From positions 1 through 56,086 of the forward strand of contig JAFVOQ010000045.1 of the NCBI GenBank assembly GCA_017505785.1: a stretch of 56,086 nucleotides of DNA, written 5' to 3'. Origin of the DNA: Clostridia bacterium (GTDB lineage: Bacteria; Bacillota; Clostridia; Oscillospirales; CAG-272). The notes below the pieces were generated by a model, which made no database searches, was not told the DNA's origin, and saw nothing but the letters and a program-made list of their open reading frames with translations. Positions 1-56,086 of the stretch are shown piece by piece; within the stretch, counting starts at the first letter, position 1; each line of letters starts with the position of its first letter. The translations under genes and the position numbers were made by a program.

Positions 1-7
1 CCTTGGA

Positions 8-114
8 GTTTTGAGAAAGCAAATATTTGTAGATGCGAGGGGAATTTTCGCAGTAATATGGGGATATTACAAGGAAATTTCCTGATGCAGATGCAGATAT
101 TTGCTTCTCAAAAC
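8..114. repeat. 107-nt imperfect palindrome upstream of sua5
   Basis: The left arm (8-59) and right arm (64-114) are imperfect reverse complements around a GGGG centre at 60-63. The outer ends pair as GTTTTGAG with CTCAAAAC and the inner ends as GTAATAT with ATATTAC, with a CAAATATTTG-like block inside. It ends 27 nt before the sua5 ribosome binding site. It could be a folded leader, an attenuator, or a copy of a dispersed palindromic repeat. No uridine run follows, so a simple terminator is unlikely. Confidence 0.6.
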
Positions 115-154
115 CGAGTTCGGATTATTCCCTCTTGCCTAAGGAGTCTTTCGC

Positions 155-1195
155 TTGAAAACCGAATTACTTATCATCAAGGATCTAAAATCACAAGAAA
201 AAGATATATTACGCGCGGCAGAGATCATTCGCCGCGGTGGGCTTGTGGTGTTCCCCACCGAAACCGTTTACGGCATAGGGGGAAACGGCACCGATGCCGC
301 GGCAGCCAATGCCATTTACCGCGCCAAGGGGCGTCCCTCGGACAACCCTCTTATTTTGCACTTGGAAACGCCCGAGCAAGCAGAAGAATATGCGGTTACA
401 AGCGAAACCTATTATAAGCTTGCCGCACAGTTTATGCCGGGTCCCCTCACAGTTATTTTGCCTAAAAAGGATACTGTACCGCCAGCCGTTACGGGCGGAC
501 TTGATACCGTAGCACTTCGCTGCCCGGCACACCCTGTGGCAAATGCGCTAATTCGTGCGGCAGAGGTACCGATCGCTGCCCCTTCGGCAAATCTTTCGGG
601 CAAGCCCTCTCCTACAATTGCCGCACACGTCATAGACGATCTTTCGGGTAAGGTAGATATGATCATTGACGGTGGCGCATCGGAGGTGGGGCTTGAATCA
701 ACCATTGTGGCTCTCGACGGCGAGGTGGGCACGCTTTTACGCCCCGGTGCCGTTACATACGATGCACTTTGTTGCATTTGCAAGGAGGTACGCGTTGCCC
801 CCGCTGTGCTGGCAGGGCTTGCCAAAAATGAGCGTCCTCTCTCACCCGGTATGAAATATCGGCATTACGCACCGCGCGCTACTCTTACATTGCTTGAAGG
901 CGAAGATAGCAACGTAAATGCCTTTATGAGATCCGTTGCCACTGTGAAAGGTGTGGGGCTGCTTTGCTATGACGAGGAGATCCCCCTGCTCCCTGCACAC
1001 GCTACGCTGTTTCCTGTTGGCGCACGGCGTGATCTTGCCACGCAAGCGCACCGCTTATTTGCCGTGCTAAGAGAAGCCGACGATCACCCCGATATTACAA
1101 CCCTTTATGCACACCTGCCGCCCAAGGACGGCTTGGGGCTTGCCCTGTATAACCGTCTGATTCGCGCCGCGGCTCATACGATAAAGAAAGTCTAA
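155..1195 (+). CDS. sua5: L-threonylcarbamoyladenylate synthase (Sua5/TsaC type with C-terminal Sua5 domain)
   Basis: This enzyme makes threonylcarbamoyl-AMP from threonine, bicarbonate and ATP, the first step of t6A synthesis at tRNA position 37. The YrdC domain (about 5-205) shows GLVVFPTETVYGIG, the KGRPSDNPL loop and SANLSGKPSPT; residues about 206-346 form the Sua5 domain, with LRPGAVT and SPGMKYRHYAP. At 346 aa it is the long Sua5 form. The start is TTG at 155, chosen because AAGGAG at 141-146 sits at proper distance and translation enters the conserved domain at once. It lies 24 nt before the topoisomerase gene, so the two are probably co-transcribed. A TsaD paralogue lies elsewhere in the window at 14026-14979. 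Confidence 0.93.
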   Translation: MKTELLIIKDLKSQEKDILRAAEIIRRGGLVVFPTETVYGIGGNGTDAAAANAIYRAKGRPSDNPLILHLETPEQAEEYAVTSETYYKLAAQFMPGPLTVILPKKDTVPPAVTGGLDTVALRCPAHPVANALIRAAEVPIAAPSANLSGKPSPTIAAHVIDDLSGKVDMIIDGGASEVGLESTIVALDGEVGTLLRPGAVTYDALCCICKEVRVAPAVLAGLAKNERPLSPGMKYRHYAPRATLTLLEGEDSNVNAFMRSVATVKGVGLLCYDEEIPLLPAHATLFPVGARRDLATQAHRLFAVLREADDHPDITTLYAHLPPKDGLGLALYNRLIRAAAHTIKKV

Positions 1196-1219
1196 AACAA
1201 AGGAAAGGTCAGATACGAG

Positions 1220-3475
1220 ATGGCAAAGAAAAAATCCTCCCCCGTAACCGAACTCTCTCAGATTATTCCGGCACCCGCCACCCCCCAGCCGATTACCGAA
1301 ACGATTGAAAAAAACTACATGCCTTACGTCATGAGTGTAATTGTTTCGCGCGCCATTCCCGAGATCGACGGCTTTAAGCCAGCACATCGAAAACTTTTGT
1401 ACACCATGTATAAAATGGGACTTTTGACAGGCAACAGAACCAAAAGTGCCAATATCGTGGGACAGACCATGAAGCTGAACCCTCACGGTGATGCCGCCAT
1501 TTATGAAACCATGGTGCGTCTTACGCGAGGCAATGCAACACTCCTGCACCCGTTTGTAGATTCAAAGGGTAGCTTTGGCAAGCAATACTCAAGTGATATG
1601 AAATACGCAGCATCGCGTTATACCGAGGCAAAGCTTGACAGCATTTGTCAAGAGCTGTTTGAGGGCATTGACAAGGATGCAGTTGATCTGGTGGACAACT
1701 ATGACGGTACCATGAAGGAGCCCGTGCTGCTTCCCACCACCTTCCCCAACGTCCTGGTTACGCCGAACGTCGGCATTGCGGTTGGTATGGCATCAAACAT
1801 CTGCTCGTTTAACCTCGGCGAGGTTTGCGACGGTGCGATAGCACTTCTAAAAAACCCCAAGGCCTCGACCGACCGTATCCTTGACCTTATTAAGGCTCCC
1901 GATTTTTCGGGCGGCGGTCTTATTATCTACGACCGTGATCAAATGCGCCGCATTTACGAAACCGGCCAGGGATCCTTCCGCATTCGCTCCCGTTACAGCT
2001 ATGATAAATCCGCAAACTGCATTGATATTTTACAAATCCCCTACTCCACCACCATTGAGGCGATCCGCGACAGTATTGCGGCACTGGTAAAGGAGGGCAA
2101 AGTAAAAGAAATTACCGATTTCCGTGACGAGATCGGCATCAACGGATTTAGGCTTACCCTTGATTTGCGCCGCGGGACCGATCCCGACAAGCTCATGAAT
2201 CAGCTCTTTAAGTTAACCCCCCTTGAGGATAGCTTTAAATGCAACTTTAACGTGCTGATCAACTCGGTGCCACGTCAGCTTGGTGTAGTGGATATTCTGA
2301 AGGAATGGATCACCTTCCGCGTGGAATGTGTACGCCGCGAGCTGCGCTTTGATTTGAAAAAGAAACAGGATAGGCTACATCTTGTAACCGGTCTTGGTAA
2401 GATCCTTTTGGATATTGACAAGGCAGTACGCATCATCCGCCATGCAGAAAGCGATGATCAGGTTGTGCCCGAGCTCATGCGCGGCTTCGGGATCGACCGT
2501 GTACAGGCAGATTATATTGCCAACATCAAGCTCCGCAATCTTAACAAAAAATACATCGTCAACTGTATTCAAGAGATGGAATCTCTTAAGCAAGATATTG
2601 CCGAAATTGAGGATATTCTTGCCGATGATCTCAAGCTCCGTGCAAAAATTGCATCCCAACTTGCCGAGATCAAGAAAAAGCATGGGCAGCCCCGTCGCTC
2701 ACAGCTCATCTTTGCCTCTGATATCCCTGAGGTTGAGGAAATACAAGCCGTGGAAAACTATCCCGTTCGCTTGGTGCTGACCAAGGAGGGGTACTTTAAA
2801 AAGATCACCTTCCAATCGTTGCGCGGCAACGACGAGCAAAAGCTAAAGGAGGGTGATAGCATCAACCAGCTATTTGATGCCGAAAACAGAGATAACCTTT
2901 TGATCTTTACTGACAAAGCACAGGTTTATCGCGTTGCGGTAAATGACTTTGATACCACCAAGGCATCTGCCATGGGCGACTTTTTAAACGCCAAGCTGGG
3001 CATGGAAAAGGAAGAACGCCCGATCTTTATGCGCGTGCAAAACACGTATCCCGAGGGCGAAAATATGCTCTTTGTATTTGAAAACGGAAAGGGCGTGCGT
3101 GTTCCCATTACCGCTTACGTGGCAAAGGGCAACCGCCGAAAGCTGACGGGCGCATTTTCCGATGCTTCGCCCATTGTGGGTATATTCTATGAGGTAGAAA
3201 AGACCCCATTTGAGCTGATGCTCCTCACCGATGCCGACCGTGCAATCGTTATCAAATCCTCCCTGATTCCCATTATGACAACGCGCTCCTCTAAGGGAAA
3301 TACCCTTATCAGCCTTGGAAAAAAGGAAAAGCGTGTTGCTGAGGTGCTAACTGATTTTGCACAGCGGTACGGTGATGCAAAGGGATATCGCAAGTATAAG
3401 ATCCCCGCAGCAGGTGTTTTATTAAACGAAAAAAATATTGATGCCATGCAGTTGAGCATGGACGACACTTTATAA
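1220..3475 (+). CDS. parC: DNA topoisomerase IV/gyrase subunit A-like protein (type IIA)
   Basis: This is the DNA-cleaving subunit of a type IIA topoisomerase. The N-terminal breakage-reunion domain has IPEIDGFKPAHRKLLYTM and the catalytic tyrosine, Tyr134, in SRYTEAKL after Arg133. A coiled-coil region (about 380-490) and a shortened, degenerate beta-pinwheel C-terminus follow. At 751 aa it is shorter than classical GyrA, and I see no GyrA box, which favours the clostridial ParC-like second topoisomerase. In the quinolone-binding helix the positions equal to E. coli GyrA Ser83 and Asp87 read Ala92 and Glu96. No ParE/GyrB partner is next to it in this window. It lies between sua5 and a 60-aa membrane peptide, all on the plus strand. 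GyrA remains possible but less likely. Confidence 0.88.
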   Translation: MAKKKSSPVTELSQIIPAPATPQPITETIEKNYMPYVMSVIVSRAIPEIDGFKPAHRKLLYTMYKMGLLTGNRTKSANIVGQTMKLNPHGDAAIYETMVRLTRGNATLLHPFVDSKGSFGKQYSSDMKYAASRYTEAKLDSICQELFEGIDKDAVDLVDNYDGTMKEPVLLPTTFPNVLVTPNVGIAVGMASNICSFNLGEVCDGAIALLKNPKASTDRILDLIKAPDFSGGGLIIYDRDQMRRIYETGQGSFRIRSRYSYDKSANCIDILQIPYSTTIEAIRDSIAALVKEGKVKEITDFRDEIGINGFRLTLDLRRGTDPDKLMNQLFKLTPLEDSFKCNFNVLINSVPRQLGVVDILKEWITFRVECVRRELRFDLKKKQDRLHLVTGLGKILLDIDKAVRIIRHAESDDQVVPELMRGFGIDRVQADYIANIKLRNLNKKYIVNCIQEMESLKQDIAEIEDILADDLKLRAKIASQLAEIKKKHGQPRRSQLIFASDIPEVEEIQAVENYPVRLVLTKEGYFKKITFQSLRGNDEQKLKEGDSINQLFDAENRDNLLIFTDKAQVYRVAVNDFDTTKASAMGDFLNAKLGMEKEERPIFMRVQNTYPEGENMLFVFENGKGVRVPITAYVAKGNRRKLTGAFSDASPIVGIFYEVEKTPFELMLLTDADRAIVIKSSLIPIMTTRSSKGNTLISLGKKEKRVAEVLTDFAQRYGDAKGYRKYKIPAAGVLLNEKNIDAMQLSMDDTL

Positions 3476-3494
3476 CGAAGGAAGGTAAAAAGAA

Positions 3495-3677
3495 ATGAGC
3501 AACAAAAAAACCAAATTTTACGCACGCCTGTTGGCGATCGTGCTTTCTGTGTTAATGGTAGTAAGCATGGCATTTTACACCGTTTACATGATCGTGGAAA
3601 ACATCAGAGAAGCAAAGGAAGAGGAAGAAAAGGCAGAAAGTACGGCTGCAATTCCCTCCTACACCTTTACGGTCTAA
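3495..3677 (+). CDS. 60-aa single-pass membrane peptide, unknown function
   Basis: I do not recognise this small protein. It starts with a basic segment (SNKKTKFYARLL), has one hydrophobic helix at about residues 13-34, then a highly charged Glu/Lys stretch (REAKEEEEKAES) and a short neutral tail. An AAGGAAGG ribosome binding site lies just upstream of the ATG, and the gene begins 20 nt after the topoisomerase stop, so it is probably in the same transcript. It is followed by a strong terminator. The TM-then-acidic layout suggests an inner-membrane peptide with the charged part possibly outside. Confidence 0.6.
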   Translation: MSNKKTKFYARLLAIVLSVLMVVSMAFYTVYMIVENIREAKEEEEKAESTAAIPSYTFTV

Positions 3678-3692
3678 AACACGCAAGAGTCG

Positions 3693-3743
3693 AAAAGAAC
3701 CGCTTATGCTACTGCTGAAGCAATGGCATAAGCGGTTCTTTTT
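3693..3743. terminator. Bidirectional intrinsic terminator between convergent genes
   Basis: A perfect 17-bp stem (3693-3709 with 3726-3742) is flanked by A-run and T-run, so it can work for the sua5-parC transcript on the plus strand and the peptidase transcript on the minus strand. Confidence 0.85.
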
Positions 3744-3763
3744 AGATTCTTTTGTAACAAATT

Positions 3764-4228
3764 TCAATTCTTACACATGCGTTTGAGGCGTCCCCAAATG
3801 CGGCGTGGCAGAAAGCGAAGACGGCGCAAGGGCATCATAGAATGAAGAAAAACATAGAAGCGGTATTTACGTGAGGATACCGAGATGCGGCGATCCCCCC
3901 GATACACAGCACATGCACGCGCAATGATCTGCTCACGCGACACGCCGTATTCGAGTGCGGTTTGATTGTCACCGCAAAAAATGGGATCCCCGTTTTTCTC
4001 AAATTTCATCAATCGATGTAAAACAAATGCACCGTCGGCACGGCGATACAGGCAAATATCGTGCTTTTGGCAATGAAGTGGCATCACCAGCAACACGCTA
4101 TCCTTGCCCTCACGAAGCAACGGCAGCATACTGGTGCCACGCGGCCAAAGGCGAAATTCTCCACCGCTTTCGATCACCTCAAGGAGCAAGGGATAGAGCT
4201 CCTCCATGGTATATTGCTTATTCTGCAA
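3764..4228 (-). CDS. S24/S26-family peptidase, Ser/His signal-peptidase-like
   Basis: The protein (154 aa) carries the S26 box around Ser33 (PRGTSMLPLL) and the second box VLHRL with His71, followed by CGDN. Ser plus His rather than Ser plus Lys is the dyad of Sec11/SipW-type signal peptidases. I see no clear membrane anchor; the C-terminus (about 115-154) is strongly basic and may bind membrane or RNA. The start is TTG at 4228, inside the end of the PqqD gene (11-nt overlap), supported by GGGAG upstream; an ATG seven codons later has no ribosome binding site. It is the last gene of the kinase/PqqD/peptidase trio. Function is inferred: cleavage of a peptide handled by the two upstream proteins. 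Confidence 0.72.
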   Translation of the reverse strand: MQNKQYTMEELYPLLLEVIESGGEFRLWPRGTSMLPLLREGKDSVLLVMPLHCQKHDICLYRRADGAFVLHRLMKFEKNGDPIFCGDNQTALEYGVSREQIIARACAVYRGDRRISVSSRKYRFYVFLHSMMPLRRLRFLPRRIWGRLKRMCKN

Positions 4229-4484
4229 TCGCGCCTACTCCCTTCAGCGTATTGACAAACTGGGTAGCATGTGCGGTTGCAGTTTCCCTATCGATCTCAT
4301 AATTCTCGGTAATGGCGGTTACCAGCTCATCCATAGTCATGCTTTGCTCAAGCTGATCCCAAATAAAGCTACCGGTGGAGTTTACGGAGATCATTCCGTT
4401 AAATTTTTTGGTTGCCGCACCAACGGCAACGATCACATACTGTGTGCCAATTTTGCGCTTAATAAAATCCTTACTGCGTTTCAT
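4218..4484 (-). CDS. PqqD-family (RRE-like) peptide-binding protein
   Basis: This 88-aa protein has the PqqD pattern: a small N-terminal beta part (VAVGAATKKFNGMISVNSTG), FIWDQLE, then a helical MTMDELVTAITENYEID and a C-terminal helix ending with LKGVGAI. PqqD domains are RiPP recognition elements that hold leader peptides for a modifying enzyme; this is established for PqqD and lasso-peptide B1 proteins. The start is ATG at 4484, preceded by AAGGAG; a longer upstream reading is out of context. It overlaps the kinase gene by 14 nt and the peptidase gene by 11 nt, which suggests translational coupling. No precursor peptide is beside it. Confidence 0.78.
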   Translation of the reverse strand: MKRSKDFIKRKIGTQYVIVAVGAATKKFNGMISVNSTGSFIWDQLEQSMTMDELVTAITENYEIDRETATAHATQFVNTLKGVGAIAE

Positions 4485-5199
4485 TGTTATTCTCCTTTTT
4501 TCCACACATACCTTGATAGGAAACGATTGCCGCCTCAGGCAGCATGTTACAATGCAACAGGTATGTGGGTGTGCTTGTAATAAGGGCATCGAGCAAGGCG
4601 AGGTGTCGGTCTGCCATAACGGGATCCCTCGGTATGATCACCTGTGAAAACAGGCGTGTTACCGCCTCAGCATCCCCTATTAGTGCTATGATGTTCTCCT
4701 TGCCGCGCTCCAAAAAGCAAATGCTCTTTAAGGGTGCCTTTGTATTACCTCCAAGCCCTTCCTTGCCGCGCCAAGGCGTGCCAAACACATACCACTTGCC
4801 GTTGATCAGACGAAAAATAGGCTTATCACCGTTCACGATAGAGGCGCGGTCACCAAAAACTCGCAGCCAAAGATCGGTATGCGTGGATTTGCCCGTTCCG
4901 CTATGTGCGGCAAAGGCATACCCTTCACCGTCACAGGACACAACGGAGGCATGAAAGACCATAGCATCAAATCTCGCGAGCTCAAAGGCGATCTTGCGAT
5001 AAATACAAAGACATTCAAGATATCCGTCACTCGAATTGTAAATATCCTGCTCTCGCTCCGCCTCGATCTCCTCAGGGGTAACAAAAACGGTAATATCGGG
5101 CTTAGAAAATTCCGCTGCAAATTCACGGCAAAATTTTTCTGAGAAAGGATATTTATTTTGTACCTCAATATTTAATTCCGCAATGCGTATTCCAAACAA
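4471..5199 (-). CDS. HPr kinase/phosphorylase-like P-loop kinase
   Basis: The 242-aa protein has a Walker A SGTGKST at 100-106, an upstream VFHAS block (His83) and VNGDKPIF (Asp125), the layout of the HPrK C-terminal domain. It lacks the N-terminal half of true HPr kinase, so it is not the catabolite-control enzyme. Short HPrK-like kinases are known next to PqqD-type proteins, where some phosphorylate the C-terminal Ser of lasso peptides. It is the first gene of the trio and overlaps the PqqD gene. The substrate cannot be told from sequence. Confidence 0.75.
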   Translation of the reverse strand: MFGIRIAELNIEVQNKYPFSEKFCREFAAEFSKPDITVFVTPEEIEAEREQDIYNSSDGYLECLCIYRKIAFELARFDAMVFHASVVSCDGEGYAFAAHSGTGKSTHTDLWLRVFGDRASIVNGDKPIFRLINGKWYVFGTPWRGKEGLGGNTKAPLKSICFLERGKENIIALIGDAEAVTRLFSQVIIPRDPVMADRHLALLDALITSTPTYLLHCNMLPEAAIVSYQGMCGKKENNNETQ

Positions 5200-5233
5200 A
5201 GCTAAACATCCTTTCTTCTTTATTTATTTTTAA

Positions 5234-6649
5234 TCAAAAAGCAATGTGCTTTTCGATATACGCCTTCAACTCACTGATCGGCACGCGCACCTGCTCCATG
5301 GTGTCACGGTCACGTACAGTAACGCAATTATCAGCAGGCTTGGTATCATCACCAACCGTTTCAAAATCAACAGTTACGCACAAGGGAGTACCGATCTCAT
5401 CCTCACGGCGGTAACGTTTACCGATAGAGCCTGCTTCGTCGTAATCCACGGCAAAATATTTTGCAAGCTCATCACGCACCTCAAGTGCCTTTTCAGAAAG
5501 CTTTTTGGAAAGAGGCAGCACAGCAACCTTATAGGGTGCAAGTGCGGGATGCAGATGCAGAACCACACGTACATCATTCTTCGCAGCGTCAATAACCTCC
5601 TCATCGTAAGCGTCTACAAGGAAGGCAAGTGCCACGCGGTCAGCACCCAGAGAGGGCTCAACCACATAAGGCACGTAGTGCTCGTTTGTTTCGGGATCAA
5701 AATAGGTAAGATCCTTGCCGCTGTGCTTTGCGTGCTGAGAAAGGTCGTAATCGGTACGGTCAGCAATGCCCCACAGCTCTCCCCAACCAAACGGGAACAG
5801 GAACTCAAAGTCAGTGGTGCCCTTAGAATAGAAGGCAAGCTCCTCGGGATCGTGATCGCGCAAACGGAGATTTTCCTCTCTCATGCCGAGATCCAAAAGC
5901 CACTTTTTGCAGTAATCCTTCCAGTAAGCAAACCATTCAAGGTCGGTGCCGGGCTTGCAGAAGAACTCAAGCTCCATTTGCTCAAATTCACGGGTGCGGA
6001 AAACAAAGTTACCGGGCGTGATCTCGTTACGGAAGGACTTACCGATCTGGCAAACGCCAAAGGGAAGCTTGCGGCGCGTAGAGCGTGCGATCGCAGGGAA
6101 ATTCACGAAAATACCCTGTGCCGTTTCGGGGCGCAGATATACGGTATTTGCGGTATCCTCATTTACGCCAACAAAGGTCTTAAACATCAGATTGAATTTC
6201 TTAATAGCGGTAAACTCGCGCTTGCCGCAAACGGGACAAACGATCCCCTTCTCCTCGATGTATTGGGACATCTGCTCAAAGCTCCAGCCTGCGGGATTGT
6301 CATCAAGACCGTTCTCAAAGGCATATTCCTCAATAAGCTTGTCCGCACGGTGACGTGCCTTGCAGGATTTGCAATCCATCAAAGGATCGGAAAAGCCGCC
6401 CACGTGTCCCGATGCCACCCAAGCCTCGGGGTTCATGATAATGGCACTGTCAAGGCCCACGTTATAGCGGTTTTCTTGTACAAACTTTTTCCACCAAGCG
6501 CGCTTTACGTTATTTTTAAACTCTACGCCAAGGGGGCCGTAGTCCCAAGAGTTGGCAAGACCGCCGTAGATTTCCGAGCCGGGAAAAATAAAACCGCGGT
6601 TTTTGCAAAGGGCTACGATTTTTTCCATTGTTTTTTCACTGTTGTTCAT
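5234..6649 (-). CDS. glyS: Glycyl-tRNA synthetase (single-chain, GlyQS type)
   Basis: This class II synthetase charges tRNA-Gly. The 471-aa length fits the homodimeric eukaryote/Gram-positive type, not the alpha/beta GlyQ-GlyS type. Visible signatures are [12 protein letters not shown] near the N-terminus, paired cysteines for a zinc site (CKSCKARH and CPVCGKREF), [14 protein letters not shown] and the C-terminal anticodon-binding part with [12 protein letters not shown] at 6649 has AGGAG seven bases before it. A consensus sigma-A promoter lies directly upstream; the leader is too short for a T-box. Confidence 0.95.
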
Positions 6650-6682
6650 GATCTGCTCCTAAAAAAATAAATAATTGATATT

Positions 6683-6711
6683 ATTGTAATACTATTATGA
6701 AATATTGTCAA
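6683..6711 (-). promoter_or_regulatory. Sigma-A promoter of glyS
   Basis: On the minus strand TTGACA (6706-6711) and TACAAT (6683-6688) are 17 nt apart, ending 34 nt before the glyS start. Confidence 0.8.
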
Positions 6712-6723
6712 GTATTTTGACGT

Positions 6724-7197
6724 TTAAACGGTAATATCCTCACATTTTGCGTCTACAAAAGCGATAAGATCTTTCGTATTCAAAAGCAGCTGTGCGCCGC
6801 GCACGCCTGCGCTTACCGTAATTTCGGGCTGATTGCTTGCATGATGACTGATAAAGGTGGGAAACTTCTTTTTCATGCCGATCGGCGAGCACCCGCCCCG
6901 AATATAGCCTGTAAGTGCAAGCAGATCCTTGACGTGTATCATTTCAATGCGCTTATTCCCTGTTACTCGAGCTGCCTTTTTGAGGTCGATCTCAAGATCG
7001 GCAGGAATACAAAAAACCACAGGACCCGTTTTGTCGCCACGTGCCACAAGCGTTTTGAACACCTTCTCATAAGCAAGACCGATCTCATCGGCAATATGCG
7101 TGCCGGCAAGATTGTTCTCATCCACCTCGTATTCACAAACCCGATAAGCGATCCCGGCGGCATCAAGCATACGCATGACATTGGTTTTACCCTTCAT
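6724..7197 (-). CDS. ybaK: YbaK/EbsC-type aminoacyl-tRNA deacylase (Cys-tRNA(Pro) deacylase)
   Basis: YbaK proteins hydrolyse mischarged Cys-tRNA(Pro) in the cytoplasm. The 157-aa product has the family marks: KVFKTLVARGD with the conserved Lys, GYIRGGCSPIGMKKKFPTFI, and VSAGVRGAQLLL near the end, at the usual full length. Its ATG overlaps the recN stop as ATGA (7194-7197), so it is translationally coupled and is the last gene of the nusB-recN operon. Confidence 0.92.
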   Translation of the reverse strand: MKGKTNVMRMLDAAGIAYRVCEYEVDENNLAGTHIADEIGLAYEKVFKTLVARGDKTGPVVFCIPADLEIDLKKAARVTGNKRIEMIHVKDLLALTGYIRGGCSPIGMKKKFPTFISHHASNQPEITVSAGVRGAQLLLNTKDLIAFVDAKCEDITV

Positions 7198-8882
7198 CGG
7201 TAAGCTTCCCCCTCTCCTATCATTTCGGCAGCCGCACGGCGTTGCGTATCGGTTACCGAAATACCGCCGAGAATACGTGCCACCTCGGCAACACGTCCTT
7301 CATCGTCAAGCAAGGATACCGTGGAAACCGTTCTTTCCTCCTGCTCCGCTTTGGCGATCTTGTAATGCGCCGTGGCAAGAGAGGCGATCTGTGCCGAGTG
7401 TGTAACACAAAGCACCTGTGTTTTTTTGCCGATCTCGGAGAGCTTCATGCCGATCTTGCGTGCAGTCTTGCCCGAAATGCCGGTATCTACCTCATCAAAC
7501 ACAGCCGTACCAACCCCATCGCGATCGTTGAGCACACTGCGAAGTGCCAGCGTAACACGCGCCAGCTCGCCGCCCGATGCCACGCGAGAAAGGGGCATCA
7601 TTGCTTCACCCTTATTGGTGGCGATCATAAAGCACACATCATCGTTTCCGTCAGGCAAAAAGCTTTCCTTTTGCGTTACAGCTATTTCAAAGCGAACAGA
7701 CGGCATATCAAGAAAGGCAAGCTCCGCGGCAATTCTGCCGTTTAGCTCCTTTGCTGCCGCCACACGCGCCGCATGGCATTGCGCTGCAAGCGTTTGCATT
7801 TGTGCCTCAAGTGCCTTGATTTCGGCGGTAAGGCGCGCACTCTCCTCATCGGAATGATCAATCAAGCAAAGCCTTTCTGCCGCCTTGGCACGAAATGCCA
7901 AAATTTCGGAAATATCCTTGCCGTATTTACGTTCAAGCTTACTAATGAGGTCAAGTCGCGCCTCCACGCGGTTAAGCACCTCGGTGGGATCTCCTTCCAC
8001 CTCTTCACCGTAATCGCGTGCCGTATTGGCGATATCCTCGATCTCATAACGCATTGCGGTCAGCCGTTCGGCAAGCGATTCTGCCTCGGGTATCACACCG
8101 GAAATCCCGGCTAAAGCCGATGCCGCACGCTCAAAAATCAAAAATGCTGAGGCCTTTTCACTCCCATAAAGCACATGGTAGGCAAAGGCGGTCTGTTTGG
8201 CGATCTTTTCTGCATATTGCAGCTTTGTGCGCTGTGCAAGCAGCTCTTCCTCCTCGCGGGGCTTTAGATGCGCTTCGTCGATCTCGGTGATCTGAAAACG
8301 CAGCATATCAGCAAGACGTGCCGTTTCCGCCGCATCACGCGCGGTTTCGGAGAGCCGATGCTCAAGCTCTGCTCTTTTTTGGTAGCAGCCGCGGTAACGC
8401 GCAAGTGCCTCGCCGAAATCGGCAACACCGTCGAGCATTTGTTTTTGCACCGCTTGCTGCAACAGCAGCTGATTATCGGCTTGACCGTGTACGCTAACAA
8501 GATATCTTGAAAGCTCTCGCAATATCGTTTGCGGGATCATGCGGCCGTTTAGGCGCGCCGCGGTCTTACCGTTTTGATCAAGCGAGCGTTGGAGCAGCAA
8601 TTCTGTATCATCTGTCAGATCCTGCCCACAAAAACCCATTTCGGTAAGATAGGAAGCGCACGCCGCACCCACGTCGGAAAATACCGCGCTGACCATTCCC
8701 CTCTCAGCCCCACGCCGCAGTATATCGCGCGGCGGCTTTCCGCCAAGCAAAAACAAGATCGCATCGATCATAACCGATTTACCTGCGCCCGTTTCGCCCG
8801 TGATCGCACAAAGCCCGTTGCTAAAATCAACATCGAGCGAGGAGATGATCGCCATATTTTCAATATGGAGAGATTGTAGCAT
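7194..8882 (-). CDS. recN: DNA repair protein RecN
   Basis: RecN is an SMC-like ATPase acting on double-strand breaks. The N-terminus has ALDVDFS-like entry and a Walker A GETGAGKSV at about 29-37, a long central coiled coil (about 150-380), and the C-terminal half with the signature SGGELARV, Walker B TAVFDEVDTGISG and VLCVTHSAQIA. Length 562 aa is normal. It lies 3 nt after argR, with which it is joined in most Firmicutes. Confidence 0.96.
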   Translation of the reverse strand: MLQSLHIENMAIISSLDVDFSNGLCAITGETGAGKSVMIDAILFLLGGKPPRDILRRGAERGMVSAVFSDVGAACASYLTEMGFCGQDLTDDTELLLQRSLDQNGKTAARLNGRMIPQTILRELSRYLVSVHGQADNQLLLQQAVQKQMLDGVADFGEALARYRGCYQKRAELEHRLSETARDAAETARLADMLRFQITEIDEAHLKPREEEELLAQRTKLQYAEKIAKQTAFAYHVLYGSEKASAFLIFERAASALAGISGVIPEAESLAERLTAMRYEIEDIANTARDYGEEVEGDPTEVLNRVEARLDLISKLERKYGKDISEILAFRAKAAERLCLIDHSDEESARLTAEIKALEAQMQTLAAQCHAARVAAAKELNGRIAAELAFLDMPSVRFEIAVTQKESFLPDGNDDVCFMIATNKGEAMMPLSRVASGGELARVTLALRSVLNDRDGVGTAVFDEVDTGISGKTARKIGMKLSEIGKKTQVLCVTHSAQIASLATAHYKIAKAEQEERTVSTVSLLDDEGRVAEVARILGGISVTDTQRRAAAEMIGEGEAYR

Positions 8883-8885
8883 AGA

Positions 8886-9341
8886 TCAGCTATCTTTCAT
8901 TATGACATGAATGCGCTCGCTGATGCTTTTGGCGGCGCTTTCATTTTTGGTAACAACCATGATCGTATCATCCCCCGCAACGCAGCCAAGCACCTCGGCA
9001 AGCGAAAGATTATCCACACCTGCCGCAACCGCCTGTGCAAGACCCGGATAGGTTTTGATCACAATCATATTGAGTGCATACTCCACGCTGATAATAGAAT
9101 CCACCAACGCAGCATTAAACTTAAGTCCGGATACCATGTCCTCACGCTTGGGAGCTATGTAGCGATAGGTTCCGCGCGTGGTAAGCACCTTGGTCAGCTG
9201 CAGCTCGCGAATATCACGGGAAATGGTTGCCTGCGTTACAGAAAATCCCTCTGTTTCAAGATAAGCGATCAGGTCATCCTGCGTTTCTACATGAAAACGA
9301 TTGACGATCTCCAAAATCTTCTTTTGTCTGTTGGTTTTCAT
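8886..9341 (-). CDS. argR: Arginine repressor ArgR
   Basis: ArgR is the arginine-sensing hexameric repressor of arginine metabolism genes. The 151-aa protein has the winged helix (1-70; SVTQATISRDIRELQLTKV) and the oligomerisation/arginine-binding domain with LGCVAGDDTIMVV, where the GDD motif contacts arginine. It sits between nadK and recN, the usual Firmicute order. No ARG-box target was identified in the window. Confidence 0.95.
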   Translation of the reverse strand: MKTNRQKKILEIVNRFHVETQDDLIAYLETEGFSVTQATISRDIRELQLTKVLTTRGTYRYIAPKREDMVSGLKFNAALVDSIISVEYALNMIVIKTYPGLAQAVAAGVDNLSLAEVLGCVAGDDTIMVVTKNESAAKSISERIHVIMKDS

Positions 9342-9355
9342 TCGTCTTGCTCCTT

Positions 9356-10231
9356 TTAATCTTGTGCGTTCATTTTGTTTTGCAATCTGTTATAAAATCC
9401 ACTCTTTTTGAAGCGAATCAGCGAGGTTTCCATAGGGGATTTTGTAACCGTGACAAAATCGCCCCGATAAATTTCAAAATTGATCTTACCGTCAACGGTC
9501 AGATATAGCATTTTTTCACGCTGACAGGTGTTTTTGATCTCCAGAACAGCATCATCGCGAAAAACGATCGGTCTTGCGTTTAAGGAGTGAGAGCAGATCG
9601 GCGTAACGCAAAGACACCCCAAATGAGGATCGGTAATAGGCCCTCCTGCCGACATCGAATAGGCGGTAGAGCCCGTTGGGGTGGACACGATCACGCCATC
9701 GGCGCGATAGGAGGTCACCAGCTCTCCTGCCTCATACAGCTCAAGGTCAACAATACGCGCAACTGAGCCGTTTGAGATCACGGCATCGTTTAACGCAAAG
9801 GATTCGGCTCTCGTGCCGCCATTTTGCGTTTTAACGGCAATATGAAGCATTGCGCGGCGATCAAGCTCGTAATCCCCCGAAAAAAGCTTTTCGAGCAAGT
9901 GAAGATCGGTCATTTCAAGCTCTGTCATATAGCCGAGCCGCCCCATGTTAATGCCGAGCAACGGCTTTGCGTGAGGGGCCGCGCGTCGTGCGGCATCCAG
10001 TAAGGAGCCGTCGCCGCCAAGCACAATAATGGCATCTGCCTCACGGTAGATCTCCTCTAAGGATAAGTACACATATTCCTTTTTGTTTCTGTGCAAACGG
10101 AAAATGCGGTCCTTGTTGATCGAGGCGAGCAGCACGCGTGCACCGTATTTGATCAGTTCCTCGGCAACCGTAAGCGCCGCGTTTGCCTTATCGTAAATAT
10201 TAAAATTGGTGATAAGTGCTATGTTTTTCAT
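9356..10231 (-). CDS. nadK: NAD kinase
   Basis: NAD kinase phosphorylates NAD to NADP. Visible motifs are IIVLGGDGSLLDAAR (GGDG ATP site), GINMGRLGYM, and the NAD-binding SYRADGVIVSTPTGSTAYSMSAGGP. At 291 aa it has the normal bacterial length. It overlaps the tlyA stop by 4 nt (ATGA, 10228-10231). Confidence 0.95.
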   Translation of the reverse strand: MKNIALITNFNIYDKANAALTVAEELIKYGARVLLASINKDRIFRLHRNKKEYVYLSLEEIYREADAIIVLGGDGSLLDAARRAAPHAKPLLGINMGRLGYMTELEMTDLHLLEKLFSGDYELDRRAMLHIAVKTQNGGTRAESFALNDAVISNGSVARIVDLELYEAGELVTSYRADGVIVSTPTGSTAYSMSAGGPITDPHLGCLCVTPICSHSLNARPIVFRDDAVLEIKNTCQREKMLYLTVDGKINFEIYRGDFVTVTKSPMETSLIRFKKSGFYNRLQNKMNAQD

Positions 10232-11007
10232 TTGAAATTGATCACCACCTTGTCCTTCACTGTTTTTTCAATGTCAATGTTGGGCTTTTCCGCTGTTTGG
10301 CAAAACAAGGCAAGAAACTCTTCGTTGCCATCGCCCCCCGGTATCGGCGAGGGGGCAAGCCCCATAGGAGTAAGCCCTACGGCATCAGCCGCCTCAAGCA
10401 CGCGCGCCACGGCAAATATACGGTCCTTTAGGTTGCGCACCACGCCCTGCTTATTCAGCGCCCCACGTCCTGCCTCGAATTGCGGCTTGATCAGCGAAAC
10501 AAGCATGCCGCCCGGTGCTAAAACTCCGGGAATACGAGGCAAAATATAGGTTTGCGAAATAAAGGAAACATCCATAACAACAAGATCTGCCACACCTGTA
10601 TCGGTAACACTTAAATTGCGTGCGTTATACTTCTCGATATTGCGTACACGCTTGTCACATCTTAGCTTGGGGTGTAGCTGCCCAACGCCCGCATCAACCG
10701 TCACGGCAAAGCTCGCACCGCGTTGCAGAAGGCAATCGGTAAAGCCGCCCGTTGAAGCACCGATATCAAGCACCCGAAGACCCGTTGGGTCAATATTGAA
10801 GGCACTGAGCGCAGCTTCCATCTTTTCTCCCCCGCGCCCCACATATTTTTTGGGGGTTACCGTGATCTCGGGCTCACCCTGTACTTCGCTTGAGGGCTTC
10901 TTTATCACTTTTCCGTTCAGTGTTACAAGCCCCTCCTCGATCAAACGCTTGGCGCCCTCTCGACTGGGTGCCAAGCCCGCACTCACCAAATAAACGTCAA
11001 ATCTCAT
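10228..11007 (-). CDS. tlyA: TlyA-family rRNA 2'-O-methyltransferase
   Basis: TlyA joins an N-terminal S4 RNA-binding domain (MRFDVYLVSAGLAPSREGAKRLIEEG, 1-60) to an FtsJ-like methyltransferase (GGEKMEAAL, VLDIGASTGGFTDCLLQRGA for S-adenosylmethionine, DVSFISQ, LIKPQFEAGR). Homologues methylate 16S and 23S rRNA or act as haemolysin-like factors. I chose ATG at 11007 because the S4 domain begins there; no good Shine-Dalgarno precedes it, and the gene starts 14 nt after the previous stop, so it may depend on coupling. Product 259 aa. Confidence 0.9.
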   Translation of the reverse strand: MRFDVYLVSAGLAPSREGAKRLIEEGLVTLNGKVIKKPSSEVQGEPEITVTPKKYVGRGGEKMEAALSAFNIDPTGLRVLDIGASTGGFTDCLLQRGASFAVTVDAGVGQLHPKLRCDKRVRNIEKYNARNLSVTDTGVADLVVMDVSFISQTYILPRIPGVLAPGGMLVSLIKPQFEAGRGALNKQGVVRNLKDRIFAVARVLEAADAVGLTPMGLAPSPIPGGDGNEEFLALFCQTAEKPNIDIEKTVKDKVVINFK

Positions 11008-11021
11008 AATTTTAATTTGGG

Positions 11022-11516
11022 TTACATAGGGGGGAAAATTAGAGGAAAGAGCCAAAGCTGGCAAAGATACGCCATGATAACGCCAAGCACACCGCCGAAA
11101 AACACCTGAAGCGGCGTGTGACCCAACAGCTCTGTTAAAAGATCAAAATCCACCATCTTTTTCTTTTTGTTTAACTCGCGTGACATCTGATTGATCGCCG
11201 CAGCCTGCTTACCCGATTCACGGCGCACACCGGCGGCATCACGCATAACCACAACGGCAATCACTGCGGAAATGGCAAACAGCGGTGAGCCAAAGCCGTA
11301 AAGAATACCACAGGAAAAGCATGCTGCCATGACCACCGCAGAGTGTGAGCTTGGCATACCGCCACTCCCCGCAACGATCCGAAAGAAGGAAATATCCTCG
11401 CGATGCTGCGGTGAGGTAAAGATTTTCAAAAGCTGTGCCATTATCCAAGAGAAAACAGCACACATCAACACGCGATTGGTAAAAAAATCAACCAAATGCT
11501 CTTTTAATTCAACCAT
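11022..11516 (-). CDS. Divergent PAP2-family membrane protein (YuiD-like)
   Basis: This 164-aa protein has the divergent PAP2 pattern, with SGGMPSSHSAVVMA in the phosphatase-like core, RDAAGVRRESGKQA, and GHTPLQVFFGGVLGV, plus about four membrane helices. True PAP2 phosphatases act on lipid phosphates; for this branch the substrate is unknown. It follows ispA, in the slot often occupied by dxs in related operons, which makes isoprenoid phosphate a reasonable guess only. Start ATG with GGAG six bases ahead. Confidence 0.85.
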   Translation of the reverse strand: MVELKEHLVDFFTNRVLMCAVFSWIMAQLLKIFTSPQHREDISFFRIVAGSGGMPSSHSAVVMAACFSCGILYGFGSPLFAISAVIAVVVMRDAAGVRRESGKQAAAINQMSRELNKKKKMVDFDLLTELLGHTPLQVFFGGVLGVIMAYLCQLWLFPLIFPPM

Positions 11517-11543
11517 AGCAATCTCCGTATAACTTTTATATCG

Positions 11544-12431
11544 TTAAAATTTGCGCTTGATCAAACGATCCGCAAGCGCAAGCAAAAACTCACTTCCCTT
11601 GTAAAATGCGATCTCCGCTTTGGCGACTTCGGTTACACGGTCAGCATAAGCGAGTGCTTCCTCTGGCGTGTAATAGCAAAGAAAGGTTGTTTTGTGCTGC
11701 TTTTTATCGGAGCCAACGCTTTTTCCCGCTGTTTCGGCATCGGCGGTGGCATCGATCACATCATCCACGATCTGAAATGCAAGTCCGATCCCTTTGGCAT
11801 AACGCCTTGCCGCAACGGTGCGAGGATCGTGAAGCGTAAGCCCTGCTGCAAGACACCCAAGTGTGGCAGCAGCCACTATCAGTGCGCCCGTTTTATTATC
11901 ATGCAGCTTTAAGAGCAATTCTTCAGGCAATTTCTTTTTTTCGCCCGCAAGATCGATGATTTGACCGCCGATCATACCAAACGCACCCGAAAGCGAGGAG
12001 AGCGTGAGCACAGCATCGCGCACCGCGCGATCGTCCATTGCTTCATTTTTGGCAAGGACTTCAAACGCATAGGTGAGCAACGCATCCCCCGCCAACAACG
12101 CAGTCGCCTCACCGTGTGCCACGTGACAGGTGGGACGTCCACGGCGCAGATCGTCATTGTCCATGCAAGGAAGATCATCGTGTATAAGAGAATAGGTGTG
12201 CACCATTTCCACTGCCGCCGCGGCGGGAAGCGCAGCGCGCTCCTGTCCCCCAAACAAGCGGCAAAATTCAAGCGTGAGCATCGGGCGTATCCTTTTGGCA
12301 CGCGGCGCGATCAGGCTATACCGCAACGCCTCAAGAACAGGCGCGAAATCCACATCGCTCGCCTCGGTTAAGCGTAGTAGCTCTTGCTCTATTTTCTCTG
12401 CATTTTCAATAAGCTGTTTTTCTATATTCAT
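11544..12431 (-). CDS. ispA: Polyprenyl synthase (farnesyl/geranylgeranyl diphosphate synthase type)
   Basis: The enzyme extends allylic diphosphates with isopentenyl diphosphate for undecaprenyl carrier and other isoprenoids. The first aspartate-rich motif is DDLPCMDNDDLRRGRPT (about 86-102) and the second is DDVIDA; FQIVDDVID is typical. Length 295 aa fits IspA. Its ATG overlaps the xseB stop (ATGA, 12428-12431). The chain length made cannot be fixed by eye. Confidence 0.93.
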   Translation of the reverse strand: MNIEKQLIENAEKIEQELLRLTEASDVDFAPVLEALRYSLIAPRAKRIRPMLTLEFCRLFGGQERAALPAAAAVEMVHTYSLIHDDLPCMDNDDLRRGRPTCHVAHGEATALLAGDALLTYAFEVLAKNEAMDDRAVRDAVLTLSSLSGAFGMIGGQIIDLAGEKKKLPEELLLKLHDNKTGALIVAAATLGCLAAGLTLHDPRTVAARRYAKGIGLAFQIVDDVIDATADAETAGKSVGSDKKQHKTTFLCYYTPEEALAYADRVTEVAKAEIAFYKGSEFLLALADRLIKRKF

Positions 12432-12661
12432 GCCTTTTCTCCGCCAAACGGCTCTACGGCAAAGCCCTTCTCAGTCTTTCGTATTGCCTCCACGCGCTGT
12501 TGCGCGGCATCTATTTTTTCATTACAAAGGCGAATGAGTGAAACGCCCTCCTCATAATAGGAAAGTGCTGCATCAAGCGGTACGTTTCCCGCCTCCAGCT
12601 TTTCCACCACTGCTTCAAGCCTTTGAAGCGCTTCTTCAAATTGTAATTCCTTTTCTGCCAT
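12428..12661 (-). CDS. xseB: Exodeoxyribonuclease VII small subunit
   Basis: XseB is the helical small subunit that binds several copies along XseA to form exonuclease VII. The 77-aa protein has the family core FEEALQRLEAVVEKLEAGNVPLDAAL followed by YYEEGVSL. It is separated from xseA by 125 nt of hairpin-rich DNA, unusual since the two genes normally touch, and its start lacks a clear Shine-Dalgarno sequence. Confidence 0.93.
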   Translation of the reverse strand: MAEKELQFEEALQRLEAVVEKLEAGNVPLDAALSYYEEGVSLIRLCNEKIDAAQQRVEAIRKTEKGFAVEPFGGEKA

Positions 12662-12666
12662 ACTTA

Positions 12667-12803
12667 TATCATGACTTTCGCGTCAGCGAAAGATTCCTTT
12701 CTTTGTGGAATTGTGGGTGTTTTGCGAAGCAAATCGCACCTGTTCAAGGTGCGAAAGCCACAAAACACAAGTTTGAAAATTTATTTTCAAACTTTTTCAC
12801 CTT
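12667..12803. repeat. Hairpin cluster between xseA and xseB
   Basis: Read on the minus strand, this stretch holds GTTTGAAAAT paired with ATTTTCAAAC over the xseA stop codon, an outer TTGTG-TTTTG/CAAAA-CACAA arm enclosing CGCACC-loop-GGTGCG, and CTTTCGC paired with GCGAAAG just before xseB. It may set the XseA:XseB ratio or be an inserted palindromic element. Confidence 0.5.
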
Positions 12804-14004
12804 TCCGCACATCTGTTACCGTGGCATCAAACGTGCCATCAGCCATGCGAACCGAAATTTCTTTTAGAGGAGCAAGCTCTCCCACCCTTGATACGGCATT
12901 TCCTTCCCGATCAAAAACGGCGGCATAGCCACGTACGAGCACCCTTAAGGGGTTGAGCGAGTCTATTTTTCCGCACAGCGCGGCAAAACGGTTCTTGTTC
13001 TGCAGCAGGCAACGCTCAACGGGTCGCTCCAGCTTTTCAGTAAGATAAAAGAGCGCCATGCGCTTATCGTCAAGATAGGCAAGCGGCGATCGCATGGATC
13101 GCGCACCCGACAGCGCATTGACAGCACTGCGTGCCGCTGTGAACCTATGAAGCAGCGTATTGTACAAGTGTAATTCCTTGGCGGCAAGTGCATTCTTCAG
13201 CTCGGTACCCTCAGGCACCGCCAGCTCCGCGGCAGCGGATGGAGTGGGTGCACGCAGATCTGCCACAAAATCACACAGCGTAACATCGGTTTCGTGCCCC
13301 ACGGCAGAGATCACGGGTACGCGAGATGCAGCAACCGTGCGCGCAAGCATTTCATCGTTAAACGCCCAAAGATCCTCAGCCGAGCCGCCGCCACGTCCTA
13401 CGATCATAACGTCAACGGGTAGCCGGTCGTTGAAAAATTGTACTCCCGCAGCTATGCTTTCTGCCGCCCCCTGCCCCTGTACCAACGCAGGATACAGTAT
13501 CACGCGCGCGCACGGAAAGCGTCTGCCGAGAACATCGATCATGTCACGCACCGCAGCACCTGTCGGTGACGTTACGAGTCCTATGACGGTGGGGATCTTA
13601 GGCAAGGGCTTTTTGCGGGATGCCTCAAACAGCCCTTCAGCCTCAAGCTTGCGGCGCAACTGCTCATACGCAATATAAAGCGCACCGATGCCGTCCGGCT
13701 GCATTTCGTTTACATAAATTTGATACTGACCGTCGCGTGGGAAAACAGATACGCGCCCACGCAATATCACCTTCATGCCGTTTTCGGGCTTGAAGGTCAC
13801 ATACTGGGCGGCAGAACGGAACATCACAGCTCGCACCGTTCCCGTTTCATCCTTGAGGGAAAAATAAAAATGTCCCGTTTTATAGTGGTTGGTGAAATTG
13901 GAGATCTCGCCGCGCACAAACACATCTGCAAGCAAGGGATTGCTATCCATCATCAATTTCAAGTATTCATTCAGCTGTGTTACCGTTAAAAGACGATCGG
14001 ACAT
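12787..14004 (-). CDS. xseA: Exodeoxyribonuclease VII large subunit
   Basis: XseA is the catalytic and DNA-binding subunit of exonuclease VII. It begins with the OB-fold DNA-binding domain (LTVTQLNEYLK, VFVRGEISNFTNHYKTGHFYFSLKDE, 1-105), then the catalytic region with TSPTGAAVRDMIDVLGRRFP, IVGRGGGSAEDLWAFNDE, SAVGHETDVTLCDFVADLRAPTP (shown in parts), and a coiled coil. The C-terminus has the usual VLVRGYAAVFDREG. Length 405 aa is normal. ATG with a purine-rich GGGGGGAG in front. Confidence 0.95.
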   Translation of the reverse strand: MSDRLLTVTQLNEYLKLMMDSNPLLADVFVRGEISNFTNHYKTGHFYFSLKDETGTVRAVMFRSAAQYVTFKPENGMKVILRGRVSVFPRDGQYQIYVNEMQPDGIGALYIAYEQLRRKLEAEGLFEASRKKPLPKIPTVIGLVTSPTGAAVRDMIDVLGRRFPCARVILYPALVQGQGAAESIAAGVQFFNDRLPVDVMIVGRGGGSAEDLWAFNDEMLARTVAASRVPVISAVGHETDVTLCDFVADLRAPTPSAAAELAVPEGTELKNALAAKELHLYNTLLHRFTAARSAVNALSGARSMRSPLAYLDDKRMALFYLTEKLERPVERCLLQNKNRFAALCGKIDSLNPLRVLVRGYAAVFDREGNAVSRVGELAPLKEISVRMADGTFDATVTDVRKGEKV

Positions 14005-14025
14005 GTTCTCCCCCCTTTTTTTATA

Positions 14026-14979
14026 TTATTGCAAGGACTTTTCGCGACACAAAAGTGCTACGCCTGCCGCATTATCCGCGGAAAAAGCAGGGGCTGCAAA
14101 ATACACGTCCTGCCCAAGCTTGCCCGTCAGCTCTGCAGCGATCATGCGGTTGCTCATCACGCCGCCGCTAAACACCAACGGCAAAGCAGGATATAGCCCA
14201 CGCACATGCTTTGCCATAGAAAACAGTGTTTCGGAAATAAATCGGAGCACATACGCTGCCGTAAGGGCCTTATCACTCTGCTCTTGATAAAGCTTAAGGG
14301 CAAGATTTTCAAGCCCTGAGAGATGACAGGTGGCACCCGACACAGAAATGCGCGGTCGGGGCACCTTTTGGGTGTTTTCCCCTGCCAGCGCCTCAAGCTG
14401 CGGGCCGCACGGAAAGGAGAGCCCCATGGCGACCCCAATGCGATCTATCGCCTGTCCTGCATGAAGATCCGCACTGCCGCCAAGCAAGCGGGTGTGAAGC
14501 GCGGCCTCACACTTGGTGACATAGAGCACCTCGGTAGTACCGCCCGAAACATGGAAGGCACCAAATTCCCGATTCAAAAGAACCTTTGCGGCCCCCGAGG
14601 AATAGAGTGCCGCCATTACATGCCCCTCTTGGTGTGAGCAGGTATAAATGGGAATATCCAATGCCGCGGCAATGGCATGCGCCGCAACAGCCCCCGAAAG
14701 GAAGCACGGCATATAAGAGTCCGCAGCATTACGCGGCTTTTCCGAATAGCAAACAGCCACAGGGCGCAATGCCTTAATGCTATCACGCAAGCGATCCAGC
14801 AGCAGGGGTAAATTTTTGGTGTGTGCAAACACCGCGTCGCTTTGCCTAAGACCGCGCGCTCCCTCTTTTACGGGCAGCGGTGCCTTGAGATTTGCAACGA
14901 TCTCCCCTCTCTCATTTGCAACTGCCACCGATGTGGTGTAGTTGCTGGTATCAATGCCAATATAGCATGCCTCACGCAT
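14026..14979 (-). CDS. TsaD/Kae1 paralogue (ASKHA-fold, M22-like)
   Basis: The 317-aa protein follows the TsaD fold: IGIDTSNYTTSVAV at the N-terminus, the metal-binding HxxxH at His116-His120 (SHQEGH), FHVSGGTTEVL, and SADNAAGVALL at the end. The true TsaD carries out t6A transfer to tRNA; this shorter, divergent copy inside the nusB-xseA operon is a recurrent clostridial paralogue whose role is unclear. The start ATG at 14979 lies inside the nusB end (8-nt overlap); a TTG four codons earlier is possible. No strong ribosome binding site is visible, so it is probably coupled to nusB. Confidence 0.8.
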   Translation of the reverse strand: MREACYIGIDTSNYTTSVAVANERGEIVANLKAPLPVKEGARGLRQSDAVFAHTKNLPLLLDRLRDSIKALRPVAVCYSEKPRNAADSYMPCFLSGAVAAHAIAAALDIPIYTCSHQEGHVMAALYSSGAAKVLLNREFGAFHVSGGTTEVLYVTKCEAALHTRLLGGSADLHAGQAIDRIGVAMGLSFPCGPQLEALAGENTQKVPRPRISVSGATCHLSGLENLALKLYQEQSDKALTAAYVLRFISETLFSMAKHVRGLYPALPLVFSGGVMSNRMIAAELTGKLGQDVYFAAPAFSADNAAGVALLCREKSLQ

Positions 14980-15391
14980 TATCGGCACCAAAAAGCTCTT
15001 CCTTTACGCTGTTGAGGATGCCGTTGACAAACCCACGGGCACTTTCCTCATCAAATTTTTTGCACAGCTCTATGGCCTCGTTGATCGAAACGCTCGCGGG
15101 AATATCACGCAAATACAGCATTTCATAAATAGAAAGGCGCAAGATCGAGCGAGAAACGCGGGAAATACGCGCTGTTTTCCAGCCCCTTGCGTATTTACCG
15201 ATCAGTGCATCAATCTCCTCTTGGTGCTCATACACACCGAAATAAGCGTTTTTGATATAAGCATCTGCTTCAATCTCACGGTTTTCACAGGAAAGGGCAA
15301 AAATATCCTCCCTTGCCTCTGCGGTTTTGAATTCGGTTTCAAACAACAATTCAAATGCGGCTTTGCGTGCTTCTCTTCTGTTGATCGCCAT
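14972..15391 (-). CDS. nusB: Transcription antitermination factor NusB
   Basis: NusB binds boxA RNA with ribosomal protein S10 in rRNA antitermination. The 139-aa helical protein has RREARKAAFELLFE at the N-terminus and ILRLSIYEMLYLRDIPASVSINEAIELCKKF near the C-terminus (a family hallmark, quoted in parts only: SVSINEAIEL). It is the first gene of the long operon ending with ybaK and has a consensus promoter directly upstream. Confidence 0.95.
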   Translation of the reverse strand: MAINRREARKAAFELLFETEFKTAEAREDIFALSCENREIEADAYIKNAYFGVYEHQEEIDALIGKYARGWKTARISRVSRSILRLSIYEMLYLRDIPASVSINEAIELCKKFDEESARGFVNGILNSVKEELFGADNA

Positions 15392-15446
15392 AATGCTTTC
15401 CTTTGTCCTTATGTTACTTTTAAGATTTTAAAGTTTATTTTATATT

Positions 15447-15475
15447 ATTATATCCGTTAAACATATAAATGTCAA
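15447..15475 (-). promoter_or_regulatory. Sigma-A promoter of the nusB-recN-ybaK operon
   Basis: TTGACA (15470-15475) and TATAAT (15447-15452), both perfect, are 17 nt apart on the minus strand, about 55 nt before nusB. Confidence 0.87.
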
Positions 15476-15531
15476 TAGAAAAAATACATGCCGAAATGAA
15501 TTTATGCATATTTCTAATACGCGTTATAAAC

Positions 15532-15567
15532 AAAAAATCGGAAGCGCCAAAGCACCTCCGATTTTTA
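15532..15567 (-). terminator. Terminator of the rubredoxin gene
   Basis: An 11-bp stem with two G-U pairs in the minus-strand transcript (arms AUCGGAGGUGC and a CGCUUCCGAU-type arm) is followed by six U residues. Confidence 0.75.
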
Positions 15568-15602
15568 ATTTTCATAATTTTGTTTGAGATAAACCGAGTG
15601 TA

Positions 15603-15779
15603 TTACTCCTCGTCATCGCCCTTTACAGGCTCAAAATCTTCTTTTGAAGCTCCGCAAAGCGGGCAAACATAATCCGCGGGCAGATCCTCAAACTCAGTTC
15701 CTTCCGCAATACCGTTTTCGGGTTCACCGTTTTGCGGATCGTACTCATAACCGCAAAGTGCACAAATATAAGCTGTCAT
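15603..15779 (-). CDS. Rubredoxin
   Basis: This 58-aa protein carries one Fe in a Cys4 site: [10 protein letters not shown] near the N-terminus and [14 protein letters not shown] near the C-terminus, with the usual aromatic core between them. Rubredoxins pass electrons to rubrerythrin, superoxide reductase or other anaerobic oxygen-defence enzymes; no partner is adjacent. ATG follows GGAGG. The gene is monocistronic, with its own promoter and terminator. Confidence 0.95.
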
Positions 15780-15815
15780 ATAAAACCTCCTCTATGACTG
15801 ACATTTGCACTATAT

Positions 15816-15844
15816 ATCATAATCAGCGGTAACCGAGTTGTCAA
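15816..15844 (-). promoter_or_regulatory. Sigma-A promoter of rubredoxin
   Basis: TTGACA (15839-15844) and TATGAT (15816-15821) with a 17-nt spacer on the minus strand. Confidence 0.8.
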
Positions 15845-15897
15845 GTGTATTTCATTTGATTTGTAATTTTTGGCATTATGCCCAAAAATTAAGCAAT

Positions 15898-16542
15898 TTA
15901 TTGCTCATCTTGCCCCTGTGATTTTGTCATATAAAGCCTTGCAATGTTCGCTATCATTTGCGCCGAGCCCTCAATGCCAAGCAAGGAGCTATCAACGCAA
16001 AAATGATAGTTGTCAAGCTTGCCCCACTTTTTCCCTGTATAAAAGCCGTAGTAATTGATGCGGCGCTTATCGGTTTTGTTGATCAAGGAGAGTGCCTCCT
16101 CGCGATCTACTCCGAGCTCCTCCCTGACACGAGCGATCCTCGTTTCCTTGTCGGCATAGACAAAAATACTGATGCGATCGGGGTGATTGCGCAGCACATA
16201 ATCGGCACACCGCCCCACAAAAACGCAATTCTCCTCCTCAGAGGCTTTCTTAATAATTTCGGTTTGCGTGATGAAAAGCTGGTCGTTGATCGGTACATCT
16301 ATACCAAAATTCCGTGCGCCGTAAAGCGAGGAGCCGATTGCAAGCGTATAAAGCAAGCTATTGTTTGCCTTTTCATCCACGCGCCGCAGCGCATCGGGAC
16401 TGATGCCGTTTTTTTGCGCCGCTATGAAAAGCAGATCCTTATCATAAACACGAAATCCGAGCAGTTCGCCAACGCGCATGCCGATTTCCTTACCGCCACT
16501 GCCGTACTGTCTGCCAATTGTAATGGACAATTTTCCCGCCAT
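15898..16542 (-). CDS. Cytidylate kinase-like family protein
   Basis: The 214-aa protein starts with LSITIGRQYGSGGKEIGMRV, the glycine-rich phosphate loop typical of the cytidylate-kinase-like family, and has VFVGRCADYVLR and IFVYADKETRIARV further on. It is a P-loop nucleotide kinase by fold; substrate is not established for this family, and the true CMP kinase (Cmk) is a separate gene in most Clostridia. GGAGGTG lies before the ATG. It is divergent from the spoVB-like gene. Confidence 0.85.
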   Translation of the reverse strand: MAGKLSITIGRQYGSGGKEIGMRVGELLGFRVYDKDLLFIAAQKNGISPDALRRVDEKANNSLLYTLAIGSSLYGARNFGIDVPINDQLFITQTEIIKKASEEENCVFVGRCADYVLRNHPDRISIFVYADKETRIARVREELGVDREEALSLINKTDKRRINYYGFYTGKKWGKLDNYHFCVDSSLLGIEGSAQMIANIARLYMTKSQGQDEQ

Positions 16543-16691
16543 ATTCGCACCTCCAAAGAAAAGTATTATACGCTGTTACGCTTCACTACATACTGTCACA
16601 ACTTCATCATAGCACATTTTTTTAGGTTTGTAAAGACGATATGTGTGTTAAGCACCGAAAATTCTGAATAGAGTTTTTTGAGGTGAAATTT

Positions 16692-18296
16692 ATGAAGACG
16701 AAGCAACAGTATTTTTATAACGCCCTACTTTTAACGGTGGTAACGCTTTTAATGCGAACCGTAAGTGTTGGGTTTAACGTATATGTGTCGGGAAAGGTAG
16801 GCGCAGAGGCCATGGGGTTACTATCTTTGGTTTCGGGCGTTTATAATTTTGCGGTCACACTCGCCACTTCCGGCATTCATCTTGCCACAGTGCGCACCTT
16901 TGCAGAACGATTAAAGCTGTCAGGCGGTGCCGAAAACAAAAAATGCCTTCGCGCGTGCTTATCGTATGCGGCATTCTTCGGTTCGGTTGCGAGCATTCTG
17001 CTTTTTGCACTCGCCCGCCCGATCGGCATATATGCTCTTAAGGATGCCCGTACCGTGCGCGCACTCACCATGCTTGCGTTCACCTTATTCCCCATTGCGG
17101 TAAGTGCAGTGTTTAACGGATACTTCACGGCAGTTCGGCGCGCTTACAAAAACGCGCTTGCACAGGTAACGGAGCAGGCTGTTAAAATCACCTTTACAGG
17201 CTATCTGCTTGTCCTGGTTGCACCCAAGACAACCGAGGGCAGTATCCTTGCGATCTTAATGGGCGGCGCCGTTTCCGAAACACTTACCTTTGTCTTAAAC
17301 TTGGTGCTATACATGCTTGACAAGCGTCATTTTAAGGGCATCAAGCAACGAAAAAACACTTCTAAAATCAACGTGGCAGCCATTGCTTTGCCGGTTGCGA
17401 TCAGTGCATATATGCGGTCGGGTTTACTAACAATAGAACATATTTTAATCCCTCGAGGTCTTCAAACCTATGGAACAGGAAATTCTGCGGCGCTTGCCGC
17501 TTATGGGGCACTGCAAGGTATGGCTCTGCCCGTAATCCTTTATCCGGCAGCAATACTCTCCTCCTTTTCCGCGCTGCTCATCCCCGAGATCACCGAGCAA
17601 AATGCCATTGGAAACAAGCGCGAGATCCGTTACGTTGCAGGGCGCGCCTACCAAGCCGCGCTGCTCTTTTCCATTGGAGCAGCGGCGGTCATGCTCTTCC
17701 TTTCCGGGGAGCTTGGCGAGGTGCTTTACAACAGCAGCGAGGTAGCACATTTTATTAAGCTTCTTGCGCCACTGATCCCCATTATGTATATCGACACCGC
17801 AACCGATGCATTGCTCAAGGGCCTCGGCGAGCAGGTTTATTCCATGAACATTAATATTATTGATGCACTGATCTCGGTCATATTGGTGTGGATCTTAGTG
17901 CCTCACATGGGCATAAACGGCTACTTGGTTACCATTTACGTCACCGAAATTTTCAATGCCGCCTTTAGCATTTGCCGTTTGTTAAAGGTAAGCGGATACC
18001 GTCCCAAGATCGTTTCCCTGTTTGTACGCCCTCTCTTTGCCGCAATTGGTTCCACAGCAATCGCAAATTTACTGTTGCGTTTCACCTTCACTCATGCAAG
18101 CTACACCGCTGCCACTCTCGTTTTACACATTGTGCTTGTGACGGTGCTGTATCTTGCACTGCTTTTGCTGACCCACACGCTACCCGCAAGCGATGTAAAA
18201 TGGCTTTGTGCCACACTTTTTGGCACGCGCAAAAAACAGCATCTGCGCCCGAACGGGCAAGCGAAACCTTATGATGACGTTTTTGCAAGTTCTTGA
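16692..18296 (+). CDS. spoVB: Stage V sporulation protein B-like MOP-family flippase
   Basis: A polytopic membrane protein (534 aa, about 14 helices) of the oligosaccharide/lipid flippase superfamily. SpoVB-like proteins are needed for spore cortex and relate to lipid II flippases such as MurJ. The N-terminal TLLMRTVSVGFNVYVSGKVGAEAMG and the central PVAISAYMRSGLLTIEHILIPRGL are typical (quoted only in part: ISAYMRSGLLTIEHILIPRG). I choose ATG at 16692 because GAGGTG sits seven bases before it, rather than the GTG at 16683. Sporulation genes elsewhere in the window support the call; MurJ-like activity in vegetative cells is an alternative. Confidence 0.8.
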   Translation: MKTKQQYFYNALLLTVVTLLMRTVSVGFNVYVSGKVGAEAMGLLSLVSGVYNFAVTLATSGIHLATVRTFAERLKLSGGAENKKCLRACLSYAAFFGSVASILLFALARPIGIYALKDARTVRALTMLAFTLFPIAVSAVFNGYFTAVRRAYKNALAQVTEQAVKITFTGYLLVLVAPKTTEGSILAILMGGAVSETLTFVLNLVLYMLDKRHFKGIKQRKNTSKINVAAIALPVAISAYMRSGLLTIEHILIPRGLQTYGTGNSAALAAYGALQGMALPVILYPAAILSSFSALLIPEITEQNAIGNKREIRYVAGRAYQAALLFSIGAAAVMLFLSGELGEVLYNSSEVAHFIKLLAPLIPIMYIDTATDALLKGLGEQVYSMNINIIDALISVILVWILVPHMGINGYLVTIYVTEIFNAAFSICRLLKVSGYRPKIVSLFVRPLFAAIGSTAIANLLLRFTFTHASYTAATLVLHIVLVTVLYLALLLLTHTLPASDVKWLCATLFGTRKKQHLRPNGQAKPYDDVFASS

Positions 18297-18397
18297 CACG
18301 AAACTTGCAAAAATTCACACAGTATAATATCTGCATATATAAATAAAAAAGCTTAAAATGTTAATATTTTGTAACCATTGAAAGTTTTAGTTGAAAA

Positions 18398-18426
18398 TTG
18401 TGCAAAAATATAGTAAAATTTATAAT
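18398..18426 (+). promoter_or_regulatory. Sigma-A promoter of PEP carboxykinase
   Basis: TTGTGC (18398-18403) and a perfect TATAAT (18421-18426) are 17 nt apart; AGGAGG precedes the start by 11 nt. Confidence 0.75.
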
Positions 18427-18476
18427 GTAGATTTGACTGCTCTACACAGTTAAAAATTTAGGAGGAAATGTAAACA

Positions 18477-20273
18477 ATGGCTAATTTGACCAACAACAAG
18501 TTCGTTTTGTCTTGGATCGACGAAATGGCTGCCATGACTCAGCCCGACAAGATCGTTTGGATCGACGGCAGCGAGGAACAGGCTGAGGCACTTCGCGCTG
18601 AAGCTTGCTCTACCGGCGAGATCATTAAGCTCAACCAAGAGCTTCTGCCCAACTGCTACCTGCACCGCACCGCTGTAAATGACGTTGCACGTGTAGAGGA
18701 CAGAACCTTTATCTGCACCGAGAAAAAGGAGGATGCAGGTAATATCAACAACTGGATGGCTCCCGCAGAGATGAAGGAAAAGCTCTTCAAGCTTTACCGT
18801 GGCTCCATGAAGGGTCGCACCATGTACGTGATCCCCTATTCCATGGGTGTTGTAGGCTCCGATTTTGCTAAATACGGCATCGAGCTGACCGACTCTATTT
18901 ACGTCGTGCTTAACATGCTCATCATGACCCGCGTTGGCACCAATGTTCTTGAGGCACTTGGCGACAGCGCAGACTATATCAAGGGTCTGCACGCACGCGC
19001 TGATATCGACGAGGCAAACCGTTATATCACCCACTTCCCCGAAACCAACGAGATCATGTCCGTTAACTCCGGTTACGGCGGAAACGTTCTGCTTGGCAAG
19101 AAGTGCTTTGCACTTCGTATCGCTTCCTATCTTGGCCGTAAGGAGGGCTGGATGGCAGAGCACATGCTCATCCTCGGCGTGAAGTACCCCAATGGCGAGA
19201 AGAAATACCTCACCGCTGCATTCCCCTCTGCTTGCGGTAAGACCAACCTTGCAATGCTCATTCCCCCCAAGGCTCTCAAGGCTGAGGGTTATGAGGTTGA
19301 GTGCGTAGGTGACGACATTGCTTGGCTGCGTGTCAACAAGGAAGACGGCAAGCTTTATGCTGTTAACCCTGAGAACGGCTTCTTTGGCGTTGCCCCCGGC
19401 ACCAACGAGAAATCCAATCCCAACGCGCTTCACACCTGCCTGCGCGACACGATCTTTACCAACGTTGTACACGACACCAAGAACAACACCGTTTGGTGGG
19501 AAGGCCTTAACGACAATCCTCCCCAGCCCGGCGATGCAATCGACTGGAAGGGCAATCCTTGGGACTGCACCAAGTACAACAAAAAGGATAAGTCCACCTG
19601 CGGCGCACATCCCAACTCCCGTTTCACGGCTCTTGCGAAGAACTGCCCCTGCATTTCTCCCGAGTTTAACAGCCTGAAGGGTGTTCCGGTATCCGCTATC
19701 GTATTCGGCGGCCGTCGCGCAAAGACTGCTCCCCTGGTTTACCAATCCTTCAACTGGCAGCATGGCTCCTTTGTTGGCTCTATCATGGCTTCCGAGACCA
19801 CTGCAGCAGCAGCCGGTGCGGTTGGCGTGGTTCGCCGCGACCCCATGGCTATGCGTCCCTTCGTTGGCTACAACATGGGTGACTACTGGCAGCACTGGCT
19901 CGACATGGGCAAGGTTATTCCCAATGCTCCCAAGATCTTCCACGTAAACTGGTTCCGCACCGATGACGAAGGTCACTTCATTTGGCCCGGCTTCGGCGAT
20001 AACCTCCGCGTGCTTCTCTGGATCCTTGCTCGCTGCGAGGATAAGGTTGATGCCGTTGAAACTGCAATCGGCTACGTTCCGAAGGCTGAGGACATCAACA
20101 TTGAGGGTCTTGAGGACGTTACCATTGACACGATCCGCGATCTCCTTTCTGTTGACGTTGAGTCCTGGAAGGCTGATATCGCAAACATCAAGGAGTTCTA
20201 CGCACAGGTTGGCGAGGCTGTTCCCGCAACCATGTACGAGGAGCTTGCAGCACTTGAGGCTCGCCTTGGCTAA
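18477..20273 (+). CDS. pckG: Phosphoenolpyruvate carboxykinase (GTP)
   Basis: The enzyme interconverts oxaloacetate and PEP with GTP/GDP. At 598 aa it fits the GTP family, with the kinase-1a loop FPSACGKTNLAM at 249-260, which holds the reactive Cys253, and GSIMASETTAAAAGAVG later. Codon choice is very biased to C-ending codons, like the alcohol dehydrogenase at 54316, which implies high expression. In fermentative gut anaerobes it often runs toward oxaloacetate. It is monocistronic, with promoter and terminator. Confidence 0.95.
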   Translation: MANLTNNKFVLSWIDEMAAMTQPDKIVWIDGSEEQAEALRAEACSTGEIIKLNQELLPNCYLHRTAVNDVARVEDRTFICTEKKEDAGNINNWMAPAEMKEKLFKLYRGSMKGRTMYVIPYSMGVVGSDFAKYGIELTDSIYVVLNMLIMTRVGTNVLEALGDSADYIKGLHARADIDEANRYITHFPETNEIMSVNSGYGGNVLLGKKCFALRIASYLGRKEGWMAEHMLILGVKYPNGEKKYLTAAFPSACGKTNLAMLIPPKALKAEGYEVECVGDDIAWLRVNKEDGKLYAVNPENGFFGVAPGTNEKSNPNALHTCLRDTIFTNVVHDTKNNTVWWEGLNDNPPQPGDAIDWKGNPWDCTKYNKKDKSTCGAHPNSRFTALAKNCPCISPEFNSLKGVPVSAIVFGGRRAKTAPLVYQSFNWQHGSFVGSIMASETTAAAAGAVGVVRRDPMAMRPFVGYNMGDYWQHWLDMGKVIPNAPKIFHVNWFRTDDEGHFIWPGFGDNLRVLLWILARCEDKVDAVETAIGYVPKAEDINIEGLEDVTIDTIRDLLSVDVESWKADIANIKEFYAQVGEAVPATMYEELAALEARLG

Positions 20274-20285
20274 TTAACACCATAA

Positions 20286-20321
20286 AAAAACAGCGTGATG
20301 CCAAAGCATCACGCTGTTTTT
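20286..20321. terminator. Terminator after pckG
   Basis: A 16-bp stem closing a CAAA loop (arms AAAAACAGCGTGATGC and its complement) ends in T-runs. It also overlaps the stop codon of the convergent YitT gene, so it can serve both strands. Confidence 0.85.
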
Positions 20322-21184
20322 GCTTTTTCTGCTTTTTTAAAATCGTAGTTTCCGTGAATACCATAAGCACTTGTATAATAAACAAAAACGTTTTCATACC
20401 TTGCAACGATCTTAAAAAAATTAGGGATCTGCCGATAATTTACCACACAAAATATGACCTGCTTGTTTTCGGCGCTATACAGCCCTTTGGCTTCTATTAT
20501 CGTTGCGCCATGCTGTAATTCCTCTAAAATATCGCGCTTCAAACATTCCGCATTATCGGTTATCAGTTCAAATTTCACGGCACTGCGACTGCTTCTGAGG
20601 ATCTTTGATGTCACACGCTCGCAAACGAAAATTTCAACCACAGAAAGAAGAACACTGCCAAGATTGCCGTAAACAAAGAAGGATACGGCAACAATTCCAG
20701 CACTGACAAGCGAAATGATCCTTTCTACATCGCAGTGCGGCATTCTTTTTTGAATGATACTGCCAACGATATCAACTCCGCCCGAAGAAGCCCCCATGCG
20801 GAGCATCACACCCGTTGCACCCTGGGCGATACCGCCAAACACCGCGGCAAGAAGCTGTTCACCTTCTGCATGATACCGGTATAGCCCCATTCGTGCCCAA
20901 AGCAAAATAAAAAGTGACACAAAAACCGTATAAAAAACAGTATAGATCACATATCTGCGCTTCAATACAAACCACGCAGCGGTAAGCAACGGCAGATTGA
21001 TCAAAAAGATAAACACACCTGCATTTACCCCCGTGAGGCTTTGCAGCATAGCGGCAAGCCCGTCTACACCGCTGGGAGCAAAGCTTGAGGGATATACAAA
21101 TACGTGCATACCGATCGATACAACAAACGCAACTGTTATAGTAACAAATACGGAAGAAAAAAATTCTTTGGTGCTTTTCTTCAT
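20309..21184 (-). CDS. YitT family membrane protein (DUF161 + DUF2179)
   Basis: The 291-aa protein has about six helices forming the YitT membrane domain (FAPSGVDGLAAML, GATGVMLRMGASSGGVDIVG) and a C-terminal cytosolic DUF2179 domain (about 215-285; SRSAVKFELITDN, LQHGATIIEAKGLYS). Its biochemical role is not established. I start at ATG 21184 because GGAG lies six bases before it, instead of the far longer upstream reading. It converges with pckG. Confidence 0.88.
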   Translation of the reverse strand: MKKSTKEFFSSVFVTITVAFVVSIGMHVFVYPSSFAPSGVDGLAAMLQSLTGVNAGVFIFLINLPLLTAAWFVLKRRYVIYTVFYTVFVSLFILLWARMGLYRYHAEGEQLLAAVFGGIAQGATGVMLRMGASSGGVDIVGSIIQKRMPHCDVERIISLVSAGIVAVSFFVYGNLGSVLLSVVEIFVCERVTSKILRSSRSAVKFELITDNAECLKRDILEELQHGATIIEAKGLYSAENKQVIFCVVNYRQIPNFFKIVARYENVFVYYTSAYGIHGNYDFKKAEKAKTA

Positions 21185-21269
21185 GCGCATCTCCATTTCA
21201 AAAAACATCTCACTATTTTTATTGGCACACCCTCTAAAATTATACATCAAAGCACAGTTTTAATTAAAG

Positions 21270-21313
21270 AAAAGAAAATGGGCGGTTGCCAAAGCAACCG
21301 CCCATTTTCTTTG
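21270..21313. terminator. Terminator after rplS
   Basis: A stem of about 19 bp (arms AAGAAAATGGGCGGTTGC and complement, CAAA loop) follows the L19 gene on the minus strand. Confidence 0.8.
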
Positions 21314-21318
21314 AGAAT

Positions 21319-21660
21319 TTAGATCTTTTCTTTAACCTTAGAAGCTTTGCCCATACGGTCACGCAGATAGTAAAGCTTTGCGCGGCGAACCTTACCCACG
21401 CGAATAACCTCTACCTTTGCAACGTTGGGGGAATGAAGCGGGAAGGTCTTCTCAACACCAACACCGTAAGAAACACGTCTTACCGTGAAGGTCTCGGAAA
21501 TGCCGCCACCGTGCTTAGCGATAACGGTACCCTCGAAAAGCTGGATTCTCTCCTTGGTACCCTCAACGATTTTGTTGTGAATGCGAATGGTGTCACCAAT
21601 GCGGATCACGGGTACCTCTGTCTTCAACTGCTCGTTTGTAAAAGCCTGAATCAAGTTCAT
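21319..21660 (-). CDS. rplS: 50S ribosomal protein L19
   Basis: L19 lies at the 30S-50S interface. The 113-aa product shows [52 protein letters not shown] and [12 protein letters not shown], full family length. ATG at 21660 follows AAAGGAGG; a longer upstream reading adds a non-conserved leader. It is transcribed alone from a strong promoter. Confidence 0.97.
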
Positions 21661-21671
21661 TTTATGGCCTC

Positions 21672-21715
21672 CTTTAAAATCCGGATGTTCATGCAGAGCT
21701 GCGCAGCGGACCACC
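21672..21715 (-). promoter_or_regulatory. Candidate L19 leader (ribosomal protein autoregulation)
   Basis: The 5' leader of rplS contains GTGGTCCGCTGCGCAG, then CATGAACATCCGGA shortly before the ribosome binding site. This resembles the L19 leader motif known in Firmicutes as I remember it; I cannot fold or search it. Confidence 0.35.
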
Positions 21716-21744
21716 CTTAAATTCCGTGTAAACACACGCGAAAT

Positions 21745-21773
21745 ATTATATCACAAAATTTTCTAAAATGCAA
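21745..21773 (-). promoter_or_regulatory. Sigma-A promoter of rplS
   Basis: TTGCAT (21768-21773) and TATAAT (21745-21750), 17-nt spacer, minus strand. Confidence 0.8.
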
Positions 21774-21800
21774 GACGTTTTTTGATATTTTTTGGTTTTT

Positions 21801-23438
21801 TTAAATTTCTGCTTTTGTTTTGCGATTTTGATAGAATTTGATGCCAAAAATCGTGCCGATCATCAGCGCAATGCCAATGGGCAAAGATACCCACCAGTAA
21901 AGCCCCACACTCTGCAAAAGGCCTGCGATCACATAAGACACGAAAGAAACGGCAGCAACTGTGATAGCATACGGCAGCTGCGTGGAAACGTGCTCCACGT
22001 GATTGCACTGTGCACCTGCCGATGCCATAATGGTAGTATCGGAAATGGGCGAGCAGTGGTCACCGCAAACAGCACCTGCAAGGCATGCAGACATACCGAT
22101 CACGGCAATCTCGGAGCCAAGACCGCCAAACGCGGCAGAAACAATGGGAATAAGGATACCAAACGTACCCCAAGAAGTACCGGTAGCAAATGCAAGGAAG
22201 CAAGCAATTACAAAGATAATGGCGGGAAGGAAAAGCTTGAGCGCACCGGCATTCTTCAAAAGATTATCAACAAACACGTCAGAGCCAAGCAGACCTGTGG
22301 TATTCTTGAGTGCGGTAGCAAGCGTAAGAATGAGGATCGCGGGCACCATGGCGGTAAATCCCTTCGGAATGGCCTCCATTGACTCCTTAAAGGAGATCAG
22401 GCCGCGAGCCATAAGATACACAATAGTAATAATAAGCGCCACAAGAGAGCCAAACGGCAAGCCAACGGTTGCATCGGTATTTCCAAAGGCATCGATCAGC
22501 TTCCACTGATATTCACCTGCAGTGAAGAATCCACCCACATACATGAGTGCCACGATGCAGGAAACGATCAGGACCGCGATCGGTACAACGAGGTCATATA
22601 CACGGGCGCAAGCAGAGCCCTCGGGCAGGCTCTCGGCTTCCCCGTCGGGATCAATGGCACCAAGATCACCCTCGTGCAGTGCCTTAAACTCCACACCGGA
22701 CATTTTTCCGTAATCCAGCCCCAGCAATGTGATCGTGATAACAAAGACAATGGTGAGCAAGGAATAAAAGTTATAAGGGATCGCCTTGATAAAATACTTA
22801 AGACCCTCACCGTTTGCCACGTGTTCGGAAACAGCAGCCGCCCAAGAGGAAACGGGTGCGATCATACAAATGGGAGCCGCGGTTGCATCAATAACGTACG
22901 CAAGCTTTGCACGGGATACCTTATGTGTATCGGAAACGGGACGCATTACGCTACCGACCGTCAGGCAGTTAAAATAGTCATCAACAAAAATGAGCACGCC
23001 AAGTGCAAAGGTGGCAAGCAAAGCGCCTACGCGCGTTTTTACATGGGTTTGTGCCCATTTACCAAACGCCTGTGAACCGCCCGCCTTGTTAAGCAAAATC
23101 ACGATAGCACCGAGGATTACGAGGAAGGCGAAAATGCCGGCGGTCCCTGCAACAGCATCGACAATGCCGTTGTTAACAACGGTATCGAATGCTTTTACAG
23201 GCGAAAAATCGGCATAAAACAAGCCGCCCGCCAAAACGCCAACGAACAAGGAGCTAAAAACCTCTTTGGTAAAAAGCGCAAGCCCAATGGCAATAATGGG
23301 CGGCACAAGTGACATAAAAGTGGCGTAGTAAGGTGTTTGTGCATCCTCACCTGCTGTGCGCATCGTAATGGCAAGCACCACAACGGCAATGACAGCTACC
23401 ACTAAGACAATAAGACTTACAAGCTGTTTCTTTTTCAT
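21801..23438 (-). CDS. NhaC-type transporter, probably for lysine
   Basis: A 545-aa membrane protein with about 12 helices and the NhaC-family blocks ILLNKAGGSQAFGKWAQ, GVLIFVDDYFNCLTVGSVMRP, DATAAPICMIAPVSSWAA and GTSWGTFGILIPI, SACLAGAVCGDHCSPISDTT. Annotated relatives are called Na+/H+ antiporters. Here a complete lysine riboswitch with terminator precedes the gene, so the substrate is most probably lysine, as already proposed for riboswitch-linked NhaC homologues. AAAGGAG precedes the ATG. It is the only gene behind this riboswitch. Confidence 0.9.
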   Translation of the reverse strand: MKKKQLVSLIVLVVAVIAVVVLAITMRTAGEDAQTPYYATFMSLVPPIIAIGLALFTKEVFSSLFVGVLAGGLFYADFSPVKAFDTVVNNGIVDAVAGTAGIFAFLVILGAIVILLNKAGGSQAFGKWAQTHVKTRVGALLATFALGVLIFVDDYFNCLTVGSVMRPVSDTHKVSRAKLAYVIDATAAPICMIAPVSSWAAAVSEHVANGEGLKYFIKAIPYNFYSLLTIVFVITITLLGLDYGKMSGVEFKALHEGDLGAIDPDGEAESLPEGSACARVYDLVVPIAVLIVSCIVALMYVGGFFTAGEYQWKLIDAFGNTDATVGLPFGSLVALIITIVYLMARGLISFKESMEAIPKGFTAMVPAILILTLATALKNTTGLLGSDVFVDNLLKNAGALKLFLPAIIFVIACFLAFATGTSWGTFGILIPIVSAAFGGLGSEIAVIGMSACLAGAVCGDHCSPISDTTIMASAGAQCNHVEHVSTQLPYAITVAAVSFVSYVIAGLLQSVGLYWWVSLPIGIALMIGTIFGIKFYQNRKTKAEI

Positions 23439-23470
23439 ACTGACTCCTTTAAAATGTATTTTGAGACACT

Positions 23471-23497
23471 AAAAAAGCCGTGGCAAGCTGCCACGGC
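23471..23497 (-). terminator. Riboswitch expression platform: terminator
   Basis: On the minus strand GCCGTGGCA pairs with TGCCACGGC around a GCT-like loop and is followed by six T residues. It lies between the lysine aptamer and the transporter start, so lysine binding should favour termination. Confidence 0.88.
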
Positions 23498-23511
23498 ACA
23501 AAAACTTGCAC

Positions 23512-23674
23512 ACGATAGCACTCCACATAATGTGACAGTACAGCGCATATTTTGCGCTATCCCAACAAGCGGCATCGGAAAATACAGCTCATTTCGGCAA
23601 CCTTCCCTTTCACGCGCGGCATTTCCGTGCCGTTGTGTTTCCCGCGCTACTGATGAAGCTTGCTCCTCTATCGT
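23512..23674 (-). promoter_or_regulatory. Lysine riboswitch aptamer (L box)
   Basis: Read on the minus strand, the P1 strands CGATAG and CTATCG enclose the conserved blocks in order: GAGGAGC, TCATCAGTAGC, GTGAAAGGGAAGGTTGCCGA, then CTGTCACATTATGTGGAGTG. Order and spacing match the lysine aptamer fully. It is followed by the terminator and then by the NhaC-type gene. Confidence 0.95.
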
Positions 23675-23679
23675 TAACA

Positions 23680-23708
23680 ATTATAAATCAATATGAAGGA
23701 AATGTCAA
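23680..23708 (-). promoter_or_regulatory. Sigma-A promoter of the lysine riboswitch transcript
   Basis: TTGACA (23703-23708) and TATAAT (23680-23685), both perfect, 17-nt spacer. The -35 box overlaps the stop codon end of the upstream flippase gene. Confidence 0.85.
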
Positions 23709-25126
23709 TATCCCCTTGTCCTTTTTTGTCGCTTTTTTCGTATGTCTGTCAATTTTTCAAGCAATAGGGATATTCCCTCCCATATTTCAAGGGAAAACGG
23801 CAAGGGGGAAAAAATTGCCGGGAGAAGCGCGATCAAATACCCCTCGCGCATGACGGCAAATGCTGCAAGCCATAAAAACAGCACCGAAACTGTAAATTTC
23901 ACAATGTGATGTGAGAAGCGCAGATGCCGCCGACTGTGCAAAATCCTTACGCAAAATACAGTAAAATAAGCGATAAGCGTAGCAAATGCTGCTCCGATGC
24001 CGCCAAAACGAGGGATAAGCAGAATATTAAATGCAACGTTCAGCAAAGCACCGCACAGCGCGGTAAGAAGCGACGCCACGGTCTTTAATTTTACAACATA
24101 TATGCTACCGAGAAAGGAGGAAAGTGCCGAAAATAATGCGGCTAACGTCAAAAACGGGATAAATGCCACAGCACCGCTGTATTCGGGGGCATAAATCAGC
24201 AAGACAAGCGGATAAGCGATCGACAGCACACTCGCCGCCCCCATAATTGCCACAGGCAAAAGCAAGCTGTAAATATGCCCGTAACGGGGGGCACGCGCCT
24301 GCTCTCTTGTGCCGATCGCGGCATATTGCCACGCCTCCAAAAAAACACCAATCAGAAAGGTCAGAACTGTTGGGATACGAGAGGCTGCCGCATAAAGCCC
24401 CGTGACCTGTGTCCCGTGATAATGAAGCAAAATATACCGTTCTGAAACAGCGGTGACCCACCACAAAACAGCCGTGGGCATCAGCGGCAAGGAATAGCGC
24501 AATATTTTCTTTATAATTGCCCACCTTATATCAAAAACAGAAAAATAACGCCAAGGGCGCAAAAAAAGCAAAAGGCAAAAAAACACGGTTGCATCGGCAA
24601 GAATAACGCCAAGCAAGTAACCGCTTGCATCCTTGCGCAGTACCGCTAAAAGGAAAATTTGCAGTAAAACGGTCAGCAGTGTGCAAAGCACCTGCTGTGC
24701 TGCATAAAGCATATAATTCCCCTCTGCACGCAAAATGTGCGCGAGAAAACTGCGAGAGAGTGACGCGATCACATAGAAAAACAAATACCCACGGTAAGCA
24801 AAAAGCAATGAGGAGTATGCTGTTAGCGGAATGAGTATGAAAAACGCAGAAATACCGACTGTTAAAAGAAAAACACCTGATGAAAAAAATTCTTTTTTAC
24901 CGCACCCACCACCTGCAAGAAAGCGAAAAATTGCCTCGGGTACATTAAGCGACACAAATGGCAACAGCAACAGTGCCGTGCCCACAAGAACATCTGCCGT
25001 GCCAAAATCCGCGGGCGTCAGATACGCCGTATAAAACGGCATCAAGAAAAATACAGTTGCCTTCGAGAGCACTGCCGCCGCGCCAAGTATTACCGTGTTT
25101 GAAAATAAGGTATCCTGCTTTTTCAT
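23705..25126 (-). CDS. Polysaccharide/oligosaccharide flippase (MOP superfamily)
   Basis: A 473-aa protein with about 12-14 hydrophobic helices in the Wzx/PST layout: SNTVILGAAAVLSKATVFFLMPFY at the start is the classical N-terminus (quoted in part, LGAAAVLSKATVFFLMPFY), and GALLNVAFNILLIPRFGGIGAAFATL in the C-terminal half contains the usual NxxLIPxxGxxGAA. It would flip lipid-linked sugars across the membrane. No glycosyltransferase genes surround it, so its substrate is open. It is distinct from the spoVB-like gene at 16692. Confidence 0.85.
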   Translation of the reverse strand: MKKQDTLFSNTVILGAAAVLSKATVFFLMPFYTAYLTPADFGTADVLVGTALLLLPFVSLNVPEAIFRFLAGGGCGKKEFFSSGVFLLTVGISAFFILIPLTAYSSLLFAYRGYLFFYVIASLSRSFLAHILRAEGNYMLYAAQQVLCTLLTVLLQIFLLAVLRKDASGYLLGVILADATVFFCLLLFLRPWRYFSVFDIRWAIIKKILRYSLPLMPTAVLWWVTAVSERYILLHYHGTQVTGLYAAASRIPTVLTFLIGVFLEAWQYAAIGTREQARAPRYGHIYSLLLPVAIMGAASVLSIAYPLVLLIYAPEYSGAVAFIPFLTLAALFSALSSFLGSIYVVKLKTVASLLTALCGALLNVAFNILLIPRFGGIGAAFATLIAYFTVFCVRILHSRRHLRFSHHIVKFTVSVLFLWLAAFAVMREGYLIALLPAIFSPLPFSLEIWEGISLLLEKLTDIRKKRQKRTRGY

Positions 25127-25197
25127 ATCGTTATCACCGCCCTAACTACACTTAATATGTCTAAAAAAATGGCACTTGAAGCAGGCAGAATTTGCAA

Positions 25198-25235
25198 AAA
25201 AGCAAGCCGACTTGGCTTTCTTGATCCAAGTCGGC
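25198..25235 (-). terminator. Terminator after sigG
   Basis: GCCGACTTGG (25206-25215) pairs with CCAAGTCGGC (25226-25235); on the minus strand it is followed by TTGCTTTTTTG. It separates sigG from the flippase gene. Confidence 0.75.
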
Positions 25236-25325
25236 ACCCTATATTTTTGGATTGTTTTTATTTATCAATAGAACATATTTTTCTTTAATATTTGTTTCAA
25301 CACCAAAAGCAGCTATGGCAAAGCA

Positions 25326-26099
25326 TTAAATTTCTTTCCGCATGCGCTCAAGCGCGCCCTTTTCAAGGCGAGATACCTGCGCTTGGGAAATACCGATGCT
25401 TTCCGCGATCTCCATTTGCGTTTTGTTTTTATAAAAGCGTAATTCAATGATCTTTCTTTCCCTGTCAGAAAGCTTGTTCATGGCATCACGCAATGCTATA
25501 TGCTCAAGCCAATGCTCGTCAGCAGCAGAGGTATCACTGATTTGATCCATAATATAAATGGCATCTCCACTCTCGTTGTAGACAGGCTCGTAAAGAGAGA
25601 TCGGCTGGGCAATCGCCTCCATGGCACGTAAAATCGGCTCGCGTTCCACGCCAAGCTTTTTTGCGATTTCGTCAACGCTTGGCTCATATTCTCGCTCGCG
25701 CATGAGCTCTTCTCTTGCCTGCAAAGCACGGTAAGCAAGATCTCGGACCGATCGGCTGATACGAATGGAATTGTTATCGCGCAAATAGCGTCTGATCTCA
25801 CCAATGATCATAGGCACGGCATAAGTGGAAAACTTAACGTCAAGTGCGAGATTGAAATTATCGACAGCCTTTACAAGACCGATACATCCCACCTGAAAGA
25901 GATCGTCTACGTTTTCCTTTCTTCCCGAAAAGCGTTGAATGATCGAAAGGACCAGACGCAAATTTCCAAGTATCAGCTCATCGCGCGCGGTACTGTCCCC
26001 TGCCTGTGCCTTTTTTAGCAGCTCTCGCTTTTCTTCATCGGTCAGCGTCTTTAATTCTGAGGTGTTGATCCCACATATTTCAACTTTGTTTTTATACAT
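25326..26099 (-). CDS. sigG: Sporulation sigma factor SigG
   Basis: SigG directs late forespore transcription. The 257-aa protein begins with the highly conserved NKVEICGINTSELK, region 2 has LRLVLSIIQRF, DDLFQVGCIGLVKAVDNF and FSTYAVPMIIGEIRRYLRDN, and region 4 has LSDRERKIIELRFYKNKTQMEIA and ISQAQVSRLEK. The start at 26099 follows AAAGGAG; longer readings lack homology. Here sigG is alone, not behind spoIIGA-sigE. A sigma-F type promoter sits upstream, so SigF made from the spoIIA operon at 40 kb should turn it on. Confidence 0.96.
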   Translation of the reverse strand: MYKNKVEICGINTSELKTLTDEEKRELLKKAQAGDSTARDELILGNLRLVLSIIQRFSGRKENVDDLFQVGCIGLVKAVDNFNLALDVKFSTYAVPMIIGEIRRYLRDNNSIRISRSVRDLAYRALQAREELMREREYEPSVDEIAKKLGVEREPILRAMEAIAQPISLYEPVYNESGDAIYIMDQISDTSAADEHWLEHIALRDAMNKLSDRERKIIELRFYKNKTQMEIAESIGISQAQVSRLEKGALERMRKEI

Positions 26100-26125
26100 T
26101 TCACTCTCCTTTTGTGGAGTAATGA

Positions 26126-26155
26126 AAGTATTGCCGCACGGGATTTTGGTTATAC
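26126..26155 (-). promoter_or_regulatory. Sigma-F promoter of sigG
   Basis: On the minus strand GTATA (26151-26155), 15 nt, then GGCAATACTT (26126-26135). This fits every constrained position of the Bacillus sigma-F consensus GYWTA-N15-GGNRANANTW. It ends 26 nt before the start codon. Confidence 0.78.
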
Positions 26156-26190
26156 AAAAAAAGGATATGTAAAAACTTCCTAAGCAAAGC

Positions 26191-26218
26191 AAAAGGGAGA
26201 TAGTATCTCCTATCTCCC
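26191..26218 (-). terminator. Terminator after the 26.2-27.0 kb membrane protein gene
   Basis: GGGAGATAG (26195-26203) pairs perfectly with CTATCTCCC (26210-26218), followed by TTTTGCTTTG on the minus strand. It insulates sigG from the upstream gene. Confidence 0.75.
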
Positions 26219-26226
26219 ACTTGTTT

Positions 26227-27027
26227 TTATTGCTCTATCAGCTTTTTTACATACGCTGTCGCCTGGTTGTATTTCATCTGATCACTGTTATTGCCAAGAA
26301 GCCCCGGCATCATCAGGCAAATGACGGTATCCTCGGGCAACGTGTTTCTCACAGCACTGTTTTCACGCCAAAGCTTGGTTTCGCAAAGCTGAATACCGTA
26401 ACAAATCTTATTGCCGTTCTCAAGCGTTATAAACACGCCATTTTCGGGTTCTTGGCCAAGCAATTCCGTAAAGTTGACCAGCACACCGTTTTTGGTGGAA
26501 TATTCCGAAGCAAGCCACGGTGACAAAAACAAAACTGCCGCATCACCGGTTTGAAGATACTGTGTAAAGTTTGAATATTCCTGCGTGTTTTGATAGCGAT
26601 CTATCGCAACACCTGCAGGATCGCCGTTTTCATCCACACGGTTTTCAAGCTCCAACGCCTCCTGTTCCGAAAAAATGCTATAGGAATACACGGTAATATC
26701 TTTTATACCGTTGCCGTTATAATCATCGGGTAAATATGTAGAAAGGCAATTTTTGAGGCCCAAAAGCCCCGCTTCATTGGTAACAAAGCCGTAAGGTCCT
26801 GCCGTTACAACAGTAATGTCTCCTTCCTCCTCGCGCGAGCACATTTGCAAGGCACAAACGGTGATAACGATCACCAAAAAAAGTGCAGCAAGGGTTGCCC
26901 ATTTGTGATGATACCAAAAATTATCCAGCCAACGGTAAAGCTTTCCATGCTCCTTTTCGGTGCGTCTTTTTTCGCTGCCAAATTTGATCTCACGCGCCTC
27001 ACGCTTTTCTTCTCTGTTTTCTTTCAT
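26227..27027 (-). CDS. Membrane-anchored protein of unknown function
   Basis: I do not recognise this 266-aa protein. Residues 1-42 are very charged and cytosolic (KENREEKREAREIKFG), a single membrane helix follows at about 43-62, and the rest is predicted outside. The outside part has DYNGNGIKD at 102-110, which matches the Ca-binding loop DxNxNGxxD seen in dockerin and thrombospondin-type repeats, although only one loop is present. AGGAG precedes the ATG. It lies between lysS and sigG with terminators on both sides, so it is its own unit. Confidence 0.65.
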   Translation of the reverse strand: MKENREEKREAREIKFGSEKRRTEKEHGKLYRWLDNFWYHHKWATLAALFLVIVITVCALQMCSREEEGDITVVTAGPYGFVTNEAGLLGLKNCLSTYLPDDYNGNGIKDITVYSYSIFSEQEALELENRVDENGDPAGVAIDRYQNTQEYSNFTQYLQTGDAAVLFLSPWLASEYSTKNGVLVNFTELLGQEPENGVFITLENGNKICYGIQLCETKLWRENSAVRNTLPEDTVICLMMPGLLGNNSDQMKYNQATAYVKKLIEQ

Positions 27028-27051
27028 TTACTTCTCCTTATTCACTCTTGC

Positions 27052-27094
27052 CTAAAAAAGGGACTGCCACACAAGAAATACATGTAACAGTCCC
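27052..27094 (-). terminator. Terminator after lysS
   Basis: GGGACTG pairs with CAGTCCC around a loop; a T-run follows on the minus strand. Confidence 0.75.
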
Positions 27095-27100
27095 ATATTT

Positions 27101-28621
27101 TTAATCAAGCGGTCGCATTGTGGGGAACAAAAGCACGTCACGGATTGATGCACTGTCGGTCAGAAGCATAACAAGACGGTCAACGCCAAAGCCAAGACCG
27201 CCTGTGGGCGGCAGACCGTACTCAAGTGCGGTAATATAATCATAATCGACCTGTGCGCGGCAGTTGGGATCAAGTGCCTTGCGCTCCGATACCTGACGCT
27301 CAAAGCGCTCCTTTTGGTCAATGGGATCGTTAAGCTCGGAAAATGCATTGCCAAACTCGGTTGCATTAATAAAATACTCAAAGCGTTCGGTATAGGCCGG
27401 ATTTTCGGGCTTACGCTTAGCAAGCGGGCTGATCTCAACGGGATAATCGTAAATAAAGGTGGGCTGGATCAGCTTGTCTTCAACAAAGGCATCAAAGAAT
27501 TCAGCAAGAATTGCACCCTTGGTGGGCACCTCGGGAAGCTCAACATGATGCTTTTTCGCCATAGCAATGGCTTCTTCATCACTTGTGATCTCGTTAAAGT
27601 CCACACCGCTGTATTTCTTCACTGCCTCAAGCATGGTCATGCGCTCCCAGTGACCAAGGTCGATTTGATGACCGCAGTAAGGAATAACAAGACTGCCGCA
27701 AACCTTTTCGGCAACGGTGCGCATCATTTCCTCTACCAGATCCATTAGGGCGTGATAGTCGGTATATGCCTGATACAGCTCAATGCTGGTAAATTCGGGA
27801 TTGTGCTTGGGATCCATGCCCTCGTTACGGAAGATACGTCCCACCTCGTAAACACGGTCCATACCGCCAACGATCAGGCGCTTTAAGTAAAGCTCGGTTT
27901 CAATACGCAGCACCATATCCATATCAAGGGTATTGTGGTGCGTGAGGAAGGGACGGGCGGATGCACCGATCTCAAAGGGCGTAAGGATAGGGGTATCCAC
28001 CTCAAGAAATCCCTTGCTGTCAAGGAATGCACGAAGCTCGCGCAAAATAAGGCTGCGCTTCACAAAGGTATCCTTAACCTCGGGATTGACAATAAGATCG
28101 ACGTAACGCTGGCGGTAACGTGTTTCTTGATCCTTCAGGCCGTGGAATTTTTCGGGCAGGGGCAACAGGCTCTTGGCAAGCAGCACAAGCTCGGTGCAAC
28201 GCACACTGATCTCGCCCATTTTGGTGCGGAATACAATACCCTTTACACCAATGATATCGCCGATATCCATTTTCTTAAAGCCTGCATAGGCTTCCTCACC
28301 GATCACGTCGCGGCGCACGTAAATTTGAATATCGCCCTTATCGTCACGCAAATGTGCAAAGCTTGCCTTGCCCATTACGCGTTTTGTCATCATACGGCCG
28401 GCAAGGCAAACCGTTACGTCGGTTTCCGCTTCAGCCTCAAGATCAGCAAAGCGCTCCTTGATCTCAGCAGAATAGGCATCCTGCGGGTATTTTGTCACCT
28501 GAAAGGGATCTGCACCCGCCTCGCGCAGTGCCGCCAGCTTTTCGCGACGCACGCGAAACACATCGGCAATATTAACCTCTTCGACGGCTTGTGCCGCTTC
28601 GTTTCTCTTTTCTTCAGCCAT
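27101..28621 (-). CDS. lysS: Lysyl-tRNA synthetase (class II)
   Basis: The enzyme charges tRNA-Lys. The N-terminal OB-fold anticodon domain (about 60-170; VCLAGRMMTKRVMGKASFAHLRD region) is followed by the class II core with ETRYRQRYVDLIVNPEV, FLEVDTPILTP, GGMDRVYEVGRIFRNEGMD (motif 2 in RNEG) and GLGFGVDRLVMLLTD (motif 3). Start ATG at 28621 (506 aa), with AGGGG nearby; a TTG two codons upstream is less likely. It follows greA closely, the common greA-lysS operon. Confidence 0.96.
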   Translation of the reverse strand: MAEEKRNEAAQAVEEVNIADVFRVRREKLAALREAGADPFQVTKYPQDAYSAEIKERFADLEAEAETDVTVCLAGRMMTKRVMGKASFAHLRDDKGDIQIYVRRDVIGEEAYAGFKKMDIGDIIGVKGIVFRTKMGEISVRCTELVLLAKSLLPLPEKFHGLKDQETRYRQRYVDLIVNPEVKDTFVKRSLILRELRAFLDSKGFLEVDTPILTPFEIGASARPFLTHHNTLDMDMVLRIETELYLKRLIVGGMDRVYEVGRIFRNEGMDPKHNPEFTSIELYQAYTDYHALMDLVEEMMRTVAEKVCGSLVIPYCGHQIDLGHWERMTMLEAVKKYSGVDFNEITSDEEAIAMAKKHHVELPEVPTKGAILAEFFDAFVEDKLIQPTFIYDYPVEISPLAKRKPENPAYTERFEYFINATEFGNAFSELNDPIDQKERFERQVSERKALDPNCRAQVDYDYITALEYGLPPTGGLGFGVDRLVMLLTDSASIRDVLLFPTMRPLD

Positions 28622-28637
28622 GGTCAAATCCCCTTTT

Positions 28638-29126
28638 TTAGTCGCGTCCTACTTCCAAAATACGGTAGGTAAAGTTATAGCCGGAAGCCTCAACAACACC
28701 GGTCACAACGTCGCCTGCGCGATGTCCGATGAGTGCCTTGCCAACAGGCGACTGATCGGAGATCTTACCGCTGACAACGTCCGCCTCGTTGGAGCCTACA
28801 ATGCGCCAATTGCACTCCTCTTTATAATCCTCATCATAAACCTTGATCACAGAACCGATATCGATCACGCCGCGCACAGCCCTGGAAGCATCGTACACCT
28901 CGGCATTTTCAATATCGTACTTCAGCTTGAGGATGCGTGCCTCGTTTTCTGCCTGTGCATTGCGTGCGGCATCATACTCAGCGTTCTCGGAAAGGTCGCC
29001 AAAGCCGCGCGCTGTTACGATATCATTTTTAATGCGCTCGCGCTCCTCGCCCTCTCTCCATTGAAGCTCTTTTACCAGTTCGTTATAACCCTCTTGGGTC
29101 ATTGTGATCTTCTTCGTGTTTGCCAT
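28638..29126 (-). CDS. greA: Transcription elongation factor GreA
   Basis: GreA rescues backtracked RNA polymerase by stimulating transcript cleavage. The 162-aa protein has the N-terminal coiled coil (MTQEGYNELVKELQWREGEERERIKNDI region) with the acidic tip LSENAEYDAARNAQ, and the C-terminal FKBP-like domain with SPVGKALIGHRAGDVV. GAGGAG precedes the ATG. It is upstream of lysS with 16 nt between. Confidence 0.96.
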   Translation of the reverse strand: MANTKKITMTQEGYNELVKELQWREGEERERIKNDIVTARGFGDLSENAEYDAARNAQAENEARILKLKYDIENAEVYDASRAVRGVIDIGSVIKVYDEDYKEECNWRIVGSNEADVVSGKISDQSPVGKALIGHRAGDVVTGVVEASGYNFTYRILEVGRD

Positions 29127-29158
29127 GATGGTAACTCCTCTATTATTGAAAATATTTT

Positions 29159-30721
29159 TTACTGTATTGCCGTAATTGCGGCGCGTAGCTGATTATCCTC
29201 TGCCTCGGTGAGAAGATATAGATTTTTGTTCTTCACGGCATCGTCAAGCTGTGTTTCACCGCCCTTTGGTGTGATACCCTTGCCGTCATAATTCTCGCCC
29301 GAGGGCGGATTATAGTAGCCTGTGGTCAGCTTAATGCCACCCGTATATCCCCAAGGGGAAAGATCGAAAATATTTTGCAGCACGCCTTTGCCATAGGTTG
29401 TAGTGCCTATCAGCGTTGCAAGCTCATAATCGGCAAGCACCGCCGTAAACAGCTCTGCCGCACTGGCTGTATTGCCGTTTATCAAAACAGCTTTTTTATA
29501 ATTGCGATATTTGCCAATATCCTCTTTGGCAATACTGCATGCTGCATAATCGCCCTCGTAGCTTATAGGTTTGGCATACTCGCTTTCGGTTGTGCCGTCC
29601 TTATAGACCGTAGTCACAATGAGATCGTCCTCATTTAAAAAATAGGAAAGCACCGCAACAATGGATCTCAGATCCCCGCCGGGATTGTTGCGCACATCAA
29701 ACACAAAGCGTGTGCACCCTTGCGCGATCAGCTTTTCCATCTCGGTCTCAAATTGTACGGGCGTGTTGATGATGAACTGCGAAATACTCACAATACCAAC
29801 GGTTGCATCGGCTTCACTTACGCGGCCGGTAACCGATACGTTTTCCACCAACGCACGCGCAATGGAAAAGCTTTTTTGCTCTCCTGCGCGCTGTACGGTA
29901 ATGTTAGCAATGCTCCCAACCTCGCCACGCAGTGCCGTGAGCGATGAGTCATAGCCGCGCTCTGCCACAGAAAAGGCATTTTCACCGCTGCCGATCGTCA
30001 CAATAACATCACCCGGTAATACGCCTGCCGCCTCGGCAGGAGATCCCGGCATAACGCCAATAATGGCAATTCCAACGGGATCAAAGCTCTCCACTACCGT
30101 AATGCCGATCCCCACCAACGCACCGCTGTTTTGGGAAATGATCTCGGCAAATTCCTCGGCAGTATAGTAAGCGGCGTATTGGTCACCCGTTGCCGCAACG
30201 TACGCCTTAAGCATACTGTCAAGCAAAAGATCGCCGTTTGTATCGTATAATGCATATTCTGAAAAAATAGAATCTACAACGCCGATCTTACCGCTGTAAT
30301 CCTCTGTGCCGTCAACACCGAGCGTACCGCCGTCGCCCCAAATGCCCATGAATACTGCACCAAGCGCAAAGCCGAGGATTGAAACCGCAAGTGCCACTGC
30401 AAGCAGCGAAATGATGAACACAGACAGGCGCACGGTGCGGGGCTTGCGTTGCATGTGATATAGCGGAACATTGGTAATGGGTGGTGCTTGGGGCGGCGTG
30501 TAAGCAAGTTCTTTCGCATCAAACCCAAGCCCCAGCAAGCGAAAGGTAATCGCATCCAGTGCCGAAAGTCTGTCAGCCCCGGCGGGAAGTCTTACGCGAA
30601 TCTTGGCACCGTCTATGCTAAATTCCGCAGTGGCTCCCGGTACGGTTGCCGCAATTGCCCCTAAAATTTCATCACGCCGCGCGGGGTCCGGGACGGGTGA
30701 TATAGAAAAATACAGTTCCAT
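29159..30721 (-). CDS. S41 C-terminal processing peptidase with an N-terminal cytosolic extension
   Basis: This 520-aa protein has a soluble N-terminal region (1-95), one membrane helix (about 99-127), then outside the cell a PDZ domain (about 200-285; GVMPGSPAEAAGVLPGDVI) and the S41 protease domain with FDVRNNPGGDL, catalytic Ser420 in NGNTASAAELF and Lys445 in TTYGKGVLQ. S41 proteases trim exported or membrane proteins, some in sporulation. The N-terminal part (LYFSISPVPDPARRDEIL...) looks like a compact alpha/beta domain and is not part of ordinary CtpA/CtpB. GAGGG precedes the ATG. It lies 33 nt upstream of greA and may be read with greA and lysS. Confidence 0.9.
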   Translation of the reverse strand: MELYFSISPVPDPARRDEILGAIAATVPGATAEFSIDGAKIRVRLPAGADRLSALDAITFRLLGLGFDAKELAYTPPQAPPITNVPLYHMQRKPRTVRLSVFIISLLAVALAVSILGFALGAVFMGIWGDGGTLGVDGTEDYSGKIGVVDSIFSEYALYDTNGDLLLDSMLKAYVAATGDQYAAYYTAEEFAEIISQNSGALVGIGITVVESFDPVGIAIIGVMPGSPAEAAGVLPGDVIVTIGSGENAFSVAERGYDSSLTALRGEVGSIANITVQRAGEQKSFSIARALVENVSVTGRVSEADATVGIVSISQFIINTPVQFETEMEKLIAQGCTRFVFDVRNNPGGDLRSIVAVLSYFLNEDDLIVTTVYKDGTTESEYAKPISYEGDYAACSIAKEDIGKYRNYKKAVLINGNTASAAELFTAVLADYELATLIGTTTYGKGVLQNIFDLSPWGYTGGIKLTTGYYNPPSGENYDGKGITPKGGETQLDDAVKNKNLYLLTEAEDNQLRAAITAIQ

Positions 30722-30760
30722 TTATTCCCTCTTTTCTTTGTGGGAAGCCTATCAAACGAC

Positions 30761-30802
30761 CAAAAGTAAGCGGATAGCAACTGCCCATTCCGCTTACTTT
30801 TG
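30761..30802. terminator. Terminator after the CdaR-like gene
   Basis: A 14-bp stem, arms CAAAAGTAAGCGGA and its exact complement, sits after the regulator gene on the minus strand; T-runs are weak. Confidence 0.65.
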
Positions 30803-30812
30803 ATATGTATCA

Positions 30813-31898
30813 TTAAAATTTACCGGGCTTAGAATCCAAATACTTCTTAACCATTAAGGCAACCTTAAAGGTAATGGCATGCTCAAACTCACGAAGATCC
30901 AGACCCGTCAGCTTACGGATCTTTTCCAAACGGTAAACCAGCGTGTTGCGATGTACGAAAAGCTTACGCGAGGTTTCGGAAACGTTAAGATTATTCTCAA
31001 AGAAGCTCTGAATGGTCATGAGCGTTTCACGGTCAAGGGATTCAAGGCTCTCCTTTTTGAACACCTCTTGCATAAACATCTCACAAAGCGTGGTGGGCAG
31101 CTGGTAGATCAAACGGCCGATACCGAGGTTTTCATAGTTGATGATATTTTTCTCGGTTTCAAACACCTTGCCAACCTCAAGCGCAACCTGCGCCTCCTTG
31201 TATGCACGGGCAAGGTCCTTAATGTTGTCAACCACGGTGGAAATACCAATTGCCACCTTGGTATAAAACTCGGTAGAGAGGGTATCTGCAATGTTGGTAG
31301 CGATCTTTTCAATTTCCTTTGACTCGGTGCCGTGCTTGATGTCCTTCACAAGCACGATATCATGCTCGCCTACGCTGATCACATAATCTCTTGATTTATC
31401 GGGGAACATATTTTGCAGCATTTCAAAGGGAAGCATGTCAGTCTTGCCAAAGAACTTAATGAGGAAAACGATGCGTGCCTCGTCGGTATTGAAATGCAGC
31501 TCCTTGCTCTTGATATAAATATCACTGGGCAGAATGTTATCAAGGATAATATTTTTAATAAAGGAACCCTTGTCGTATTTCTCGTCGTAAAGGTTTTTGA
31601 TATTGCCGAGAGCAATGGTAAGCATTTTACACATTTTCTCAGCCATTTTATCCTCGCCCTCAACGAATACGATATGGTCGGCTCTGGCATTGCTTACAAT
31701 AGGACGATAGGTATAGCCGCCGGTTACGACCTCCTCCGATGCATAGGCAAGCTCATCGCGAATGCCCTGCTTGATCTCGCCGATCTTTACCAGCTCGGAG
31801 CAGGCAATAATGACCCCGTTTTCGTCTATGACGCCGATCACACGGTCAATTGCATCCTTCATTTGATGGATCACGCCTTGAAACAATCTGTTAGACAT
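30813..31898 (-). CDS. CdaR/PucR-type transcriptional regulator
   Basis: The 361-aa protein has an N-terminal sensory region (VIGVIDENGVIIACSELVKIGEIK, CdaR sugar-diacid-recognition-like but divergent), a middle GGDEF-like CdaR region (VAIGISTVVDNIKDLARAYKEAQVALEVG), and the C-terminal HTH_30 with LNVSETSRKLFVHRNTLVYRLEKI and RLTGLD-like end. It binds DNA through that domain. No catabolic gene is adjacent, so the inducer and targets are unknown. GAGG precedes the ATG; it is monocistronic with its own promoter. Confidence 0.88.
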   Translation of the reverse strand: MSNRLFQGVIHQMKDAIDRVIGVIDENGVIIACSELVKIGEIKQGIRDELAYASEEVVTGGYTYRPIVSNARADHIVFVEGEDKMAEKMCKMLTIALGNIKNLYDEKYDKGSFIKNIILDNILPSDIYIKSKELHFNTDEARIVFLIKFFGKTDMLPFEMLQNMFPDKSRDYVISVGEHDIVLVKDIKHGTESKEIEKIATNIADTLSTEFYTKVAIGISTVVDNIKDLARAYKEAQVALEVGKVFETEKNIINYENLGIGRLIYQLPTTLCEMFMQEVFKKESLESLDRETLMTIQSFFENNLNVSETSRKLFVHRNTLVYRLEKIRKLTGLDLREFEHAITFKVALMVKKYLDSKPGKF

Positions 31899-31945
31899 AC
31901 TACTACCTCATCCTTCTTTGTATATAAAATATGCAGAATAGATAT

Positions 31946-31974
31946 ATTCTACACGATTTTTTGTGATTTTGCAA
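31946..31974 (-). promoter_or_regulatory. Sigma-A promoter of the CdaR-like gene
   Basis: TTGCAA (31969-31974) and TAGAAT (31946-31951), 17-nt spacer, minus strand. Confidence 0.65.
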
Positions 31975-32031
31975 TAGGAAATTACCATTTTTCACAAAAA
32001 AAACACGTTTCTTTTGTGAATTTTTTTGTGT

Positions 32032-32775
32032 TTATTGTAGTTCAAGCGCAGCACTTATACATGCAAGTGCAAAAATAGGGGCGGTTTCGGTTCTCAAAAT
32101 GCGCTTGCCAAGCCCCGTCATACGAAAGCCTGCCGCAAGAGCCTGCTCCGCTTCCGCAAGAGAAAAGCCCCCTTCACTACCGACGATCAGTGCGATATCC
32201 TGCCCTGCTTGCGGCTTGTTTTGGGCAAGAATACGTGAAATTGGCTCTGTGCCTTCACCCTCGAAGCAAAACAGTACCAGATCGGCTTTTTTTGCCAAAG
32301 ACAGCATCTCGGAAAATCCAACCGTCGCCTCAACCCGTGGCAGCACGCCCCTGCCGCATTGCTTCGCCGCCTCCCCTGCAATACGCAGGCGTCGCTCGCG
32401 TTTTTTTTGCTCCGCCTCGGGCTTGGCACGCACGATACAGCGCGCACTTTCAAACGGAACGATCACCGAAGCACCGCACTCCACCGATTTTTGTATCACC
32501 GTATCAAGCTTATCCCCCTTCGGAAGTGCCTGGTATAGCGTAATACGGCAGGGTGGCTCGGTTTCCTGCTTTTTGACCGTTAAAATCTTACAACGCACAC
32601 AATCGGGTAAAAACTCGGCGAGGGCGCACTCATATTCGTTCGCGGCACTGTCACAAACGGTAATATGCTCGCCCGCTGCCATACGCAACGAGCGCGAGAT
32701 GTGATGTGCATCATCGCCCCTTACGGTGACGAGCCCGTTATCGATCTGATCACTTGTAACAAAGAAACGCGGCAC
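32032..32775 (-). CDS. rsmE: 16S rRNA (uracil1498-N3)-methyltransferase RsmE
   Basis: RsmE methylates U1498 in the 16S rRNA decoding site. The 247-aa SPOUT enzyme has HHISRSLRMAAGE near the N-terminus, ALPKGDKLDTVIQKSVECGA, and the knot region LIVGSEGGFSLAEAEQAL, LGKRILRTETAPI. The start is GTG at 32775, because GGGGAGG lies eight bases before it and the protein then begins VPRFFV as the family does. It has its own promoter and is separated from prmA by a terminator, although the gene order is that of the usual heat-shock cluster. Confidence 0.93.
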   Translation of the reverse strand: MPRFFVTSDQIDNGLVTVRGDDAHHISRSLRMAAGEHITVCDSAANEYECALAEFLPDCVRCKILTVKKQETEPPCRITLYQALPKGDKLDTVIQKSVECGASVIVPFESARCIVRAKPEAEQKKRERRLRIAGEAAKQCGRGVLPRVEATVGFSEMLSLAKKADLVLFCFEGEGTEPISRILAQNKPQAGQDIALIVGSEGGFSLAEAEQALAAGFRMTGLGKRILRTETAPIFALACISAALELQ

Positions 32776-32805
32776 TTCGTCAACCTCCCCAATGGTGTTT
32801 TTATT

Positions 32806-32834
32806 ATTATAACGCAAATTGAACAATTTGTCAA
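32806..32834 (-). promoter_or_regulatory. Sigma-A promoter of rsmE
   Basis: TTGACA (32829-32834) and TATAAT (32806-32811), both perfect, 17-nt spacer, minus strand; the GTG start is about 30 nt downstream. Confidence 0.87.
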
Positions 32835-32876
32835 TGACTGTTTTGTGATTATTTACTACTTTTCGCACAAAAATGA

Positions 32877-32908
32877 CAAAACGGACACCAAAAGATGTCC
32901 GTTTTGTA
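32877..32908. terminator. Terminator of the hrcA-prmA operon
   Basis: AAAACGGACA(C) pairs with (G)ATGTCCGTTTT around a CAAAA-type loop, with A- and T-runs on both sides. Confidence 0.8.
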
Positions 32909-32929
32909 AATAAATTAACGATTTCCGTG

Positions 32930-33856
32930 TTATGCTTTTTGAACGACCAAGGCACACCAGCCGTTATCATCCAAACGATCGGTCACACAAAGACCTTGTG
33001 CGAGCAAGGCATCTACGACCTCCTCAGCACGCTCTGTGATGATTCCCGACGCAAGCAAAACCGCATCATCCTTCATGTATCTTCCCACATCCGGCGCCAT
33101 GCGAATGATAATATCCGCCACAATATTGGCGCATACAAGATCATATTTGCCACCGGCAAGATCCACCTGCTTTAACAGATCGGAAACGTCACATGTAACA
33201 TTCGCCTCACCGCTATCCTTGATATTTTCGCGCGCAACACGCACCGCAACAGGATCGATATCGTATGCCTTACATTCTGCAGCCCCGAGCTTTGCGGCGC
33301 AAATGGCAAGAATACCGCTACCGCACCCCACATCAAGCACGCGAGCTCCCTTCTTCGTATAGGTTTCCAGCAGCTCAATGACAAGACGTGTGGTTTCATG
33401 TGTGCCGGTGCCAAAGGCCATGCCGGGATCCATACGCACGATGATCTCACCCGGCTGCTCCTCATATTTTTCCCACGCGGGCACGATCACCATTTTTTTG
33501 CCGATGTGAAGGGGCTTATAGTATGCCTTCCAGGAGTTTGCCCAATCCTCCTCCGAAACGCCGATGATCTCGATCTTACCCTCAAAGCCGCTTTCTTCCA
33601 TACGCTCGCGCACAAAGGCTACGGCATCGGTAAAGGGCCTGTCCACAGGCAAGAAAACCGAAACCGCGGCAACGGTCTTATCGGCATTCAGAATACTTTC
33701 GTCGATAAGATCGCCGTAGCAGGTTTTAAGATCGATATCACTGAAATCCTCGATCATCAGATTGTTGTTGAGCATACTCATGATCGCAACAAGCGTATCA
33801 AGATGCTCCAATTTTACGGTCACCTTAAGTTGCGACCAATCCTTACAATATTCCAT
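32930..33856 (-). CDS. prmA: Ribosomal protein L11 methyltransferase
   Basis: PrmA trimethylates ribosomal protein L11. The 308-aa protein has the N-terminal L11-binding region and the Rossmann methyltransferase with MDPGMAFGTGTHETTRLV, VLDVGCGSGILAICAAKLGA and VCANIVADII. It is the last gene of the hrcA operon, 10 nt after dnaJ, with GAGG before its ATG. Confidence 0.96.
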   Translation of the reverse strand: MEYCKDWSQLKVTVKLEHLDTLVAIMSMLNNNLMIEDFSDIDLKTCYGDLIDESILNADKTVAAVSVFLPVDRPFTDAVAFVRERMEESGFEGKIEIIGVSEEDWANSWKAYYKPLHIGKKMVIVPAWEKYEEQPGEIIVRMDPGMAFGTGTHETTRLVIELLETYTKKGARVLDVGCGSGILAICAAKLGAAECKAYDIDPVAVRVARENIKDSGEANVTCDVSDLLKQVDLAGGKYDLVCANIVADIIIRMAPDVGRYMKDDAVLLASGIITERAEEVVDALLAQGLCVTDRLDDNGWCALVVQKA

Positions 33857-33866
33857 AGCTTTTTCC

Positions 33867-35012
33867 TCAGGAACGGTTCAGTTTTTCAAAAATACGCTTG
33901 AAAAATCCCGATTTTTTGCCGTAGTTGCTTTCATTGCAGCCCCTCGCGAAAACACGCACCTGTTCCTTTTGCTTTTCATTTAAGCCGCGCGGGATCTCCA
34001 CGTTAACTTGGAATATCAGATCGCCGCGACGCTGCTTGTTATTGATAAAGGGAATGCCCTGCCCCTTTACGGTAAAGGCAGTGCCGGGCTGCGTGCCCTC
34101 GGGAATGGTGTATTTGGTGTTTCCCTCAAGCGTGGGGATCTCGATCTCGGCACCGAGAATTGCATCGGTAACAGGTAACGGAACCTCGCAGTAAATGTTG
34201 TAGCCGTCACGCTCAAAAATGGGATGCGGCTTGACAGTCACTTGCAAAATGAGATCGCCTGCGCTACCGCCGTTTCTGCCATCGTTGCCCTGACCGCGCA
34301 GTGCAATACGCTCGCCGTCGTCAATACCCGCAGGGATCGAAACCTCAAGCTTTTTACTAACGCGAATAAAGCCCGTGCCACGGCAATTGTTACAGGGATT
34401 TTTAATGATCTTACCCTTGCCGCGACAGCTATCGCACGTGGTCGTGCTTTGGAACTGCATACCGCCAAGGCGTTGCATGACACGCATCTGACCCGAGCCG
34501 CGGCATTTGCCGCAGGTTTCTGCCGACGTGCCCTTTGCGGCACCGCTGCCTGCACAATCGGGGCAGCGGCACACGCGGTTATAATTGATGTCCTTTTTGA
34601 CACCGAAGGCGGCTTCCTCAAAGGTAACCGAAATGCGCGCGCCGATATCGTCACCGCGCATGGGGCCGTTTCGCTGCTGCGAACCGCCGCCGAAGCCACC
34701 GAATCCCCCGCCAAAAAAGCTGCTGAAGATATCGCCGAAGTCACCAAAGCCACCAAAGCCGCCACCGGCTCCACCGGCGGCGGGATCGAATGCCGCGTGT
34801 CCAAACTGATCGTACTTGGCACGCTTATCGGCATCAGACAATACATCGTATGCTTCGTTTACTTCCTTGAATTTGACCTCCGCTTCCTTGTCACCGGGGT
34901 TCATATCAGGGTGATATTTTTTCGCAAGGGAGCGATACGCCTTTTTAATAGCGGTTTCATCCGCCCCCTTGTCTACACCCAAAACCTCATAATAGTCGCG
35001 TTTATCTGCCAT
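33867..35012 (-). CDS. dnaJ: Chaperone DnaJ
   Basis: DnaJ delivers substrates to DnaK and stimulates its ATPase. The 381-aa protein has the J domain with HPD ([15 protein letters not shown]), a Gly/Phe-rich linker ([17 protein letters not shown]), four zinc-binding CxxCxGxG repeats ([32 protein letters not shown]) and the C-terminal client domain. I start at [12 protein letters not shown] (35012), where the J domain begins, with GAGAG before it. Confidence 0.96.
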
Positions 35013-35041
35013 AATTCTCTCACACACTCAAATAAGACTGA

Positions 35042-36871
35042 TCAATTACCACTCTTATCCTCAAAATCAGCGTTATAGAAGCCGCCCTCAGTGCCTGCAG
35101 CACCTGCATCGGCACCGCCCATGTCGGCACCTGCCGCACCCTGCTGCTTGTAGAGCTTTTCGGAAAGCGCATAGAACGCCTTTTCCAGTGCCTCGGTATC
35201 TGCCTTGATCGCAGCGGTATCACCGCCTGCCACTGTGGTGCGCAGCTTTTCGATCGCGCTCTTGACCTCTGCCTTTTCCTCCTCGGAGATCTTATCACCG
35301 ATCTCGTTTAAGGTCTTTTCGCTTTGGAAGATCAGCGTTTCGGCATGGTTTTTGGTATCCACTGCCTCCTTTTGCTTCTTATCCTCCTCAGCAAAGCGTT
35401 CTGCATCCTTTACGGCACGGTCGATATCCTCTTGGGACATATTGGTAGAGGAGGTGATCGTAATATTGGTTTCCTTTCCTGTGCCCTTATCCATTGCGGA
35501 TACGTTTACAATGCCGTTTGCATCGATATCAAAGGTTACCTCGATCTGCGGCACGCCGCGAGGAGCCGCGGGGATACCGTCAAGCGTAAAGCGACCGAGC
35601 GTGGTGTTGCCGGCAGCCATTTCACGCTCGCCCTGCAGCACGTGGATCTCAACCGAGGTCTGGCCGTCTGCGGCAGTAGAATAGATCTGGCTCTTCTTTA
35701 CGGGAATGGTGGTGTTGCGGTCGATAATACGGTTAAATACACCGCCAAGCGTTTCAATGCCGAGCGAGAGGGGCGTAACGTCAAGCAGGAGAAGATCCTT
35801 TACGTCGCCGCCAAGCACGCCACCCTGAATGGCTGCACCAACTGCTACACACTCATCGGGGTTGATGCCCTTGAAGGGCTCCTTGCCCGTAAATTTCTTA
35901 ACTGCCTCCTGTACGGCGGGAATACGGGTAGAGCCGCCAACCAAAAGCACCTTGTGGATATCGGAAACGTTTTTGCCCGCATCCTCAAGTGCCTTGCGTG
36001 TGGGCACCATGCAGCGGTCAACGAGATCAGCCGTAAGACGGTCAAACTCAGCACGAGAGAGCGTCGCCTCAAAGTGAAGCGGGCCTGCCGCAGTTGCGGT
36101 GATGAAGGGCAGATTGATATTGGAGGAAGTCATGCCCGAAAGCTCGATCTTTGCCTTCTCTGCCGCATCCTTGAGGCGCTGAAGCACCATTTTATCCTGA
36201 CGCAGATCTACGCCGTTCTCGCGCAGGAACTGCTCTGCCATCCAGTCGATCACGCGCTGATCAAAGTCGTCACCACCAAGGCGGTTATCGCCTGCGGTTG
36301 CAAGCACCTCAAACACACCGTCAGAAATTTCAAGAATGGAAACGTCAAACGTACCGCCACCAAGGTCAAACACCATAATGGTTTGGTCGTTCTCCTTATC
36401 CATGTCGTATGCAAGTGCTGCCGCGGTGGGCTCGTTGATGATACGCTTTACGTCAAGGCCTGCGATCTTGCCCGCATCCTTAGTTGCCTGGCGCTGTGCA
36501 TCCTTAAAGTAGGCAGGAACGGTGATAACCGCCTCGGTTACGGGCTCGCCGAGAAATGCCTCAGCATCCGCCTTCAGCTTTTGCAGCACCATTGCGGAGA
36601 TCTCCTGCGGTGTATACTGCTTACCTTCAATGCTAACCTTATAGTTAGAGCCCATTTCACGCTTGATAGAGCTTACTGTACGGTCGGGGTTGGTAATGCT
36701 TTGACGCTTTGCCACCTGGCCTACCATGCGCTCACCCGATTTTGAAAACGCCACAACAGAGGGCGTGGTTCTTGCTCCCTCGGGATTGGGGATCACTTTG
36801 GGCTCGCCGCCCTCAAAAACTGCTACACAAGAATTTGTCGTACCGAGGTCGATACCGATAATTTTTCCCAT
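35042..36871 (-). CDS. dnaK: Chaperone DnaK (Hsp70)
   Basis: The 609-aa ATP-driven chaperone begins [21 protein letters not shown] and has [27 protein letters not shown], the interdomain linker [20 protein letters not shown] (here cited in part as [18 protein letters not shown]) and a Gly/Ala-rich tail. GGAGG precedes the ATG. It lies between grpE and dnaJ. Shorter than Gram-negative DnaK in the first lobe, as normal for Firmicutes. Confidence 0.97.
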
Positions 36872-36932
36872 AATTCTATTCCTCCAAGAAAAAAATAATT
36901 TAATTTATAGATTTTGTATTTTTGTTTTCAGA

Positions 36933-37511
36933 TCAGTTTGCCACCTTTACCATCGCGTAACGAAGCACGCGATCGCCGCGGCAATAGCCCTTTTGCAGGA
37001 CCTCTACTACAACACTCTCCCCTACCGTGTCGTCCTCTGTGTGCATCACGGCGTTGTGGAGATTCGGATCAAAGACCTCGCCCACGGGATTCACCTCTGT
37101 GACACCGAGCTTGGCAAAGGTATCACGCACACTCTTTAACGTAAGCTCAACACCCTTAGCAACGTTTTCACCGTCGCTGTACTGTACGGCACGCTCAAGA
37201 TTATCCACCACGGGGAAAAGCGCATTCAGCGCCTCGCCAAAGGCATCAGTATAAATGCCCTCGCGCTCCTTGGCGGTACGGCGGCGGAAATTATCATACT
37301 CTGCCGCAAGGCGAAGATACGTGTCATTGAGAGAGGCAAGCTCATCAGAAAGCTTTTTTAGCTCCTTTTCCTTTTCAAGAAGCGTCGCCTCTAATGTACG
37401 CAGCTTTTTCTTTGCACTCTTTTCGGAGATCGCCTCCTCGGCTGCCTCTCCCTCTACCACCGCATCCTCAATGGGATCGATGATCTCTTCATTTTTCATT
37501 TCTTCTGTCAT
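36933..37511 (-). CDS. grpE: Nucleotide exchange factor GrpE
   Basis: GrpE releases ADP from DnaK. The 192-aa protein has an acidic N-terminus, a long coiled coil (about 40-100; EKELKKLSDELASLNDTYLR), YDNFRRRTAKERE, and the C-terminal beta domain with FDPNLHNAVMH and VLQKGYCRGDRVLRYAMVKV (cited in part: VLQKGYCRGDRVLR). The start at 37511 follows GAGGAG; a longer reading begins upstream without support. Confidence 0.95.
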   Translation of the reverse strand: MTEEMKNEEIIDPIEDAVVEGEAAEEAISEKSAKKKLRTLEATLLEKEKELKKLSDELASLNDTYLRLAAEYDNFRRRTAKEREGIYTDAFGEALNALFPVVDNLERAVQYSDGENVAKGVELTLKSVRDTFAKLGVTEVNPVGEVFDPNLHNAVMHTEDDTVGESVVVEVLQKGYCRGDRVLRYAMVKVAN

Positions 37512-37527
37512 GTTTATCTCCTCTAAA

Positions 37528-38592
37528 TTATTGACTCTTTCCACCCAATTGCTTTGGCTCGTTTAGCAAATGCGAGATGTTGCCGCCAAGATTATCCAGT
37601 GTGGCAAGCACGCGAGCATAATCCATGCGCAAGGGACCGATCACGCCGATCGCCCCCACCGTTCTGCCATTGCTGCGGATCGGCTTAAAGACGAGGGTGG
37701 AGTTGTTGATCACCTTCACCGAGCTTTCCTTTCCGATCACCACATTGACATCCTCGCCGTCGATCTCGGAAATGAGATCCAAAATGTCGTCCTTTCGCTC
37801 AAAGGCACCCAGCAGCTCACCGAGATTTTGTGCATCGGTAAATTCGGGATACTGCAAGAGCCTGTCAAGGCCGCTGACCTTCAACTCGCCGCTGTCAAGC
37901 TCGCTTAACATTTCATAAATACTTTTCATGACGGCATTCACCAGCACGCTGTCGCCCGAAAGACGGTTTTCAAGCGAGATCATGACAGAAAGCGAGATCT
38001 GCTCGGCATCAAGCCCCACAACAAGCTCATTGAGAGCAGCTGTAAGGCGTGCAAGAACATACTCATCGATCTCGGTATCAAGCAGCACGTTTCTGGTCTT
38101 GACCGCGCCGTTTGAAGCCACCACAATGAGAATAAAGCTGTGCGCATCAATCAGTGCCGTTTCGTATTTGGTAACGGTCACGGCGTGTGCACGCGGCTTT
38201 ATGGCAAAGCCCGTATAATTGGTCAGCACCGATGCCACCTTGGATGCCTTATCAAGAATTTGATCGAGCTCAGACATTTTGATCTTCATGAGCTGATTGA
38301 TCTGTGCGATCTCCTTGGCAGTCATCGCGTATTCCTCAAGCAAGGTATCTACATATAATCTATAGCCCTGCTTGCTTGGCACACGACCTGCTGAGGTGTG
38401 CGGCTGCTCGAGATAACCAAGGCTCTCAAGCTCCGCCATTTCATTGCGTATGGTTGCAGAGGAACAGGACAGCTGCTTGCTTTCGGTGATATATTTCGAG
38501 CCAACAGGCTCTCCGCCCCGAATGTGTGCTTCCACAATAGCTTTCAAAATCAACTTTTTTCGATCGCTTAGCTCATTGCTGTTTGCAGACAT
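37528..38592 (-). CDS. hrcA: Heat-inducible transcription repressor HrcA
   Basis: HrcA represses the chaperone operons by binding CIRCE, and is activated by GroEL. The 354-aa protein has the N-terminal winged helix (LSDRKKLILKAIVEAHI, GSKYITESKQL, SSATIRNEMAELE, YLEQPHTSAGRVPS) and the GAF-like core ending with IGPLRMDYARVLATLD. It is the first gene of hrcA-grpE-dnaK-dnaJ-prmA and has CIRCE in its own leader, so the operon is autoregulated. Confidence 0.96.
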   Translation of the reverse strand: MSANSNELSDRKKLILKAIVEAHIRGGEPVGSKYITESKQLSCSSATIRNEMAELESLGYLEQPHTSAGRVPSKQGYRLYVDTLLEEYAMTAKEIAQINQLMKIKMSELDQILDKASKVASVLTNYTGFAIKPRAHAVTVTKYETALIDAHSFILIVVASNGAVKTRNVLLDTEIDEYVLARLTAALNELVVGLDAEQISLSVMISLENRLSGDSVLVNAVMKSIYEMLSELDSGELKVSGLDRLLQYPEFTDAQNLGELLGAFERKDDILDLISEIDGEDVNVVIGKESSVKVINNSTLVFKPIRSNGRTVGAIGVIGPLRMDYARVLATLDNLGGNISHLLNEPKQLGGKSQ

Positions 38593-38614
38593 GTCATACC
38601 CCCTTTTTTAGGTT

Positions 38615-38641
38615 TTAGCACTCTCGATTGTTTAGTGCTAA
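38615..38641. promoter_or_regulatory. CIRCE operator
   Basis: TTAGCACTC, nine bases, then TAGTGCTAA. The canonical element is TTAGCACTC-N9-GAGTGCTAA, so one arm has a single changed base. It lies between the promoter and the hrcA start. Confidence 0.93.
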
Positions 38642-38653
38642 CTCACAATTAAA

Positions 38654-38682
38654 AATATACCATTATTTTTACCTTTTGTCAA
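38654..38682 (-). promoter_or_regulatory. Sigma-A promoter of the hrcA operon
   Basis: TTGACA (38677-38682) and TATATT (38654-38659), 17-nt spacer, minus strand, immediately upstream of CIRCE. Confidence 0.83.
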
Positions 38683-38764
38683 GGATTTTAACAAATATTT
38701 TTGCATTTTTTCACGCTGAGTGCAAATGCTTTCTTTTTCATCACAAAATCATAAAAAGCAAGAC

Positions 38765-38802
38765 GGAGTGTGTGAAATGCGCTTGCACATTTCACACACT
38801 CC
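38765..38802 (-). terminator. Terminator after the AI-2E family permease
   Basis: A 15-bp stem (arms GGAGTGTGTGAAATG and complement) lies after the permease gene, followed on the minus strand by GTCTTGCTTTTT. Confidence 0.7.
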
Positions 38803-38856
38803 ATTGATAATTCATATTATAATCCTCTCACCATTCGGTTTTCCGGTACAATGCCT

Positions 38857-39951
38857 CTACCTCCCCGCCTCATCGGCTTTTTCACGTGTCAACAAGACCT
38901 TTGCCGCAAGAGCAAGGGCCGGACCTGCAAACACGCCGATAATTCCAAAGATCTTAAGCCCGGCATAAAGGGCAACCAGCATCAGGATCGGGTGCAAGCC
39001 AAGGCTTTTTCCAACGATATGCGGCTCAATCACCTGCCTGATAACCGTAATGATCGCATAAAGCACAACAAGGCCTATACCAAGAAAGGTGTTGCCCGTG
39101 AGAATAGAAAAAATTCCCCAAGGCAAAAGCACGGTGCCAACGCCAAAAATCGGCAAAAAATCAAGAAGCGCAATCAGCATGGCAAGCAAAAACACATAGT
39201 TTACGCGCAGAATAAGAAACCCGAGAAAAAGCTCACCGAAGGTAATCAGAAACAGTAAACAATAGGCACGCAGATATTGCCCTGCCGCCGCGCGTGCCTT
39301 CGCCGAAAGCTGCGGCACACGCTCCTGCCATTTTTGCGGTAAAAGGGCTTTGAGGCTTACCGTAACCGTTTCATATTCTACAGAAAAGTAAAAGCATGCA
39401 ATCACTGTGACAAGTAGAAACAAAACGGCTGCGGGAAGCGCCCCAACAAAACGCATAACTATCACGGGGATCCCCTCCGAAACACGGGACAGCCAGCCTC
39501 GCATTTGCTCGGCAAAAAACACTTGCGGATCGTCAATAAAATACTCAATCCAAGCAAATACACCCGAAAGCTCGATAGGCAAGCGCGAAAAAAAGGAGCG
39601 AAACAGATCAAAAACCCGTGAAATCTTTTCTTGCAGCGCTCCCTGCTCCTCTATAAGATGCCCGATAAAGTTTTGAAGCTCCAGCAAAGCACGGCTGAAC
39701 AATAAATAAAGCAATGTAGCAAACAAACCAAGCGCACAAAGCGTAAACGCCGCGGCAACTGCCTTTTGCGGTGCCCCTGTGCGCGCAGAAAAGCGCTTTG
39801 CTGCGGGGTGCGTGATCGCCGCCAGTAAAAAAGCGATCAAAAATGGCAAAAGTATCCCAAGCAAAAAATCGAAAAATAAATATAGCGCAAGAAGTACACC
39901 CGCAACCGTTACGGTAATTGCGGCATATTTTACCCATTTTTTCTCTGACAT
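38857..39951 (-). CDS. AI-2E family permease (YtvI/PerM-like)
   Basis: The 364-aa protein has about eight membrane helices with the family marks LLPFLIAFLLAAITHPAAKRF near the start, a long extracytoplasmic segment (about 85-150), and GTVLLPWGIFSILTGN, IVGKSLGLHPILMLVALYAGLKIFGIIGVFAGP at the end (in part: GLHPILMLVALYAG). The YtvI branch is sporulation-linked in Bacillus. Here the gene lies next to sigF and has a sigma-G-like promoter, which supports a forespore role. Substrate unknown. AAAGGAG precedes the ATG. Confidence 0.83.
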   Translation of the reverse strand: MSEKKWVKYAAITVTVAGVLLALYLFFDFLLGILLPFLIAFLLAAITHPAAKRFSARTGAPQKAVAAAFTLCALGLFATLLYLLFSRALLELQNFIGHLIEEQGALQEKISRVFDLFRSFFSRLPIELSGVFAWIEYFIDDPQVFFAEQMRGWLSRVSEGIPVIVMRFVGALPAAVLFLLVTVIACFYFSVEYETVTVSLKALLPQKWQERVPQLSAKARAAAGQYLRAYCLLFLITFGELFLGFLILRVNYVFLLAMLIALLDFLPIFGVGTVLLPWGIFSILTGNTFLGIGLVVLYAIITVIRQVIEPHIVGKSLGLHPILMLVALYAGLKIFGIIGVFAGPALALAAKVLLTREKADEAGR

Positions 39952-39978
39952 ATCGCACTCCTTTTATTCCTTAACTTA

Positions 39979-40007
39979 TAGTATGTGCCGGCTTTTCCGA
40001 AAAATGC
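39979..40007 (-). promoter_or_regulatory. Candidate sigma-G promoter of the permease gene
   Basis: On the minus strand GCATT (40003-40007), 17 nt, then CATACTA (39979-39985). The -10 is a perfect sigma-G CATNHTA; the -35 matches GHATR at four of five positions. Confidence 0.5.
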
Positions 40008-40041
40008 AAAAGGCGGTGTTTAGCTGCCAAACAAAAACCAC

Positions 40042-40083
40042 AGGGCTGTCGACCAAATGTGCAACCACATTGGAACAGCCCTT
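40042..40083. terminator. Terminator of the spoIIA operon
   Basis: AGGGCTGT and a CCAATGTG/CACATTTGG inner arm form a long imperfect stem after sigF; on the minus strand GTGGTTTTTG follows. Confidence 0.65.
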
Positions 40084-40095
40084 TGTATGGAAAGA

Positions 40096-40857
40096 TCACA
40101 CGGTCATTTCACCGCGTAAAAAGGTTAATATTTTTTTCTCCTCTCGCGATACCTTCACCTGCGTGAGCCCTAAAACCTCAGCGGTTTCCTGCTGTGTGCG
40201 ATTTCTGAAATAGCGTATGAGCAATATCTTTCGCCAAAGCGGCGGCATGCGAGAGATCGCCTCGCTGAGTGCAATGCGGTCTGTAAGAATGGCGGGTTCA
40301 TGCTCGCTTTCATCATCTGTGATGCGGTCACCCAGCTCCCCCTTCTCATCCTCAAACAGCTTTTCCGACAGTGATGCCACGGGCGACGTTGCAGAAAGCG
40401 CGATTGCAGCCTCCTCCCCCGTTACGCCAACCGCAGCCGCAAGCTCGCCAAGGCTTGGCTCTCTACCCTGCTTTGAAACAAACTCCTGCTTTTGCCGTGC
40501 CAGCTCCGCTGCGAGCTGCTTATAGCTGCGACTGACGTGAATGATCCCATCGTCACGCAAATTTCGCCTGATCTCGCCAACGATAAGAGGTACGGCAAAG
40601 GTGGAAAACGCCGTACCGCGCGAAATATCAAAGGTACGTATCGCACGCAGCATACCAATGGTTCCGATTTGCAAAAGATCCTCATATTCAATGCCGCGAT
40701 CGCGAAAACGCATGGCTGCGGCGCGCACAAGCCCCATATTTTCAGTTATCAGCACCTCGGTTGCCGCCTGTGCTTCCTTGGTATCTGAGGACTGTGCCGC
40801 ACGCAGTAGAAGATAGTGCCGTTCTTTTCCGCTTTTCTCCTCTGTTACAAGGCTCAC
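40096..40857 (-). CDS. sigF: Sporulation sigma factor SigF
   Basis: SigF starts forespore transcription. The 253-aa protein has region 2 with NMGLVRAAAMRFRDRGIEYEDLLQIG, FSTFAVPLIVGEIRRNLRDDG, and region 4 with MPPLWRKILLIRYFRNRTQQETAEVLGLTQVKVSREEKKIL (key part LTQVKVSREEK). The start is GTG at 40857, one base after the spoIIAB stop, with GGAGG in front. It is the third gene of spoIIA. The gene has the usual order and length. Confidence 0.95.
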   Translation of the reverse strand: MSLVTEEKSGKERHYLLLRAAQSSDTKEAQAATEVLITENMGLVRAAAMRFRDRGIEYEDLLQIGTIGMLRAIRTFDISRGTAFSTFAVPLIVGEIRRNLRDDGIIHVSRSYKQLAAELARQKQEFVSKQGREPSLGELAAAVGVTGEEAAIALSATSPVASLSEKLFEDEKGELGDRITDDESEHEPAILTDRIALSEAISRMPPLWRKILLIRYFRNRTQQETAEVLGLTQVKVSREEKKILTFLRGEMTV

Positions 40858-40858
40858 C

Positions 40859-41329
40859 TTATTCCTCCGTCGCCAACCGCCCCAGCCGCTTGGTCAAAAC
40901 CACCAAGGTTCCTTTTCCCGCACGTGACGTTACAGTTAGCCGATCCATAAAATTTTCCATAACAGTAAATCCCATACCGCTACGCTCACCCGCCCCGTCG
41001 GTGGTAAAAAGCGGCTCTCGTGCGCGGCGCACATCGGGAATACCGCAACCCTTATCAAGAACCGCAATACGCACCGTCTTATCAGAGTATAAGTTTACAG
41101 TTATGTAAAAATTTCCTTTTTTATGCTTATATGCATGCACGATGCAGTTGGTAACCGCCTCGGATACTGCACATTTGATATCGGCGAGTTCCGTGGTATC
41201 AGGCGAAAGCTGTGCACAAAATGCCGCAACAGCCGCGCGTGCCATTCCCTCGTTTACCGAAATGGCGGGTAGCTCCAGCTCCATGCGATTGATCTCATCT
41301 CTAAACCTTTTTTCTGCTTTCATATCCAT
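40859..41329 (-). CDS. spoIIAB: Anti-sigma F factor SpoIIAB
   Basis: SpoIIAB is a GHKL kinase that holds SigF inactive and phosphorylates SpoIIAA. The 156-aa protein has the N box SEAVTNCIVHAY, G1 DKGCGIPD, the ATP-lid REPLFTT and G2 GERSGMGFTVMENFMD. I start at ATG 41329 because AAAGGAG lies nine bases before it; it begins one base after the spoIIAA stop. An ATG two codons later is equally possible by position. Confidence 0.93.
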   Translation of the reverse strand: MDMKAEKRFRDEINRMELELPAISVNEGMARAAVAAFCAQLSPDTTELADIKCAVSEAVTNCIVHAYKHKKGNFYITVNLYSDKTVRIAVLDKGCGIPDVRRAREPLFTTDGAGERSGMGFTVMENFMDRLTVTSRAGKGTLVVLTKRLGRLATEE

Positions 41330-41330
41330 T

Positions 41331-41675
41331 TTATCTATCTCCTTTCGCGCCTTCGCCATCGATTTCCATAAAGCGCTCCATGCCTGCAAGCCGTAAAATC
41401 TTCATTATTCTCTCATTGGGACGCGTAAGTGCCATAACACCTCCGATATCGTGCATCAGTCGCAGCCGCCCCATTAAAAGTCCCAAGCCTGCACTATCCA
41501 TAAATTCAATGCAGGAAAGATCAAGCACCAAGCGGCGCGGACGCTCCTTTAAGATCAGCTTGTCCAGCTCCTCTCGCATATACACTGCACTATGATGATC
41601 GATCTCTCCAAAAAGCCGCACCACCAATAACCAATCGCGTTTTTTTATCTCCAAACGATAGTCCGTTCGAAACAT
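41331..41675 (-). CDS. spoIIAA: Anti-anti-sigma factor SpoIIAA
   Basis: SpoIIAA frees SigF by binding SpoIIAB when unphosphorylated. The 114-aa STAS-domain protein has FGEIDHHSA and the phosphorylation site Ser61 in FMDSAGLGLLMGR. The start at 41675 follows AAAGGATG; longer upstream reading has no conservation. Directly upstream is a large palindrome with repeated TGTCGCA motifs. Confidence 0.92.
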   Translation of the reverse strand: MFRTDYRLEIKKRDWLLVVRLFGEIDHHSAVYMREELDKLILKERPRRLVLDLSCIEFMDSAGLGLLMGRLRLMHDIGGVMALTRPNERIMKILRLAGMERFMEIDGEGAKGDR

Positions 41676-41739
41676 TTTTTCACATCCTTTCAAAGCAATA
41701 TCTTCCATATGATTGTAACAAAACATCGGCAAAAAAAAG

Positions 41740-41785
41740 GTCGCAGTCTGTCGCACGCAAAAAAAAGCGTGCGACAGACTGCGAC
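41740..41785. promoter_or_regulatory. Perfect 19-bp palindrome upstream of spoIIAA with Spo0A-box-like motifs
   Basis: Arms 41740-41758 and 41767-41785 are exact complements around an eight-A loop. Each arm has two TGTCGCA-like units 10 bp apart (one unit reads GGTCGCA), one base from the Spo0A box TGTCGAA. On the minus strand eight T residues follow, so it may be a terminator, an operator, or both. Confidence 0.6.
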
Positions 41786-41818
41786 AAAACGCGAATGTTC
41801 AGCTATCAACCCCAAAAT

Positions 41819-41865
41819 AAAGGGGATGCCTTAAGTGCAAAACACTCAAGACAACCCCTTTAAGA
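41819..41865 (-). terminator. Terminator after the 46-aa peptide gene
   Basis: AAAGGGG pairs with CCCCTTT and an inner CTTGAGTG pairs with CACTTAAG, with ATTTTGGGG following on the minus strand. Confidence 0.65.
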
Positions 41866-41879
41866 TAACAATTTTCTTC

Positions 41880-42020
41880 TTAGAACGGATCCGCAACTAC
41901 ATCGTCCTTAGGAGCAGTTTCGGGATTCAGAGGGCTTTCAGGCTCCCCAGATGCAGCAATGATATCTTTGCTCAAGAGGAAACGAATTTCAGCGCTGGGC
42001 TCAAGATAATGCAGTTTCAT
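41880..42020 (-). CDS. 46-aa acidic peptide, highly promoted, unknown function
   Basis: I do not recognise a named family. The peptide starts MKLHYLEPSAEIRFLL, continues through a DIIAAS-Gly segment and ends as a Pro/Asp/Glu-rich tail, DDVVADPF. It has no membrane helix or cysteine. It is supported as a gene by AAGGAGG before the ATG, a perfect consensus promoter, and a terminator. The Tyr-x-x-Pro-x-x-Glu-Ile start followed by Asp-Ile-Ile-x-x-Ser-Gly recalls many short clostridial peptides of unknown role that I remember only from sight. Possible precursor for the PqqD trio at 3764-5199, which is inference. Confidence 0.75.
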   Translation of the reverse strand: MKLHYLEPSAEIRFLLSKDIIAASGEPESPLNPETAPKDDVVADPF

Positions 42021-42058
42021 TTTATGCCTCCTTATTTCGGAAAATAATTCATGTCTTA

Positions 42059-42087
42059 ATTATAATGTATAAAATCAGGATTGTCAA
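42059..42087 (-). promoter_or_regulatory. Perfect sigma-A promoter of the 46-aa peptide
   Basis: TTGACA (42082-42087) and TATAAT (42059-42064) are exactly 17 nt apart on the minus strand. The start codon is about 40 nt downstream. Confidence 0.88.
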
Positions 42088-42120
42088 GGGTTTTTCCAAA
42101 ATTTTTATGTTTTATTATGT

Positions 42121-44166
42121 TTATTCTTTGTTTGCGGTAATTTTTGCTGTCAGATTCCCGGGAACCACCTCGTAATCCGTAACAGTATACTCAAAGCTAC
42201 CAAAGCCCTTGGTCATCGCGCGCAGAGCAATGGGATAATCCATGATCTCTGCTTTCGGCACGATCGCATGCACTACGGTGTAGCCCTTGCGGCAATCGGA
42301 GTGATCCATACCCATTACACTGCCGCGGCGCTTATTGAGATCGCCCATTACAGTGCCGACAAGAGATTCGGGCACGGTAATATCAAGGTTGCCGATCGGC
42401 TCAAGCAAAACGGGCGCCGCCTGTTCAAGGCACTTTTTATATGCCAGCTGTGCGGCGAGGCGGAAGGAAAGCTCATCGGAGTCAACGGCATGGTAAGAGC
42501 CGTCGTAAAGATCGGCTGCAAGCTGTACCAAGGGATAACCGTAAGCACCCTTTACCATTGCATCCTGCAAGCCCTTTTCCACGGCAGGGTTAAAGTTTTT
42601 CGGCACAGCGCCGCCAACAACCGAAACGGTAAAGGTAAGCCCCTGCTCCTCTGCGGGTGCAAAACGGATCTTTACGTGGCCGTACTGACCCGAGCCACCG
42701 GTTTGCTTCTTGTGCTTGCCTTCAACGTCCACGCGCTTGGTAATACGCTCGCGGTAAGCGATCTTGGGCTCCTCCAGCTTTACCTTTACGCCAAAGCGAC
42801 TTTCAAGGCGTGCCACCAGCACCGAGAGGTGCGTGTCACCTAAGCCGGAAATGAGAACCTGCGCGGTCTCCTTATTATTTTCGTAACGAAGCGTCTGATC
42901 CTCCTCCAGCATCTTTGCAATGCTTTGGGACATCTTGCTCTCATCCTTTGCAGTAAGGGGAAGGATCGCCTTGGTCATATAAGGCGTGGGATAGCTCATC
43001 TGGCTATATACCACCGTGCCGCCAAGCGAGAGCGTATCGCCCGTCTTGGTGTCGGAGAGCTTTGCAATCATACCGATATCGCCGCAGTAAAGCTCCTCAA
43101 CCTCGGTTTGGGCCTTGCCGTTCATCACGTAGAAGTGAGCAAGCTTCTCGGTAGTGCCCGTGCGTGCGTTCTTCAAAACCATATCACGCTTGAGGGTACC
43201 ACTCATGACCTTAAAGAAGGACATCTGACCAACAAACGGATCGGCAACGGTCTTATATACGAAAATAGCAGGATCGCCGTTAACGTCGATATCAAGCGTC
43301 TTGCCACCTGCAAGTGTTTCCACCTTCTTGGCGGTAAAGCGCGGGAAGGACTCAGCAATGGCATCCATCATGGCGATCACGCCCCACATCTTGGTAGCGG
43401 ATCCACAGTAAACGGGCGTAATGGTGCCGGCAATAATGCCCTCGTGGAGCGCCAGAGCCGCCTCTTCACGGGTGATCTCCTCACCGGCAAAGTATTTTTC
43501 CATCAACTCGTCGCTGGTGGAGGCAATTGCCTCATTCAAAGCATCCTTATAGCGGTTCACCATTTCCTTCATGCTGTCGGACATGGGAATCTCAAAGCGC
43601 TTGCCGGCATTGTTGTAGGTGTAAGCCGTGTTGGAAATGAGGTCGATCATTGCCATTTCGTTGCCGATATTGCAGGGCACGAACACGGGGCACACGGTGG
43701 TGCCAAATTTATCGTGCAGCTCATAGAAGGACTTTTCAAGGCTGTACTCGGAATCGTCGCACTTGTTTACAAAGAACACGCGCGGCACGCCGGCTGCCTC
43801 TGCCGCATTCCAAGCAAGCTCTGTGCCTACCTCAATGCCACTCTTGCCGTCCACTACGATCACGGCGGAGCCGGCAACGCGCAGTGCCTGCCCTACCTCG
43901 CCCGCAAAGTCGGGATCACCGGGGGTGTCAATAAGATTGATCTTTATATTTTTCCATTCTACGTGCGCCAACGTTGAGGAAATAGAAATACCGCGCTTTT
44001 GCTCCTCGGGATCAAAGTCACAAACGGTATTGCCGTCAGCAATTTTTCCAAGACGGTCAGTCTTGCCGGAAAGATAAAGCATTGCTTCGGCAAGAGATGT
44101 TTTACCGCATTCGCCGTGACCGAGCAACGCGAGATTACGAATTGATTTTGTGTCAAAGGTTGCCAT
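42121..44166 (-). CDS. Elongation factor G paralogue
   Basis: A 681-aa translational GTPase with all EF-G domains: G1 GHGECGKTS (16-24), switch 1 RGISISST, G3 DTPGDPDF (81-87), G4 NKCD (134-137), then domains II-V with GGSGQYGHVKIRF and RRGSVMGMD. In true EF-G, G3 reads DTPGH and the His acts in GTP hydrolysis; here the residue is Asp84. It therefore is a paralogue, not the main EF-G, and its role (recycling, starvation or ribosome protection) cannot be read. A consensus promoter and GGAGG precede it. Main fusA is not in the window. Confidence 0.88.
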   Translation of the reverse strand: MATFDTKSIRNLALLGHGECGKTSLAEAMLYLSGKTDRLGKIADGNTVCDFDPEEQKRGISISSTLAHVEWKNIKINLIDTPGDPDFAGEVGQALRVAGSAVIVVDGKSGIEVGTELAWNAAEAAGVPRVFFVNKCDDSEYSLEKSFYELHDKFGTTVCPVFVPCNIGNEMAMIDLISNTAYTYNNAGKRFEIPMSDSMKEMVNRYKDALNEAIASTSDELMEKYFAGEEITREEAALALHEGIIAGTITPVYCGSATKMWGVIAMMDAIAESFPRFTAKKVETLAGGKTLDIDVNGDPAIFVYKTVADPFVGQMSFFKVMSGTLKRDMVLKNARTGTTEKLAHFYVMNGKAQTEVEELYCGDIGMIAKLSDTKTGDTLSLGGTVVYSQMSYPTPYMTKAILPLTAKDESKMSQSIAKMLEEDQTLRYENNKETAQVLISGLGDTHLSVLVARLESRFGVKVKLEEPKIAYRERITKRVDVEGKHKKQTGGSGQYGHVKIRFAPAEEQGLTFTVSVVGGAVPKNFNPAVEKGLQDAMVKGAYGYPLVQLAADLYDGSYHAVDSDELSFRLAAQLAYKKCLEQAAPVLLEPIGNLDITVPESLVGTVMGDLNKRRGSVMGMDHSDCRKGYTVVHAIVPKAEIMDYPIALRAMTKGFGSFEYTVTDYEVVPGNLTAKITANKE

Positions 44167-44244
44167 AGTGAGTTTCCTCCTTGAAACGCCAGTCTTGTGC
44201 GTTAATAAATATGTATGTGCGTTATTTTATACGCCATTAAATTC

Positions 44245-44273
44245 ATTATATCTAAAAAATATCCATTTTTCAA
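44245..44273 (-). promoter_or_regulatory. Sigma-A promoter of the EF-G paralogue
   Basis: TTGAAA (44268-44273) and TATAAT (44245-44250), 17-nt spacer, minus strand. Confidence 0.8.
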
Positions 44274-44361
44274 GAGAATTTTGCTGTATTTTTCACATCG
44301 AATGTAGAAATTTTCATTCATTCTTTGTGCAAAAGCAACAAAATTTTAGCAGTTTAAAGCA

Positions 44362-44395
44362 AAAAAGCAGCCAAATGGAGGTTTTGGCTGCTTTT
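44362..44395 (-). terminator. Terminator after tatD
   Basis: AAAGCAGCCAAA pairs with TTTGGCTGCTTT; six T residues follow on the minus strand. Confidence 0.8.
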
Positions 44396-45188
44396 ATAGC
44401 TTTATATCAAACAGCCTTTCGGCGTTCTCACGGGTGATGCGAATGAGGTCGTCGGTGGAAATCCCCTTCACGGCGGCGACGGCTTCTGCTGTGTAGCGCA
44501 TGAAGCCCGAATGGTTCATTTTGCCGCGGTGCGGAACGGGTGCAAGATAAGGTGCATCGGTTTCAATAAGGATGCGGTCAAGCGGCACTGCTGCCACAGC
44601 CTCGCGTACCTTAGGCGCGTTCTTAAACGTCACCACGCCCGAAAAGGAGATATACCAGCCGCGGCGCACAAGATCCTTTGCCATTTCAGCCGATCCGCTA
44701 TAGCTGTGAAACACACCTGTGAGCCCCGGGTGGCGGCACACAGCATCAAAGCAGTCGCCATGGGCTTCCCTGTCGTGGATCACAACAGGCATGCCGTATT
44801 TTTCCGCAAGCGAAAGCTGCTTCTCAAAAAAATATGCCTGCTTTTCCCTATCGGTGTCCTCATAATGATAGTCAAGACCGATCTCACCGAGCGCGACGAT
44901 CTTTTTTTCCTTTGCGTTTTGTAGCAGCTCCTCTATTTCGGTGAGTGCCGTGTCAATATCCGCAATACACTGTCCGTCGCCCGGGTGGATCCCAACGGTT
45001 GCGTACATGCCCTGCCATTTCGCCGCTTCACGAACAACAAGGCGGGAATTTTCAGGATCCGTGCCGATATTTACAATGCCGCACACGTCAGCGGCAAACA
45101 GGCTTTGCAGTAAAGCATCTGCGCCGCCCATTTCTCGCGCAAAGCGATCATCGTAATAATGCGCGTGTGAATCAAACATTTTTTCCAT
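44394..45188 (-). CDS. tatD: TatD-family deoxyribonuclease
   Basis: A 264-aa TIM-barrel metallohydrolase with metal ligands in FDSHAHYYD, a second in GEIGLDYHYEDTDRE, VIHDREAHGD, GVFHSYSG and ILIETDAPYLAP. TatD proteins are 3'-5' nucleases or quality-control hydrolases. It overlaps the upstream membrane protein gene by 17 nt and follows metG, as in many Firmicutes (metG-tatD). GGAG lies ahead of the ATG. Confidence 0.94.
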   Translation of the reverse strand: MEKMFDSHAHYYDDRFAREMGGADALLQSLFAADVCGIVNIGTDPENSRLVVREAAKWQGMYATVGIHPGDGQCIADIDTALTEIEELLQNAKEKKIVALGEIGLDYHYEDTDREKQAYFFEKQLSLAEKYGMPVVIHDREAHGDCFDAVCRHPGLTGVFHSYSGSAEMAKDLVRRGWYISFSGVVTFKNAPKVREAVAAVPLDRILIETDAPYLAPVPHRGKMNHSGFMRYTAEAVAAVKGISTDDLIRITRENAERLFDIKL

Positions 45189-45579
45189 TGCTTTGTTTTC
45201 TCCGTTTTATATAAAGCTCTAACAGTCTTCTTGCAAAAAGAACGCCAAAGCACACGCCCCACCACTTAAAAAACCAGTCAAGGGCGATGATGCCGTTCCA
45301 GTTTATTCTACCGTAATGCCAAAAGCGATGATTGAAGCAAAAAAGAGCAACAGAGCCCACTATCAGCTCAAGTAACGTGGTAAGCGCAGCACCAATAAAT
45401 GCATTGAATATAATAGGTACTTTTTTATCATACAGTGCCATAACGGTAACACAAACGATTCCCGCCATGGGTGCCATTAAAAAAGACGCTTCGCCATGCT
45501 TCATAAAAATGCGCCAAACGACCTCCACAAAAAAGTAGAAAATGCCACCGCAAGCAAAGCGCAAAATATGCTTTTTCAT
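45172..45579 (-). CDS. Small polytopic membrane protein, CmpB-like
   Basis: The 135-aa protein has four hydrophobic segments (about 5-25, 35-55, 60-85, 100-122) and HRFWHYGRINWNGIIALDWFFKWW (cited in part: FWHYGRINWNGII), a Trp/Tyr-rich block recalling the putative ABC transporter permease CmpB family. That resemblance is weak. AGGAG precedes the ATG, and it overlaps tatD, so it belongs to the same transcript. Function unknown. Confidence 0.6.
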   Translation of the reverse strand: MKKHILRFACGGIFYFFVEVVWRIFMKHGEASFLMAPMAGIVCVTVMALYDKKVPIIFNAFIGAALTTLLELIVGSVALFCFNHRFWHYGRINWNGIIALDWFFKWWGVCFGVLFARRLLELYIKRRKQSNGKNV

Positions 45580-45596
45580 ATCAGCTCCTAAAAATG

Positions 45597-45620
45597 ACGG
45601 GGGAGAGTGCTCTCCCCCGT
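45597..45620 (-). terminator. Terminator after metG
   Basis: ACGGGGGAGAG pairs exactly with CTCTCCCCCGT over a two-base centre; on the minus strand CATTTTTAGG follows. Confidence 0.8.
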
Positions 45621-45626
45621 ATTATT

Positions 45627-47609
45627 TTACCGAACACGCTCGCCAAGAGGCGTTTCGGGATCAAGGAACACCACACGAACCTGCTCCTCGCCGCTGGCAA
45701 GGATCATGCCCTGCGATTCAATGCCGCAAAGCGTTGCGGGCTTCAGATTTGCCACCACGATGATCTTCTTACCGATCAGTGCCTCAGGCTCATAGAATTT
45801 GGCAATCCCGGACACTACCTGACGCTTTTCATAGCCAAGGTCAAGCTGTAATTTCAGCAGCTTTTTCGCCTTCGGCACCTTTTCGCACGCTACAATCTTA
45901 GCGGTACGCAGCTCCACACCCATAAAGTCCTCGATACCAATCGGAGCGACAGGCTCGGGCTTCTCCACGGGTGCCGCCGCCTTTTCAGCGGCGAGTGCTG
46001 CCGCCTCGCGCTTTTTGATGATCTCATCGATCACCTTTTCATCAATACGGGCAAACAGCGGATATGCCGTGCCAAGCGGTCTTTCGGCAACAAGTGCGCC
46101 AAACTGTGAAACGCTCTCAAACGCCTTTACCTCACTGCCGATCTGCGAGAAGATCGCATCTGCCGTGGAGGGGATAAAGGGCGTGAGCAATACGGCAGCT
46201 ACACGAATGCACTCAAGAAGATTATAAAGAACCATACCAAGGCGCGCTTTCTTGCTCTCGTCCTTGGCAAGTGCCCAGGGCATGGTTTCATCAATATACT
46301 TATTGGCACGACGCAGCATATTGAACACCGCTTCAGCGGCATCGGCGATATGATAATCGTCCATGAGTGCCTTATACTTTGCCGTTGCTTCGGCAACGGT
46401 TGCCTTCAGCTCGGTGTCCGTCCCCTCCTCACCTGCAGGAGCAGGCACAACACCGCCAAAGTATTTCACCGTCATCGCGTGCGTACGGCTTACAAGATTG
46501 CCAAGATTATTGGCAAGGTCGGTATTATAGCGCGTCAGCACATTTGTGTAGCAAATTCTGCCGTCCTGATCGTAGGGCATTTCGGAAAGGGCAAAATAGC
46601 GCACGCCGTCAACGCCAAAGGTTTCGGCAAGCTCGTCCGCATAGATTACATTGCCACGGGATTTCGACATCTTGATCTCCGCACCCTCGTTCCCCTTCTT
46701 CTCCTCTGCGGCGTTAAACCACGGGTGACCAAACACCTTTTTGGGCAGCGGAAGCCCCAAAGCCATGAGGAAAATGGGCCAATAGATCGTGTGGAAGCGC
46801 AAGATATCCTTGCCGATCACGTGCACGTCGCAGGGCCAGTACTTTTTAAAGTGCTCCGATTGCTCCTCAAAGCTCTTGTCGGGATCGTAGCCGAGTGCCG
46901 TAATATAGTTGGTCAGCGCATCAAACCACACGTAGATCACGTGGCGCGTATCAAAGGTCACAGGGATGCCCCATTTAAACGAGGTGCGGGATAAGCAAAG
47001 ATCCTGCAATCCACCCTCAACGCGCAGGAAATTATTTACCATTTCCTTTTTACGAGATTCGGGCTGAATAAAAGAAGGATTGCTATCGATATGTGCAAGC
47101 AGACGGTCGACATACTTGCTCATCTTAAAGAAATAGGCTTCTTCCCTTGCCTGCTCAACGGGGCGACCGCAATCGGGACACTTACCGTCAACAACCTGCG
47201 TTTCGGTAAAGAAGGATTCGCAGGGCGTGCAGTACCAGCCCTCGTAATGTCCCTTGTAAATATCGCCCTGCTCGTAGAATTTCTTGAATATTTTTTGTAC
47301 CGCCGCGCAGTGTGTGTCGTCAGTGGTACGAATGAAATAATCGTAGCTTGTGTTCATCTTATCCCAGATACCGCGAATTTCGCCCGCTACGTTATCTACG
47401 TATTTTTGCGGAGTGATGCCTGCTTCATTCGCAAGATTTTCAATTTTCTGACCGTGCTCGTCAGTACCCGTGCAGAAAAACACGTCAAAGCCCTGTTGGC
47501 GCTTATAACGCGCATATGCATCTGCCATAATGACCTCATAGGTGTTGCCGAAATGTGGCTTGCGAGATGCATAAGCAATGGCTGTTGTGAGATAAAATTT
47601 TTCCTTCAT
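45627..47609 (-). CDS. metG: Methionyl-tRNA synthetase
   Basis: The 660-aa class I enzyme charges tRNA-Met. It has the HIGH-equivalent HFGN (KPHFGNTYEV), a zinc knuckle CTPC...CPDC, and KMSKSRGNVI, then a helical anticodon domain. Residues about 555-660 form the EMAP/tRNA-binding appendix (GIEDFMGVELRTAKIVACEK) that dimerises the enzyme. Start ATG at 47609 has AAGGAGGA in front and overlaps the upstream stop by ATGA. Most related metG genes lie beside tatD, as here. Confidence 0.96.
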   Translation of the reverse strand: MKEKFYLTTAIAYASRKPHFGNTYEVIMADAYARYKRQQGFDVFFCTGTDEHGQKIENLANEAGITPQKYVDNVAGEIRGIWDKMNTSYDYFIRTTDDTHCAAVQKIFKKFYEQGDIYKGHYEGWYCTPCESFFTETQVVDGKCPDCGRPVEQAREEAYFFKMSKYVDRLLAHIDSNPSFIQPESRKKEMVNNFLRVEGGLQDLCLSRTSFKWGIPVTFDTRHVIYVWFDALTNYITALGYDPDKSFEEQSEHFKKYWPCDVHVIGKDILRFHTIYWPIFLMALGLPLPKKVFGHPWFNAAEEKKGNEGAEIKMSKSRGNVIYADELAETFGVDGVRYFALSEMPYDQDGRICYTNVLTRYNTDLANNLGNLVSRTHAMTVKYFGGVVPAPAGEEGTDTELKATVAEATAKYKALMDDYHIADAAEAVFNMLRRANKYIDETMPWALAKDESKKARLGMVLYNLLECIRVAAVLLTPFIPSTADAIFSQIGSEVKAFESVSQFGALVAERPLGTAYPLFARIDEKVIDEIIKKREAAALAAEKAAAPVEKPEPVAPIGIEDFMGVELRTAKIVACEKVPKAKKLLKLQLDLGYEKRQVVSGIAKFYEPEALIGKKIIVVANLKPATLCGIESQGMILASGEEQVRVVFLDPETPLGERVR

Positions 47610-48460
47610 ACCGTTTCCTCCTTCATCCCGCAAGAGCCGAAGCCTGAGCCATTCCCCTCACAGGAGCAAAGCGCCATGGAAAGGCGCATATAAGATAAAT
47701 TATAAAAATGTGAGAACCACAAAACAAACAAAACGCCGACCGTAAGGAGCGAGAGCAAAAGCCAAAGCAAGGATTTCAGCGAAAAAACAAATACTTGCAT
47801 CAAATGATGCTTCCCCGCCCTGATAGCCAATGCAAAAGCCGCGCGCAATCGCAACTGCTCATTGCCGACCGCCACAGCCGCAAAGGCAAGATACGTGCCC
47901 CCAGCAAAAAGCACCGCAACCGATAGCACAAGCGCAATTAAAATCAGAATTATAAACAGCAGAACTGCAACAGGAGCACTGAAATAAACCCAAAGCACTG
48001 CATCGTATAAATTGACCGCACCCGCAAACAAGCCGATCACCGCCGCCACGGGCAGTGCCAAAAGCAGAGTTGCGACCGTCCCTATGCGCCAAGCGCGTGC
48101 GTAGCGAGAAAATGACGTAAAATAGTAAAAAACATCTTTGGAGCTCGGTTCAATTCCCTGCCATAACAGCCCTGCCATACGAAGCTTGGCAAGCCATAAA
48201 GGCATAAAGGCGGAAAGGAACAGTATAAGACCAACTACGATCAATATGATCTTGGCGATCGTCGCAGCAAGCACCGTGGTAACAAGCGATCCGCAAACGT
48301 ATGCCGCAAATTCGATCAAACAATAAGTGGCGGCGGCAATCAGCAAACAAAACAAAAATGCAAAAGTAAGGCTCGGCAGAGTACTTCTTTTTTGCATAAG
48401 CAAGGAGGTATCTTTCCAAATGGCCTTTGTGCACGGTGTTTTCTCTTTTTGCACGTGCAT
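47606..48460 (-). CDS. Polytopic membrane protein of unknown function
   Basis: I do not recognise the family with confidence; the layout resembles DUF975-type proteins. The 284-aa product has a short cytosolic N-terminus (HVQKEKTPCTKAIWKD) and about six helices, with a Gly/Ala-rich core (LALPVAAVIGLFAGAV). It ends with Cys-rich CSCEGNGSGFGSCG just before the stop. The ATG at 48460 has GGAG only three bases before it. It is coupled to metG through ATGA and carries its own sigma-A promoter. Confidence 0.65.
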   Translation of the reverse strand: MHVQKEKTPCTKAIWKDTSLLMQKRSTLPSLTFAFLFCLLIAAATYCLIEFAAYVCGSLVTTVLAATIAKIILIVVGLILFLSAFMPLWLAKLRMAGLLWQGIEPSSKDVFYYFTSFSRYARAWRIGTVATLLLALPVAAVIGLFAGAVNLYDAVLWVYFSAPVAVLLFIILILIALVLSVAVLFAGGTYLAFAAVAVGNEQLRLRAAFALAIRAGKHHLMQVFVFSLKSLLWLLLSLLTVGVLFVLWFSHFYNLSYMRLSMALCSCEGNGSGFGSCGMKEETV

Positions 48461-48498
48461 GATCTCCACCACACCCCCAATTTTAAAAGTATAAAAGT

Positions 48499-48527
48499 AT
48501 TTTACCATATTTTTGTTTTGTTTACAA
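48499..48527 (-). promoter_or_regulatory. Sigma-A promoter of the membrane protein-metG-tatD unit
   Basis: TTGTAA (48522-48527) and TAAAAT (48499-48504), 17-nt spacer, minus strand. Confidence 0.65.
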
Positions 48528-48717
48528 GTGTCATAACACAAAAAAGAGAATTTTTTAGCAAAGTCTGCAAGCAGCAACATTTTATTATGACTTTAACTAC
48601 TGTGCATTTTATAGACAAGAATCAAAACACAATGCTTATAATTGATCCTCGCCGAACTTTTCTATCATTAGATTGTATGAAAAACACAAAAATGCATCTT
48701 TTTAGCATTATTTTACC

Positions 48718-48746
48718 TTTACATCTCGCATTGACAGTGCTATAAT
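48718..48746 (+). promoter_or_regulatory. Sigma-A promoter of the phosphoesterase pair
   Basis: TTTACA (48718-48723) and TATAAT (48741-48746) with a 17-nt spacer; AAGGAG follows before the start codon. Confidence 0.75.
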
Positions 48747-48782
48747 GACGCTACATTATAATAAGAGCAAGGAGTGCTACGA

Positions 48783-49694
48783 ATGAAATTTTTATTGTTT
48801 GCAGATCTACATTACGCGCCCAAACAATTTTTGAGTGGCTCTTTTGAGATCTTAAAAGAAATGCAGGAAGCCGCAGAGCGTGAGAACTGCGATTTTATCA
48901 TTCACGCAGGCGACTTTTGTCACGGTCCATCAAAAGTGATGGATTTTGTAGAAGAATATAACAATTTTCATATCCCCTCTTACCACTGTCTTGGCAACCA
49001 CGATTCGGATAATACCCCGTTTGAAGAAACGGTAGCACTTTATAAAATGCCCAACGAGTATTATTACTTTGACTGCAAGGGCTACCGTATGATCGTCCTC
49101 AACCCCAACTATTATAACGTTGACGGCGAATACATCAATTTTTCAATGCGTAATTATTTCAAGAACGGCCCCGCGCGCGACTGGATCCCCCCGCAGCAGC
49201 TGGCATGGCTGAAGGAAACCATTGAAACCTCCCCCTACCCTTGCCTTATTATCAGCCACGAAAGCTTCGAGCGAGCAAACGGCGTACAAAACCGCGCTGA
49301 CGTACTCAAGATCATCAACGATGCAAATGCAAAAAAGCCGCACAGCGTCCTTATGTGTATGAACGGGCACTACCACCGCGACTATATCCGTATTCTTGAC
49401 AGTGTGTGCTACTTTGATGTCAACTCGGTTTTAATGGATTGGGTACAAGGCGTTACACACGATAAATATCCTGTCGAACTTTGTGAGGAATACAAATCTC
49501 TCAATCACACCGTGATCTACAACGACCCGCTTTACTGCATCGTTGAGCTTGACGGCTCCACCATTAATATTAAAGGTAAGGAAAGCTCGATGTACCTGGG
49601 GATTACCCGTGAGGATGTAGGCGGCACTCCCTTTGACAAAGCAGGACGCCCCGTTGTGCCGAAGATCCAGAGTGGTAAGATCACACTTGGCTAA
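48783..49694 (+). CDS. Calcineurin-like metallophosphoesterase (copy 1)
   Basis: The 303-aa protein has the metallophosphoesterase motifs in order: Asp8-x-His10 (FADLHYAP), Asp44 (HAGDF), Asn72-His73 (GNHD), His in ISHES, and NGHYHRD. These bind two metals for hydrolysis of a phosphoester; the substrate is unknown. It is unlike classical CpdA. It shares a transcript with copy 2, which follows after 19 nt and is very similar throughout. AAGGAG is eight bases before the ATG. Confidence 0.88.
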   Translation: MKFLLFADLHYAPKQFLSGSFEILKEMQEAAERENCDFIIHAGDFCHGPSKVMDFVEEYNNFHIPSYHCLGNHDSDNTPFEETVALYKMPNEYYYFDCKGYRMIVLNPNYYNVDGEYINFSMRNYFKNGPARDWIPPQQLAWLKETIETSPYPCLIISHESFERANGVQNRADVLKIINDANAKKPHSVLMCMNGHYHRDYIRILDSVCYFDVNSVLMDWVQGVTHDKYPVELCEEYKSLNHTVIYNDPLYCIVELDGSTINIKGKESSMYLGITREDVGGTPFDKAGRPVVPKIQSGKITLG

Positions 49695-49713
49695 TGGAAA
49701 AGGAGAACAAGAG

Positions 49714-50628
49714 ATGAAATTTTTACTGTTTGCAGACTTTCACTACGCGCCGCACAAATTTCTCAGCGGCGAATTTGCGGAGCTGAAGGAAATTCAAGAA
49801 ACTGCTGAGCGCGAGAACTGCGACTTTATCATTCACGCGGGCGATTTTTGCAACAATCCCAAGCATTATAAAGAATTTGTAGATGCATACAACGACTTCC
49901 ACATTCCCTCTTACCATTGTATCGGCAACCACGAGTCGGGTAGCAACACGTTTGCAGAAACTCTTGCGGTATACAAAATGGACTCCCCTTACTATTATTT
50001 TGATTGCAAGGGTTACCGTATGATCGTTCTTGACCCGAACTATTATAGGGACGGCGAGAATTTCATCCACTATGAATTCACCAATTACCACGCGCCCGGT
50101 GTATCTCGCGATTGGGTGCCGCAGGATCAGCTTGATTGGCTAAAGGAAACCATTGACAGTTCTCCCTACCCTTGTCTTATCATCAGTCACGAGAGCTTTG
50201 AGCGCCCCGACGGCGTGAAAAACCGCGCGGATGTGTTAAAGATCATCAATGATGCCAATGCCAAAACACCGCACAAGGTTCTTATGTGCATCAACGGTCA
50301 TCATCACCGCGATCATATCCGCATCCTTGACGGCGTATGCTACTTTGATGTAAACTCCACCAAGATCGACTGGGTACAGGGTGTAACGCACCACGACTGT
50401 TACCCTGCTGACCTGCTCGCTAAGTACAGAGCCCTTGGACACACCGTAGTATATACCGATCCCCTTTACTGCGTGGTAGAGCTTACCGGCACCACCATTG
50501 AAATTAAGGGGCGCGAAAGCAGCATGTTTATGGGCGTCACCCGCGAGGATGTAGGCGGCACACCCTTTGATAAAGCAGGCCGCCCCGTAGTACCGAAAAT
50601 TCAGAGTGCGAAAATCACGCTCGGCTAA
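49714..50628 (+). CDS. Calcineurin-like metallophosphoesterase (copy 2)
   Basis: The 304-aa paralogue of the preceding gene keeps every metal motif (FADFHYAP, HAGDF, GNHES, ISHES, NGHHHRD) and most intervening sequence, with the last 30 residues (GGTPFDKAGRPVVPKIQS) nearly identical. The GNH motif ends in Glu rather than Asp. ATG at 49714 follows AAAAGGAGAAC. The pair clearly arose by tandem duplication and then diverged, mostly in residues 45-60 and 95-125, which may set the substrate. A palindromic terminator follows. Confidence 0.88.
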   Translation: MKFLLFADFHYAPHKFLSGEFAELKEIQETAERENCDFIIHAGDFCNNPKHYKEFVDAYNDFHIPSYHCIGNHESGSNTFAETLAVYKMDSPYYYFDCKGYRMIVLDPNYYRDGENFIHYEFTNYHAPGVSRDWVPQDQLDWLKETIDSSPYPCLIISHESFERPDGVKNRADVLKIINDANAKTPHKVLMCINGHHHRDHIRILDGVCYFDVNSTKIDWVQGVTHHDCYPADLLAKYRALGHTVVYTDPLYCVVELTGTTIEIKGRESSMFMGVTREDVGGTPFDKAGRPVVPKIQSAKITLG

Positions 50629-50633
50629 AATTA

Positions 50634-50673
50634 CAGAGGGTGAACAAATGCAAATGCATTTGTTCACCCTCTG
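50634..50673. terminator. Bidirectional terminator between phosphoesterase 2 and metA
   Basis: A stem of about 19 bp (arms CAGAGGGTGAACAAATGCA and complement) sits between convergent genes, with ATTTTATTT on the plus strand. Confidence 0.8.
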
Positions 50674-50676
50674 ATT

Positions 50677-51594
50677 TTATTTGATTTGCGTAATATCGTA
50701 AGGTGTGGTCTGGTAAACAAAATAGTTGAGCCAGTTGGAATAAAAGAGATTGGCACAGCTGCGCCAACGCACCGGCGGCTCTTTTGTTTCATCGTCATTC
50801 GGGAAATAGTTTTTCGGAATAGCAATGGGGAGCCCCTTTTCCTTGTCACGCAAATACTCTTTTTTCAGCGTATCAGCATCGTATTCCGAGTGGCCCGTCA
50901 CAAAGATCTGCCTGCCGCGCTCAGTCGCTACGGCAAAAACACCTGCCTCGTCGGAGCTGCAAAGCACCTTAAGATCCTTAACTGCTTCAATATCCTCACG
51001 CAAAACCGTTGTGTGGCGAGAATGCGGCACCAAAAAGGTATCGTCAAAGCCGCGGAATAAAATAGAACGCTTGTGATCGAGCTTGTGCTCAAACACGCCA
51101 AAAAGCTTTTCTGAGAGGGTGTGCTTTTTGATACCGTAGTGATAATAAAGTCCTGCCTGCGCGCCCCAACAAATATAAAGCGTGCTTGTAACGTGCGTTT
51201 TGCTCCACTCCATGATCTCGCAAAGCTCCTGCCAGTACTCAACCTCTTCAAACTCCATATGCTCAACGGGCGCACCCGTGATGATCATACCGTCAAAGTT
51301 TTGATCCTTGATATCATCAAAAACCTTGTAAAAGGAGAGCATATGCTCGGCGGCTGTATGTGTGGATCGATGCGTTGCCGTTTGTAAAAGCTCGAGCTCT
51401 ACTTGCAAGGGCGTGTTACCGATCAGACGTGCGATCTGCGTTTCGGTTTCGATCTTTTTCGGCATCAAATTGAGCATCACGATCCGCAAGGGACGAATAT
51501 CCTGCGTGATCGCGCGATTTTCGGTAATGACAAAGATATTTTCCTCATGCAACGTTTTGGTTGCGGGCAAGGAATTGGGAATTTTGATCGGCAT
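50677..51594 (-). CDS. metA: Homoserine O-acetyltransferase (MetA family)
   Basis: MetA acylates homoserine, the first committed step to methionine. The 305-aa protein keeps catalytic Cys142 (YICWGAQAG), His235 and Glu237 (TGHSEYD), exactly at E. coli numbering. Residue 111, in [10 protein letters not shown], is Glu; published work shows Glu111 gives acetyl-CoA use and Gly111 succinyl-CoA use, so this is predicted to make O-acetylhomoserine. That fits metY just upstream, which needs this product. ATG at 51594 follows GGGAGG; a GTG three codons earlier is in the ribosome binding region. Confidence 0.94.
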
Positions 51595-51631
51595 TTCTTT
51601 CACCTCCCTTTTGGAACTATTACATCAATTT

Positions 51632-52918
51632 TTACATGCATGCATCAAGTGCCTGCTTGATATCGGCAATCAGATCTTCGCTGTTTTCGATACCGCAGGA
51701 GAAGCGTACCAGATCAGGCGAAACGCCTGCAGCTCTCAGCTCATCGTCATTCATCTGTCTGTGTGTAGCGGATGCGGGGTGCAGGCAGCAGCTTCTTGCA
51801 TCTGCCACGTGCGTTTCGATCGCCGCGATCTTCAAATGCTTCATAAACTGCTCAGCAACCTTTCTGCCGCCCTTCACGCCAAAGCTAACAACGCCACACG
51901 TACCGTTTGGCATATACTTCTTTGCGCGATCATAATATTTGTCCCCCTCAAGAGAAGGATATGTGACCCACGCAATACGGTCGTCAGATTGCAAATATTT
52001 TGCTACGGCAAGGCCGTTTTCGCAATGACGTGCCATGCGCACGTGCAGGCTCTCAAGACCAAGGTTTAAAATAAAAGCGTTTTGCGGTGCTTGGATCGCG
52101 CCGAAATCGCGCATCAGCTGCGCGGTTGCCTTTGTAATATAAGCACCCTCAAGCCCAAATCGCTCGGTATAGGTCACACCGTGATAGCTCTCGTCGGGTG
52201 TGCACAGGCAAGCAAATTTTTCAGGATACTTTGTCCAGTCAAATTTACCGCTATCTACAATACATCCGCCAACAGCCGCGCCGTGCCCGTCCATATATTT
52301 GGTGGTGGAATGGGTCACGATATCACAGCCCCACTCAAAGGGACGGCAATTTACGGGCGTGGCAAACGTGTTGTCAATGATCAGCGGCACGCCATGCGCG
52401 TGTGCCACCTTGGCAAACAGCTCGATATCAAGAACCGTCAGCGCGGGATTTGCAATGGTTTCACCAAACATTGCCTTGGTGTTGGGGCGAAAAGCAGCGT
52501 TCAATTCCTCCTCTGTCGCATCCGGAGATACAAAAGTAAAATCAATGCCCATGCGGCGCATCGTCACAGAGAAAAGGTTAAACGTTCCGCCATAGATCGA
52601 GGAGGATGCTACGACGTGATCACCTGCGGAGGCAATATTAAAAACAGCAAAAAAGTTTGCTGCCTGCCCCGAGGAGGTAAGCATTGCAGCAGTTCCCCCT
52701 TCCATTTCGCAAATTTTTGCAGCTACACTGTCGTTCGTGGGATTTTGTAGGCGCGTGTAAAAATAGCCCGATGCCTCAAGGTCAAAGAGCTTGCCCATAT
52801 CCTCACTGGTGGAATATTTAAAGGTCGTGCTTTGAATGATCGGAATTTGGCGCGGCTCACCGTTACCCGGCGTGTAACCGCCCTGTACGCATTTTGTTTC
52901 AATTTTATAATTTGACAT
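51632..52918 (-). CDS. metY: O-acetylhomoserine sulfhydrylase
   Basis: MetY makes homocysteine from O-acetylhomoserine and sulfide with pyridoxal phosphate. The 428-aa protein has the PLP Lys207 in THSTTKYMDGHG, YFYTRLQNPT, TSSGQAANFF and the C-terminal SLLHPA-equivalent (CLHPASATHRQM) with LVRFSCGIEN. The start ATG at 52918 has GAGGTG in front. metY and metA form one operon behind the promoter at 52957-52985. No SAM or T-box leader is visible. Confidence 0.95.
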   Translation of the reverse strand: MSNYKIETKCVQGGYTPGNGEPRQIPIIQSTTFKYSTSEDMGKLFDLEASGYFYTRLQNPTNDSVAAKICEMEGGTAAMLTSSGQAANFFAVFNIASAGDHVVASSSIYGGTFNLFSVTMRRMGIDFTFVSPDATEEELNAAFRPNTKAMFGETIANPALTVLDIELFAKVAHAHGVPLIIDNTFATPVNCRPFEWGCDIVTHSTTKYMDGHGAAVGGCIVDSGKFDWTKYPEKFACLCTPDESYHGVTYTERFGLEGAYITKATAQLMRDFGAIQAPQNAFILNLGLESLHVRMARHCENGLAVAKYLQSDDRIAWVTYPSLEGDKYYDRAKKYMPNGTCGVVSFGVKGGRKVAEQFMKHLKIAAIETHVADARSCCLHPASATHRQMNDDELRAAGVSPDLVRFSCGIENSEDLIADIKQALDACM

Positions 52919-52956
52919 GATAACACCTCTTTGTGTTAAAATTTTAATCACATATT

Positions 52957-52985
52957 AGTATAACATATGTTTATATATTTTGCAA
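52957..52985 (-). promoter_or_regulatory. Sigma-A promoter of metY-metA
   Basis: TTGCAA (52980-52985) and TATACT (52957-52962), 17-nt spacer, minus strand. Confidence 0.7.
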
Positions 52986-53051
52986 GGGAAAAAATAAATA
53001 TCTACTTGCGCGCAAAAATTTTCAAAAACATACTTCGAGGCAAAAACCAAA

Positions 53052-53089
53052 GTGGCTGACTCAAATGCCAAGGCATTTGAGTCAGCCAC
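53052..53089. terminator. Terminator after the AEC transporter
   Basis: A perfect 18-bp stem (arms GTGGCTGACTCAAATGCC and complement) with an AA centre, T-run on the plus side and ACTTTGG on the minus side. Confidence 0.75.
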
Positions 53090-53094
53090 CTTTT

Positions 53095-54036
53095 TTATAG
53101 GCCTGCAATAGCAAATATCAACGGGATACTTGCAAGCGCCAGCAGGTGCGAAATCACCGCCATGCCTGCCGCCACGGTGGTATCCTTACCGTAAGCACTC
53201 GGAATCACGATCGTATTCAGTCCCAAGGGCATTGCAAGCGAGCAAAGCGCACAGGTTAAAATTGTTTTATCCCTAAACACGGGCACGAGTAAAGAAATAC
53301 CAATAAAAGCAAGCGGCAGACCCACCAGTCGCACAATGGAAATGATATATGTTTTTACGTCTGTAAAGGTCTTTTTAAAGCTAATGGTTGAAACTGTAAT
53401 ACCCGTCAGAAGCATGGCAACGGGTGACATGCAGGCACTGCTGCTATCAAGCACCGACATAAAGAACGAGGGCATCGGTATTTTAAGAAGCCCTATTACA
53501 ATACCGATAATCATTGAAATAAACATAGGGTTGATGAACGGCTTTACACGGTCTTTGAGGGTCTGCTGCTTTTCGGTATCCCCCATCAGCAAAACAGGCA
53601 CGCCCCAAACGTATATTTCTACCCAAAGCGGCAAGGTAAACAAAAGATATTCAAAGAATATGTCTGGAAACATTGCGCTAACAACCGCATTTCCCATAAA
53701 GCCAAAGTTCGAGAACGCAAGGCCGTAGGTATAAATATTTTGAATATACTTGTCACGCGTCACAGCCTTTGACACCAAAATAGAAACCGGAATCATGACA
53801 ATCGCAATAACGGTGCTCACAGCCAACAGCTTCCACGCCGAGGCAAGGCGCTCCACGGTAAAGTTTTCAATAAAGGTGCCAAGGACGAGCGCGGGAATAA
53901 AGATCGTATTTTCAAGCTTTGCAAGCACCTTTGCAGAGCCCTCCGGCAAGATGCCGAGCTTGGCAAGAATATATCCGGCCGCAATCAGCGTAAACAAAAA
54001 TGCAATTTGATTTAATGTAGAAAAAAAGACTCCCAT
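53095..54036 (-). CDS. AEC (auxin efflux carrier-like) family transporter
   Basis: The 313-aa protein has about ten helices of the AEC/BASS fold, with IAAGYILAKLGILPEGSAKVLAKLENTIF near the start (in part, GYILAKLGILPEGSAKVLAK) and GLAFSNFGFMGNAVVSAMFP, a family mark. It moves small organic acids or similar compounds in relatives; substrate here is open. ATG at 54036 follows AAAGGAG. It is monocistronic, on the minus strand. Confidence 0.85.
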   Translation of the reverse strand: MGVFFSTLNQIAFLFTLIAAGYILAKLGILPEGSAKVLAKLENTIFIPALVLGTFIENFTVERLASAWKLLAVSTVIAIVMIPVSILVSKAVTRDKYIQNIYTYGLAFSNFGFMGNAVVSAMFPDIFFEYLLFTLPLWVEIYVWGVPVLLMGDTEKQQTLKDRVKPFINPMFISMIIGIVIGLLKIPMPSFFMSVLDSSSACMSPVAMLLTGITVSTISFKKTFTDVKTYIISIVRLVGLPLAFIGISLLVPVFRDKTILTCALCSLAMPLGLNTIVIPSAYGKDTTVAAGMAVISHLLALASIPLIFAIAGL

Positions 54037-54075
54037 ATTTGCTCCTTTGGTCAAAAAATAGCAACACCACAGTAT

Positions 54076-54103
54076 ATTTTAGCATTTTTTTTGCCTTTGT
54101 CAA
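54076..54103 (-). promoter_or_regulatory. Sigma-A promoter of the AEC transporter
   Basis: TTGACA (54098-54103) and TAAAAT (54076-54081), 16-nt spacer, minus strand. Confidence 0.65.
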
Positions 54104-54236
54104 GGCATTTTTTTCTTTTTGTTTTTTTTAATATGTGGAAAGATAATTGTACATTGAATCTTTTGTTTTTTGTTGACAAAACCAACAAAAAAATTTGCAA
54201 TATTCTACACATTTTGTGCATTTTTGTACATTCCAC

Positions 54237-54265
54237 TTGCTTTTTAAAAAAGAACATGTTAAAAT
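54237..54265 (+). promoter_or_regulatory. Sigma-A promoter of the alcohol dehydrogenase
   Basis: TTGCTT (54237-54242) and TAAAAT (54260-54265), 17-nt spacer. A second TTGACA lies further upstream. Confidence 0.6.
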
Positions 54266-54315
54266 CTTAACAGGAATGAATTTCCTGCAAATTTATAATA
54301 AAGGAGAATACTGCC

Positions 54316-55428
54316 ATGGCAGAGTTTAAAATCCCCGAAAAAGCACGCGTCGCCGTATTGACGGGTGCAAAAAAGATCGACATTTATGAGCTTCCCGTTC
54401 CCGAGATCGGTGACGACGAGGTGCTGGTTAAGGTTGAGCAGACCGGTATTTGCGGTACTGACGTTCACGAATACAAGGGGGATCCCTTTGGCTATATCCC
54501 TGTTCAGCTTGGTCACGAGGGTACCGGTACCGTTGTTAAGCTTGGCAAAAACGTAAAAACTGACTACTACGGCAAGCCCCTTGCTATTGGCGATAAGATC
54601 GTAACCGGTCTTAAGCCCTGTGGCGTGTGCGACACCTGCCGCAATGAGCCCGAAAACATTCACCTCTGCCCCGCAGGCGAGATCTTTGGTCTTATGCCCG
54701 GTGAAGCCGCCTATAAAAATTATAATGGCTGGTTTGGAGAATACATCAAAATTAACGCCGGCGGCGTTATCTTTAACGTAAGCGATATGGACGTTGATCT
54801 GCGCACCCTCATTGAGCCTGCAGCCGTTATCATTCACGCCGTTGAGCAGGCAAAGAAGATCTTCAACTTCCAGCAGGGCTCTTACGTGCTGGTGCAGGGC
54901 TGCGGTCCGATCGGCTTGTTGCTACTGACTGCGGTACGTACCATGGGCGTTCGCAACATCATTGCCGTTGACGGCGATGAAAAGCGTCTTGCCATGGCTA
55001 AAAAGCTGGGGGCTGCTTACACCGTCAACTTCATGACCGAGGATGCACAGGCACGCGTCATGGAGATCACCGGAAAGGGCGCTGAAATGGCATTCCAGTG
55101 CACCGGTTCTCCCAAGGCTGCCATCACTATATGGAAGTACGTTCGTCGCGGCGGTGCTATGTGTGAGCTTGGCTTCTTCGTTGATAACGGCCCCACCACC
55201 TACAATCCTCACCAGGACATCTGCAACAAGGAGATCCGCGTGATCGGTTCTTGGACTTACCAGGCAAAGGACTGGATGCAGGCTTGCGATATGCTCAAGG
55301 AAGCACAGAAGGACGGTCTGCCCGTAGAAGAGCTTCTGACTCACAAATATGCGCTCGCTGACATCAACGAGGCTATGGAAATGAACATCAGCATGCAGGG
55401 TCTTAAGATCGTTGTTATGGGCGAATAA
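54316..55428 (+). CDS. Zinc-dependent medium-chain dehydrogenase (threonine/butanediol/sorbitol-dehydrogenase-like)
   Basis: The 370-aa MDR protein has the catalytic zinc site Cys46 (TGICGTDVHEY), His67-Glu68 (GHEGTG), structural zinc Cys102, Cys105, Cys108 and Cys118, and a nucleotide-binding GCGPIG. It oxidises or reduces a secondary alcohol with NAD(P); substrate among threonine, polyols, or butanediol is not fixed. Codon usage is strongly biased, like pckG, so it is probably abundant. AAAGGAG precedes the ATG. Two GC-rich hairpins follow. Confidence 0.88.
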   Translation: MAEFKIPEKARVAVLTGAKKIDIYELPVPEIGDDEVLVKVEQTGICGTDVHEYKGDPFGYIPVQLGHEGTGTVVKLGKNVKTDYYGKPLAIGDKIVTGLKPCGVCDTCRNEPENIHLCPAGEIFGLMPGEAAYKNYNGWFGEYIKINAGGVIFNVSDMDVDLRTLIEPAAVIIHAVEQAKKIFNFQQGSYVLVQGCGPIGLLLLTAVRTMGVRNIIAVDGDEKRLAMAKKLGAAYTVNFMTEDAQARVMEITGKGAEMAFQCTGSPKAAITIWKYVRRGGAMCELGFFVDNGPTTYNPHQDICNKEIRVIGSWTYQAKDWMQACDMLKEAQKDGLPVEELLTHKYALADINEAMEMNISMQGLKIVVMGE

Positions 55429-55439
55429 ACCTTATAAGG

Positions 55440-55470
55440 ATACCCCCAATACCAAGTGTATCGGGGGTAT
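55440..55470 (+). terminator. Terminator after the alcohol dehydrogenase
   Basis: TACCCCC-AATAC pairs with GTAT-C-GGGGGTA, followed by TTTC. Confidence 0.7.
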
Positions 55471-55486
55471 TTCTAATATGCAGAAC

Positions 55487-55510
55487 AAATATCCCCCGCG
55501 GGGGGTATTT
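55487..55510. terminator. Second GC-rich hairpin after the alcohol dehydrogenase
   Basis: AAATATCCCCC and GGGGGTATTT form a second stem with the same ends as the first. Confidence 0.5.
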
Positions 55511-55542
55511 CATTTTCGGGCATAGCCCTAACGTCACTGGCG

Positions 55543-55561
55543 GCGCACAAGTGCGCTTTTT
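55543..55561 (+). terminator. Short GCGCAC hairpin with T-run
   Basis: GCGCAC-AA-GTGCGC followed by TTTTTG; no gene ends directly before it. Confidence 0.4.
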
Positions 55562-55617
55562 GTTGGCCTGCCAGCCATGCATCCGTTCCCTGCCACCCGT
55601 CAACGGATTCTCAAAAT

Positions 55618-55663
55618 GCCTTCCTCCGAGAGGAAGGGGGACCGCTTGCGGTGGAAGGAGCCT
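55618..55663. repeat. Dispersed palindromic repeat, unit A
   Basis: CTTCCTC-CGA-GAGGAAG is followed by ACCGC-TT-GCGGT and GGAAGGAG. The same design occurs inverted at 55723-55767. Such short palindromic units recur in intergenic DNA of gut Clostridia, as I recall; not checked here. Confidence 0.55.
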
Positions 55664-55722
55664 GCTTGCACGATGATTTAATGCCTCTCTTTATTACAAC
55701 TGCTTTTCCTCAGGTACGCATT

Positions 55723-55767
55723 CTCCCTCAGTCGCCTACGGCGCCAGTTCCCTCCCGGAGGGAGCCT
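55723..55767. repeat. Dispersed palindromic repeat, unit B (inverted to unit A)
   Basis: Reverse-complemented it reads CCCTCC-GGAGGG hairpin, then GGCGCCGTAGGCG, then GAGGGAG, the same order as unit A. Confidence 0.5.
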
Positions 55768-55874
55768 TCTACAAAACACATCCTGCGCTTACTTTTCGTT
55801 TGCTATCTGTTCATCGCCAGAGACTCTTTTGAACCACGTGAAGCGTGAGGCGACATATCGCGTGGTTTTCGTTA

Positions 55875-55908
55875 TACAAAAAAGCCGCAAGCATTGCTTG
55901 CGGCTTTT
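55875..55908 (-). terminator. Terminator of the rRNA operon
   Basis: A stem of about 14 bp (arms AAAAGCCGCAAGCA and complement) is followed on the minus strand by six T residues, about 95 nt past the 23S 3' end. Confidence 0.85.
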
Positions 55909-56001
55909 CATAGTGCTCATTGAGAACCGAACAAAGGGATGTTGAGTAGAAAGAAACTCAAGTAATTGTAAACTTGAACAGGAGTGCTGTGCACTCAAAA
56001 G

Positions 56002-56086
56002 TTCAAGCCCTCGGTCTATTAGTATCGGTCAGCTAAATACATTACTGCACTTACACCTCCGACCTATCAAACTCGTAGTCTACAAG
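56002..56086 (-). rRNA. 23S ribosomal RNA, 3' end only (cut by window edge)
   Basis: The minus strand reads GTTTGATAGGTCGGAGGTG, then TAAGTGCAGTAATGTATTTAG, CTGACCGATACTAATAGACC and GAGGGCTTGAAC, the conserved last segment of bacterial 23S rRNA (quoted in parts). The body of the gene lies beyond the window. The 3' flank to the terminator has no 5S gene. Confidence 0.92.

Follow-up and report, generated by a model that had tools for sequence, protein, structure and literature searches.

Three overlapping genes near one end of the 56,086-nucleotide stretch of DNA analysed here (the window) encode an HprK-like kinase, a PqqD-like protein and an S26-type peptidase, and they raise the question of what such a set acts on when no substrate gene lies beside it. 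An earlier note, made from the sequence alone, had suggested that the three proteins could bind, phosphorylate and cleave a short peptide. That suggestion is supported by analogy with what LppB, LppK and LppS have been shown experimentally to do in the biosynthesis of linear polyphosphorylated peptides (LPPs; PMC13381572) and by co-occurrence of the trio with a family of small peptides bearing YxxP leaders. In our judgement the trio probably forms the peptide-maturing core of an LPP-like RiPP system, with its precursors encoded remotely.

The kinase, RRE and peptidase genes

All three genes are on the minus strand. K (4471-5199, 242 aa, TTG start, ribosome-binding site AGAAAGGA) encodes an HprK-fold serine kinase resembling LppK; P (4218-4484, 88 aa, ATG start, ribosome-binding site GGAG) is a discrete PqqD/RRE protein and putative leader-binding protein resembling LppB; and S (3764-4228, 154 aa) is a SipW/SEC11-type S26B peptidase resembling LppS. 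The frames overlap by 14 and 11 nt, as had been reported, and the trio recurs in dozens of genomes. The overlaps support co-transcription and translational coupling only; they do not imply, as the earlier note took them to, that the proteins are made in fixed ratio.

The Walker A motif of K (SGTGKST) is found exactly where the earlier note placed it, at residues 100-106, with a signature NGDKP at residues 123-127, and H83, G103-K104, T106 and D125 are unchanged in 56 of 56 homologues. In S, the previously recognized Ser33 and His71 are invariant in 57 of 57 homologues, as is Asp87, which that reading missed; it lies in a GDN motif and is likely the third catalytic residue. The S sequence has no hydrophobic N-terminal anchor and is read as soluble. 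K is present in a single copy in the source genome (a 1.69-Mb draft in 77 contigs), and P is the sole discrete RRE found there, the other PF05402 match being a SCIFF maturase. Residue N35 of P corresponds to LppB N33, and H72 occupies the position of LppB Asp70, at which 46 of 61 relatives have Asp.

P is assigned by Pfam to PqqD (PF05402, E 5.9e-17, with the reading trimmed by one residue), in agreement with the initial description, and Pfam searches with K and S returned no match. Single-sequence PDB searches with K or S gave no useful match. The AlphaFold model of K (mean pLDDT 95.6) matches HprK/P and PEPCK folds, with HprK/P the best (E 1.2e-6), and the model of S (mean pLDDT 93.9) weakly matches S24/S26-fold proteins (best E 2e-3). 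In profile searches of the PDB, S ranked SEC11A/C, of the Ser-His (S26B) type, first, and P ranked the lasso RREs TbiB1, PbaB1 and TfuB1 first and LppB fourth; the comparison of P with the LppB structure 9x8z gave E 0.006. S shares the Ser-His-Asp catalytic core of the SipW/SEC11 group, but differs in its missing N-terminal membrane anchor, its length of 154 aa and its place in an operon with an RRE.

Two annotated systems that pair an HprK-related kinase with a PqqD protein were considered and rejected, because the scores fall far under the NCBIfam curated cut-offs: HPr-rel-A (TIGR04352/04353; HprK_rel_A score 13.4 vs a cut-off of 200) and SynChlorMet (TIGR04248/04249; ScmC score 30.8 vs 125). 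Paeninodin-type lasso peptide clusters share an HprK-like Ser kinase, a discrete RRE and a nucleotidyltransferase-type enzyme (PsmN-type in paeninodin). However, the trio locus has no lasso cyclase or B2 protease, the RRE has Asn (N35) rather than the Gly of paeninodin RREs, and the leader is YxxP rather than WxxP.

Recurrence and linkage of the trio

The main survey sample comprised 146 genomes from the same family as the source genome. K was detected in 90, S in 80 (78 once two weak matches are dropped) and PF05402 in 108; K and S occur together in 76 genomes and are both missing from 54. The 115 places at which K was found include 44 with the order K-P-S, 15 with K-P and 8 with K-S, and P is directly upstream of S in 58 of 85 cases. 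The genes flanking the trio are mostly unrelated between genera and largely conserved within the source genus, and close relatives with K at 66-86% identity retain all three genes. Natural K-P fusions (L306, L307) and a fusion of S to a transferase (L308, with a PF14907 match in that frame) argue that these parts are tied together. In related genera, a membrane protein of about 220 aa is encoded directly upstream of K (L035, L038, L039, L046, L050).

PF14907 transferases, of the LppN type, are found in 91 of the 146 genomes and are associated with K (p=7e-12). The source genome encodes such a transferase at two loci, neither of them at the trio. Inspection of the trio locus found no adjoining NTP transferase or MsbA-like transporter, and no macrolactam synthetase or B2 protease in the neighbourhood. 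The observation that no usual RiPP enzyme or precursor adjoins the trio stands, with a precursor-like gene present farther along the same window at 41880-42020 (vide infra). The description of the trio as an orphan holds locally but fails genome-wide, given the candidate precursors and two PF14907 transferases elsewhere. A small membrane-protein ORF at 3495-3677 was rejected as a precursor, since it keeps with a topoisomerase-like neighbour when the trio is separate (L032).

A family of YxxP peptides

The earlier note had proposed a neighbourhood search for a recurring small ORF, and such ORFs do exist: small peptides with a YxxP leader lie near K in about a dozen loci. The Tyr-anchored family consensus is Y..P..E[IV][IV].[LF]...D[IV]I[TA].S or a close variant. 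With a first model, 71 peptides (31-102 aa, median 43) were extracted and read; Ser falls exactly at Tyr+19 in 59 of them, a figure to be read with the inflation of conservation within the motif that model-based selection brings. Their tails are acidic, with 25% D/E vs 4% K/R. A literature search on DIITTS-type motifs found nothing relevant.

A refined model matched 57 of the 146 genomes at E<=1e-3, and K is present in all 57; 33 genomes have K only and 56 have neither (Fisher p=2.4e-17, phylogeny ignored, for a model seeded partly on peptides adjoining K). G004, with its best match within a frame of 763 aa, was left out of this table. The 33 genomes represent those of the 90 K-positive genomes without a peptide match at this threshold, and S was undetected in four genomes with both K and peptide (G012, G047, G078, G103). 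In 80 loci from other Clostridia, 18 of 23 peptide matches are near K (p=1e-4), including matches in Faecalibacterium gallinarum JCM 17207; K itself was found in that isolate and in Ruminococcus flavefaciens Y1. A single genome may have up to 13 model matches. In the source genus the precursor genes are dispersed, some of them directly behind genes for giant secreted proteins.

Peptides and trio might instead belong to separate pathways that share lineages, with the peptides serving a lasso cyclase, a radical SAM enzyme or the SCIFF maturase. Lasso peptides likewise have YxxP leaders (PMC13381572), and K relatives are also found beside radical SAM enzymes and Cys-rich peptides. We nevertheless regard this as quite improbable: none of the genomes positive for the peptide at E<=1e-3 lacks K, the proximity of peptides to K extends to the other Clostridia, and the only other RRE match in the source genome belongs to a dedicated SCIFF maturase.

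Several observations concern these neighbouring pathways. Loci L061, L062, L066, L067 and L068 combine a K relative, a PqqD protein and a 79-88-aa Cys-rich peptide of the KKxYxKP type with a nearby radical SAM enzyme, and are kinase and radical SAM hybrid RiPP loci; some of them also encode a giant surface protein. Such Cys-rich peptides were rejected as precursors in the source genome, where none was matched; the looser pattern KKxYxxP has 13 matches there, one of them good (on contig C49). The SCIFF maturase of the source genome (TIGR03974, 755.8 bits) is encoded on contig C13 (L299, 710-2086), about 4.5 kb from an 862-aa frame containing a PF14907 transferase. Lasso leaders, those given for Ruminococcus being examples, are cleaved 16 residues past the Tyr (PMC7533575).

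A candidate precursor gene in the window

With a model from which the genus was excluded, one peptide ranks first in the window at 16.1 bits, ahead of the runner-up at 5.2 and of the top score from 30 shuffled sets, 9.3. This candidate precursor peptide (41880-42020, minus strand, 46 aa, MKLHYLEPSAEIRFLLSKDIIAASGEPESPLNPETAPKDDVVADPF) has a YLEP leader, a DIIAAS motif with Ser 19 residues after the Tyr, and an acidic tail. It is preceded by a ribosome-binding site AAGGAGG (42027-42033, minus strand), conserved in two sister species, and by a predicted sigma-70 promoter (42059-42087, minus strand; TTGACA-17-TATAAT, 12/12); the two sister species (G097, G140) also have similar -35 and -10 hexamers ahead of the gene. 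A terminator-like hairpin with a T run (41740-41785, minus strand) separates the candidate precursor from the spoIIA operon, and may tentatively be attributed to the former.

The gene keeps its place between an EF-G-like gene and a spoIIA-like operon in G097 and G140. In the comparison with G097, synonymous and nonsynonymous changes number 4 and 0 in the leader and 7 and 5 in the tail; the leader is under purifying selection. Elsewhere in the window, at 48774-50628 (plus strand), are two tandem paralogous metallophosphoesterase-like genes.

The source genome has two intact members of the peptide family, that in the window and one on contig C49; the pattern DIITxS has 14 matches in the genome, of which these two are convincing and one is decayed. 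The C49 peptide gene immediately follows a gene encoding a secreted protein of 1001 aa, and the decayed copy follows a tandem duplicate of that secreted-protein gene.

The decayed copy bears on a further explanation, in which the trio is what remains of a decayed LPP or lasso cluster and has lost its function in this genome. The non-adjoining transporter and transferase genes and the H72 of P, in place of Asp, are also compatible with decay. However, the catalytic residues are intact, the frames are full-length, close relatives keep all three genes and the peptide leader is under purifying selection, and we consider loss of function very improbable.

Relationship to linear polyphosphorylated peptides

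The closest characterized counterpart of the proposed maturation core is the LPP cluster lppA-K-B-S-D-N of Paenibacillus alginolyticus (Popov et al. 2026, PMC13381572), whose core is an HprK-like kinase, a discrete RRE and a SipW-like peptidase, completed by the NTP transferase LppN and the exporter LppD. In that system LppB binds the YxxP leader, with Asn33 fixing a kink at the leader Pro and Asp70 binding the leader Tyr; LppK was demonstrated to place multiple phosphates on core Ser3; and the SipW homologue LppS (S29/H68/D93) was demonstrated to cleave the leader with the aid of LppB (PMC13381572). In LppA, Tyr -16 and the phosphorylated Ser +3 are 18 residues apart, and neither a function nor final products have yet been identified for LPPs (PMC13381572).

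The system described here has the same three core enzyme types, including a Ser/His/Asp SipW-like leader peptidase and, beside it, a discrete RRE carrying the corresponding Asn (N35 here, N33 in LppB). It also shares a YxxP leader, a similar distance from Tyr to Ser (18 in LppA, 19 here), a PF14907 transferase in the genome and the lack of a macrolactam synthetase at the locus. It differs in that the remainder of the published leader, VLxHQxIxFET (from YxxPxVLxHQxIxFETxxS), is absent at the published spacing, that a genome has several candidate precursors, encoded away from the enzymes, and that transporter and transferase do not adjoin the trio. LPPs have also been described mainly from Bacilli, whereas the trio is common in the Clostridia family surveyed here. 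Two LPP features, the consensus of the leader and the make-up of the cluster, are not reproduced here, and we therefore describe the system as an LPP-like variant, which would work in the manner of an LPP, and not as an LPP proper. The enzyme core is already known from LPPs, and the substrate side, with its peptide family and remote genes, is new here.

Extending this parallel, we infer binding, phosphorylation, the cleavage site and export, as well as the function of the peptides. P would bind the YxxP leader of the small precursor peptides, and K would transfer one or more phosphates to the conserved Ser that follows the leader Tyr by about 19 residues. S, placed by P, would then cut off the leader near Tyr+15 to +18; with a cut D-I-I^T-x-S, after Tyr+16, the Ser would become core residue 3, its position in LppA. 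Since the precursor genes are apart from the trio (about 36.8 kb away in the window, and on a different contig), the trio would act in trans, probably together with a transferase of the PF14907 (LppN) type from another locus, and the association of PF14907 with K suggests that the phosphate may receive a further group. Such a system would add a further large set of LPP relatives from gut and rumen Clostridia, including named isolates, and precursor searches confined to the enzyme neighbourhood can miss systems of this kind.

Giant secreted proteins and the cell surface

With a candidate precursor family now defined, and with its genetic link to giant secreted proteins, experiments can address substrate, phosphosite and role directly. 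The link also invites a different reading, in which the trio modifies full-size cell-surface proteins, either giant secreted or tail-bearing, and the small peptides play an accessory or regulatory part. In several loci the gene immediately before K or the peptide encodes a giant secreted protein, and three loci encode, between P and S, a secreted protein whose 60-aa C-terminal tail is conserved. Those same three loci, however, have a 41-45-aa YxxP peptide immediately upstream of K, and discrete RREs bind YxxP or WxxP leaders in solved complexes (PMC13381572). The tail is found in just 7 of the 146 genomes and in neither the source genome nor its genus, and it was rejected as a universal substrate tag. 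On balance, surface proteins are unlikely to be the main substrates.

With small peptides retained as the preferred substrates, a broader proposal can be put forward only tentatively, and we would hesitate to favor it: that these loci form a distinct Clostridia RiPP class, with a single kinase-RRE-peptidase set per genome acting in trans on several short phosphopeptides from scattered genes, some of these immediately behind giant secreted-protein genes, and that the phosphopeptides serve the cell surface and are not free antibiotics.

In the source genome, the C49 locus (L298, 6865-13594) consists of two closely similar tandem genes for giant secreted proteins of 1001 and 1022 aa with a peptide gene behind each, the second peptide gene being the decayed one, and the arrangement of giant-protein and peptide genes recurs in L300, L301 and L302. 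Tail-bearing secreted or membrane-anchored proteins are found in K-P(-S) operons at L058 (7174-8181), L059 (6134-7078), L060 (6291-7313) and L102 (7760-8257), with the tail consensus TYEEY..L...Q..YF..F....DFF.W...AKA.Y......IG..GNIDLG, and tail-related units occur as tandem repeats in other proteins (L104-L106).
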